A stretch of DNA of 47,501 nucleotides from Acidobacteriota bacterium (lineage in GTDB: Bacteria > Acidobacteriota > UBA6911): the NCBI GenBank assembly GCA_016934555.1, contig JAFGSS010000083.1:1-47501 (forward strand), in the 5' to 3' direction. Positions 1 through 47,501 of this stretch are shown one piece after another. A model generated the notes under the pieces. It saw nothing but the letters and a program-made list of their open reading frames with translations, searched no databases and was not told the origin of the DNA. Numbering within the stretch: the first letter of the stretch is position 1; each line of letters begins with the position of its first letter. The translations under genes and the position numbers were made by a program.

Positions 1-196
1 ATTGCAGGGATGCCTGTCCGCCCAGGCCGAGGGTGGTGGCCTCGAAGCCGAGGCGCCCCATCGGGCGCTTCATGAGGCGGTCGGGCCCGGTTTTGCCGAA
101 GACGAAATGGGGACCGAGGGAGAGGCTCGCGGATGCGAGCGCGGCGCCTTTGAGAAACCTTCGCCTCGAAAGGGAGGTGTCCGGGAGATCGGCCAT
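1..196 (-). CDS. Aldo/keto reductase with Tat signal, 5' part only (runs off window edge)
   Basis: Reverse-strand reading MADLPDTSLSRRRFLKGAALASASLSLGPHFVFGKTGPDRLMKRPMGRLGFEATTLGLGGQASLQ...; SRRRFLKG twin-arginine motif; GGAGG upstream of ATG at 196; M.RPMGRLGFEATTLGLGG is typical of an AKR N-terminus. Confidence 0.7.
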   Translation of the reverse strand, partial: MADLPDTSLSRRRFLKGAALASASLSLGPHFVFGKTGPDRLMKRPMGRLGFEATTLGLGGQASLQ

Positions 197-305
197 GGTG
201 TGTCCTCCTGTGGTCGGGTGCAAATGCTCCTGCAGGACGCGCTCGGGCACCCGATGGTCTCATAACAATATACCATTGGGCGATACCGGGGGCCGGCCCG
301 AAATC

Positions 306-494
306 CTGGACACCCACGAATCGAGCGCACACTGAAATGCTGGACATCCACCCATTGGGCGCAACTCCGGGCCTGAAGCCTTGCCAAGCCAATAGGTGGG
401 TGTCCATGATTGGTGTCCAGGATCAGTGGATGTCCAGGATCGGGGGTTTCTCATTTGGTGGATGTCCACAATTTTGCAAAGAGTGGATGTCCAG
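306..494. repeat. Cluster of 12-bp repeats GTGGATGTCCAG in two opposing orientations (possible IS ends or MITE-like remnant)
   Basis: CTGGACACCCAC 306-317, CTGGACATCCAC 340-351 (one orientation); GTGGGTGTCCAT 396-407, GGTGTCCAG ~412-420, GTGGATGTCCAG 426-437, GTGGATGTCCAC 458-469, GTGGATGTCCAG 483-494 (other orientation). Confidence 0.75.
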
Positions 495-501
495 GATTTC
501 A

Positions 502-2253
502 CTATTTCCAGGGGGTAATGGGGGTGCCCCGGCCGAAGCGGAAATCGGTCGCGAACCAGGTGGTTTGGATGTTCCCGCCGGCGACGATGACCTGGATGGA
601 CCGGGCATTGGTGAAGGGCTTGATCAGGGTGTCCGGCGGCGCCTTCATCCAGCCCGCGAACGGTTCCAGACCCTCGAGGGCCATCGGCATGCTGGCCGTG
701 GTGTTGACGCCGTTCCCCCAGAAGGTGGCGGCGGCCACCTCCACGTTGTCGGCCAGCCACCGGCCGAGCTCCGATTTGGATCTGAAGCCGTGCACGTCCC
801 TGAGCAGGGCGGCCACGGTCGGGTCCATGACGATGGTCGCGGCCGAGCCGTAGAGCGAGCGCATGTAGTCGCGGATGAGCATGTGGGGCGGGTGGGCGCT
901 CTGCGCCTCCCCCACGCTCGAGATGTAGCTCCAGCCGATGCCGACGCTGACCACGTCATCCTCCGGCTTGAACCCCATCTCGACGCTGAGGGAATTCCAG
1001 CCGGCGGGGAGGAGTTCCTCGTTCTCGGCGATGCAGAGGTTGTTGTACTGCAGCGCGCTCCCCAGGGTCGAATAGGCCCCCACGTTGAGACGGAGGTCCC
1101 CCAGGATCTTGCCCGCCAGGGTGAAGGTGCGGCCGATGACGGAGTTGGCCTCGCTGAAGGGGCCCATCACATCGGTTCCCGAGTGGATCCCGAGCCGCCG
1201 GCGGACCGGTCCGTTGAAGACGATCATGTTCGCCATGGAGCTGGTGGAGTTCCCGAAGGAGGGGGCCTGCGTCAGCGTCGCGAGGATGGCGGGGAAGTAC
1301 TCGGGCCGGGCTCCGGCCATGACGGCGTAGACGGCCGCCTTCTCCACCGTCAGTTCCCGGGAGCCCGTCCGGCTGACCACTTCTCCCGGCTTGCGGCTGG
1401 TCCCCCGCAGCATGGCCGCCACCCGCCTTTCGGTCGGGAGGACGACGGGGAGGAAGTCGGTCCACTCTCTCTCCTTGAACAGGCGCTGGAGATTGTCCTC
1501 GGTGCCGGGCGCCAGCAGCCTCGGCTCGGGGGCGGCGGCCGGCGGCATCCCGGCACGCTTCTCTTCGGCCGTGAGCGGGGCCGTCAGCGCATCGATGACG
1601 GCCCGCATCATCGGCTTGCCGGAGAGGAGGTCCTTTCCCTCGACGTAGGCGCGGTGGACGCTTCGGGGCTGGCCGGCCACGGGGAAGGGGAACGCCACGT
1701 AGCGGATCGGCATGCCGTTGGAATACTGGAGCTCGTAGTCTTTGAATTTCAAGACATTGACGGCGGAGGCGCCAACGGTGGGAATGCGGCCTTCAAGCTC
1801 GAGGTTGCGCGCAAACCGGCTCACGGCCGATACGCAGCCGTGTCAACCGCCGATCCCGATGATGGCGCCCGCCGCCCCCGCGGCCAGGATCTCCTTCCTG
1901 AGTCCGGCGTCGTCGCCGAACGGCCCCCCGGCGGAGCGCCGGATTTCGACTTTCACCGACGGCATGTTTCGGGCGAACCAGTCCCGCATCTCCTCGAAGA
2001 CGCTGTAGGCCGCTTCGGGGCCCCCCCACTGCAGGTCGACCAGGTAGAGGGTCTTTCCTTCGAGAGAGGGGGCCCGCGGCGCGAGCGGCACCCGCTCCAC
2101 CAGCTTCGTGGCGATCGCCGGGTTGAGGACGGTGACGCGCCGCCCGGCGGCGGTGTCCGGGTCTTCCTGGCCGGCGACGGGCGCCGTTCCCCCGGCGGAG
2201 ATGAGGACGGCGGCAAAAAGCAGGACGGCTCCCGACAGAACGGATTTTTTCAT
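502..2253 (-). CDS. UGSC-family-like exported selenoprotein, UHGC motif (TGA at 1845..1843 read as Sec), with long C-terminal domain
   Basis: ORFs 1843..2253 and 502..1824 are in the same frame, separated only by TGA: ...GAIIGIGG-U-HGCVSAVSRFARNLELEGR...; signal peptide MKKSVLSGAVLLFAAVLISAGGTAPVAG; aligns end to end with the 10231..11901 product. Confidence 0.82.
1815..1831 (-). promoter_or_regulatory. Candidate bacterial SECIS hairpin downstream of UGA in the 502..2253 gene
   Basis: ATCGGC-CGTGA-GCCGGT, 6-bp stem (one U-G), 5-nt loop with G at position 2, loop starts 18 nt after the UGA. Confidence 0.55.
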
Positions 2254-2355
2254 GGCTCCCTCCCCGCAAAAGGAATCGATCAGTACGGTACGCCTCCGCC
2301 CCGCTCCGCCGGCGGGTGCGCGTGTGCGTCCCTCCGGCCGGTCCCGGTTTTCCCC

Positions 2356-3060
2356 CTATTCCTGGGAGGGGGGCCCCACCGGGAAAGCGGCCTTGGGCCG
2401 CGGGGGGGGCGCCAGGTTCACGTCGTAGCCGGCGATGTCGGTCTGTGGTGGCGCCGTGTCCACCAGCTTGAGCGCCTTGGCCGGGCAGACGCTGACGCAC
2501 GCCTGTTCTCCCCCGGGCCCCCCCTTGTGGTTCCAGTACGGGGCGTCGACGCAGAGGTCGCACTTGGTCGATTTCTTCTTTCCCGGGTCCCAGACCGTCC
2601 GGTGGGGCCGCTGGGGGCACGACTGGATGCAGCGCTTGCAGCCGATGCATTTTTCCTGGTCGATGCGACGCACGTTCCCGTTGGCGGCATCGACGTGACA
2701 GGCGCCGGTCGGGCAGTTCTGCACGCAGACGGGGGTGACGCACTGGCGGCAGACCGACATCACGATGTCGTAGGGGTACTTGGTGAAGGAGGGGGCGTCG
2801 CGGATGATCTGGATCCTGGAAAGCGAAGGGTTCGCCACCCCCTCGTGCGTCATCGAGCAGGCGTACATGCAGCTCTGACAGCCGAAGCAGAGCCGGCTGT
2901 CGTAGACGATATACCCCTTGGACGGAGCATAGGAAACGGCGGCCTCCACGGCCGGGGGTGCCGCGGCGAGCGGCGCTCCCACCGCCAGGGCCCCCGCAGC
3001 GAGGGCGGTCCCCCCGCTCTTCAGGAAATCGCGTCTCAATACTCTCTTTTCATCAGCCAT
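2356..3060 (-). CDS. Tat-signal 4Fe-4S ferredoxin-type electron transfer protein (YdhY/NrfC-like)
   Basis: MADEKRVLRRDFLKSGGTALAAGA...; several CxxCxxCxxxC motifs (CFGCQSCMYAC, CRQCVTPVCVQNCP, CIGCKRCIQSCP, CDLCVDAP). Confidence 0.9.
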   Translation of the reverse strand: MADEKRVLRRDFLKSGGTALAAGALAVGAPLAAAPPAVEAAVSYAPSKGYIVYDSRLCFGCQSCMYACSMTHEGVANPSLSRIQIIRDAPSFTKYPYDIVMSVCRQCVTPVCVQNCPTGACHVDAANGNVRRIDQEKCIGCKRCIQSCPQRPHRTVWDPGKKKSTKCDLCVDAPYWNHKGGPGGEQACVSVCPAKALKLVDTAPPQTDIAGYDVNLAPPPRPKAAFPVGPPSQE

Positions 3061-3116
3061 GCCTGTTCTCCCGTCGAACTCCTGTCAGATTTCAAGGATG
3101 CGGATCCGCCCCGCTC

Positions 3117-5378
3117 CTACGCCTTCCCGAGCGCCCGGAGCACCTTGTCCGGGGTGATCGGGGGTTCGATCCACTTGCCGATGGCGTTGGCCACGGCGCA
3201 GACCGGGAGCTGCGGGGCCGCCATGCAGTGGCTGATGCCGGAGGCGCCGTAGCAGGCGTTTCCCGACCGGCTCTCCACGGCGCAGGTCTCGATCGGCCCC
3301 AGGTCGAGGATCGTGGGCTTCTTGTACTCGATCATGTTGGTGCTGAGCTTCACCCCGCTGGCCCTGTCATAGACGAACTCCTCGGAAAGGCCGCCCCCCT
3401 GGCTGAAGTACATCGCCTGGTGCAGCTGCCCCTCGAACGACGTCATCCGGAGCACCTTGCCGGGGTCGCACGCCACCACGAACCGGGTTACCTCGACCTC
3501 GCCGGTCTCGGTGTCCACGGCCACCTCGCAGAAGCTCGCGTTCATGACGTCGAGCACCTTCCCCCCCTGGTGCCACGTCGTCTCGGGGGGGCGGCCGAAG
3601 AAGGTCGCGGCGATGTCCTTGTCCTGGTCGCCGAAGCCCTCGTCGGCGATGAACTGGCCGAACGGGATCTTCTGGCCCGGGTCGGACTTCAGAAAAACCA
3701 TGGTGTCCTTCGTGTCGAGATCTTCCGGTTCGGCCTTGAACTTGGGCGCGGCCAGCTCGAGCAGCGCCTTGCGGCACCGCACGGCCGCCTCCTTCATCAC
3801 CCAGGCGGAGGCGGTGGTGCCGTCGCTCCCCCCGCCGACCGGGGTGAAGAACGCCCGGTTGTCGTACTGGAGGATCACGTCCTCGATCCTGGCCCCCATC
3901 TCCTCGGCGACGACCAGGGCGCAGGCGTCGGCGGCGTAGACCCCCATCCAGGGCCCCTTGAGGGGCACGTACACCTTGTTATCCCCCTGGATGGTGACGG
4001 TGGCCGTGTAGGGGGCCTGGGCGTGGCGCGGCGACTGGGCGTAGCGGAACCCGTACCCGTGCATCCGCCCGTCGGGGAGGCGCCGGGTCCCGGCGGGGTG
4101 CCATTTCCACCCCATCAGCTTCTTCCCCTTCTCCACGCACTCCAGCAGCCCGGGGGGGACGCCGGGGTCGTCCTGGGACGAGGGGCCGTGCACGTTTCTG
4201 AGCGCGACGTCGGTCACGTCCATCCCGAGCTTTTCCGCGATGATCTGCTCGGCGATCGTCATCGCGTCCCAGTTGAAGGGGGAGGTCTGGCTCCCCGTCG
4301 ACTTGGCCGAGTCGGTGAAGACCGCCTGGGCCTCGCTGTGGAGGTTCTTGCAGCGGGTGGTGTTGAAGGGGCTGAACATCGCCTCGAACGCCCCCATGGC
4401 GAAGGGGCGGGCCCGGACGCCGGGCGCCCCCATGTCGGAGATGGTGCGTTCCCTGACGGCCGTGATGGTGCCGTCCTTCCTGAACCCGATCTTCACGTGC
4501 ATATACCGCTGCGGGTTCGCGGAGTAATAGTCGTTCTGGCGCGCGTTCATGCACCGGACGGGGCGGCCGGTTCTTCTGGCCAGCAGCGGGGTGATGAGCG
4601 AGGCGCGCCGCAGCATCCAGTCGCAGTACTTTCCCCCCTGGAAGGTGGTGCCGCGGTGGAGCCGGTCGAAGGTGACGCCGTAGGCGGGGCGCAGTTCGTA
4701 GGCGCCCCAGGTCGGGGGGATACCCTGCACGTACAGGCTCGGCCCGGGGGGCCCCAGCGGGGCCTGGGCCCACCAGGAGAGGCTCCCGTTCGGGTTCGGG
4801 ATGTGGGACGCCGTCAGGGAGTGGGTCCAGTCGAATTCGAAGACCTGGTCCGCCTCCCGGAAGCCGGCCTCGACGTCCCCCGTGGTGAACGGCTTGGAGG
4901 CCAGGGCCTTCGGTTCGATCCGGATGAAGGGGGAGCCCGGCTCCAGGCTGGTGCGCGGGTCGACGACCGGGGGGAGGACCTCCCACTCCACCGCGATCAG
5001 GCGGAGCGCCTCCTCGCAGATGTCCTCGGTCTCGGCGACGACCACGGCGCCGACCTCCTCGTTTTCCGTGTCCGACTCGTTGCTCAGCATCGGCTCCCGC
5101 AGGGCCTTGTCCATTGCCTGGATCTCCGGGTCCTCCCAGGTGACGATGTCGACGACGCCGTCGAGGGCGCGCGCCCGGCGGGTGTCCATCCGCACGATTC
5201 TGGCGCGGCCGTGGGGATTGCGGAGGAACTTGGCGTGCAGCATTCCGGGCACGACGTCGTCGCTGCCGAATTTGGCCATGCCGGTGGCGATGGGAAAGGA
5301 AAGCCTGCCGGGCACGTTGGCCGCGCCGACCGCCCTGAATTCCTTTCGCTGTCCGTTGCTTCCCACGATGTCTGCCAT
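3117..5378 (-). CDS. Xanthine dehydrogenase/aldehyde oxidase family molybdopterin-binding subunit
   Basis: 753 aa; MADIVGSNGQRKEFRAVGAANVPGRLSFPIATGMAKFGSDDVVPGMLHAKFLRNPHGRARIVRMDTRRARALDGVVDIVTWED... and GGGSDGTTASAWVMKEA, typical of the large subunit family. Confidence 0.9.
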   Translation of the reverse strand: MADIVGSNGQRKEFRAVGAANVPGRLSFPIATGMAKFGSDDVVPGMLHAKFLRNPHGRARIVRMDTRRARALDGVVDIVTWEDPEIQAMDKALREPMLSNESDTENEEVGAVVVAETEDICEEALRLIAVEWEVLPPVVDPRTSLEPGSPFIRIEPKALASKPFTTGDVEAGFREADQVFEFDWTHSLTASHIPNPNGSLSWWAQAPLGPPGPSLYVQGIPPTWGAYELRPAYGVTFDRLHRGTTFQGGKYCDWMLRRASLITPLLARRTGRPVRCMNARQNDYYSANPQRYMHVKIGFRKDGTITAVRERTISDMGAPGVRARPFAMGAFEAMFSPFNTTRCKNLHSEAQAVFTDSAKSTGSQTSPFNWDAMTIAEQIIAEKLGMDVTDVALRNVHGPSSQDDPGVPPGLLECVEKGKKLMGWKWHPAGTRRLPDGRMHGYGFRYAQSPRHAQAPYTATVTIQGDNKVYVPLKGPWMGVYAADACALVVAEEMGARIEDVILQYDNRAFFTPVGGGSDGTTASAWVMKEAAVRCRKALLELAAPKFKAEPEDLDTKDTMVFLKSDPGQKIPFGQFIADEGFGDQDKDIAATFFGRPPETTWHQGGKVLDVMNASFCEVAVDTETGEVEVTRFVVACDPGKVLRMTSFEGQLHQAMYFSQGGGLSEEFVYDRASGVKLSTNMIEYKKPTILDLGPIETCAVESRSGNACYGASGISHCMAAPQLPVCAVANAIGKWIEPPITPDKVLRALGKA

Positions 5379-5586
5379 GGCCTCGCTCCCTGAGTGGACG
5401 GTGCCGCGTGCCCTATTGCGCCGATTGTACTACCGAACGCCCCTTTTGGGTCAAAAAGTAAGGTTTTCCGGGCGCATTTTTCACGCCCCCGCGGTCTCTT
5501 TCCCGGGACGACGGAGGGAGGGGCGGGCGTTGGCGGGGAGGGCGGAAGGTCTGCGAGACGCGATGGGGGGGGACGACGGGGTATCG

Positions 5587-5639
5587 GGGACGGACCAGAA
5601 TATCTTGAATCAAGCCAATAAGTTATCCTGGTCCGTCCC
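5587..5639. repeat. Long hairpin with perfect 12-bp arms GGGACGGACCAG / CTGGTCCGTCCC (REP-like unit or terminator)
   Basis: Arms 5587-5598 and 5628-5639, 29-nt interior; TTTTTT at ~5643-5648 follows in the + direction only. Confidence 0.7.
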
Positions 5640-5659
5640 TGGTTTTTTCGGGAACGGGG

Positions 5660-6046
5660 CTATTTGGCGGCCCAGAGGCCGTGCAGGTTGCAGTACTCCC
5701 TGGCCGTCATCGGCGCGTTCGGGTCTTCCACCATGAAAACGGCCTCGGCGACGGTGTCGCCTTCCTTGAAGTCGTGCCGGAGCACCTTGTCCCCGACCAG
5801 GAGTTCCACGAACAGGATGTAGTGCTCGGGTTGCATGGGATGGGGGACGCTCCCGACCTTGACCGTCACCTTGTTCCCGGTCTTCTCGATCACCGGCACA
5901 TGCTTCTCCCTGGCCGCGTCGACGGTATCGGCGACGAGTTCCTGCATCGGCTGCCCGCAGCAGGAAATCGTCGTCTTCCCGTTCCACAGGCTCTCGATGA
6001 TGTTTCCGCAAACCTCGCATTTGTAAATGCTCTTTTTCCGCAGCAT
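5660..6046 (-). CDS. dfx: Desulfoferrodoxin / superoxide reductase
   Basis: MLRKKSIYKCEVCGNIIESLWNGKTTISCCGQPMQEL...EKHVPVIEK...VGSVPHPMQPEHYILFVELL...REYCNLHGLW; Cx2C...CC rubredoxin-like domain plus SOR domain. Confidence 0.95.
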   Translation of the reverse strand: MLRKKSIYKCEVCGNIIESLWNGKTTISCCGQPMQELVADTVDAAREKHVPVIEKTGNKVTVKVGSVPHPMQPEHYILFVELLVGDKVLRHDFKEGDTVAEAVFMVEDPNAPMTAREYCNLHGLWAAK

Positions 6047-6325
6047 AGTTCCTCGCTTTCCGACGAATACGGTGGTGTCCACTCGTTCACACCCTATCAC
6101 TATACTGGATGACCATCGGCTTCCGAACAGGGTTCGGCCGATTTTTTTGGCTCCGGCTCCCTCCATGGCGGCCGCGGTCCGGGAAGGGAGGGGGAGGGAA
6201 AGTTTTCTGGTTGCCTTCCGGCCGGGGTTTATAGTCAGATAACGAAGATCTCCCAACCGGCGGAAGGGGAGCGGTCCCCGCCGGCGGGGACAGGACACTG
6301 GCACGCTACGCAAAGGAGCCGTCTT

Positions 6326-7117
6326 ATGGCTGATGACAAAAAAGCCCTGAACACAGAGGCCGCCCCGAAAAAGCGGCTGTCCCGGCGCGACTTCCTGGTC
6401 ACGGGGGGAACCGTGGTCGCCGTCGATGCCCTGATCGCCGCCAGTCCGGCCGCGGCTGCCGCCGCACCGGCTGCCGCACCGGCAGGCTCATCGGCCGCCG
6501 CCACCTACCCCGCGTCGAAAGGGTACCTGGTCTACGACAGCAAGAAATGCGCGGGGTGCACCACCTGCATGCTCGCCTGTTCGCTCGTCCACTACGGGGT
6601 GCAGAACCTTTCCCGCTCCCGCATCCAGATCATGCAGGACTCCTTCGGCAAATTCCCCGGGGACGTCATCATGGCCCCCTGCCGGCAGTGCAAGGTGCCG
6701 GTGTGCGTCCAGAGCTGCCCGGTGGGCGCCGCCTATGTCGACACCGAAAACGGCAACGTGCGCCGCATCGACAGCGCCAAATGCATCGGCTGCAGGACGT
6801 GCCTCAGGATGTGCCCCCAGCAGCCGCACCGCACCGTCTGGGTCACGATCGACGGCAAGGGGAAGTCGTCCAAGTGCGACCTCTGCCTCGACACCCCCTA
6901 CTGGGACGAGAAAGGGGGGCCGGGGGGGAAGCAGGCGTGCGTGGAGAGCTGCCCGATGAAGGCGATCAAATTCGTCGCCGAAATGCCCGACCAGAAGGAG
7001 ACGGAAGGGTACGACGTGAACCTGCGCAACGACCACTGGTACAACCTGGGCCTGGTGGACAACAGCACCGTGGAGCCGAAACGGAATCCGGTGTGGAAAG
7101 TCGGGGGAGGGGAATAG
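6326..7117 (+). CDS. Tat-signal 4Fe-4S ferredoxin-type electron transfer protein (YdhY-like), paralog of 2356..3060
   Basis: KRLSRRDFLVTGGTVVAVDALIAASPAAAAA; CAGCTTCMLAC, CRQCKVPVCVQSCP, CIGCRTCLRMCP, CDLCLDTPYW motifs. Confidence 0.92.
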   Translation: MADDKKALNTEAAPKKRLSRRDFLVTGGTVVAVDALIAASPAAAAAAPAAAPAGSSAAATYPASKGYLVYDSKKCAGCTTCMLACSLVHYGVQNLSRSRIQIMQDSFGKFPGDVIMAPCRQCKVPVCVQSCPVGAAYVDTENGNVRRIDSAKCIGCRTCLRMCPQQPHRTVWVTIDGKGKSSKCDLCLDTPYWDEKGGPGGKQACVESCPMKAIKFVAEMPDQKETEGYDVNLRNDHWYNLGLVDNSTVEPKRNPVWKVGGGE

Positions 7118-7118
7118 G

Positions 7119-9164
7119 ATGAAAGGCGGATATACGGGCAAGATATTGCGGGTCCATCTTACGACCCGGACCATCGGCACCATCGACACGGCCAAATACG
7201 AGGAATTCGGGGGCGGGCACGGCATCGGCTCCGCGGTGTTCTTCGATCTCGTCGGCGATCAGCTTACGTTCGAGGCTTTCGATCCCCGCAACCTCATCAT
7301 CATGATGGCCTCCCCCTTTTCCGGCACCTTCATGCCCGGCTCGGGGCGCTGCGAGGTCCAGGGAATGGGGCCGATGCTCTACCCCGTCGAGTGGTTCGCC
7401 CACAGCAATTTCGGGGGGCGCTTCACGGCCCAGCTGAAGTTCGCGGGGTGGGACGGCATCGTCGTGGAAGGCGCCGCGGACGAGCCGGTCTGGATCAACA
7501 TCGTCAACGACAAGGTTACGATCGAGAGCGCCAAAGGGATCTGGGGGATGGACACCTGGGACACCCAGGAGGAGATCTCCCGCCGCGTGATGCCGGGGCT
7601 CAAATACGGCGAGTGGGCCGAGCTGGCCCGGGACCAGGCGACCACGCAGTCCCCCGCCGTCGTCTGCTGCGGCCCGGCGGGGGAGAACCGGAGCCGGCTG
7701 GGCGCGCTCCTGCACGGCCCCGGTTCGCAGGCGGCCCTGTGCGGGTTCGGGGGCGTTTTCGGCTCCAAGAAGCTCAAAGCCATCAGCGCCATCGGGACGG
7801 GGGATGTCCCGATCGCCGACCCCAAGGCCTTCATGGCCGCGCGCCTCTGGTTCCGGCAGTTCCAGTGGGACGTGGATAATCCCCGCGAGGCGGAGCGCTT
7901 CGGCGCCGGTGGTCCCTACGCCCTGATCAGCGGCCGCCCCAGCGGGGGGAACGTGCTCAACCGCGACCTGCCGCTCACCCCCGCGCGTGCGACCGCCTGC
8001 GCCTCCTGCCCGCGCGGCTGCCGGATGCGGCTGGCCACGGGGGACAGCAACGAGTCGGTCTGCGCCGGCACCATGGTCATCACGGTCAACGGGTCGGTCA
8101 AGTTCACCCGCCAGGGGAACGACCTGATGCAGAAATACGGCCTCGGACACTGGCAGCTGATGCCGCTCCTGTCCTACATAGACGCCCTCCACAAGAAGGG
8201 GATCCTCGGGAAGGGGAAGCAGATCGACACCGACCTGCCGCTCGACCGCCCCGGCACGTTCGCCTACGCCGACGCGGTGATGCGGGCGATCGCCTACCGG
8301 GAGGGGGTCGGGGACGACCTGGCCGAGGCGTGCGCCCGTTTCGCGAAGAAGATCGGGCGCTACGACCAGGACGTCAACGACGGCACGCTGAGTCTGGCCT
8401 ACTGGGGGACGGCCAACCACTACGACCCGGCGATCGAGGCGGAGTGGGGCTTCGGCTCCCTGCTGGGGGAGCGCGACCTGATGCTGCACCAGATGTCCAA
8501 CTACCCCATCCACTGGATGGCCTGGTCGGGCGACCCCTACCTGACGGCCGAGGAGGTCTCCCGCCTCTACACCGACGCCATGGTCCCCTACCAGGGGGAC
8601 CCCTTCATGGTCGATCACAGCGACGGGCCGACCGGGATCTACTCCGACTCCAAGGTCAAGCAGGTCGCCTGGATCAAGCACTACGAGAAGTTCTGGGTCG
8701 GGGCGGGCGGTTTCTGCGGCTGGCGCTGGCCGATGTGCATCACCAACAACACGGCCGACCGCCGGGGGGCGACGCCCGAGGCGGAACCGAAGTTCTGGAA
8801 CGCCGTGACCGGGGATAACCGGACGTTTGCCGACTACATGGAACTGGGGCACAAGATCTACACCCTCGACCGCTCCATCTGGGCGCTGCAGGGGCGGCAC
8901 CGGGACATGGAGGTCTTTCCCGACTACGTCTACGACAAGCCGAGCGTGGGGCACGACATGACCATGTACATCGACGGCCAGTGGCAGTACGCCAAGGGGA
9001 CGGGGCGGACGCTGGACCGGGCGAAAGTGGAGGATTTCAAAACCAGGTTCTACAAGTTCGAGGGGTACAATCCCGACAACGGTTATCCGAAGCGGGACAC
9101 CCTCGAGAAGATGAAGCTCGCAAAGGTCGCCGACCTGCTCCAGAAGCGGGGCAAGCTGGGCTGA
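7119..9164 (+). CDS. Aldehyde:ferredoxin oxidoreductase family W/Mo-pterin enzyme
   Basis: 681 aa; MKGGYTGKILRVHLTTRTIGTIDT..., HSNFGGRFTAQLKFAGWDGIVVEGAADEPVWI, CASCPRGCRM; 1 bp after the upstream ferredoxin gene. Confidence 0.93.
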   Translation: MKGGYTGKILRVHLTTRTIGTIDTAKYEEFGGGHGIGSAVFFDLVGDQLTFEAFDPRNLIIMMASPFSGTFMPGSGRCEVQGMGPMLYPVEWFAHSNFGGRFTAQLKFAGWDGIVVEGAADEPVWINIVNDKVTIESAKGIWGMDTWDTQEEISRRVMPGLKYGEWAELARDQATTQSPAVVCCGPAGENRSRLGALLHGPGSQAALCGFGGVFGSKKLKAISAIGTGDVPIADPKAFMAARLWFRQFQWDVDNPREAERFGAGGPYALISGRPSGGNVLNRDLPLTPARATACASCPRGCRMRLATGDSNESVCAGTMVITVNGSVKFTRQGNDLMQKYGLGHWQLMPLLSYIDALHKKGILGKGKQIDTDLPLDRPGTFAYADAVMRAIAYREGVGDDLAEACARFAKKIGRYDQDVNDGTLSLAYWGTANHYDPAIEAEWGFGSLLGERDLMLHQMSNYPIHWMAWSGDPYLTAEEVSRLYTDAMVPYQGDPFMVDHSDGPTGIYSDSKVKQVAWIKHYEKFWVGAGGFCGWRWPMCITNNTADRRGATPEAEPKFWNAVTGDNRTFADYMELGHKIYTLDRSIWALQGRHRDMEVFPDYVYDKPSVGHDMTMYIDGQWQYAKGTGRTLDRAKVEDFKTRFYKFEGYNPDNGYPKRDTLEKMKLAKVADLLQKRGKLG

Positions 9165-9179
9165 CCTGGCCGCTTACGC

Positions 9180-9220
9180 GGTCCGGAGCGGGCGGGATCC
9201 GATCCCGCCCGCTCCGGACC
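9180..9220. terminator. Perfect 20-bp inverted repeat between convergent genes, likely bidirectional terminator
   Basis: GGTCCGGAGCGGGCGGGATC-C-GATCCCGCCCGCTCCGGACC, between the + AOR gene and the - IclR gene. Confidence 0.75.
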
Positions 9221-9255
9221 CTTCCTTCCTTTACCCCTGCGTCTGTTCCTTCCTG

Positions 9256-10053
9256 TTACTGCGGGAGGATGGCCGAGAGGCGCGTGGCGGCATCCACGCA
9301 CTTTTTCCCGTATTCCTGGGCTTTTTCCTTCGTCAACCGGAACGCGGGTGCGGTGACGGCGAGAGTTCCCGTGATGTTGCCGGCGGCGTTGAACACGGGC
9401 GCCGAGACGGCGCTGATCCCCTCGCGGAACTCCTCGAAGTCGGTGGCGTACCCCCGCTTGCGGACGGCCGCCAGTTCGCGGAGCAGGGTGCTGGGGTCGG
9501 TGATGGAGTTTTTCGTGAAGGCCGGGAGGCCCTCGGTCTCGATGAGCCTGTGGACCTGGTTTTCGGGGAGGAAGGCAAGAACGGCCTTCCCGTTCGATTT
9601 CGTGGTCAGCGAATTCATCGTGCCGATCGGGGGGACCACCCGGAGGTCGATCCGGGACTCGACCGAATCCACGATGACCATCTGGGTCCCGCGCAGGACG
9701 GAATAGTTCGCCGTCTCCCCCGTGTACTCGGCCAGTTCCTTCAGGAACGCCTTGGCGGCGTCGGCGATGTCGAGCTTGCCGAGGACGTAGTGCCCGTAGT
9801 CGATGAGGGCGATCCCGAGCGAGTACTGCTTGGTGGCTTCGTTGCGGTCGAGCAGCCCGTGATGGCTGAGGGTGACCAGAAGCTTGTGGACGCTGCTCTT
9901 GTGCCACCCGGCGGCCTCGGTGACCTCGGCGATCGTCATGCCGTGCCCCCGGGTCCGCAAAAGCCTCAGGATGCGGGCCGCCCGGTCCACCGCGGGCACG
10001 ATGTATTCGTAATGTTCCTCTGTCGCGGATACCGTTTTTGAATTCTGGTTCAT
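9256..10053 (-). CDS. IclR family transcriptional regulator
   Basis: MNQNSKTVSATEEHYEYIVPAVDRAARILRLLRTRGHGMTIAEVTEAAGWHKSSVHKLLVTLSHHGLLDRN... wHTH plus effector domain. Confidence 0.92.
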   Translation of the reverse strand: MNQNSKTVSATEEHYEYIVPAVDRAARILRLLRTRGHGMTIAEVTEAAGWHKSSVHKLLVTLSHHGLLDRNEATKQYSLGIALIDYGHYVLGKLDIADAAKAFLKELAEYTGETANYSVLRGTQMVIVDSVESRIDLRVVPPIGTMNSLTTKSNGKAVLAFLPENQVHRLIETEGLPAFTKNSITDPSTLLRELAAVRKRGYATDFEEFREGISAVSAPVFNAAGNITGTLAVTAPAFRLTKEKAQEYGKKCVDAATRLSAILPQ

Positions 10054-10230
10054 CCCCTGTCCCCCATGGCGGTTTGCTGAATGCATCATCATGGTCTTCG
10101 ATTTGCCAGAAACGCGGGCGGCCGGCGGGGCTGCTCCCGTGGAGGCCGGCGATGGGCCCGGGTCCCCTGCGGGGATCCCGGACCCATGCCGGTGCTGCGT
10201 GGCCGGTTCAGGCGGAACCGGGGGCCACAA

Positions 10231-11901
10231 CTAGTACTTCACGTAAGTCGGGACCAGGGTTTTGTACCTGGCCACCAGCTTGTCCCAGTTTTTGGGAAGC
10301 TGGATCTTGCGCGTGACGAACTCGTTTTCGAATCCGCCCGCGCTCTGGTGATGCCCGATCCAGACCCCGGGACCCCCGGCGACCACGAGGATGAAGTCTT
10401 CGTTCTTCAGGCCGCCGCCGCCGGCCGCGCGGGGAGTGTTCTTGACGATGAAGTCCTTCACCTGCTGCTTCGTCCACCCCGCGCTCTTGAAGATCCGGGC
10501 GTGATCGGGGATGACGACCAGGCCGGCCAGCGAATAGAGCCCGAGCCCGGCCATCGACCCGGCCAGGCCCTCGGGGCTCGTCTGCGCGGGGACATGCTGG
10601 GTGTAGCGGTTGGGGAAGAAGACCGTGACGGTGCTGTCGTCCGGGTTGAAGCCCAGGTCGACGTGCAGCGGCTGCCAGGGGCTCTCCTCCTGGTTTTCGC
10701 CCAGGACGAGGGCGTACTTGCCGGGGTTCCCCAGCGTTCCCATGTCCTCGATCCCCTTGCGCGCGCCGCCGATGTTCTTGACGATCAGGCCTACGGCCCG
10801 ACCGATGGCGGAGTTGGCCATGTTGCCCGGGCTGAGGGCGCCCGAACTGCAGTTGATGTGGATGTCGTTGCGCAGCGGCCCGTTGATGAGCAAAAACGGG
10901 GCCCACGACCCGGTGCTGACCTCGAAGGTGTCGAACCGGGTTTTCGGGTCCGCCAGGGCGTCCACCGTCGCCAGCAGCACCGGCATGTGGATCGGCAGAG
11001 CGCCGGCCATGACGGCGTTGACGGCGATCTTTTCCACCGTGGCCTTCCCCAGGCGCGGGATGAGCTTGGCCACGACGTGGTCGCGCGGCAGGTCGGTGCC
11101 CGTCAGCATCTCGGCCACCGCCTGTTCGGTCGGGGGATACAGGGGGAGTCCGTCCCCCCAGCCCTTGCGGTAGAAGAACTCGTTGAACTGCCGGAGCGTC
11201 CCCTTGAAGGCGACCTTCGGCTGGGGTTCCTTCTGGACCTGCGGGTTTTTCTCCTCCGCGGTCAAGGGTCTGGTCAGCGCGGCAATGATGTCGCCGAGAG
11301 CGGCGTCAATGCCCGATTGGATGTCTTCGGCAACGGTGGATTCGCAGGCGATGGACGTTCCCAGTACCCGCACCCCCGGCATGCCTTTACCCGACGACGC
11401 CGAGTGGGCGTCGTTCACGAAACCGCGATTCGCCAGTAACACGACCGGCGTTCCAAAGTCCTCGATCGCTACGCCGTTGTAGGCGAGGAACTTGGTGCAG
11501 GACCCTCAATCGCCGACCGCGGCGACCACCGCGTCCATGTCTTTGGCCCAGGCCGCGAACCGCTCCTTGTTGACGGTCTCGGTCTCGGTGACGTTGGGCA
11601 GGGTGGAATGGAAGAGGCTGGTCTGGATGGTGGGATATTTCTGCTTCAGCCTTTTTTCCACCTCGTCGGTGATCGGTTTGGCCGCGCGCTTGAAGTTGGC
11701 GAACAGCCCTACCTTCTTCCCGTCCAGGGTGTCGAGCCGGGGGGAAAGGCCCCGGAGCGGGATCGGGTCCACGTCAGCCCACGGGCTGAGGACCTCGTAC
11801 TGCGTTTCCGGGGCCTGCTGGGCGGCCAGGCTCCCGGAAGGGGCGGGTACGGCCACGACGGAAAACGCCGTCACCGCCGCCACGGACAATAATCTGCGCA
11901 T
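10231..11901 (-). CDS. UGSC-family exported selenoprotein (TGA at 11508..11506 read as Sec) with long C-terminal domain
   Basis: ORFs 11506..11901 and 10231..11442 share one frame with a single TGA between: ...DAVVAAVGD-U-GSCTKFLAYNGVAIEDFGTPVVLLANRG...; literal UGSC signature; signal peptide MRRLLSVAAVTAFSVVAVPAPSGSLAAQ; AGGAGG RBS. Confidence 0.9.
11459..11489 (-). promoter_or_regulatory. Candidate bacterial SECIS hairpin downstream of UGA in the 10231..11901 gene
   Basis: TCCTCG-C-CTAC-AACGGC-GTAG-CGAT-CGAGGA: 6-bp outer and 4-bp inner stems; loop starts ~27 nt after the UGA. Confidence 0.45.
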
Positions 11902-12124
11902 GTGTTGCTCCTCCTTGTTCGTTGGTGAAATGTAAGCTGCCCCTTATGATATCAGGAAGGACCGCCCCAGGCGCGAATGCCGGGAGCGGTCCCACGCCCG
12001 CAGGCGCTTACGCCTGATAGATCTCGCATAATAGATATAGTAGCCATAAGGAGACAACTCTAGCTCCCGGGGCGGGGTGAAGTCAAGCATAATGAGTGGA
12101 AGATCAAGGTTTTACCGGTCTGAT

Positions 12125-12173
12125 CACAGGGACCGCGGCGCCGCGAGGCGGCCGCGGCGCCGCGGTCCCTGTG
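12125..12173. terminator. Perfect 21-bp inverted repeat, putative terminator of the cupin gene
   Basis: CACAGGGACCGCGGCGCCGCG-AGGCGGC-CGCGGCGCCGCGGTCCCTGTG just past the stop codon of the - strand gene ending at 12176; no clear U-tract. Confidence 0.6.
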
Positions 12174-12175
12174 CG

Positions 12176-12607
12176 CTACTCGTCGTCCTTGATGTAGCGG
12201 CCGCCCGGGACGGTGGTGAAGTGAAAGACCGGCCGGTCGACGCGCCGGAGGATCAGGGGGCAGTGCTTCATCCCCGCGGGTACGAACAGGAGCGCGCTGC
12301 GGGTGATGACGTGTTTTTCGTCCTCGAGCCAGATTTCGATTTCGGCGCCGAGGTCGTGGGGGTGGTCCGGATCGTTGCCGAAAAACCCGATGATCTCGTC
12401 CGCGTCGTGGACGTGGGGCCGGTCTTCGAGGGTTTCGGCCGCCCGGAGGTACCAGGCGGTGTTCATGTGAAAGGCCCCCTCCACCACGTTTTCGTCCATC
12501 CAGAGGATGCGGCGGGCGTAGCGGGAGTAGGCGGTTTCGATCTTCCGCTTCTCCTCGGGGACGACCAGGTCGGTGACGATGTATTTGCCGTATTTCGATC
12601 CTTCCAT
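12176..12607 (-). CDS. Cupin-like domain protein
   Basis: MEGSKYGKYIVTDLVVPEEKRKIETAYSRYARRILWMDENVVEGAFHMNTAWYLRAAETLEDRPHVHDADEIIGFFGNDPDHPHDLGAEIEIWLEDEKHVITRSALLFVPAGMKHCPLILRRVDRPVFHFTTVPGGRYIKDDE; HxHxxDE...GxxH pattern. Confidence 0.7.
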   Translation of the reverse strand: MEGSKYGKYIVTDLVVPEEKRKIETAYSRYARRILWMDENVVEGAFHMNTAWYLRAAETLEDRPHVHDADEIIGFFGNDPDHPHDLGAEIEIWLEDEKHVITRSALLFVPAGMKHCPLILRRVDRPVFHFTTVPGGRYIKDDE

Positions 12608-12642
12608 GCAAACCTCTCCTTCCTTTTTGTGAAGCCGGGGGG

Positions 12643-13434
12643 TCATTCCCGCCGGCGCAGTCCGCTCTTGCCGCCGAGGTGCTGGCCCCCGTCGAATTTG
12701 ATCGTTTCTCCCGTCATCATACGCGCCCCCTCGGCCAGCCAGACGATGGCGTCGGCGACGTCCTCGGGCGTTGCCAGGACCTCCAGGGGCGTCGTCTCGC
12801 GCACGGATTGGACGACGCGGGCGAATTCCGTGTCTCCCAGTCCCCGGCGCAGCCAGCGGGTGTCGATGGCCCCCGGGGCGACGCCGTTGACCCGGATCTC
12901 CGGACCGAGGGTGCGGGCCAGGCACTTGGTCATGTTGATGACGGCGGCCTTGGAGGCGGAATAGGCGATGGAACTGCCGTGCCCCAAAAACCCCGCGATG
13001 GAGACCACGTTGACGATGGCTCCCTCCCCCGCTTTCTTCATGTGGGGGACCGCCGCGCGGGAGCAGAAAAAGTTGCCCATCAGGTTGGTGCGCAGGATCT
13101 CGAGCCAGACGTCCTCCGAGAGCGCCTCGAGGTCGCCGAATTCGACGAAGCGGGTGACGGCGGCGTTGTTCACCAGGACGTCCAGGCGCCCGAAGGCGTC
13201 CACCGCCGCCTGGACGAGGCGCCTGCAGTCGGCTTCCAGCGACACGTCGGCCTGCACCACGACCGCCCCGGCCCCCCGCTCGCGGCAGAGCGCGGCCGCC
13301 TCCTCCGCTTCGGTGCGGCTGCGGTTGTAGTTGATGACGACCGAACACCCCCGCCCGGCGAACTTGAGGACCGCCGCCCGCCCCACCCCCGCCGAACTCC
13401 CCGTGACCACCGCTGCCTTGTTTTTCAGGTCCAT
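12643..13434 (-). CDS. Short-chain dehydrogenase/reductase (SDR)
   Basis: MDLKNKAAVVTGSSAGVGRAAVLKFAGRGCSVVINYNRS...NNAAVTRF...YSASKAAVINMTKCLA; TGxxxGxG and YxxxK motifs. Confidence 0.95.
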   Translation of the reverse strand: MDLKNKAAVVTGSSAGVGRAAVLKFAGRGCSVVINYNRSRTEAEEAAALCRERGAGAVVVQADVSLEADCRRLVQAAVDAFGRLDVLVNNAAVTRFVEFGDLEALSEDVWLEILRTNLMGNFFCSRAAVPHMKKAGEGAIVNVVSIAGFLGHGSSIAYSASKAAVINMTKCLARTLGPEIRVNGVAPGAIDTRWLRRGLGDTEFARVVQSVRETTPLEVLATPEDVADAIVWLAEGARMMTGETIKFDGGQHLGGKSGLRRRE

Positions 13435-13780
13435 AATCCGAAACTCCGTTGGATGCTGCCGGCGCCCTCGGACGCCGGAGAGTGCGTTCGCCCTATTATG
13501 GGCCGCACAGCGGCGCATGCGCCCTGTTTTTTCGCTCCGTCTCGGCCCGGGGAGGCCGCAGCCCGTCCCCGATACCTGAAAGGGGGAAATTCCCGGACCT
13601 CCATTATCGCTTGGAAAACCCAAGGACACCTATAGGTTATAATGGTGCTTCATGGAGGGGGGCTGAACCCCGGGGCGTGCCCGCGCATCCTATGAAGGGA
13701 CGCCCGCGGCAGGCACTGACCGGTCGCGGTTTACGGGGGGACAGGAGGGAGCGATTGTGAGATCATGGTCGGGAGGGAAT

Positions 13781-14191
13781 ATGAAGCGATATCTTGCAGG
13801 ATGGGTGGCGGGCGTCTGCCTGATGGCGTTGGCGATGGCGGCTCCCGCCCGGGCGGCGGAGGTCCCCCGTATCGGCGTCGGGGAACTGAAGAAGATGATG
13901 GACGAGGGGGTCGCGGTGACCGTGATCGACGTGCAGTCGAGGGAGGCCTACGCCGAGGGGCACATCAAGGGCGCCCTTTCGATCCCCTGGCAGAGTCAGA
14001 TCGCGCTCGAGGACGTCTGGTCGTTGCCTGCGGACCAGCTGATCGTCACCTACTGCGACTGCGGCCCGGGGGAGGCGGACAGCGCCGATTTTGCACGGCA
14101 GCTCTTCCAAATGGGGTACGAAAACGTCAAAATACTGGCGGACCCCTCCATCAGGGAGTGGCGTGAAAAGGGCTACCCGGTCGAAAAGTAG
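13781..14191 (+). CDS. Exported rhodanese-like protein
   Basis: MKRYLAGWVAGVCLMALAMAAPARAAEVPRIGVGELKKMMDEGVAVTVIDVQSREAYAEGHIKGALSIPW...VTYCDCGPGEADSADFARQLFQMGYENVKIL. Confidence 0.9.
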   Translation: MKRYLAGWVAGVCLMALAMAAPARAAEVPRIGVGELKKMMDEGVAVTVIDVQSREAYAEGHIKGALSIPWQSQIALEDVWSLPADQLIVTYCDCGPGEADSADFARQLFQMGYENVKILADPSIREWREKGYPVEK

Positions 14192-14215
14192 GGGGCCCGC
14201 GGAGACAGGAGCCTT

Positions 14216-14665
14216 ATGAGAATGCCATGGTGTTTTGCCCTGTTGCTGGCGGCGGCGGCCGGGGGCGCCGGCTGGGCCGGCTCGGAGCCGGCGGCCGCTT
14301 ACGTGGGATGGGAGCGGTGTGCCCCCTGTCACTCGGAACTCACCGAGGGCTGGCAGACGACGCGGCACGCGAAAGCGATCGACAGCCTCAGGAAGACGGG
14401 GCAGGAAAATCTGCCCGGGTGCGTCGAGTGCCACGTCACCGGGTATGAAAAGGACGGGGGTTTCATCGACTGCGAACTGACGCCGGAGATGGCGGGAGTG
14501 CAGTGCGAGGCCTGCCACGGGCCCGCCGGGGGGCATGTGGAGGACCCGATGGGGGTAAAACTGGTCCGGGACGCGGGTGAGGACGTCTGCCGGGCGTGCC
14601 ATACCGAGGACCAGGACCCGGGATTCAACTACGAGGAAAAGACCAAGGGAATCCACGGCGACTAG
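14216..14665 (+). CDS. Exported tetraheme c-type cytochrome (cytochrome c554 family-like)
   Basis: Four CxxCH motifs: CAPCH, CVECH, CEACH, CRACH; N-terminal signal sequence. Confidence 0.88.
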   Translation: MRMPWCFALLLAAAAGGAGWAGSEPAAAYVGWERCAPCHSELTEGWQTTRHAKAIDSLRKTGQENLPGCVECHVTGYEKDGGFIDCELTPEMAGVQCEACHGPAGGHVEDPMGVKLVRDAGEDVCRACHTEDQDPGFNYEEKTKGIHGD

Positions 14666-14702
14666 GGAGCCGCGGGTTCCGGATCGAGAGAAGGAGATTT
14701 GC

Positions 14703-15440
14703 ATGAGATACGGCAAAACGGCGATGGCCGCGCTCGGCATGGCGGCGGTGTTGGCGCTGGCGGCACCCCCGGTCGGTGCGGACGCGGGGGTCGGGGAACT
14801 CACCGCCACCCCGGCGCACCATGAATTCGGCCAGGTGCCGGAGGGGGAAACGGCCCGGGTGACGGCCGTCGTGCAGAACACCGGGAGCGCGGAGGTCGAG
14901 ATCACCAACGTGAGGACCAGTTGAGGGTGCACCAAGGCCATGCTTGGAAAGCATGCACTCAAACCGGGCGAAAAGACGGAACTCACGGTCAGCTATGAAA
15001 CGGAGGGGAGGCCGGGGCCGTTCGATAAAAAGGTCCTATTGACCACCAACATTCCCGGGGGGAAAAGCATCGAAATCTTCAGCCTGAAGGGGGAGGTCCT
15101 GGAAGCCCCCGGGGCCAAGATCTCCGTGGAACCGAGGAGGGTGACGCTCAAGGGGGAGGAGCGCGCCGCGGGGAAGGTCCAGCGGTTTGTCGTGAAAAAC
15201 GAAGGCTCGCTTCCTCTCGTCGTCAAGGAGATCCGGTCCAAGGACGGGAAGACGGTGTACTTCGGCGGCGCGGACGCGGGGGCGCTGACGGTCCAGCCGG
15301 GCCAGAGCGGTGAACTCGAGCTCAAGATCCCGGGGAAACCGGGGGAAAAGGCGGAGCGGGAGTTCCTGCTGGTCGATTCCAACGCCAGGAACGCCGGCGC
15401 CTCGGGCCTTTTCCTGCTGATCCAGTACGACGCCCCGTAG
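14703..15440 (+). CDS. DUF1573-domain exported selenoprotein (TGA at 14922..14924 read as Sec)
   Basis: Upstream part MRYGKTAMAALGMAAVLALAAPPVGADAGVGELTATPAHHEFGQVPEGETARVTAVVQNTGSAEVEITNVRTS, TGA, then GCTKAMLGKHALKPGEKTELTVSYETEGRPGPFDKKVLLTTN in the same frame; the usual DUF1573 motif is TSCGCT. Confidence 0.9.
14939..14955 (+). promoter_or_regulatory. Candidate bacterial SECIS hairpin in the DUF1573 selenoprotein gene
   Basis: CATGCTT-GGA-AAGCATG: perfect 7-bp stem, loop starts with G, 22 nt after the UGA; flanked by GGGTGC/GCACTC pairing. Confidence 0.7.
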
Positions 15441-15465
15441 CCTCGCCCATCCGACAAGACGCGTC

Positions 15466-15507
15466 GCGGCGCCCCGGGAACCCGGTCCCGGGGCGCCGCT
15501 TTTTTTC
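15466..15507 (+). terminator. Rho-independent terminator
   Basis: GCGGCGCCCCGGGA-ACCCGG-TCCCGGGGCGCCGC followed by TTTTTTT. Confidence 0.93.
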
Positions 15508-15772
15508 AGTAAGAGCGTGCCTCAAGGGAATTTGGATTCCGCCCCGGGATAGGGTATGATTCTGTTCTCTGTGGGGCTTTCGTAACATTTCGCAGGTCGA
15601 ACGGGCCGCAGACCCCCTGCGCGGGGAAGCGGCCTTTTCTGTATCCCGCAGGCGCAGCAGCCCCGGATCCGCAACCGACGGAGCCTGTAACCATCGGAAA
15701 GGCGCCGCCCGCGGCGCCGCCCGGAGAGTCCGGACGGCCGCCCCGGGACGCGTGAAAGGAGAAGAGTCCATT

Positions 15773-15976
15773 ATGGCAAGAGGAGAAGCCTACATCGCCT
15801 GCCCGCACTGCGGTTTTCAGTCGCGAATCCCGCTCATGGCGCTGCAGCGCGACAACTATCACTGTTCGCGTTGCGGCAGTCCTGTTCCCCTGGCTGCCGC
15901 CAACGTGCCCCAGGATAACGGGAACCGCCCCGCCAGCCGGCCCAAAAAGACCTTTCACCGCCGCAAGAGGCGCTGA
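15773..15976 (+). CDS. Small zinc-ribbon protein
   Basis: MARGEAYIACPHCGFQSRIPLMALQRDNYHCSRCGSPVPLAAA...KKTFHRRKRR; CPHC...CSRC. Confidence 0.75.
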   Translation: MARGEAYIACPHCGFQSRIPLMALQRDNYHCSRCGSPVPLAAANVPQDNGNRPASRPKKTFHRRKRR

Positions 15977-16053
15977 AGCGCCCGAGCGGCGCACGGCGCC
16001 CCGGCGGGGGCGGCCGGGACGGTCCGGGGCCTCGCGCCCCCGGCAGGGAACGC

Positions 16054-16371
16054 TTACCAGCGGGGTTCGCGATGGCGTCCCGGGGTCCGTTTCCCCCCTT
16101 TTCCGAAGCCGCCCCGGCGCTCCGGCTTGGGTTTGGCCTCGTTGACGGCCAGGGGGCGGCCGTTGATCGGAAACGCGTTCAGTTCCTCGATGGCCTTGGC
16201 CGCTTCTTCCTCGGTGGACATCTCGACGAAGGCGAACCCCCGCGATCGGCCCGTTTCCAGGTCGCGCATCACCGTCAGCGAATCCACCTTCCCCTTCTGT
16301 TCGAACATTCCCCGCAGTTCTTCCTCGCCCAGCGAGAAAGGAAGGTTTCCCACAAACAGGTTTTTCCCCAT
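16054..16371 (-). CDS. RRM-type RNA-binding protein
   Basis: MGKNLFVGNLPFSLGEEELRGMFEQKGKVDSLTVMRDLETGRSRGFAFVEMSTEEEAAKAIEELN; RNP1/RNP2 motifs. Confidence 0.95.
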   Translation of the reverse strand: MGKNLFVGNLPFSLGEEELRGMFEQKGKVDSLTVMRDLETGRSRGFAFVEMSTEEEAAKAIEELNAFPINGRPLAVNEAKPKPERRGGFGKGGKRTPGRHREPRW

Positions 16372-16456
16372 GGTTTTTCTCCCGTCATGCCGGAATGTTC
16401 CGGCGCTGTGCTTCTCTCAATGAAGTCCGCTCCCGGGATCCCGGGCCCTCCGCCGT

Positions 16457-17689
16457 CTACCGGGCGTGCGCCCGCCTCCTGGCTCCCGCGAGACTCGGCC
16501 TGAAGCTCCTGCTCCGTTCCACTCGAGGGGCGCCGGCGGGTGCGGCGAGGGTCGGCGGGGCCGGCTCCGCGGCGGCAAACCCCGGCACACGACGGCGCTC
16601 GATCCGCGAACCGAAGATCTTTTCGATCTGCCGCACGAGCGGTTCGTCGTCCGCTACCGTGAAGGTGAAGGCCTCCCCCGTGCAACCCGCCCGCCCCGTG
16701 CGCCCGATCCGGTGGGTGTAGGCGTCCGGGGTATCGGGCATGTCGAAGTTGATGACATGGGAGATTTCCGATATGTCGATGCCGCGGGCGGCGATGTCGG
16801 TGGCCACGAGGATGTCGTATTTACCGCTGCGGAACCCGTTGATGGCCGATTGCCGCCGGTTTTGCGCCATGTCCCCCTGAAGGGCCGAGACGCGGTAGCC
16901 GTTTTTAGCCAGGCGGTCCGCCACGCGGACGGCCCGGCGCTTGGTCCGGGTGAAGACCAGCACCCTCCCGGTCGGGGTCCGGCCGAGCAGGTCGAGCAGC
17001 AACCCCGACTTCATCGTTTCCGCGACCGGGTAGAGGGAATGGGCCACGCTCTTGACGGGCGCCAGCGCGCCGGCCTGGACGTGGACCGGGTTACGCAGGA
17101 TGGTGTCGGCCAGCGTCCGGATGTCTCCCGGCATGGTGGCGGAAAAGAGCAGGGTCTGCCGGCGGGCCGGAAGGACCCGCAGGATGCGGCGGACGTCGGG
17201 CAGGAACCCCATGTCGCAAAGCCGGTCCGCCTCGTCCAGCACCAGGATCTCGATGGCGCCGAGGTCCAGGTCCCCCTCCCCGATCAGGTCGAGGATCCGC
17301 CCCGGGCACCCGACCACGACCTGGCTGCCGCTTCTGATGTTTCTGACCTGGGACACCCGGCTGACGCCGCCGTAGACGGTGGCGCTCCGGACCCGGCCCC
17401 CGCGGCCCAGGGTCACGATCGACTCGTGCACCTGTTCCGCCAGTTCCCGCGTCGGTTCCAGGATCAGGACACGCGTGCCCCGCGCGGGGTGGGACTCGAG
17501 GTGCTGCAGTATGGGCAGGACGAAGGCGGCTGTTTTCCCCGTGCCGGTCTCGGCCAGGCCCAGCAGGTCGCGTCCCTCGAGCGCCAGCGGGATGGCCTTC
17601 TGCTGGATCGGCGTGGGGTGAAAGTAACCCGCCGCCCGGATGGCGGCATGGATGTTCGAATGAAGCGGAAAATGTTCAAAACTCTGCAA
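16457..17689 (-). CDS. DEAD-box RNA helicase (RhlE-like); probable TTG start
   Basis: HPTPIQQKAIPLALEGRDLLGLAETGTGKTAAF...DEADRLCDMGF...SATMP...HRIGRTGRAG; AAGGAG lies 7 nt upstream of TTG CAG AGT TTT (MQSFEHFPLHSNI). The ORF caller's GTG start is 17707. Confidence 0.92.
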   Translation of the reverse strand: MQSFEHFPLHSNIHAAIRAAGYFHPTPIQQKAIPLALEGRDLLGLAETGTGKTAAFVLPILQHLESHPARGTRVLILEPTRELAEQVHESIVTLGRGGRVRSATVYGGVSRVSQVRNIRSGSQVVVGCPGRILDLIGEGDLDLGAIEILVLDEADRLCDMGFLPDVRRILRVLPARRQTLLFSATMPGDIRTLADTILRNPVHVQAGALAPVKSVAHSLYPVAETMKSGLLLDLLGRTPTGRVLVFTRTKRRAVRVADRLAKNGYRVSALQGDMAQNRRQSAINGFRSGKYDILVATDIAARGIDISEISHVINFDMPDTPDAYTHRIGRTGRAGCTGEAFTFTVADDEPLVRQIEKIFGSRIERRRVPGFAAAEPAPPTLAAPAGAPRVERSRSFRPSLAGARRRAHAR

Positions 17690-17698
17690 AAAGACACT

Positions 17699-17719
17699 CC
17701 TTGGCACAATGAGCCAAGG
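17699..17719 (-). promoter_or_regulatory. Hairpin overlapping the Shine-Dalgarno of the DEAD-box helicase gene
   Basis: On the - strand CCTTGGC-TCATTGT-GCCAAGG then AGTG; perfect 7-bp stem whose 3' arm contains AAGG of the AAGGAG SD. Confidence 0.5.
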
Positions 17720-17970
17720 TGCACTCTCAGCTCAGAATTTAATAGGAAATTCACTTCACCGGGTACAGTGCGGATGCGGTTTGCGAACCCGGCCAAGTAT
17801 AGCATTCCGGAGGGATAAATCCAAATGGCGAGTGCCGGCGCATTCCGGTAGGGTTCCGGCCCCGGAAGGTGTATACTGCTATCTAAGTCGAATCCATCGC
17901 CCAGACGCTGCTGTTTATTCCCCGTGTGCTTGGATTTATATGGTGTCTTTCTCCCGAGGCAAGGACCGGC

Positions 17971-18384
17971 ATGGCGACACATCTCGCATTTCAGCTCAGA
18001 TACATCGGCGTCATCCCCCAGGAGGGATGCATGGAGTACGGGTTTCACCTCGAAGAGAAGGGGAAGGACCTCCGGCTGATCGTGATGAAAATCGAGAGCG
18101 GGCTGTTCCGGGGATCGGAACTGATGATCCAGGAAGCCCCGGACCTCTGCTACCAGAAGCTGCTGGCCGACCTGCAGAGCGAGGAGGCCGAAGGGCCGGT
18201 CCGTGCGCGCGTTTCGGTGACCGCCTCGGATATCGCCCGTTACCGGGAGTCGCACCCGACGGTCAAGGTGCGCAAGGCCGGGAGCCGACGCCTGGTGACC
18301 GCGCCTACTTCCGCGAGGGCGCAGGCACCTGCAGGTCCGGCAGAGGACGCGCCGAAAAGAGAGCACGGCAGGGGCGGGCGATGA
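17971..18384 (+). CDS. Hypothetical protein
   Basis: MATHLAFQLRYIGVIPQEGCMEYGFHLEEKGKDLRLIVMKIESGLFRGSELMIQEAPDLCYQKLLADLQSE...; plausible codon usage, no family recognised. Confidence 0.6.
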   Translation: MATHLAFQLRYIGVIPQEGCMEYGFHLEEKGKDLRLIVMKIESGLFRGSELMIQEAPDLCYQKLLADLQSEEAEGPVRARVSVTASDIARYRESHPTVKVRKAGSRRLVTAPTSARAQAPAGPAEDAPKREHGRGGR

Positions 18385-19822
18385 GGCGGGCCCAGCGCAC
18401 CGCCTGGGAACGGTGGGCGCTTTCGGTCGCGATCCCGGTGTTGGCGTACATCTGGCGGTAGAGTTTCGATATCAGGAGGAAAGCCATCCGGGACCGGATC
18501 TTCGATACGCATTTTGAGCGGTTCCAGATCTTGGGCAGGCTGTAAAAATTCCCCCACACCTCCTGCGTATGCCTGCGGATTTCCTCGGCCGACATGGTGG
18601 GATGCGGCAGGTAGATCTTGGGCCTGCGGTCGGGCGGAACCAGCCAGTTGCGGGTCAAAGGGAGCGTGTCCACCCCGGGATTGGCCTCCTGGACGCTCTT
18701 TTCCCATTTCTCGAAATCAATCGTTCCCGGGAAGGGCGTGAGCGGCACGAACTGAGCGAAGGTCAGCTCCGCCCGGTCGGCGAGGTCCGAAGTGGCCTTG
18801 AAGGTGTCCTCGGTGTCGCTGGGGAGGCCGAAGATGAACGACCCCAGGACGTGGATATCGGCAACGCGGAACTTCTTCAGGCGCTCGACCAGGTTCTCCC
18901 CGCTCAGGTTGAAGCCCTTGTACATGCTCTCCAGGCCGGCCGCGTTGATCGATTCGACCCCCACCAGCGCCCCCTTGATGTTGGCCTTTTTCATGGCGGT
19001 GAGGAACTCCTCGTCCTCGGCCGCCTCCATCGTGATCTGGGTGAATGCGATGAGGTCGCCCCCGATGCGGGCGAGCCGGTCCATGAGTTCGAACCGTTCC
19101 GCGCGGATCGAGCTCAGCCACTCGTACCGGGTCTTGTCCTCGCGCCCGGCAGCCAGTTCCAGGTCCCGGAGGGTGACGGGATAGAAATTATCGTCGGCCA
19201 GGGCGATGAAGCGGTAGCCCATGCGGCGCAGGGTGACCACCTCCTCGATGACGGGGTCCACCGGCCGCTGGCGCGGCGTCTGGCCGTCGGTGCGCCAGAC
19301 CGAGCAGAAGGAGCAGTGCTTCGGACATCCGCGGATGGTCTGCACCGAGGCCCACATGTAGGAGCCGGGCCGGAGCAGGTCCCAGCGCGGGACGGCGAAA
19401 TCCGCGGCGTCGATGATGCCCCCCTCGTAGACCGGCTTGAGCTTGCCCTCCGCGCAGTCGGAGAGCGCCTGCGCCCAGGCGAGATCTCCGTCCCCGCGCA
19501 CGACCGCGGCGGCGCCTCCCAGTCTGCCCGGCTCTTCCGGGTACAGGGTGGCGTGAATCCCGCCGAAGACGGGGATACCCCCGCGCTCGGACACCCTCTT
19601 CCCGATCTGGTACCCGCGCCAGGCGTTGCTGGTGTGGATGCCGATGCCGACCACTTCCCCCGGTTCGACCTGTTCGGGATCAAAGGGATTCAGGGTTTCG
19701 TCGTGGATCAGGGGATCGCCGTAGGTGCGCGGGGTGGCGCCGGCGAGAACGTAGAGCCAGCGCGGCGTGATCACGCCGATGCCAAAGGATACGTCGCTGG
19801 GGTTGACCAGATGAATACGCAA
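18305..19822 (-). CDS. B12-binding domain radical SAM protein (TTG start likely)
   Basis: MRIHLVNPSDVSFGIGVITPRWLYVLAGATP...VVGIGIHTSNAWRGYQIGKRVSERGGIPVFGGIHATLYPEE...TIRGCPKHCSFCSVW (CxxxCxxC). Confidence 0.92.
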   Translation of the reverse strand: MRIHLVNPSDVSFGIGVITPRWLYVLAGATPRTYGDPLIHDETLNPFDPEQVEPGEVVGIGIHTSNAWRGYQIGKRVSERGGIPVFGGIHATLYPEEPGRLGGAAAVVRGDGDLAWAQALSDCAEGKLKPVYEGGIIDAADFAVPRWDLLRPGSYMWASVQTIRGCPKHCSFCSVWRTDGQTPRQRPVDPVIEEVVTLRRMGYRFIALADDNFYPVTLRDLELAAGREDKTRYEWLSSIRAERFELMDRLARIGGDLIAFTQITMEAAEDEEFLTAMKKANIKGALVGVESINAAGLESMYKGFNLSGENLVERLKKFRVADIHVLGSFIFGLPSDTEDTFKATSDLADRAELTFAQFVPLTPFPGTIDFEKWEKSVQEANPGVDTLPLTRNWLVPPDRRPKIYLPHPTMSAEEIRRHTQEVWGNFYSLPKIWNRSKCVSKIRSRMAFLLISKLYRQMYANTGIATESAHRSQAVRWARLIARPCRALFSARPLPDLQVPAPSRK

Positions 19823-19992
19823 AAAAAAAGCCCTCCTTGAAACCGTTAGAGGTGGATGAGGCTCCATGCAGAGTCAACAGGCATAAGCAGAGGGCTGGTT
19901 TCCACCCGTATCAAGGCTACCATTGGGGGGCACCCGGCACAATAAATTTTTGCCGCCCACGGCTGGAAGCCGCCGACCGATTGCGCGTGGCT

Positions 19993-20835
19993 TCACCAGG
20001 GAGTGGAGACTCTCCCCCCGCCCCGCACCAGCCGGGCCACCCAGTATTCCCCCGCGGTGCGGAAGCCGATCCGGCGGTAGCACCCGAGGGCGGCCGGGTT
20101 GTCCCGCCTGGTGAACAGGACCGCCCGGCGCGCGCCCCGGCCCCACATCGTCCGCACCAGGGAGGCGCACACCGCCCGGGCGTATCCCCGGTTGCGGTGG
20201 GCCGGATCGGTAGCAACCCCAAGGACCTGGAAGGCCGCTATCCCCATGCCGTTGGTCTGGGCGGTGGCGACGGGGCCGGAACCGGCGTCCAGCACCAGGC
20301 AGAGGGGGTTCATCAGCAGCGCCCGGAGTTCGTGCTCGGTCACCGGCGCTCCGGGGGGACGGTTGTGGATCTGGCGGAGGAGCTTTACGACCGGGACATG
20401 GTCTCCCAGCCGGATGGGGCGGACCAGGCCCTCGAATTCCTGCGGCGCCGGGGGGGAGTCGAGCTCCATCAGCAGGCAGCGCGGGTCCTCCGCGTGATCC
20501 CAGCCCATCCCGGCGAGGACCCGGCAGGCGGCGGCGGCCGGGCCGGCCGGGGCGCACAGGCTCTGAAGGTCCGGGTGGCGCCCGGCCAGTTCCGATGCGA
20601 GTTCCCGCGCTGCTGCATCCTCCGCCGCCCCGAGCACGACCGCGCGCGGCTCCTCGTAATACCCGCCCACCCCCAGCCACTCCTCCCCCTGCCGGGCGGC
20701 ATAGAGGTGGGTTCCGGGGAAACGGTTCTTCAGGTTCCCGGTGAGGAACAGGCACTCGGCTTCGTGCGGCCGGAGGAATGCGAACAGGTGCTGCCGGACC
20801 TTTTCCTCCCCGTGGTCGAGTTTTTCTATCCGCAT
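19993..20835 (-). CDS. GNAT family N-acetyltransferase
   Basis: ...AFQVLGVATDPAHRNRGYARAVCASLVRTMWGRGARRAVLFTRRDNPAALGCYRRIGFRTAGEYWVARLVRG. Confidence 0.9.
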   Translation of the reverse strand: MRIEKLDHGEEKVRQHLFAFLRPHEAECLFLTGNLKNRFPGTHLYAARQGEEWLGVGGYYEEPRAVVLGAAEDAAARELASELAGRHPDLQSLCAPAGPAAAACRVLAGMGWDHAEDPRCLLMELDSPPAPQEFEGLVRPIRLGDHVPVVKLLRQIHNRPPGAPVTEHELRALLMNPLCLVLDAGSGPVATAQTNGMGIAAFQVLGVATDPAHRNRGYARAVCASLVRTMWGRGARRAVLFTRRDNPAALGCYRRIGFRTAGEYWVARLVRGGGRVSTPW

Positions 20836-20945
20836 GTACCCCCGATTTTCGGATCCGAGATCTTACCGTTGATGTTACACTGGTCCCAATCTTTGACGAA
20901 CAGGAAATCCAGAACCCGCCGGCTCCGCGCCCGACGACGGGAGGC

Positions 20946-22409
20946 ATGACCGTGATGCGCACCACGATCCCCGGCTTCCGGTTTTTGATCTGTCCGCTGA
21001 TCTGCGCCGGGCTCCTGGGCGCACCCAGGGCCCATTCCCAGGAGGCCGGCCGGCCTTTCAGCATCAAGGTGGACGCGGCGTTCGTCCCCGTGGAGGTCGC
21101 GGTCGCGGGGAAATCGGTGCCCCCGCTCGGGCCCGAGGACTTCATCATCGTCGACAACGGCGAGCCGCAGCCGGTCAGCTGGTTTTCCCGCGACCCCTTT
21201 CCGCTCGCCATCGCCCTCATGGTCGACCGGAGCCCCAGCATCGGGCGCTACCTGCCGATGCTTCAGCTGGCGACCCTGTCGGCGTTGCGGCTGCTCCAGC
21301 CCGGGGACCGGGTGGTGCTGTTCGCCTTCGACACCCATCGCTGGCGCCAGACCGGCCTGACGGGCGACCGGCAGGAGATCGCCGACAAGATTTCCAGGCT
21401 CAGGGTGTCCGACCGGTTCGGCACCGTCCTCTACGACCCGGTCGTCGATGCCGCCCTTTACCTGCAAAAGGAGGCGCCCGAAAGCCGCCACGCCATCATC
21501 CTTTTTTCCGACAACCTCCAGGTCGGCTCCGGCGGCTACAGCGCCAAGGAGGCCCGGGCGAAGGCGCTGGAAGCGGCCGCCACCGTCTACAGCATCCAGA
21601 CCCCGACCGAGGTGGCCGGGTACGAGACCGATTCGGACGAAAAGATGAGGTGGATCGCCGAGGAGACGGGGGGAAGGCTGCTCGAGCTCAGGGAGTTCCG
21701 GTCGGTGCACGAGGCGCTGGCGAGCGCGGTCACGGAGCTGCGCACGCAGTACACGCTCGGCTTCCACCCCTCGAGCCCCGGCGACGAGGGGAGTTTTCAC
21801 CGCCTGGAGGTGAAACTGGCCGACGAGGGGCGGTGCCCCGGATGCCGGCTGCTGGCGCGCAAGGGGTACTACGCCGGGATCCGCTCCCCCGGCCTCCAAA
21901 CGCCCGGGGGGGAAGCCCCGTCGCCGGAGCTCCACCGCGAAACGGACGAGGACCTCATCAAGCGCAGCATCGTCACCGTGGCCTCGGGGAACCTGGAAAT
22001 CGGGGACATTCCCTTCGAGGCCGCAGTATCCGGGGGGAAGGACGAGCAGGGCGTGTCCGGGCTCAAGGTGGACCTCGCGATCGACGTCTCCGGCGTTCAT
22101 TTCGAAACGGTGGGACAGAAGCGCCGCTGCCGCCTCCGGGTCGTGCTCTTCCACGCCCGGGAGGACGGCAGGATCCTCGGCTCCCAATGGAGGGTGCTCG
22201 AGGGGGAACTCGGGGAGGAGACCCACCGGCGGGTGCTCCGGACGGGGATCGCGTTGACCGCCTTCGTCCCGGTCACCGTGTCCAACCCGATGCTCAAGAT
22301 CGTCGTCTACGACGAGGGGAGCGACAAGGTCGGCAGCCGCCTCATGAGAACAGGGGCCGGTCAGGAGTCGGGGCCGCCCCCGCCCGTGGGGGGGATGTCG
22401 ATGCCGTAG
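20946..22409 (+). CDS. VWFA-related domain protein, exported
   Basis: FSIKVDAAFVPVEVAVAGKSVPPLGPEDFIIVDNGEPQPVSWF...LAIALMVDRSPSIGRYLPMLQLATLSALRLLQPGDRVVLFAFD... Confidence 0.88.
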   Translation: MTVMRTTIPGFRFLICPLICAGLLGAPRAHSQEAGRPFSIKVDAAFVPVEVAVAGKSVPPLGPEDFIIVDNGEPQPVSWFSRDPFPLAIALMVDRSPSIGRYLPMLQLATLSALRLLQPGDRVVLFAFDTHRWRQTGLTGDRQEIADKISRLRVSDRFGTVLYDPVVDAALYLQKEAPESRHAIILFSDNLQVGSGGYSAKEARAKALEAAATVYSIQTPTEVAGYETDSDEKMRWIAEETGGRLLELREFRSVHEALASAVTELRTQYTLGFHPSSPGDEGSFHRLEVKLADEGRCPGCRLLARKGYYAGIRSPGLQTPGGEAPSPELHRETDEDLIKRSIVTVASGNLEIGDIPFEAAVSGGKDEQGVSGLKVDLAIDVSGVHFETVGQKRRCRLRVVLFHAREDGRILGSQWRVLEGELGEETHRRVLRTGIALTAFVPVTVSNPMLKIVVYDEGSDKVGSRLMRTGAGQESGPPPPVGGMSMP

Positions 22410-23779
22410 CGCCTGATCCTGGAGATCAGGGAGACCCGGGAGATGCCGAGGATCTCGGCGGTCGCGGTGCGGTTCCCCCCGGTCAGTTCCAGCATCCGGC
22501 GGATGTGCTCCGCCTCCCGCTCGTGGAGCGTCTTGCGCTCCGCCGGGGGGATGGCAGCGGCGCGGGAACCGCCCGCGCGCGGGGCGTGGACGGCGTTGAG
22601 GAGGTAGCGGGGGAGGGAGCGGGACGAAAGGCTCCGGCCCGACTCCACCACCACCGCCTCGGCGATGATGTTGTCGAGCTCCCGCACGTTGCCCGGGAAA
22701 TCGTACAGCTCCAGGATTCCGATGACGTCGGAGTCGATCAGGGAGATCGACTTCGCGTTCGCCCGGTTGTGTTTGTCCAGGAACCAGTTCGCCAGCAGCT
22801 CGATGTCCCCCTCACGGTCGCGCAGCGGCGGGAGGAAGACGGAGCAGATGTTGAGCCGGTAGTAGAGGTCGCGCCGGAACCGCCCCTTGTCGATTTCATC
22901 GGCGAGGTCCTTGTTGGTGGCCGCGATGATGCGGACGTCGGCCCCCCGCTTTTCGGTCGACCCGAGCCGGAAGTATTCCCCCTCCTGCAACACCCGCAGC
23001 AGCTTGGACTGCACCGGCAGCTCCAGTTCCCCGATCTCGTCGAGCAGGAGGGTGCCGCCGTTCGCCTTCTCGAAGAACCCCGCCCTTGTCCGGGTGGCGC
23101 CCGTGAAGGCCCCCTGCTCGTGCCCGAAGAATTCGGAGGAAAAGAGCTCCGAGGCGAACGTCCCGGCGTTGACGGCGATGAAGGGCCGGTCGCGCCGGCG
23201 GCTGATCCGGTGGATGGCGCGCGCCACCAGCTCCTTCCCCGTTCCGCTCTCCCCCCAGATCAGGACGTAGTTCTCGCTTTCGGCGATCTGGTCCACGCGC
23301 TGCAGCACGCGCATAAAGCCCCGGTTCCGGGTGAGGATCGACTCGAACGCCTCCTTGTGGCGCAGCCCCTCCAGGGAGACCTCGTCGCGCAGCCTGTCTA
23401 CCTCGGTGCGCAGCTCGGAACGCTCCAGGGCGTGGTCCAGGAGCCGCAGCAGCCGGTCCTCGTCGATCGGCTTGCAGAGGTAGTCGTAGGCCCCCGCCTT
23501 CATCGACTCCACGGCGAGTTCGACATCCTCCACCCCCGTGATCACGATCACCTCGATGTGCGGGTGTTTTTCCTTCACGTACCGGAGCACTTCGCGCCCG
23601 TGCACGACGGGCATGTCCATGTCGAGCATGATGGCGTCGAAATTCCCCGAATCGATGGTGTCGAACGCCTTTGTGCTGTCGCCGAGGGTCTGGACGTCGT
23701 AGCGCTCCGTCTGGGCCAGGAAGATCATGAAATAGTTGAGAACGGCGGTGTCGTCGTCGATCACCAGGATGCGCTTCAT
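22361..23779 (-). CDS. NtrC-type sigma-54-dependent response regulator (REC-AAA+-Fis HTH)
   Basis: MKRILVIDDDTAVLNYF...GESGTGKELVARAIH...GAFTGATRTRAGFFEKANGGTLLLDEIGEL...LTGGNRTATAEILGISRVSLISRIRRYGI. Confidence 0.97.
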   Translation of the reverse strand: MKRILVIDDDTAVLNYFMIFLAQTERYDVQTLGDSTKAFDTIDSGNFDAIMLDMDMPVVHGREVLRYVKEKHPHIEVIVITGVEDVELAVESMKAGAYDYLCKPIDEDRLLRLLDHALERSELRTEVDRLRDEVSLEGLRHKEAFESILTRNRGFMRVLQRVDQIAESENYVLIWGESGTGKELVARAIHRISRRRDRPFIAVNAGTFASELFSSEFFGHEQGAFTGATRTRAGFFEKANGGTLLLDEIGELELPVQSKLLRVLQEGEYFRLGSTEKRGADVRIIAATNKDLADEIDKGRFRRDLYYRLNICSVFLPPLRDREGDIELLANWFLDKHNRANAKSISLIDSDVIGILELYDFPGNVRELDNIIAEAVVVESGRSLSSRSLPRYLLNAVHAPRAGGSRAAAIPPAERKTLHEREAEHIRRMLELTGGNRTATAEILGISRVSLISRIRRYGIDIPPTGGGGPDS

Positions 23780-25233
23780 GCCCCTTCACTCCTCGCGACG
23801 GGGAAGGAGAGAGTGAGCGTCGTCCCCTCCCCCAGTTTCGAATCCACCTCTATCGATCCCTGGTGGTCCTTGATGATGCCGTAGGCCACCGAGAGACCCA
23901 GCCCCATTCCGCCCGAATTCTGCTTGGTGGTGAAGAAGGGGTCGAACAGGCGCTGCTGGACCTCCTCCGTCATTCCCGGGCCGTTGTCGGCGATGCAGAG
24001 AGAAACCCGCCCGTCCGGCCCGGTCGAGGTGCGCAGCTCGATGACGCCGTCCTGCCGGTCCCCCAGCGCCTCCGCCGCGTTGATCAGGTTGGCCACGATC
24101 ACCTGCCCGATCCTGTTCGCACTCCCCCGGATCTTCGGCAGGTCGGGGTCCAGTTCACAGATGACCTTGTGGCGCTTGATCTTGTTGTGCACCAGGCGCA
24201 GGCTGGCCCCGATCGATTCGTTGAGGTCGACCAGGTCGGCGACGGACGGCTCCTCCGAGCGCGCGAATTTCTTGAGGTCGCGCACGATGTCGGCGATCCG
24301 CACCGTTCCGCTCGACATGTCCTTGAGCAGGGTGGCGATGTGCTGGCGGAAGACGGGGTAGGAGAGCCGCGCGACCTTGAAGCCGGGGTGGGCCTCGGCG
24401 TGGCGGTCCACGACGGGCAGCATGCTGTCCATGGCTTCGCCCAGGATGCGCATATTCCCCTGGATGAACTGGATCGGGTTGTTGATCTCGTGCGCCATCC
24501 CGGCCGAGAGCCTCCCGAGCGACACCAGTTTTTCCGACTGGACCAGCTGCTGCTGCTTTTCCCGCAGCTCGCGGTTGGCCGCCTCCAGGTCGGACGATTT
24601 CTTCTCGAGCAGCGCGCTGGAGTGGGTGATCCGGGCCTCGCGGTCGCGCAGGTCCTGGATGATGGCCGAACTCATGTAGATGATGCTGCAGAGCGTCACG
24701 AGCAGGGCCGCGCTGACGGCCAGGATGTACCAGGCGCTCTGGTACCGGGGGCTGACCTCACCGACGGCGTAGTGCGGCAGGAGGCCGTGGTATTCGAGCA
24801 CTACGACTGCCAGGAAGAGGAGGAAAGCGAAGAGCCCCTGCGCCCAGACCTGCGGCCGACGCAGCATCAGGCTGCCGATCATGACATGCAGCAGGTAGAG
24901 GAGGATGAACGGGTTGTCCACCCCGCCGCCGTAGTGGACGACGGCGGTCAGGGAGAGATAGTCGGCGCAGATCTGCAGGTTGGCCGCGCGCTGCGCGCGC
25001 CAGGTGTAGTGGATCCCCTTGCGCTCGATGGCACGGTGGCGCAGGAAGAAACCGAGGTTGTAGATGAAGATGAGCCCGCCTACGGCGAGGATGCGTCCGT
25101 AGGGGAGGTCGACACCGAACAGCCGGCAGAGGAGGGTGGCGAAGAGCAGCCCGGCGATGAACCCCCACCGCATCCTGATGAACCATCCGAGCCTGCCGAA
25201 GAGCTCCTTTTCGAGGAAAAGCCGATCCACCAT
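23776..25233 (-). CDS. Membrane sensor histidine kinase, RegB-like N-terminus
   Basis: Multiple hydrophobic segments, HYGGGVDNPFILLYLLHVMIG, H-box SAGMAHEINNPIQFIQGN, N/G boxes; ATGA overlap with the response regulator gene. Confidence 0.95.
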   Translation of the reverse strand: MVDRLFLEKELFGRLGWFIRMRWGFIAGLLFATLLCRLFGVDLPYGRILAVGGLIFIYNLGFFLRHRAIERKGIHYTWRAQRAANLQICADYLSLTAVVHYGGGVDNPFILLYLLHVMIGSLMLRRPQVWAQGLFAFLLFLAVVVLEYHGLLPHYAVGEVSPRYQSAWYILAVSAALLVTLCSIIYMSSAIIQDLRDREARITHSSALLEKKSSDLEAANRELREKQQQLVQSEKLVSLGRLSAGMAHEINNPIQFIQGNMRILGEAMDSMLPVVDRHAEAHPGFKVARLSYPVFRQHIATLLKDMSSGTVRIADIVRDLKKFARSEEPSVADLVDLNESIGASLRLVHNKIKRHKVICELDPDLPKIRGSANRIGQVIVANLINAAEALGDRQDGVIELRTSTGPDGRVSLCIADNGPGMTEEVQQRLFDPFFTTKQNSGGMGLGLSVAYGIIKDHQGSIEVDSKLGEGTTLTLSFPVARSEGA

Positions 25234-25299
25234 AAAGAGTCCGCCAGTAGCCGGCGGCGGGTCGAGGGCGGCCGCCGGCCACCGACTACTATCTAACGC

Positions 25300-28200
25300 T
25301 TACTCCATTTCTGCAAGCTTCTTCTCCAGGACGGCGTCCAGGGTGGCGTATGGGAAGATGTTGGCCGTCGACGCCGTGGAATCGATCCGGATCGGTTCCA
25401 GGCTCCGGATGGAGACGGCTTCGGCCGGCCACGCGGCCCCCCGCCCGCGGGCTCTTTCCAGCTCCGCGGCGTCGAGTCCGAGTCCGGCCGCCAGCGCCCG
25501 GCGCAACTCCTCCGGGTCGGCCGGAAGGTCCGGCGTCCCGAGCGCGGCCGCCAGCCGGGCCAGGATGTCCACGTTCGCCAACCCTCCCGCCGGGCTGCTC
25601 GCCCTTTCGAGCGTGCCGATCCGGCCGTCGAAGCTGACGACGGTCCCCTCGCTCTCGGCCAGCGTCGCCGCCGGAAGGACTACGTCGGCCGCCCGCGCCG
25701 TTTCGGTCATGAAATGGTCCATTACCACGAACGACTCGATTCCGGCCAACTCCCGGTGCGCCCGGTAATCGGCGAGCGGGTTCTCGAACAGGACCAGGGC
25801 CGTCCGCGCCCGGTGGGGATCCAGGGCTCGGTCGATGCCCGCCAGCCGGGCCCCGACGCTGTTGCAGTCCGAGTGGAGCAGGAGCAGCCCTTCGCCCGGG
25901 CTCCCGAGGTGGCCCGTCAGGGCCAGGAGCTGCGCGAGCGCCTTGAGGTCGTCGCTCGAACGCTCGAGGGTCTCGTCCAGGTCGTAGACGGCGATCACCT
26001 TCCGGGCGCGCACGATCCGGTCCGCGGCGGACTGGATCTTCGCCGCTTCCACCCCGGAGAACTCGGCCGCCCGCTCCGGCGTCAGCGACGCGATCGATTC
26101 GCGGAGGGCGTCGGCGCCCGGGATCCCGTCGCCGGTTCCCGGACGGCCGAGGACGCGCTCCATCATCGTCCCGTAGAGGATGCCCGCGGTGCCGCGGCGC
26201 GCATCCAGCCAGAGGTCTTCGGGGCGCAGCAGGTCGATCGGGCCGGAGTTGACCGCGATCATTTCCGCCCCTGCGCGCAGCGCCCGCCTTACGGCCATCC
26301 CGAGCACGGGGTGCGTGGCGCCCGGGTCGGCGCCGGCGATGAGGATGAGGTCGGCGCCGGCCAGGTCCTCCATCGCGCAGGTGGAGGCGGTCCGGCCCAG
26401 TATGGCGTCCAGGTCGTGGCGGGGGCCGCCGCGCCGGGCACGGCCGTAGCTGCCGACCTGTCCCGTCCCGAGGGAGGCGGCGATGCGGGCGACAAGGTGC
26501 GACTCCTCGATCGTCATCCGGGGGGCCGCCAGGATGGCGACCGATTCCGGGCCACCGGTTTCCACCCCCTTGCCGAGCGCCGCGGCGGCCGCCTGGAGGG
26601 CTTCATCCCACCCGGTTTCCTCCAGCTTGCCGTTCTTTTTCACCAGCGGCCTCTTCAGGCGGTCGGGCCCCTGGACGAGGCCGGTGCCGAAGCGCCCCTT
26701 ACGGCAGAGTTCGCCCCTGCCGTCGGCCAGCGTGTTCGGGGCGGTCGCCCACAGGAGGCCGTCGGCGGCCACGTTGAGGTCGAGGCGGCAGCCGACGGAG
26801 CAGAAGGTGCAGACCGAGGGGACCCGGGTCGTTTTCCACGGCCCCTGGCGGCTGTACTGGAACCGGGCCTCGAGGGCGCCCGTGGGACAGCTCTCGACGC
26901 ACGCGCCGCAGGCGATGCAGTCGCTCTCGGCCATCGATTTTCCGAGGGCCGGGCGGACGGTCGTGTCGAACCCCCGGCCGACGAACCCCAGGATGCCGAG
27001 CCCCACGATTTCGGAGCAGGTCCGGATGCAGCGGCCGCAGAGGATGCACTTGTTCGGGTCGAGCGAGATCAGCGGGTGGCTCCGGTCGACCTTGTGACGG
27101 CGCACCTCGCCGGAGAGGCGGGCGATATCCACGCCGTATTCCCCCGCGTAGCGCTTGAGGTCGCAGTGGAAGACCGATTTGCAGCCGCACTCCATGCAGC
27201 GCACCGCCTCGTGCTTCGTGTGCGCTTCGTCCAGTCCGGTCTCCACCTCCCGGAAGTCGCGCACGCGCTCCGCCGCTTCGCGTTCGGGCATCCGGCAGCG
27301 CGGCTCGTGCTCGACGTTGTCGAAGGTTTCCCCGGGGATCTCGCCGAAGAAGTCGCGGCGGCTCTTGAAGTCGGGCTCCGGGCCGACGGCCTCCCCGCAG
27401 GTGAGGTACTGGTCGATGGCGAGCGCCGCCCTGCGCCCGTGGGCGATGGCGTCGATCACGGTCGAGGGCCCCAGGACCACGTCGCCGCCGGTGAACACCC
27501 CTTTCACGCTCGACTCCATGGTGGCGGCGTTCGCTTCCAGGGTGGCCCAGCGGTTGGCCGCCGGGCGCGCGTCTTCCGAATCCCCCTCCAGGGCGGTGAG
27601 GTCGGTATCCTGCCCGATGGCGGCGAAGATGTAGCTGCAGTCGATGTCGATGACGGCCCCCGGGATCGGGACCGGCCTGCGCCGCCCGCTCGCGTCCGGC
27701 TCCCCGAGTTCCATGCGCTGGCAGCGCAGCGCCCGGAGCCGGCCGTTTTCCGCGATCAGGTCCAGGGGGGCCGCCAGCAGCTCCATGTTCGCCCCCTCGG
27801 CCTCCGCCGCGTCGACCTCCTCGTGGTGCGCCGGCATTTCGGCGCGGGTCCGGCGGTAGACGATCGTCACCTCCTCCGCGCCGCAGCGCAGGGCGGTCCG
27901 GGCCGCGTCGATGGCGGAGTTCCCTCCCCCCACGACCACCACTTTCCCCTTGAGCTCCGGCTTCCCCTCCAGTTCGCAGTCGCGCAGGAAGTCGAGGGCG
28001 GAACTGACCCCCACGATGGAGTCCTCGTTCTCGAGCCCCATTTTCTTGCCGAGGGGGGCGCCGAGGGCGACGAAGACCGCGTCGAACCCCGCCGCGCCGC
28101 GCAGGCTCTCGAGGGTGAAGTCCCTGCCCAGGGCCTTGCCGGTTTCCACCCGGATGCCGAGATCGAGGATCCCCTGGATCTCATGGTCCAGTTGCTCGCG

Positions 28201-28947
28201 CGGCAGCCGGTATTCGGGGATGCCGTAGCGCAGCATCCCCCCGAGCTTGGGGAGGGATTCGAAGATCGTCACCCGGTGCCCCCGCAGGGCCAGGTAATTG
28301 GCGCAGCTCAGCCCGCCCGGGCCCCCGCCGACGACGGCCACGCTCCTGCCGGAATCGGGGATATCGGCCGGCTTGAGCGGCGGGGTGTCGTGGTTTTCGG
28401 CGACGTAGCGCTTGATGAAGTTGATGCCGACCGGCTCGTCCACCTGGTTGCGCAGGCAGGCGACCTCGCACTTGCGGACGCAGACGCGGCCGCAGACGAC
28501 CGGGAGCGGGTTCCGTTCGCGGATGAGGTCGAGCGCCTCCTTGTGGTACCCCAGGGCCGAGAGGCTCAGGTAGCCCTGGATGTCGACCCCGGCGGGGCAG
28601 GCGCGCTGGCCGGGGCAGACGCAGTCGGCGTAGTGGTCCGAAAGGAGGAGCTCCAGCGCCGTCTTGCGCGCGGTGACGATCCGGTCGCTCCGGGTGGTGA
28701 CCTCCATCCCGTCGCGGATCCGGGTCACGCAGGACGGCAGCAGCCGGGGCGAGCCCTTGACCTCCACGACGCACAGGAAGCAGGAGCCGTACGGCTCCAG
28801 CCGGGGGTCGTGGCACAGGGTGGGGATGTCGTCGAGCTGACCGGCGCGCACCACGTCCAGGATCGTCTGGCCCGGTTCCCCCGACACCTTCCGGCCGTTG
28901 ATCGTCAGTTCCACTCGAAGGGTCTTCTTTTCGGTATCTATTGCCAT
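25300..28947 (-). CDS. Fusion: 2Fe-2S ferredoxin + GltD/NfnB-like FAD-NAD(P)H domain + 2x[4Fe-4S] + NuoG/FdhA-like molybdopterin-type domain
   Basis: 1215 aa; CHDPRLEPYGSCFLCVVEV, CVCPGQRACPAGVDIQGYL, VAVVGGGPGGLSCANYLALRGHRVTIFE, VVVVGGGNSAIDAARTAL, CILCGRCIRTC, CIACGACVESCP, CTFCSVGCRLDL. Confidence 0.95.
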   Translation of the reverse strand: MAIDTEKKTLRVELTINGRKVSGEPGQTILDVVRAGQLDDIPTLCHDPRLEPYGSCFLCVVEVKGSPRLLPSCVTRIRDGMEVTTRSDRIVTARKTALELLLSDHYADCVCPGQRACPAGVDIQGYLSLSALGYHKEALDLIRERNPLPVVCGRVCVRKCEVACLRNQVDEPVGINFIKRYVAENHDTPPLKPADIPDSGRSVAVVGGGPGGLSCANYLALRGHRVTIFESLPKLGGMLRYGIPEYRLPREQLDHEIQGILDLGIRVETGKALGRDFTLESLRGAAGFDAVFVALGAPLGKKMGLENEDSIVGVSSALDFLRDCELEGKPELKGKVVVVGGGNSAIDAARTALRCGAEEVTIVYRRTRAEMPAHHEEVDAAEAEGANMELLAAPLDLIAENGRLRALRCQRMELGEPDASGRRRPVPIPGAVIDIDCSYIFAAIGQDTDLTALEGDSEDARPAANRWATLEANAATMESSVKGVFTGGDVVLGPSTVIDAIAHGRRAALAIDQYLTCGEAVGPEPDFKSRRDFFGEIPGETFDNVEHEPRCRMPEREAAERVRDFREVETGLDEAHTKHEAVRCMECGCKSVFHCDLKRYAGEYGVDIARLSGEVRRHKVDRSHPLISLDPNKCILCGRCIRTCSEIVGLGILGFVGRGFDTTVRPALGKSMAESDCIACGACVESCPTGALEARFQYSRQGPWKTTRVPSVCTFCSVGCRLDLNVAADGLLWATAPNTLADGRGELCRKGRFGTGLVQGPDRLKRPLVKKNGKLEETGWDEALQAAAAALGKGVETGGPESVAILAAPRMTIEESHLVARIAASLGTGQVGSYGRARRGGPRHDLDAILGRTASTCAMEDLAGADLILIAGADPGATHPVLGMAVRRALRAGAEMIAVNSGPIDLLRPEDLWLDARRGTAGILYGTMMERVLGRPGTGDGIPGADALRESIASLTPERAAEFSGVEAAKIQSAADRIVRARKVIAVYDLDETLERSSDDLKALAQLLALTGHLGSPGEGLLLLHSDCNSVGARLAGIDRALDPHRARTALVLFENPLADYRAHRELAGIESFVVMDHFMTETARAADVVLPAATLAESEGTVVSFDGRIGTLERASSPAGGLANVDILARLAAALGTPDLPADPEELRRALAAGLGLDAAELERARGRGAAWPAEAVSIRSLEPIRIDSTASTANIFPYATLDAVLEKKLAEME

Positions 28948-28993
28948 CTTCCTACCTGTTTCCTTTATGGGCGGCCTCCCGCGGACCGTGCCC

Positions 28994-30742
28994 CTATCTT
29001 TTTTCTATGGCCCCCACGTTGCAGACCGTGATGCATTTGCCGCAGCGGATGCATTTGGCGTCGTCGATCGTGTGCGGCTTCTTCTTTTCACCCGTGATGG
29101 CGCCCACGGCGCAGGCGGCGATGCAGAGCCCGCACCCGATGCATTTTTCCGGGATGACGGCGAATTCCACCAGGGCGAGGCACGACTTGGCCGGGCATTT
29201 ATGGTCCCGGATATGGGCGTGGTATTCGTCCAGGAAATAGCGCAGGGTCGTGAGCACCGGGTTGGGCGCGCTTTGCCCCAGCCCGCAGAGCGAGCTCGAT
29301 TTGATCTGCTCCCCGAGCTCCGACAGCAGGGCGATGTCCTCGTCCTTCCCCTTTCCGGTGCAGATCCGTTCCAGGATTTCCAGCATCCGCTTGGTCCCCA
29401 CGCGGCAGAAGGTGCACTTGCCGCACGACTCGTTCTGCGTGAAGGAGAGGAAAAAACGGGCCACGTCCACCATGCAGGTGGTCTCGTCCATGACGACCAT
29501 GCCCCCCGAGCCCATGATGGCCCCGGTGGCGGTGATCTGTTCGTAGTCGATGGGGGTGTCGCCGAGGCTGGCCGGGATGCAGCCCCCGGAAGGTCCTCCC
29601 ATCTGCACCGCCTTGAACGGCCCGCCGGTGAGCGTGCCGCCGCCGATGTCGTAGATGACTTCGTTGATGGTCATTCCCATCGGGACTTCCACCAGCCCGC
29701 CGTTCTTGACCTTGCCGGCCAAGGCGAAAACCTTGGTCCCCTTCGACCCCTCCGTCCCGAGGGAGTTGAAGGCGGCGGCGCCGTTCTGGACGATCCAGGC
29801 CACGTTGGCCAGCGTCTCGACGTTGTTGATGCAGGTGGGGTGTCCCCAGAGCCCCGCCTCGACGGGGAAGGGGGGCCTCACCCTTGGCATGCCGCGCTTC
29901 CCCTCGATGGAGGCGATCAGGGCGGTTTCCTCGCCGCAGACGAACGCGCCGGCCCCCTCCTTCAGCTTGATGTCGAAATGCAGCCCCTTTCCCAGGATGT
30001 TGCTGCCGAGCAGGGCGCGGGCGGTCGCCTGGGAGATGGCGTGCTTGAGCCTTTTCACGGCTTCCGGGTATTCGGCCCTCACGTAGATGTAGCCGGCGTC
30101 GGCGCCGATGGCGTAGGCCGCCAGGGCCATCCCTTCGAGGATCGAGTGCGGGTCGCTTTCGAGCAGGCTCCGGTCCATGAAGGCGCCGGGGTCCCCCTCG
30201 TCGGCGTTGCAGATCACGTACTTGTGAGTGTCCCGGGACCCGGCGGCCAGCCGCCACTTGGTGCCGGTGGGGAAGCCGGCGCCTCCGCGGCCGCGCAGCC
30301 CGCTGTCTGCGATCGTCTGGACCACTTCTTCCGGCGTCATCCGGGTGAGCGCGCGTTCGAGCGCCTGGTACCCGCCGCGCTCGAGGTATTCGTCCAGGCT
30401 GTCGGGGTCGATGATGCCGCTGTTGCGCAGGGCGATCCGCCGCTGTCTCGACTGGACGCCGACGGAATCGAGGACCCAGTCCGACACCACGCGGCCGTTT
30501 CTGACGTGCTCCTCGACGATGCGTTCCACCCGGTCCGGGGTCACGTTCCGATAGAAAGTGCCGCCGCCGTCGCCCTCCTTGACTTCGACCAGGACCTCGG
30601 CGTAGCACATGCCGATGCAGCCGGTCTTTTTCAGGAGCGCGTCGCTGGAGTTGGAGCCCAGGACCTCCGCAAACCTCTGATAGACCTTGAGGCCCCCGGC
30701 CGCCAGCCCGCAGGACCCGAGCCCCACTAACACTTCCCGCAT
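28994..30742 (-). CDS. NuoF/HydB-like NADH-binding flavin Fe-S subunit with C-terminal 2x[4Fe-4S]
   Basis: GLRGRGGAGFPTGTKWRLA, NADEGDPGAFMDRSLLESDPH, GAGAFVCGEETALIASIEGKRGMPRVRPPFP, ESCGKCTFCRVGTKRM, C-terminal CIGCGLCIAAC and CIRCGKCITVC. Confidence 0.96.
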   Translation of the reverse strand: MREVLVGLGSCGLAAGGLKVYQRFAEVLGSNSSDALLKKTGCIGMCYAEVLVEVKEGDGGGTFYRNVTPDRVERIVEEHVRNGRVVSDWVLDSVGVQSRQRRIALRNSGIIDPDSLDEYLERGGYQALERALTRMTPEEVVQTIADSGLRGRGGAGFPTGTKWRLAAGSRDTHKYVICNADEGDPGAFMDRSLLESDPHSILEGMALAAYAIGADAGYIYVRAEYPEAVKRLKHAISQATARALLGSNILGKGLHFDIKLKEGAGAFVCGEETALIASIEGKRGMPRVRPPFPVEAGLWGHPTCINNVETLANVAWIVQNGAAAFNSLGTEGSKGTKVFALAGKVKNGGLVEVPMGMTINEVIYDIGGGTLTGGPFKAVQMGGPSGGCIPASLGDTPIDYEQITATGAIMGSGGMVVMDETTCMVDVARFFLSFTQNESCGKCTFCRVGTKRMLEILERICTGKGKDEDIALLSELGEQIKSSSLCGLGQSAPNPVLTTLRYFLDEYHAHIRDHKCPAKSCLALVEFAVIPEKCIGCGLCIAACAVGAITGEKKKPHTIDDAKCIRCGKCITVCNVGAIEKR

Positions 30743-30838
30743 AAAACCTCCGAAGATAACCCCGGGCTCCGCGCCCGGGCCGATAAGCCCCCGGCCCCCG
30801 TTTCCGGCTCTCCCGGAATCGCCGCCGTAGAGGAGAGG

Positions 30839-31369
30839 CTAGGCCGTCGCCGGCCGCTCGCCGCCGGCTGCCTCGGCCGCCTTGTCAGCGTCGCGGCGGT
30901 ACTGGCGCAGCAGCTTCCGGACCGACTGGGGCGTCAGGCGCCCGTGAGTCTGATCGTCGATCATCAGGGCGGGGGCCAGGCTGCAGCATCCCAGACAGGC
31001 CACGACCATGTAGGTGAACACTCCATCCCCCGTCGTCTCGTCCGGGGCGACCACAAGCTCGTCGGAGATCACCTGCCCGATCGTCTCCGCCCCGACCACG
31101 TGGCACGCGGTCCCCTTGCAGAGCCGGATGATGTGCTTGCCCAGCGGCTTGGTGCGGAACTGCTTGTAAAAGGTGATGACGCCGCAGATCTCGGCCGTGG
31201 GGATCCCGGTGATGTCCGAGATCTGCCCGATGGCGGATTCCGGGACAAAGCCGTAACTGTCCTGCGCGGCCTGCAGCAGCGGGATGAGCATCCCCGGCTC
31301 ACCCCGGTGCCGCCACAGCATGCGTTCAAACGCGGCCGGTACCCGGACGCTTTCATCTGGCTGAATCAT
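30839..31369 (-). CDS. NuoE/HydC-like thioredoxin-fold [2Fe-2S] subunit
   Basis: LLQAAQDSYGFVPESAIGQISDITGIPTAEICGVITFYKQFRTKPLGKHIIRLCKGTACHVVGAETI...VACLGCCSLAPALMIDDQTHG. Confidence 0.96.
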   Translation of the reverse strand: MIQPDESVRVPAAFERMLWRHRGEPGMLIPLLQAAQDSYGFVPESAIGQISDITGIPTAEICGVITFYKQFRTKPLGKHIIRLCKGTACHVVGAETIGQVISDELVVAPDETTGDGVFTYMVVACLGCCSLAPALMIDDQTHGRLTPQSVRKLLRQYRRDADKAAEAAGGERPATA

Positions 31370-31387
31370 GATCGGACTGCTCCACGC

Positions 31388-32386
31388 TTACTTGGATGAG
31401 AAATTCAACGTGTTGAGCTGCTTGATCCGGAGAATTCCCGGAATCAGGCGGATCTCGTTGCGGATCGTGTTCTGGATCTGCTGGGTGGAAGCCCCCTCGA
31501 GCAGGAGGATGATGTGCTTCCCGCCGTCGGTCACGTCGCAGTGGACCACGTTGTCGGTGAAATAAAGCTTCATGTAAAGGCTCGAGAGCTTTGCCGGGTC
31601 GACGTCCAGGATGGCATAGGACGCGGTCTTGCGCAGGCTGCGCCCGCCGGCGGCCCCGCCGCTCTCGTTCATCGCCTGGACCTTCTCGTAGTCCTGGATG
31701 AACTCCTCGAGTTCCCGCGGGATGGCGGGCTTTTCTGAACAGTGGAGCTCGAAGCGCTCCACCCCCTCGAGGGACTTCAGGTGTCCTTCCACCAGCCGCT
31801 GGAGGTCCTGGCGGTTGTGCGCCTGTACCAGCAGGACGATGTCCCAGTCGCCGACCACGGGGTCGCAGTAGCAGACGCCGTCCGCGTAGTAGAGTTTCGA
31901 GAACATCTCCGGCAGGTCCGCCTCCTTTTTGCCGCGGATGAAGACCAGGCCGCTCGCCTGTTCGTTCGGCTCCTCGGCCGCCTTCGGCTCGGGGCGGACG
32001 GCTCCGGACGGGACCAGGTCCTTGATCCGGGCCACCAGCTCGTCCATTTCAAAGGGCTTGTCGAGGTAGGTGCTGCCGCCGTGGCTCTGGACGGCGTTGA
32101 TCGTGTCGTCGTTGCCGTAACCCGTGATGACGACCACCGGGAGTTCCGAGTAGATCGATTTGAGCACGGAGAGGATCTTCAGCCCGTTGATGTCGGGGAG
32201 GCGCAGGTCGAGTACGACGCAGCCGAAGGGGTTCTGCCTCGATTCGGCCGCCTTGATCTTCGACAGCGCGGAGAGCCCCTCTTCGCATTCGTCGACTTCG
32301 AATCCATGCTGGGCAAGCCCGACCATGACCTGGCGGCGCAGTGCGGCTTCATCGTCCACTATCAAAACTCTGGGTTGTATGCTCAT
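31388..32386 (-). CDS. Response regulator: REC domain plus two AsnC/Lrp-type ligand-binding (RAM-like) repeats, no HTH
   Basis: MSIQPRVLIVDDEAALRRQVMVGLAQHG...; two repeats ...MFSKLYYADGVCYCDPVVGDWDIVLLVQAHN.. and ..LYMKLYFTDNVVHCDVTDGGKHIILLLEGAS.. Confidence 0.85.
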   Translation of the reverse strand: MSIQPRVLIVDDEAALRRQVMVGLAQHGFEVDECEEGLSALSKIKAAESRQNPFGCVVLDLRLPDINGLKILSVLKSIYSELPVVVITGYGNDDTINAVQSHGGSTYLDKPFEMDELVARIKDLVPSGAVRPEPKAAEEPNEQASGLVFIRGKKEADLPEMFSKLYYADGVCYCDPVVGDWDIVLLVQAHNRQDLQRLVEGHLKSLEGVERFELHCSEKPAIPRELEEFIQDYEKVQAMNESGGAAGGRSLRKTASYAILDVDPAKLSSLYMKLYFTDNVVHCDVTDGGKHIILLLEGASTQQIQNTIRNEIRLIPGILRIKQLNTLNFSSK

Positions 32387-32456
32387 CGTTCCTTCCTTTC
32401 ATGGCCGGGGTTCGGGTAACCTCCGGCGATTGATATTATGTGTCCGATGGCATCAA

Positions 32457-32472
32457 TGCAATCTTTGGGCCA
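32457..32472 (-). promoter_or_regulatory. Candidate sigma-54 (-24/-12) promoter of the NuoEF/transhydrogenase-like operon
   Basis: - strand TGGCCCAAAGATTGCA versus consensus TGGCAC-N5-TTGCA (one mismatch); ~70 bp upstream of the 32386 start codon. Confidence 0.65.
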
Positions 32473-32550
32473 CACCGGCCGCCTTGGGTAAATTACAGAA
32501 AATGAAGGTATTATGTCAAAAGCGGCAGCAATCCGGACTCTGCAGCGGAC

Positions 32551-32625
32551 TGTTAAGGAATTTAACATCTAATGCATAATACCTTTATATTCTTTAATAT
32601 AGCTCCAGTGTTCAGAAATTTAACA
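32551..32625. promoter_or_regulatory. Two 17-bp palindromic elements TGTTMA-GRAAT-TTAACA (candidate enhancer/UAS sites)
   Basis: TGTTAAGGAATTTAACA 32551-32567 and TGTTCAGAAATTTAACA 32609-32625, centres 58 bp apart, ~80-170 bp upstream of the sigma-54-like promoter. Confidence 0.6.
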
Positions 32626-32672
32626 GTCAACGATTTTATACTCCGATCCACCCCCTGGAGTCAATTGAAGGG

Positions 32673-33713
32673 TTAGGGCTGCAGCTGCTGCCTGAAAAGC
32701 TCGAGCAGCTCGCGGCTGGCGGCAAACGGCGTGGCCCCGCCCCGCCGGACCTCCTCCCTGAGCTGGGGCAGACGGGCGGCGACCCTGGCGTCGGCGTGGA
32801 AGGACTCCTCCAGGCCCAGGAGCAGAAGTTCGTTCATCCAGGCGAGCGCCTGGCGGCTGCGCCGCTCGGCCAGCAGGCCCCCGCGGTCCATCAGCTGCCG
32901 GTGGTCCAGGATCATCTGCCAGACCTCGGCGACCCCCTCGCCGTGCAGCGAGGAGCAGGTCAGGACGGGGGGGAGCCACCCGTCGGCCGGGGCGGGGAAG
33001 AGGTGGAGGGCGCCGGCGTACTCGATCCGGGCGCGGTCGGCCTTGCGTCTGTTGTCCCCGTCCGCCTTGGTGATGGCCATGCCGTCGAGCATCTCGATGA
33101 TGCCGCGCTTCATCCCCTGCAGTTCGTCCCCCGCCCCGGCCAGCATCAGGAGGAGGAAGAAATCGGTCATGGAGCGGACGGCGGTTTCCGACTGCCCGAC
33201 GCCGACGGTTTCCACCAGGATGTTCCGGTAGCCCGCGGCTTCGCACAGGAGCATGGTCTCCCGCGTGCGCCGCGCCACCCCTCCGAGGTGACCCCGGGAC
33301 GGGGAGGGGCGGATGAAGGCGTCGGTTTCCACCGCCAGCCGTTCCATCCGGGTCTTGTCCCCCAGGATGCTGCCGCCCGAAATCGGGCTCGAGGGATCGA
33401 CGCTCAGCACCGCCACGTTCTCCCCGCGATCGCGGATCAGGTGCATGCCGAGCGCATCGATGAAGGTGCTCTTGCCGACCCCGGGGACCCCGGTGATGCC
33501 GACCCGGCGGCTCCCCCCGGCGTGCGGAAGGAGCTGGTCGAGGATGCGGGCGGCAAGTTCTCCGTCGGAGGGGAGATCGCTCTCGATGACGGTGATGGCG
33601 CGGGCCAGGATCGTCCGGTCTCCCCCGAGGACCCCTTCGACGTACCGCTCGGGCGGCAGGCGTCGGCGCGCCGGGGTGTGAGGGTGTCGAGGGTGTTCGG
33701 CCATGGCGGTCAA
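32673..33713 (-). CDS. meaB: Methylmalonyl-CoA mutase-associated GTPase MeaB
   Basis: RRVGITGVPGVGKSTFIDALGMHLIRDRGENVAVLSVDPSSPISGGSILGDKTRMERLA...FIRPSPSRGHLGGVA. Confidence 0.96.
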   Translation of the reverse strand: MTAMAEHPRHPHTPARRRLPPERYVEGVLGGDRTILARAITVIESDLPSDGELAARILDQLLPHAGGSRRVGITGVPGVGKSTFIDALGMHLIRDRGENVAVLSVDPSSPISGGSILGDKTRMERLAVETDAFIRPSPSRGHLGGVARRTRETMLLCEAAGYRNILVETVGVGQSETAVRSMTDFFLLLMLAGAGDELQGMKRGIIEMLDGMAITKADGDNRRKADRARIEYAGALHLFPAPADGWLPPVLTCSSLHGEGVAEVWQMILDHRQLMDRGGLLAERRSRQALAWMNELLLLGLEESFHADARVAARLPQLREEVRRGGATPFAASRELLELFRQQLQP

Positions 33714-33774
33714 GGCAAAGATACCTCCGTCCCCGGGCAGGGAAGATGCCTCCCCGGCCCGGGAGCTTGAGAAA

Positions 33775-35919
33775 TCAGGCGCCGGCGTGCTGCATCAGCG
33801 CCCGGAGGACCTTCTGGGCGCAGAGGGGGATGACCGTGCCGGGGCCGAAAATATCGGTCGCCCCCGCCCGGTAGAGCTCCTCGTACGCCTGCGGCGGGAT
33901 CACGCCGCCGACAAAGACCAGGATGTCCTCCCGGCCCAGCTTTCTGAGCTCGGCGATGACCTCCGGGACCAGGGTGGCATGCCCCCCGGCCAGGGAAGAG
34001 GCGCCCAGGGCGTGCACGTCGTTTTCCACCGCCATCCGCGCCGCTTCGCGCGGCGTCTGGAACAGGGGGCCGACGTCGACGTCGAACCCGAGGTCGGCGA
34101 ACGCCGTGGCGATCACCTTAGCGCCGCGGTCATGGCCGTCCTGCCCCATCTTGGCGACCAGGATGCGGGGCCGGCGGCCTTCGGCCCTGGCGAACTCCTC
34201 CGCCAGCGCCGCCGCCTTCTGGAATTCCGGGTCCTGGCGACTCTCGGAGGAGTAGACGCCGGAGATGGTCCGGTTGACCGCCTGGTAGCGCCCGAAAACC
34301 TTTTCGAGCGCCGAGGAGATCTCCCCCAGGGTCGCCCGCCGGCGCGCGGCTTCGACCGAGAGGTCGAGCAGGTTGCCCTCCCCCTTCTCCGCCGCCTGGG
34401 TGAGCGCGCCGAGGGCGGCGTCCACCGCCGCCTGGTCGCGAGCCGCCTTCGTTTCGGCCAGCCGGCGCAGCTGCGATTCCCTCACCGCCTGGTTGTCCAC
34501 CACCAGGACCTCGAGCTCCTCCTCCTTCTCGGGACGGTACTTGTTGACCCCGACGATGGTCTCGCGCCCGGAATCGATCAGCGCCTGCCGCCGCGCGGCC
34601 GCCTCCTCGATCCGCATCTTGGGGATGCCGGTCTCGATCGCCTTGGCCATGCCGCCCAGCTCCTCGATCTCCCGGATGTGGTGCCAGGCCTTGTGCATGA
34701 GCTCCCGCGTCAGGGCCTCCACGTAGTAGCTCCCGGCCCACGGGTCCACTACCTTCGTGATGTCGGTTTCCTCCTGGAGGTAGATCTGGGTGTTGCGCGC
34801 GATCCGGGCCGAGAAATCGGTCGGCAGCGCGATCGCCTCGTCCAGCGCGTTGGTGTGCAGCGACTGGGTGTGCCCGAGCGCGGCGGCCAGGGCCTCCACG
34901 CAGGTGCGCGGGACGTTGTTGAACACGTCCTGGGCCGCCAGGCTCCACCCGGAGGTCTGAGAGTGGGTCCGCAGTGCCATCGATCTCGGGTTTTTGGGGT
35001 CGAAAGCCCGGATGATCTTGGCCCACAGGATGCGGGCGGCCCGCATCTTGGCGATCTCCATGAAGTGGTTCATCCCGATGCCCCAGAAGAAGCTCAGCCG
35101 GGGGGCGAACTTGTCGATGTCCAGTCCCGCCGCGATCCCGGTGCGGATGTACTCCAGCCCGTCGGCAAGCGTGTAGCCGAGCTCGATGTCGGCGGTGCCG
35201 CCCGCTTCCTGGATGTGGTAGCCGCTGATGGAGATGCAGTTGAACTTCGGCATGTTGGCGGAACAGTAGCGGAAGATGTCGCCGATGATGCGCATCGAGG
35301 GGAGCGGAGGGTAGATGTAGGTGTTGCGGACCATGAACTCCTTCAGGATGTCGTTCTGGATGGTTCCGGCCAGGTCCTGCGTCTTCACCCCCTGCTCCTC
35401 GGCGGCGACGATGTAGAAGGCCATGACCGGGAGCACGGCGCCGTTCATGGTCATCGACACCGACATCTGCCCGAGCGGGATCTGGTCGAAGAGGATCTTC
35501 ATGTCCTCCACCGAGTCGATCGCCACGCCGGCCTTGCCGACGTCCCCCAGCACGCGCTCGTTGTCCGAGTCGTAGCCCCGGTGGGTGGCCAGGTCGAAGG
35601 CGACCGAGAGCCCCTTCTGGCCGGCGGCGAGGTTGCGCCGGTAGAAGGCGTTCGACTCCTCCGCCGTCGAGAATCCCGCGTATTGCCGGACGGTCCAGGG
35701 ACGCATGCAGTACATGGTCGCATAGGGCCCGCGCAGAAACGGCGGGATGCCGGCGGCGTAGTCCAGGTGTTCCATCCCCTCGAGGTCGGCGGCCGTGTAC
35801 AGCGGTTGGACCGCGATCCCCTCGGTCGTCATCCAGGCGGCGGCGCGGTCCCCGGACTCCGGGGCCCCGGCCGGCCGCGGGCTCAGCTTGTAGTCGATTT
35901 TCGTAAAATCCGGTTTCAT
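33775..35919 (-). CDS. mutB: Methylmalonyl-CoA mutase large subunit (with B12-binding domain)
   Basis: [66 protein letters not shown]...[36 protein letters not shown]. Confidence 0.97.
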
Positions 35920-37337
35920 TGCCCGCTCCTCATTCCAAGTTTGTCCTGCCATTCCGTCAGGGTGGCGACGGCGTCGCTCCCCACATGGACGAAGCCCCCG
36001 ATCCCGGCGGCCCGCAGCGCCTCGATCTGCTCCCTGGGGTTGCCGGCGACCAGCACCGGGACCTTTACCTTCGGGCAGACCTCCCGGGCCAGTTCCGCGT
36101 ATTCCGCATCGGAACTGCAGAGGACGATCAGGTCGGAGTCCGCCCCCTCGAAGCCTTCGGACACGGCAATGTCGAAGCCGGCGCAGCCGAAGAAATTGAG
36201 GCAGAAGTTGGAGCGCGCGCCCCTCATCTTGACGTCGCCGCGGGTGAGCAGAAGCACCTTGGGATACCGTCCGGTCGCCCGCGCGTATTCGATGGTCCGC
36301 CGGCGGATCGCCTCGAACGGCTCGGCGACCCGGGCCGCGGGGAGGGGAGAGGCGGTTTCCGAGGCGGACGGGAGTTTCGGGGCCTCCTTTTCGGTGAGGT
36401 TGGGGTAGTTGTTCACCCCGACCAGGCTGCGGCGGCGGCTCGCAAGTGCCTGTGCGCGCGCCGCGCGCGCGGCGGCGACCTCCTTGCCGATCGAACCGGA
36501 GGCGAGGGATTTCGAATAGCCCCCCTCGGCTTCCACCTGCCGGAACAGGTCCCAGGCGGCGCGCGCCATCGAGTCGGTGAGGGATTCGACGTAGTAGGAC
36601 CCGCCGGCCGGATCGGCCACCGCGTCCAGGTGCGTCTCCTCCTGGAGGATCCGCTGGATGTTGACCGCCAGGTGCGGGTCGAAGCCGAAAGGATCGATGG
36701 TGAGGCGGTCGCAGCCGCCGATGACGGCCGAGAGCGCCTCCGTGGTCACCCGCAACAGGTTGGTGTGCCGGTCGTAGAGGCTCTTGTTGCGCCGCGGGGT
36801 GCGCGCGTGGATCCGCATCGCTCCCCCGTCCGGGTCCTTCGCGCCGAAGGCGGTCAAGACCTGCGCCCAGAGGAGGCGCGCGGCCCGCAGCTTGGCGATT
36901 TCCATGAAGTAGGCGGGGCCGACGGCGAAGACGAAGGTAAGAGCGCGGGCGGCCTGGTCCACCGGCTGCGTGGCCGCGAGTTCCGCCAGCCGCTCCACCC
37001 CCGCGGCCATCGCCCAGGCCAGCTCCTGGACGCCGTGCGCCCCCGCCTCGTGCAGGAGATCGGCGCGGACGGCGCCGGGGTCGATCTCACCCTCCCGGGC
37101 GATCTCCCACCCGCGCTTCCCGCGACGGAAAGAGAGCTGCGGCTCCAAGCCTGCGAGGCTGTCCTTCCGGTAGTAGGGGCGCAGCGCGATCCCTTCCTCG
37201 GTCCTGTGGACCAGCCTCTTCTCGTAATCGGCCCCCTTGAGGTCGCTCGCGATCACCGCCTCCCATTCCGAAGTCGGGGTGGCGGGGAACTCCGCGGCCA
37301 GGTCGAGCGGTTCGCGGTCCGGGCTAGTGTCCGTCAT
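35916..37337 (-). CDS. mutA: Methylmalonyl-CoA mutase small subunit
   Basis: Degenerate mutase fold ([43 protein letters not shown]...), 4-bp overlap with mutB. Confidence 0.93.
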
Positions 37338-37803
37338 GGGTGCCCTCCTGTACCACTTCCAGCAGGTACCCGAACGCGGCGTTCTCGGTGGCCTTGGGGT
37401 GGACGAAAAAGACCATCGTTCCCCGCGATCCCTTGCGGGGGGCCTTGTCGACGAGCTTGAAGCCGTTCGCCTGCAGGTGGTCGAACGCCTTCTGGATATC
37501 CCTGACGCGCAGCGCCATGTGGACGATGCCCCCCCGGCCGCCGTTCTTCTCGATCTGTTTGGCGACGGGGGAGAGCTCGTTGAGGGGCTCGATCAGCTGC
37601 AGCAGGTTGGGGCCGTCCCCCACCTGCAGGAGCACCTCGCGGACCTGGTCGGTGCCCAGGATCTCCTCGCGGTGCAGCTCCTTGAATCCCATGGTCTTGT
37701 AGGCCTGGACGTGGGCTTCCAGCTCGCCGGGCCTGACGCTGACGGCGATATGGTCGAAAAAGAGAAAGCCGGGGATCTGTTCCATCTGTGCGTTCGTCAT
37801 CAT
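37324..37803 (-). CDS. mce: Methylmalonyl-CoA epimerase (VOC superfamily)
   Basis: FLFFDHIAVSVRPGELEAHVQAYKTMGFKELHREEIL...DGPNLLQLIEPLNELSPVAKQIEKNGGRGGIVHMALRVRDI. Confidence 0.92.
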   Translation of the reverse strand: MMTNAQMEQIPGFLFFDHIAVSVRPGELEAHVQAYKTMGFKELHREEILGTDQVREVLLQVGDGPNLLQLIEPLNELSPVAKQIEKNGGRGGIVHMALRVRDIQKAFDHLQANGFKLVDKAPRKGSRGTMVFFVHPKATENAAFGYLLEVVQEGTHDGH

Positions 37804-38195
37804 TCAAACTCCACCAGCACCTGGCCCGACTGGACGCTGTCCCCCGCGTTGACGGGGATGGCCGCGACCTTTCCGGGGCCGGGAGCTGTAATATTCGTTT
37901 CCATCTTCATGGCTTCGAGCACCATCAGCACATCGCCGGCCTGGATGCTCTGCCCCACCTGCGCCGTCAGCTTGATCACGATGCCGGACACCGGGCTGCG
38001 GCAGACCTTGTCTTCGTTCACGTTCCCGCCGGCCGGGGCCGGGGGCGCCGCCGCGGGGGCGGCGACGGGGGCGGCGGGGACGCGGATCGGCCCGAGCCCG
38101 AACCCGATTCCGCGACCGGGACCGGCGGCCTCGGGCTCCACGGCCTCGACGTCCACCTCGTAGTTTTTGCCATCAATCGTAATGTTCAGTTTCAC
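37800..38195 (-). CDS. Biotin carboxyl carrier protein (transcarboxylase 1.3S-like)
   Basis: MKLNITIDGKNYEVDVEAVEPEAAG...CRSPVSGIVIKLTAQVGQSIQAGDVLMVLEAMKMETNITAPGPGKV; EAMKM biotinylation motif. Confidence 0.96.
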   Translation of the reverse strand: MKLNITIDGKNYEVDVEAVEPEAAGPGRGIGFGLGPIRVPAAPVAAPAAAPPAPAGGNVNEDKVCRSPVSGIVIKLTAQVGQSIQAGDVLMVLEAMKMETNITAPGPGKVAAIPVNAGDSVQSGQVLVEFE

Positions 38196-38207
38196 GCCGC
38201 CTCCTCG

Positions 38208-38510
38208 TTATTGTAAAGTGTGGGACGCCTGGATGTTGACGCGCCCCTGTTGCGCCCACGCCCGCGAGCTGAGCAGCCGGATCCTGCGGATGCGCACGCG
38301 CACCCCCAGGTAGGCGGCCAGGGCGGCCGAGACGGCCGCCATCTCCTCGTCGCTGATCTCCGGTTTCACCGGCGCCGGCACGACGGGTGCCGCCGCGGCG
38401 GCGGGGGCCGGGGACTCCAGCCTCCCGACCCGCTCGGCCAGCGCCGCGAGCTGCGCCTCGACCTTTTCCAGCATTTCGGCCAAATCTTTTGTCTTTACGG
38501 TCTTTACCAT
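38208..38510 (-). CDS. Small soluble OadG/MmdD-like accessory protein
   Basis: N-terminal coiled coil, Pro/Ala linker, then DEEMAAVSAALAAYLGVRVRIRRIRLLSSRAWAQQGRVNIQASHTL, resembling the C-terminus of decarboxylase gamma/delta subunits. Confidence 0.6.
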   Translation of the reverse strand: MVKTVKTKDLAEMLEKVEAQLAALAERVGRLESPAPAAAAAPVVPAPVKPEISDEEMAAVSAALAAYLGVRVRIRRIRLLSSRAWAQQGRVNIQASHTLQ

Positions 38511-38526
38511 GGGTATGTCCTCGGCC

Positions 38527-40080
38527 CTACAGCGGGATCAGGCCGTGCTTCTTGGCCGGCCGCAGGGAGCGTTTGGTGTTGAGATATTCCAGCGCCTGGG
38601 CGAGGTGCTGCCGCGTCATGGAGGGCTCGATAACGGAGTCCACCAGCCGGCGGCCCGCCGCCACGTAGGGGGTCGAGAACGCCTCGCGATACTTTTCGAT
38701 CACTTCCTTCCGCTTGGCCGCCTTGTTTTCCGCCTCGGCGATCTCCTTGCGGAAGACGATCTCGGCCGCCCCTTCGGCCCCCATCACGGCGATTTCGGCC
38801 GTGGGCCAGGCGTAGACGCGGTCGGCGCCCAGGTCCTTGCCGCACATCGCCAGGTAGGCCCCGCCGTAGCTCTTGCGCAGGATCACGGTGATTTTCGGCA
38901 CCGTGGCGGCGGAATAGGCGAACAGGAGTTTGGCGCCGTGGCGGATGATCCCGTTGTGCTCCTGCTGCACCCCCGGGAGAAAGCCGGGGACGTCGACGAA
39001 GGTGAGGAGCGGGATGTTGAAGGCATTGCAGAAGCGGATGAAGCGGGAGGCCTTGTTGGAGGCGTTGATATCGAGCACGCCCGCCTGGACCGACGGCTGG
39101 TTGGCGATGATGCCCATCGGGCTGCCGGCGATGCGCGCAAAGCCGACCACGATGTTCATGGCGTAGCCCGCCTGCACTTCCAGGAAGTCGCCGAAATCGA
39201 CCACCCGCGTGATCACGTCGCGCACGTCATACCCCTTCTTGGGGTTGGTGGGGATCACGTCGTCCAGTTCCGGGTTGGGGTCGACGCTGGGGTCCCCCTC
39301 GGCCTGCGGCGGGTCTTCCAGGTTGTTGGCCGGCAGGAAACTCAACAGCTTCTGGCACAGGGCGATGGCGTGGTTGTCGTCCTCGGCGATGAAATGGATC
39401 ACGCCCGAATTGGCCATGTGGGCGTCGGCCCCCCCCAGCTGCTCCGCCGTCACGTTCTCACCCGTGACGCTCTTGATCACCGAAGGGCCGGTGATGAACA
39501 TCCGCGCCTGGCGGGTCTGGATGATGAAGTCGGTCAGGGCGGGGCTGTAGGCCGCACCGCCGGCGCACGGGCCGCAGATGAGCGAAATCTGGGGCACGGC
39601 GCCCGAGAGCATGACGTTGGTGTAGAACACCTTGCCGTAGCCGGACAGGGAATCGATCCCCTCCTGCACGCGCGCTCCGCCCGAATCGTTGATGAAGACG
39701 AAGGGGGAGCCCGTTTTCAGGGACTGTTCCATGATTTCGGCCACCTTGACGGAGTGGACCTCCCCGGCGGAACCGCCGGAGACGGAAAAGTCCTGGCTGG
39801 CCAGGTGCACCAGCCGGCCGTCGATGGAGGCGGCCCCCGTCACCACGCCGTCGGCCGGGAACTCCTTGCCCGCCATCCCGAACAGGACCGAACGGTGCTC
39901 GGCGAACAGGCCCGTTTCCTCGAAGCTGTTCGGGTCCACCAGGGTCTCGATCCGCTCGCGCGCCGTCAGTTTCCCCTCTTTGTGCTGCTTCTCCAGCTTG
40001 TCGGCGCCGCCGCCCAGCATCGCCTGCTTGCGCCGCTTATGCAATTCCTCGATTCTTTCCTGCATGGTCATATTGGACAT
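38527..40080 (-). CDS. Methylmalonyl/propionyl-CoA carboxyltransferase (12S / PccB-like)
   Basis: LEKQHKEGKLTARERIETLVDPNSFEETGLFAEHR...GGARVQEGIDSLSGYGKVFYTNVMLSGAVPQISLICGPCAGGAAYSPALTDFI. Confidence 0.96.
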   Translation of the reverse strand: MSNMTMQERIEELHKRRKQAMLGGGADKLEKQHKEGKLTARERIETLVDPNSFEETGLFAEHRSVLFGMAGKEFPADGVVTGAASIDGRLVHLASQDFSVSGGSAGEVHSVKVAEIMEQSLKTGSPFVFINDSGGARVQEGIDSLSGYGKVFYTNVMLSGAVPQISLICGPCAGGAAYSPALTDFIIQTRQARMFITGPSVIKSVTGENVTAEQLGGADAHMANSGVIHFIAEDDNHAIALCQKLLSFLPANNLEDPPQAEGDPSVDPNPELDDVIPTNPKKGYDVRDVITRVVDFGDFLEVQAGYAMNIVVGFARIAGSPMGIIANQPSVQAGVLDINASNKASRFIRFCNAFNIPLLTFVDVPGFLPGVQQEHNGIIRHGAKLLFAYSAATVPKITVILRKSYGGAYLAMCGKDLGADRVYAWPTAEIAVMGAEGAAEIVFRKEIAEAENKAAKRKEVIEKYREAFSTPYVAAGRRLVDSVIEPSMTRQHLAQALEYLNTKRSLRPAKKHGLIPL

Positions 40081-40096
40081 GTCGAATGATCCCCCT

Positions 40097-41605
40097 TCAG
40101 GCCGGTGTGACCGTGACCTGGTGCGTGATTCCTTTGAGCTTTACGTTGTAGGTTATGGGCGAGCGCACGGGCCCCTTGCCGTTGTCGACGACGGGGGCTG
40201 CGCCCGGCGCGGCGGCCGGCTGGGCGCCCGGGTCTTTGCCCAGGTTCTTCGGGCCCTCGTCCCGGGTGGCGAAGAACTTGGGGGCCACCTGCGGGAACAT
40301 GGCGTAGGTCAGCACGTCCTCGTCCGACCCGTTGCAGCCGGGCAGCTCCAGCGCCGCTTTGCGCAGCTCCTGCCATTCCGGCTTGAGCAGGTCGGCGGGG
40401 CGGCAGGTGACCGGTTCCTTGGTGGACTTGCCGGCCGCGATGGCGATCACCTCGGGGTTGCGCGGGCCGATGGTTTCGCCGTAGTAACCCAGCATCAGGT
40501 CGACGAATTCGCCCGTCAGCACCTTGTATTTGCCCATCAGGACGTTGAAGACCGCCTGCGTGCCGACGATCTGGCTCGAGGGGGTGACCAGGGGCGGGAA
40601 ACCCGCGTCCGCCCGTACCTTCGGCACTTCCGCCAGCACCTCGGCCATGCGGTCGCCCGCCTTCTGCTGCTTCAGCTGGCTCTCCATGTTGGAGATCATG
40701 CCTCCGGGGATCTGGCTTTCGAAGATCTCCGTCTCCACCCCGGTGATGTTGGAGAGGAACTCCTGGTACCGGGGGCGGATCGTGTTGAAGTACTGCTTGA
40801 GCTTCAGGATGCGGCCCTTGTCGAGGTCGGTCTCGAACTCGGTCCCCTGGAGCATCTCGACGACGCTTTCGGTCGGGTTGTGGCCGGGGCCGAGACTGAG
40901 CGGGCTCAGCGCGGCGTCCACGCAGTCGGCGCCCGCCTCGATCGCCTTCATCAGGCTGACCAGGGTGACCCCGGTCGTGGCGTGCACGTGAACCTGGACG
41001 CGGGTCTCCTCGCCGCAGGCGTCCTTGATCCCCCTGACGAGGTCGTAGGCCGCCCGGGGTTTCAGCAGCGCCGCCATGTCCTTGATACAGATGGAGTTGC
41101 ATCCGCGGTCCAGCAGCTTCTTCGCCAGGTCCACGAAGCCCCCGGTGGTGTGCAGCGGGCTGACCGTGTAGCTGATGGCCCCCTGGGCGTGCTTGCCCGT
41201 GCGCCGGACGGCGGCGACCGCGCGCTCGAGGTTGCGGATGTCGTTCAGGGCGTCGAAGACGCGGAAGACGTCGATCCCGGTCTCGGCCGCCTTCTCGACG
41301 AAGCGGTCCACCACCCCGTCTTCGTAGTGGCGGTAACCGAGCAGGTTCTGCCCGCGCAGCAGCATCTGCAGCCGGGTGTTGGGCATCAGCCTGCGGAAGG
41401 TGCGCAGCCGCTCCCAGGGGTCTTCATTCAAAAATCGGATGCAGGAGTCGAACGTGGCGCCCCCCCAGCATTCGACGGACCAGTACCCCGCCTTGTCCAG
41501 GTCTTCGCATGCGGGGACCATGTCTTCCAGGGACATCCGCGTCGCCATCACGCTCTGGTGGGCGTCGCGGAGGATGAGCTCGGTGATATCGATTTTCTTG
41601 GTCAT
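40097..41605 (-). CDS. Transcarboxylase 5S-like / pyruvate-oxaloacetate carboxyltransferase subunit
   Basis: KIDITELILRDAHQSVMATRMSLEDMVPACEDLDKAGYWSVECWGGATFDSCIRFLNEDPWERLRTFRRLMPNTRLQMLLRGQNLLGYRHY... Confidence 0.95.
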   Translation of the reverse strand: MTKKIDITELILRDAHQSVMATRMSLEDMVPACEDLDKAGYWSVECWGGATFDSCIRFLNEDPWERLRTFRRLMPNTRLQMLLRGQNLLGYRHYEDGVVDRFVEKAAETGIDVFRVFDALNDIRNLERAVAAVRRTGKHAQGAISYTVSPLHTTGGFVDLAKKLLDRGCNSICIKDMAALLKPRAAYDLVRGIKDACGEETRVQVHVHATTGVTLVSLMKAIEAGADCVDAALSPLSLGPGHNPTESVVEMLQGTEFETDLDKGRILKLKQYFNTIRPRYQEFLSNITGVETEIFESQIPGGMISNMESQLKQQKAGDRMAEVLAEVPKVRADAGFPPLVTPSSQIVGTQAVFNVLMGKYKVLTGEFVDLMLGYYGETIGPRNPEVIAIAAGKSTKEPVTCRPADLLKPEWQELRKAALELPGCNGSDEDVLTYAMFPQVAPKFFATRDEGPKNLGKDPGAQPAAAPGAAPVVDNGKGPVRSPITYNVKLKGITHQVTVTPA

Positions 41606-41942
41606 TTCCGGTTCTCTCTCGTGGCAAACGTTTGCCCTGTCCTTTTCCTCCATGGGGAGAAAACAACCAGGGCCTATTAATAAGGACGTGTTGTGATAGA
41701 TTGTATGAATCCGTGAACCCTTCGGCCGTCCGGGCAAAACCTTTCAGGTGACGGGGGCCGGGGGCCGGGGGAAATTCCGCAAACCGCCTTTCGGTTGAAT
41801 TGAACAAACCTTCAAATCATTCCACAAACTTATAATGATATAAAATCTATTAGTATCTTTCCAGCCCTCTTTGCCGTTCGCGACCTTTCGGGGCCGGCGC
41901 AGGATAAAGCATAGATAAGACGGTGTTTATTCGATGGAGCGA

Positions 41943-42803
41943 CTACACCAGCTCCCGGGTCGCCTCCTCCGGGAGGGCGGGATCGAAGCGGACGAGGGCC
42001 AGTTCGGGCCCGTCATGGGCGGCCGAGAGGGCGACGGTCCTGCCGATCCGCTCCATCCACGTGCCCGTGAGACGGGCCGATTCGTGGATGTGACCGTGCA
42101 GGGTCACCAGCGGCTGCCTCGATTCGATGAAGCGCCGGATGGCGATGCTTCCCACGTGGACGTCCAGCTGGACGTGCTTGTATTTCTTCCCGTCCAGGGC
42201 GGCGCGGTCCAGCCCCGTGTCGTAGGGGGGGGCGTGGAAGAGGAAGATGGCGCGCGCGAGGTCCCTTCCCCGGGTGAGGCGCTCCAGGTCCGACTGGATC
42301 GTCTGGTTTTTCAGCACGCTCGGCTCCACGGGCACCGTCAGCCACCCCTCCTCGGGCGCCACGCAGAGGGGGTCGAGGTACCGGGAGACGTCGTAACGCT
42401 CCCAGTCCTTGAGCATGAAGGGGGTGGGCGGGATGAAGGCGTAGCCGTAAACGGCGTAATCGCCCCAGGGGACGGCGGCGTTGTGCACCTGGTGCCAGAG
42501 GCCCCCGGTTTCGTGCCGGTGGAGGGCTCCCTCCTCGGTCCGCGCGTCGTCGTTGCCCGGGATCAGGAAAACCGGGGGGCACTCCGGCCCCATGCCCGAC
42601 CTGAGCCGCTCGAACCCGGGGGCGAAAAACTCCTCGACGAAGCTCTCGTACTCTCCCGCGCCCGCGACGGCGCCGAGGCCGGAGGGGAAGAGGTCCCCCC
42701 CCAGGAATACGGCCGCGGGGACTTCCCGTTCCATGGCCGCGAACAGCTTCCGGTAACGGTCCTCGCGGCCATGGAGATCCGACACGAAAAAACACCCGCC
42801 CAT
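41943..42803 (-). CDS. Metallophosphoesterase
   Basis: MGGCFFVSDLHGREDRYRKLFAAMEREVPAAVFLGGDLF...FLIPGNDDAR...LVTLHGHIHES; DxH, GD, GND, GHxH motifs. Confidence 0.93.
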   Translation of the reverse strand: MGGCFFVSDLHGREDRYRKLFAAMEREVPAAVFLGGDLFPSGLGAVAGAGEYESFVEEFFAPGFERLRSGMGPECPPVFLIPGNDDARTEEGALHRHETGGLWHQVHNAAVPWGDYAVYGYAFIPPTPFMLKDWERYDVSRYLDPLCVAPEEGWLTVPVEPSVLKNQTIQSDLERLTRGRDLARAIFLFHAPPYDTGLDRAALDGKKYKHVQLDVHVGSIAIRRFIESRQPLVTLHGHIHESARLTGTWMERIGRTVALSAAHDGPELALVRFDPALPEEATRELV

Positions 42804-42856
42804 ACGATCCTCATCTCAATAATAGGGGAAGCGGACGCCGGTGACCATGGGAAGGA

Positions 42857-45800
42857 TCAGTCTCCCGCCCCCCGGCCGATGGGGATGAACAGGGCCGGGT
42901 CGCCGGCGGCCCCGATCCTGACCGCGTAGCTGGTCCTGTTCTTGATGTCGCGGTCGGTGACGAGGTGGACGCTGAGCAGCCCGTCGGTCCTGTACCCCGT
43001 CTTCAGGTAGTTGAGGTGGCTGAGGCAGAGGCTCCACCCCTCGAGCCAGGAGAGGAGGTCCTTTTCCTGGGCCCTGGTCCCCGCGAAGTGGACGAGCAGG
43101 TCGATGTCGCTCTCGGGGCCGGCGGTCCCGTTCTGGGTGCTTCCGAACAGGTAAAGGGCCTTGACGCCGAACCTCACCGGGTCGAGGAGCTCGGCGATGC
43201 GCTCCACGCTCTCCAGGCGCCAGCGCCAGTGGAGGTTGACCCCCGGCTCCGCCGACCGCCCCGGCCCCGCCCCGGCGCGGGGGGCGCCGAAAGCCAACGG
43301 CGCTTCCGACGGCTCTCCGGGCAGAGGTTCCGCGAGCAGCGCCATCGCCTCGCCCAGCTCCCCGTTCATCAGGACCTGCACCGCCATCCCCGGGGCCGCG
43401 TGCGCCACGTCGATGACGCGCACCGTGTCGGCGAGGTGCGCGAAATCGGGGAGGAGGTCGGCCAGGCGGTTTGACGAGCGCTCGAAGAAGGCTTCGTTGA
43501 ACAGGGTGCCCCAGTCTCCGGGGTAGAGGGGGAGGTAGCGGATCGACGCCTCCACCAGGTCCTGGAAGAAGTGGGTGCCGAAGGAGAGCTCCGGGACGTA
43601 GTCCTGCCGCTTCAGGGCGATTTCCACGAGCATGGCGGTGTTGTTGATGTCCGAATAGGAGACATTCACCCCCAGCCGGATGTCGCCGCGGCTCCCCCAG
43701 CGCCCCGGCCCCATGAGGATGAACCGGCGTTTGGGCAGGAGCTGGTTGAGCGCGGCCACGGCCCGGCCGACGGCGAGCAGGTCGGAGCGGCTCGGCAGCT
43801 CGGCGTATCTGCGGGGGTCGATGTAGACGATGTGGGTCAGGTTGGTGATGGAGGCGTTGGTGACGTGCCGGTTGGCCGTGAACAGGATCCGTTCCTTCGG
43901 GATGTCCCGCGGGATCGGGGGGGGGTGCGCGCTCGGGCTGTAGCTCTGCGGCCGGCACTGCACCAGGTAGAGATCGGTGCCGTCGTGCGCGAACTCCAAA
44001 TCGACGGGCACCCCGAACTCCGACTCGAGGGTGCGCAGGATCTCCGCCGCCTGGTCGACGAAGGGGGTCCTCCCCAGCAGGCCCTCGAAGGTCACCACCC
44101 ACCGGTCGGCCTCACCGTCCAGCCCGCTGCTCCACGGCTGCACCAGCCGGCCGTCCTCGAGGATGGAGACGAGCTCGTGGGCCATCGGGTATTCGGCCGC
44201 GTGGCGGCCGAGGAGCTCCCGGATCTCGACCGTTTCGAATAACCCCGACTCCAGGTTGATGACGTCGATGCACCGGGGGGAGTACCGCACCTTCTCCTCG
44301 ACGGTGGCGTTGACCCGGAGCGTCGGCTGCCCGGGCGAGACGAGGACCGGGTAGTCGTCCTGCACCCGGTCCACCGCCCGCGTGCCGAGCCCCGGCACCA
44401 TGCGCAGCAGCCCGTCCTCGCGCCGCAGGCGGCGGGACCAGGGGTATTCGTTGCGGCTGAAGGCCACGCCCGAGAACGCGGGGAGGTACCAGGGGCCGAC
44501 GCGGGTCCCCACCACCTCCTGGATCATGATCCCCATCTCCTCGTGGAAATCGGTCAGCCCCCGCTGCGCGCGGTAGCCGATCGGGTCGGGGCCGAAGGTG
44601 GAGGCGTACACCTCCGCCACCGCGTCGAGCAGCTCGAGCATGCGCTGGCGCTTGGTCCCCCGGTTGGCGATGAAGAGGCTCTTGTATTTGCCCGCGAACG
44701 ACGTCCCCCTGCTGTCCTCGAGCAGGCTGGAACTGCGCACGATCAGCGGGACCTCGCTGAGGTCGTCGAGCGCGATCGACAGCCCGTTGACGATTTCGGG
44801 GGGGAAGGAGGCGCTCTTGAACACCTGGACGATGGCGGGGTACTCGCCGCGCACCTGGCCGATGTCCTTGTATTTGTGCTCGGCGATCTCTTCCAGGTCG
44901 TTGTAGTTGATGAAATCGTAGAGCCCGTCGGAGGTGATGTGCCACGTCTTCGGGGTCCGGACCCCTTTGAGGAGGGGGCGCTCCTCCGCCTTCTTCTTCA
45001 GGACCTGGGAGGCGACGAAGAGTCCCGCCCCCTTTCCCCCGAGCCGGCCGTGGCTTTCGGCCGGGTAGATCGTCCGTTCGAAAAGGCCGTGGAAATCGTT
45101 GACGCTGATGAACTGCTTGGCGACCTGGACGAACTCGGCGTCGTCGCTCAGGATCCGCTGGATCAGCGAGACGCGGAAGGTGCGTTCGCGCGGGGAGGAG
45201 AGCTCCACCCCCTGGGGGATGAGGTGGCGGTAGCGCTCGATGGCGCCGGAGATCTCGTGCAGCGAGGAGTTGGGGTTTTCCAGCGCCTTGATCAGGAACC
45301 CGGACCGGTCCTCCTGGATCCATTTGTGGATGAACCCGATGATCTCGGCTTCCCCCATGTGCTTGCCCGCCAGGCGGAAGATTTCCTCGCTCGCCGACTG
45401 CAGGTCCTCGACCGCCCCCATCCTGAGCGGCCGGTTCTCGTCCAGCTCCTCGTCCTCGTCCTCCCCCTTCAGGGACGGGCTGATCCGTTCCAGGATGCGG
45501 TGGGCTTTTTCGTAACCGGACCAGGAGAGGTGGTTCAGCATCTTCCGGGAGACGCGGGTGAGCAGCTTGGGGTCCGTCCGGCGCAGCAGGTCCAGGATCA
45601 CGGCCCACTCGGAGGAGGGCGCCTCCTTCAGTTTATGGGTCTCGAAGACCGATTTGAGCTTGGTGTAGAGGATCCGGTGCCTGAGACGGTCCGCGATCGT
45701 GTTGATCAGCTTGCGCTCTTCCTTGAGGAAGGGGCCCTCATCGGCGGGGGGGCGCTCCTCGGTATAACAGACGCTGATGCGGCCCACGACCTGTTCCTGG

Positions 45801-46060
45801 ACCAGGATGTCGGAGTGCTGCATCCAGGGGGAGGGGGCGTAACCTTCCGTCCGGGCATCGATGTCGTCGTAGACGATCCGGGCCTGGCAGATGTCGGAAA
45901 ACTGCCACCCCGACGGGAGGGTGTGGACGATTCTCCGGAAGGTGTCCTCCAGCGTGAACTCCGGCGCGCTCAGGACCTCCTCGATTTCGTAGAGGCAGTT
46001 GAGTTCCTTGGCCCGCTCCTTCAGGTCGACCAGGAGCTTGTTGAGCGATTGGCTTTCCAT
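42857..46060 (-). CDS. PEP synthase/PPDK N-terminal (ATP-grasp) domain protein with C-terminal nucleotidyltransferase domain
   Basis: GRLGGKGAGLFVASQVLKK, VPLIVRSSSLLEDSRGTSFAGKYKSLFIANRG, VDLEFAHDGTDLYLVQCRPQS; C-terminal ALYLFGSTQNGTAGPESDIDLLVHF. Confidence 0.88.
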   Translation of the reverse strand: MESQSLNKLLVDLKERAKELNCLYEIEEVLSAPEFTLEDTFRRIVHTLPSGWQFSDICQARIVYDDIDARTEGYAPSPWMQHSDILVQEQVVGRISVCYTEERPPADEGPFLKEERKLINTIADRLRHRILYTKLKSVFETHKLKEAPSSEWAVILDLLRRTDPKLLTRVSRKMLNHLSWSGYEKAHRILERISPSLKGEDEDEELDENRPLRMGAVEDLQSASEEIFRLAGKHMGEAEIIGFIHKWIQEDRSGFLIKALENPNSSLHEISGAIERYRHLIPQGVELSSPRERTFRVSLIQRILSDDAEFVQVAKQFISVNDFHGLFERTIYPAESHGRLGGKGAGLFVASQVLKKKAEERPLLKGVRTPKTWHITSDGLYDFINYNDLEEIAEHKYKDIGQVRGEYPAIVQVFKSASFPPEIVNGLSIALDDLSEVPLIVRSSSLLEDSRGTSFAGKYKSLFIANRGTKRQRMLELLDAVAEVYASTFGPDPIGYRAQRGLTDFHEEMGIMIQEVVGTRVGPWYLPAFSGVAFSRNEYPWSRRLRREDGLLRMVPGLGTRAVDRVQDDYPVLVSPGQPTLRVNATVEEKVRYSPRCIDVINLESGLFETVEIRELLGRHAAEYPMAHELVSILEDGRLVQPWSSGLDGEADRWVVTFEGLLGRTPFVDQAAEILRTLESEFGVPVDLEFAHDGTDLYLVQCRPQSYSPSAHPPPIPRDIPKERILFTANRHVTNASITNLTHIVYIDPRRYAELPSRSDLLAVGRAVAALNQLLPKRRFILMGPGRWGSRGDIRLGVNVSYSDINNTAMLVEIALKRQDYVPELSFGTHFFQDLVEASIRYLPLYPGDWGTLFNEAFFERSSNRLADLLPDFAHLADTVRVIDVAHAAPGMAVQVLMNGELGEAMALLAEPLPGEPSEAPLAFGAPRAGAGPGRSAEPGVNLHWRWRLESVERIAELLDPVRFGVKALYLFGSTQNGTAGPESDIDLLVHFAGTRAQEKDLLSWLEGWSLCLSHLNYLKTGYRTDGLLSVHLVTDRDIKNRTSYAVRIGAAGDPALFIPIGRGAGD

Positions 46061-46098
46061 GGCCCGCCTCCCGGGATTCCCGCGGCGATCGGCGCTTT

Positions 46099-46132
46099 CC
46101 CCCCCGCCCGGTATCCGTGCCGGGCGGGGGGG
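46099..46132. terminator. GC-rich hairpin downstream of the glutamate dehydrogenase gene
   Basis: CCCCCCCGCCCGG-TATCCGTG-CCGGGCGGGGGGG; no U-tract. Confidence 0.4.
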
Positions 46133-46138
46133 AGGGGG

Positions 46139-47476
46139 TCAGCACCAGCCTCGGTCCTTGCACGCGCGCGCCACGCGGTTGACGGCCAGGACGTAGGCGG
46201 CGTCCCGCATGGGGATCCCCTGCTTCCGGGAGACGTCCACCACCGCGTGGAAGGCGTTGGTCATCTTGGAATCGAGCTTGTCGAACACTTCCTTTTCTTC
46301 CCAGTAGTAGTTCATGTTCCCCTGGACCTGCTCGAAATAGCTGCAGGTGACCCCGCCGGCGTTGCAGAGGATGTCGGGAACCATGAAGATGCGGCGCTTG
46401 TCGAGCAGGATATCCCCTTCGGGCGTCGTCGGCCCGTTGGCCCCCTCGGCGATCAGTTTCACCCGGCCGTGGACCTTCGGGATGGTGTCGCCCGTCAGCT
46501 GGTTCTCCACCGCGGCGGGGATCAGGATGTCCACGTCCTGCTCGAGCCACGCTTCGCCCGGAAGGATCTCGTATCCCAGGTCCTGCGCCTTGTTCCGGTT
46601 GATGGTGCCGAAGGGGTCGCTGATCGACTTGAGCTCGTCGAACCGGATCCCCGATTTCTTCCGGCAGCAGAAGGTCTTGTTGTCGGTGGGATCCCAGCTC
46701 GACACCGAGATGACCATCCCGCCGATCTTGTGGTACAGCTCCACGGCGTACTGGGCCACGTTGCCGAACCCCTGGATGCTGGCGGTGGTGTTTTCCGGTT
46801 TCAGGTTGAGTTCCTTGAGCGCCTCCCGCACCGTCAGGACCACCATGTACCCCGTGGCCTGCGTGCGCCCGAGCGATCCGCCGATGCTGACCGGCTTGCC
46901 GGTGATGAACCCGGGGTAGCGCCCGCCGGCGATCTTTTCGTATTCGTCCAGCATCCAGAGCATGTCCTGCGGGTTGGTCATGACGTCGGGGGCGGGCACG
47001 TCGAGGTTCGGGCCGATGTCCCGGGCGATCTGCCGCACCCAGCCCCGGCAGAGCTGCTCGATCTCGTTCAGGCTGAGGTTGTGCGGGTCGCACACGATCC
47101 CCCCCTTGGCCCCCCCCAGAGGGATGTCCACCACCGAGCACTTCCAGGTCATCCACATGGCCAGGGCCCGGATCGTGTCGATCGTTTCCATCGGGTGAAA
47201 GCGGATCCCCCCCTTGCACGGGCCGCGCGCGTCGTTGTGCTGGACCCGGAAGCCGCGGAAGATCCGGATCCCCCCCTTGTCCATCCGTACCGGGATGCTG
47301 AAGTGGTATTCGCGGATGGGGTTGCGGAGCAGGTCCCGCGTCGGCCCGTCCAGGCCCAGCATGCCGGCGATCCGGTCGAATTGCTGCTGCGCGGTCACGA
47401 AGGGGTTATAGGAGGACTCGACAGGCGCGTTTTTTTTCACTGGAGGCGCTGCTGTTTTTTTTGCGGTCATTGACAT
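46139..47476 (-). CDS. gdhA: Glutamate dehydrogenase (Glu/Leu/Phe/Val dehydrogenase family)
   Basis: GGIRFHPMETIDTIRALAMWMTWKCSVVDIPLGGAKGGIVCDPHNLSLNEIEQLCRGWVRQIARDIGPNLDVPAPDVMTNPQDMLWMLDEYEKIAGG. Confidence 0.95.
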   Translation of the reverse strand: MSMTAKKTAAPPVKKNAPVESSYNPFVTAQQQFDRIAGMLGLDGPTRDLLRNPIREYHFSIPVRMDKGGIRIFRGFRVQHNDARGPCKGGIRFHPMETIDTIRALAMWMTWKCSVVDIPLGGAKGGIVCDPHNLSLNEIEQLCRGWVRQIARDIGPNLDVPAPDVMTNPQDMLWMLDEYEKIAGGRYPGFITGKPVSIGGSLGRTQATGYMVVLTVREALKELNLKPENTTASIQGFGNVAQYAVELYHKIGGMVISVSSWDPTDNKTFCCRKKSGIRFDELKSISDPFGTINRNKAQDLGYEILPGEAWLEQDVDILIPAAVENQLTGDTIPKVHGRVKLIAEGANGPTTPEGDILLDKRRIFMVPDILCNAGGVTCSYFEQVQGNMNYYWEEKEVFDKLDSKMTNAFHAVVDVSRKQGIPMRDAAYVLAVNRVARACKDRGWC

Positions 47477-47501
47477 GCCCTTCTCTGATATGTTCTGTTG
47501 A

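Follow-up and report, generated by a model that had tools for sequence, protein, structure and literature searches.

The UGA codon at positions 14922-14924 of the analysed acidobacterial contig (47,501 nucleotides, the whole of which is referred to below as the window) is almost certainly read as selenocysteine (Sec) within an exported DUF1573 protein, as judged from sequence comparison. Sec insertion is the best reading because this UGA is conserved at a cysteine column, the coding sequence behind it is under purifying selection, a hairpin follows it and the genome carries Sec machinery (selA, selB and selD). The Sec/Cys column, the selection, the comparison of hairpins among homologs and the sel genes also support the initial annotation of this DNA, in which Sec had been proposed to replace a conserved cysteine in an exported DUF1573 protein. 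Both the actual incorporation of selenium and the export of the product are what we infer from these data. The following features of the window were considered:

13757-14191, plus strand: exported rhodanese-like protein with a YCDC motif; the true start is probably ATG 13781
14216-14665, plus strand: exported tetrahaem c-type cytochrome with four CXXCH motifs, related to the C-terminal domain of the UshA-like (seleno)protein NF041198
14703-15440, plus strand: DUF1573 selenoprotein gene, 245 residues with Sec74; a predicted signal peptide is followed by tandem Ig-like (ASH/HYDIN-like) domains
14703-14786, plus strand: Sec-type signal peptide MRYGKTAMAALGMAAVLALAAPPVGADA, predicted from inspection by eye; the structural model is of low confidence over residues 1-30
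14922-14924, plus strand: UGA, predicted to be read as selenocysteine; motif TS-U-GCT, with a UxC pair formed with Cys76
14939-14955, plus strand: SECIS-type hairpin CATGCTT-GGA-AAGCATG, with a perfect 7-bp stem from +15 and a G-first loop beginning 22 nt after the UGA
15466-15507, plus strand: intrinsic terminator-like hairpin of 14 bp with a T run, 3' of the selenoprotein gene

The DUF1573 frame continues through the UGA

The gene runs from ATG 14703 to TAG 15438-15440 with a single in-frame TGA at 14922-14924, which places U74 in TSUGCTK. The Pfam DUF1573 profile (PF07610) matched residues 36-132 (E 2.3e-28), spanning the TGA, and the score of 98.5 bits was above the gathering score of 26.1 bits. 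The frame initially described as open past the TGA up to the TAG at 15440, with a joined product of 245 residues, was borne out, and the Pfam domain crosses the TGA. The AlphaFold model of the protein (mean pLDDT 85) comprised two beta-sandwich (Ig-like) domains, with U74 located between strands 65-72 and 77-81 and with U74 and C76 on a loop of the first domain. According to Foldseek, the folds nearest to the model were HYDIN/CEP192-type domains and the Porphyromonas protein 2qsv, and the search of solved structures by sequence returned weak matches only. If the UGA were a true stop, the locus would encode two proteins, one short and N-terminal, the other translated downstream from an internal start (e.g., ATG 14940, 166 aa), and an ORF beginning at this ATG is present. 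Such a stop would, however, split one Ig-like domain, which the Pfam match crosses and AlphaFold builds as a single fold; the downstream fragment would be left without some of the domain strands and without a signal peptide, and the homologs carry Cys at the stop position with no break. The expression of two separate proteins is accordingly very improbable.

The TGA column and selection across homologs

The read-through protein was used to search 100 related genomes for homologs. The nine further genomes of the genus each had a best match with exactly one TGA, at the same codon, and no other stop, and 12 more distant genomes beyond the genus carried the same TGA, always in this column. Of the 47 DUF1573 homologs aligned, 27 had TGA and 20 had Cys in this column, and none had another residue; the Cys homologs possess a CGCT motif, the first Cys of which corresponds to the TGA. 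The TGA had initially been placed at the first-Cys position of TSCGCT in the DUF1573 frame, and the identity of this column in DUF1573 proteins had been set as a check beforehand; the strictly Sec/Cys column agrees with both. Positions 74 and 76 were invariant in alignment A2 (13 members), and most members of the genus have UAC in place of UGC at the Sec motif.

The dN/dS ratio after the TGA was approximately 0.10-0.27 in five non-saturated pairs, e.g., dN of 0.016 and dS of 0.12 for this part of the gene in the pair formed by the window's own genome and the sister genome G005. In the closest pairs, purifying selection after the TGA equalled or exceeded that on the preceding part. Random stops and frameshifts were looked for in the downstream half of the gene in close relatives, and none was found, only the same TGA. 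A Cys-to-stop mutation, giving a pseudogene or reflecting an assembly error in the own genome, would take one base change (TGC or TGT to TGA), and the assembly behind the window is a draft in 233 contigs. The initial annotation had regarded such a mutation as unlikely, and the recurrence of the TGA in the nine genus members and the 12 more distant genomes, together with a conserved downstream half in which dN is much smaller than dS, leaves it next to no probability.

The hairpin downstream of the UGA

The bacterial SECIS model (PMC13188914) has a loop of 3-9 nt with G in the first two positions, located 16-37 nt after the UGA, and an MFE of no more than -7.5 kcal/mol. The window hairpin agrees with this model in loop, G and spacing; the energy of the bare hairpin (-5.8 kcal/mol) falls short of the model limit, and the stretch starting 8-13 nt after the UGA gave -7.0 to -8.3 kcal/mol. 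When the whole fragment around the UGA was folded by RNAfold, the minimum-energy fold was a different structure, and the 7-bp hairpin became the minimum only once approximately 8 or more nucleotides after the UGA were omitted, which presumably mimics, roughly, their place inside the ribosome. The initially described geometry (the 7-bp stem starting at +15 and the G-first loop at +22, within the published spacing) was retained, but the hairpin was not the minimum fold of the entire region and was recovered by RNAfold in the shortened one.

In synonymous codon shuffling of the window gene alone, 13% of the shuffles equalled the hairpin (p ~0.13). Double compensatory changes were seen at three of the seven hairpin pairs across the ten genus sequences, and pairing was preserved in 98.6% of cells versus 21-57% when the partner was slid. 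A model-type hairpin was present in 25 of the 27 TGA homologs (G045c and G049 had none fitting the simple SECIS model), whereas in the Cys homologs it was weak or lacking. The median hairpin energy was -6.8 kcal/mol for the TGA homologs versus 0 for the Cys homologs (rank test, p 4e-8, with relatedness ignored). It is the comparison across homologs, rather than the window gene by itself, that argues for a SECIS-type element here. SelB with Sec-tRNA would bind this hairpin just downstream and decode UGA 14922-14924 as Sec within the DUF1573 Ig-like domain.

Selenocysteine machinery of the genome

In the own genome, the profile matches to selB (377 bits), selA (563 bits) and selD (369 bits) each exceeded the cut-off. 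Its SelD carries one in-frame TGA (AAGUAAKMG; L067, G000:C149:344-1273) and would thus itself be a selenoprotein. No tRNA-Sec was detected in the own draft genome by the Rfam model or by an anticodon-arm pattern, and three candidate loci were assigned by ARAGORN to tRNA-Ser. A tRNA-SeC(tca) was found in nine of nine same-genus genomes. In the sister genome G005, selC is located at L088:5284-5382; from position 5471 of L088 onwards, the 5024-b own contig C69 runs collinear with it (4.4 kb at 91%) and stops 89 b from the site of the sister genome's tRNA-SeC. Because of this collinearity and the contig end 89 b short of the tRNA, the own selC has most probably been lost to a gap in the assembly. 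Of the sel genes whose presence had been set as a check beforehand, selA, selB and selD were found in the genome, and selC was absent from the draft, with synteny placing its site past the contig end.

All 22 genomes with the TGA form had selA or tRNA-Sec over the cut-off. Six genomes had DUF1573 homologs but neither selA nor tRNA-Sec (G062, G069, G074, G086, G093 and G097), and none of these six contained the TGA form. Reassignment of UGA to another amino acid (Trp or Gly) would be compatible with the frame, which is open whichever residue is inserted. The dedicated Sec machinery of the genome, the alternative residue of the homologs, which is always Cys and never Trp or Gly, and the association of the hairpin with the TGA forms only all speak against it, and such reassignment has a negligible likelihood.

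A second, diverged Sec set was observed in the sister genome G006, consisting of a 94-nt tRNA-SeC, selA and selB beside a TonB-dependent receptor (L118, G006:C5:1-20000; receptor from 4645 to ~7000, tRNA at 7077-7170, selA at 11692-13101 and selB at 13112-15025). The receptor has an in-frame TGA (PGCU; NF049946, CU-motif type). This set may represent a Sec system that is dedicated or mobile; it may also be contamination of the draft. Two selA genes and two tRNA-SeC were present in G001.

Gene neighbourhood and putative function

The terminator-like hairpin behind the selenoprotein gene likely marks the end of an operon. The rhodanese, cytochrome and DUF1573 genes occurred together in the own genome, G005, G006 and G003. 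The cytochrome preceded DUF1573 in G004, G008, G001, G002 and the second G007 copy, and the rhodanese did so in G009, G007 and the second G002 copy. Within the same class, DUF1573 was fused to a CXXCH c-type cytochrome domain in G019 (L086, TGA form) and G020 (L032, Cys form). The upstream cytochrome was also considered as the tail of a TGA-broken UshA-like selenoprotein; this was rejected, as its frame is closed just upstream by the TAG that ends the rhodanese, and the frames upstream of the cytochrome showed no UshA portion.

Sec74 and Cys76, the UxC pair on the loop of the first Ig-like domain, would form a redox-active selenenylsulfide/selenol or a metal-ligand site. The likely partners would be the exported tetrahaem cytochrome and the rhodanese encoded just upstream, acting in an extracytoplasmic sulfur/thiol electron-transfer step. 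The neighbourhood and the fusions suggest a redox-partner role for the protein, for which the chances seem somewhat short of even. The idea that Sec is inserted while the UxC pair acts as a metal ligand (Cu, Fe or haem partner) or in a structural capacity, instead of in redox catalysis, competes with this role only and is a little more doubtful. It would fit the tandem Ig-like fold, which is not a thioredoxin fold, as well as the operon and fusions with multihaem cytochromes; against it stands the exchange of Sec and Cys across lineages at the first position with an invariant second Cys, as is typical of redox UxC/CxC sites. A more specific form of the redox role for this acidobacterial genus, in which rhodanese, tetrahaem cytochrome and the UxC Ig-like protein would make up an extracytoplasmic relay with DUF1573-Sec as its selenol component, is unlikely. 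Such a relay of three proteins would link a sulfane sulfur or thiol substrate to the respiratory chain by electron transfer and, if true, would provide the first biochemical role for DUF1573. The function of this uncharacterised selenoprotein family becomes testable because it is tied to a conserved exported rhodanese and a multihaem cytochrome.

Relation to known families

Two reviews (PMC9312934 and PMC13188914, citing Zhang and Gladyshev 2007) already include a DUF1573 family with a UGC motif in their lists of selenoproteins, and the family goes back to the 2007 study of the Olavius algarvensis symbiont, where it was first found. Judging by the names and the domain, the OS_HP2 family (NCBIfam NF041425) appears to be this listed family. 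The window protein shares with it the domain, Sec as the first residue of U-x-C-T and Cys homologs with CGCT. It differs in having a second conserved Ig-like domain, in the location of its gene in a rhodanese/tetrahaem cytochrome operon and in the UAC form of most genus members. NF041425 matched 13 of 13 members of A2 at E <= 0.001, and the window protein scored 71.9 bits, below the curated cut-off of 100; by these profile scores, its group is a subfamily related to the OS_HP2 (seleno)protein without being certified as such. The DUF1573-Sec protein is not a new family; what is new is the acidobacterial lineage, the UAC variant and the conserved neighbours (the exported rhodanese and the tetrahaem cytochrome). 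The selenoprotein is presented here across an acidobacterial genus in both UGC and UAC forms. Standard annotation breaks the gene at the TGA, losing the product and its active-site residue.

The upstream rhodanese matches the rhodanese-like (seleno)protein form 3, CxU (NF041203) nearly end to end (residues 21-144), but it has Cys (YCDC) where that family has Sec ('LYCAU') and scores below the cut-off. The cytochrome matches the C-terminal haem domain of the UshA-like (seleno)protein (NF041198, CxU; profile positions 402-519); unlike that protein, it is the haem domain alone, a free-standing exported cytochrome without Sec. The Porphyromonas gingivalis protein in PDB 2qsv, whose function is unknown, resembles the window protein in its tandem Ig-like fold (Foldseek E 4e-9) with a weak sequence match, but the TM-score over the two domains is low (different hinge).

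Several DUF1573 genes were present in some members of the genus. These included, in G007, a diverged TGA form accompanied by a cytochrome of its own (L071) as well as Cys forms carrying CGCQ (L077), and L070 of G002 is also among the loci of members with multiple DUF1573 genes.
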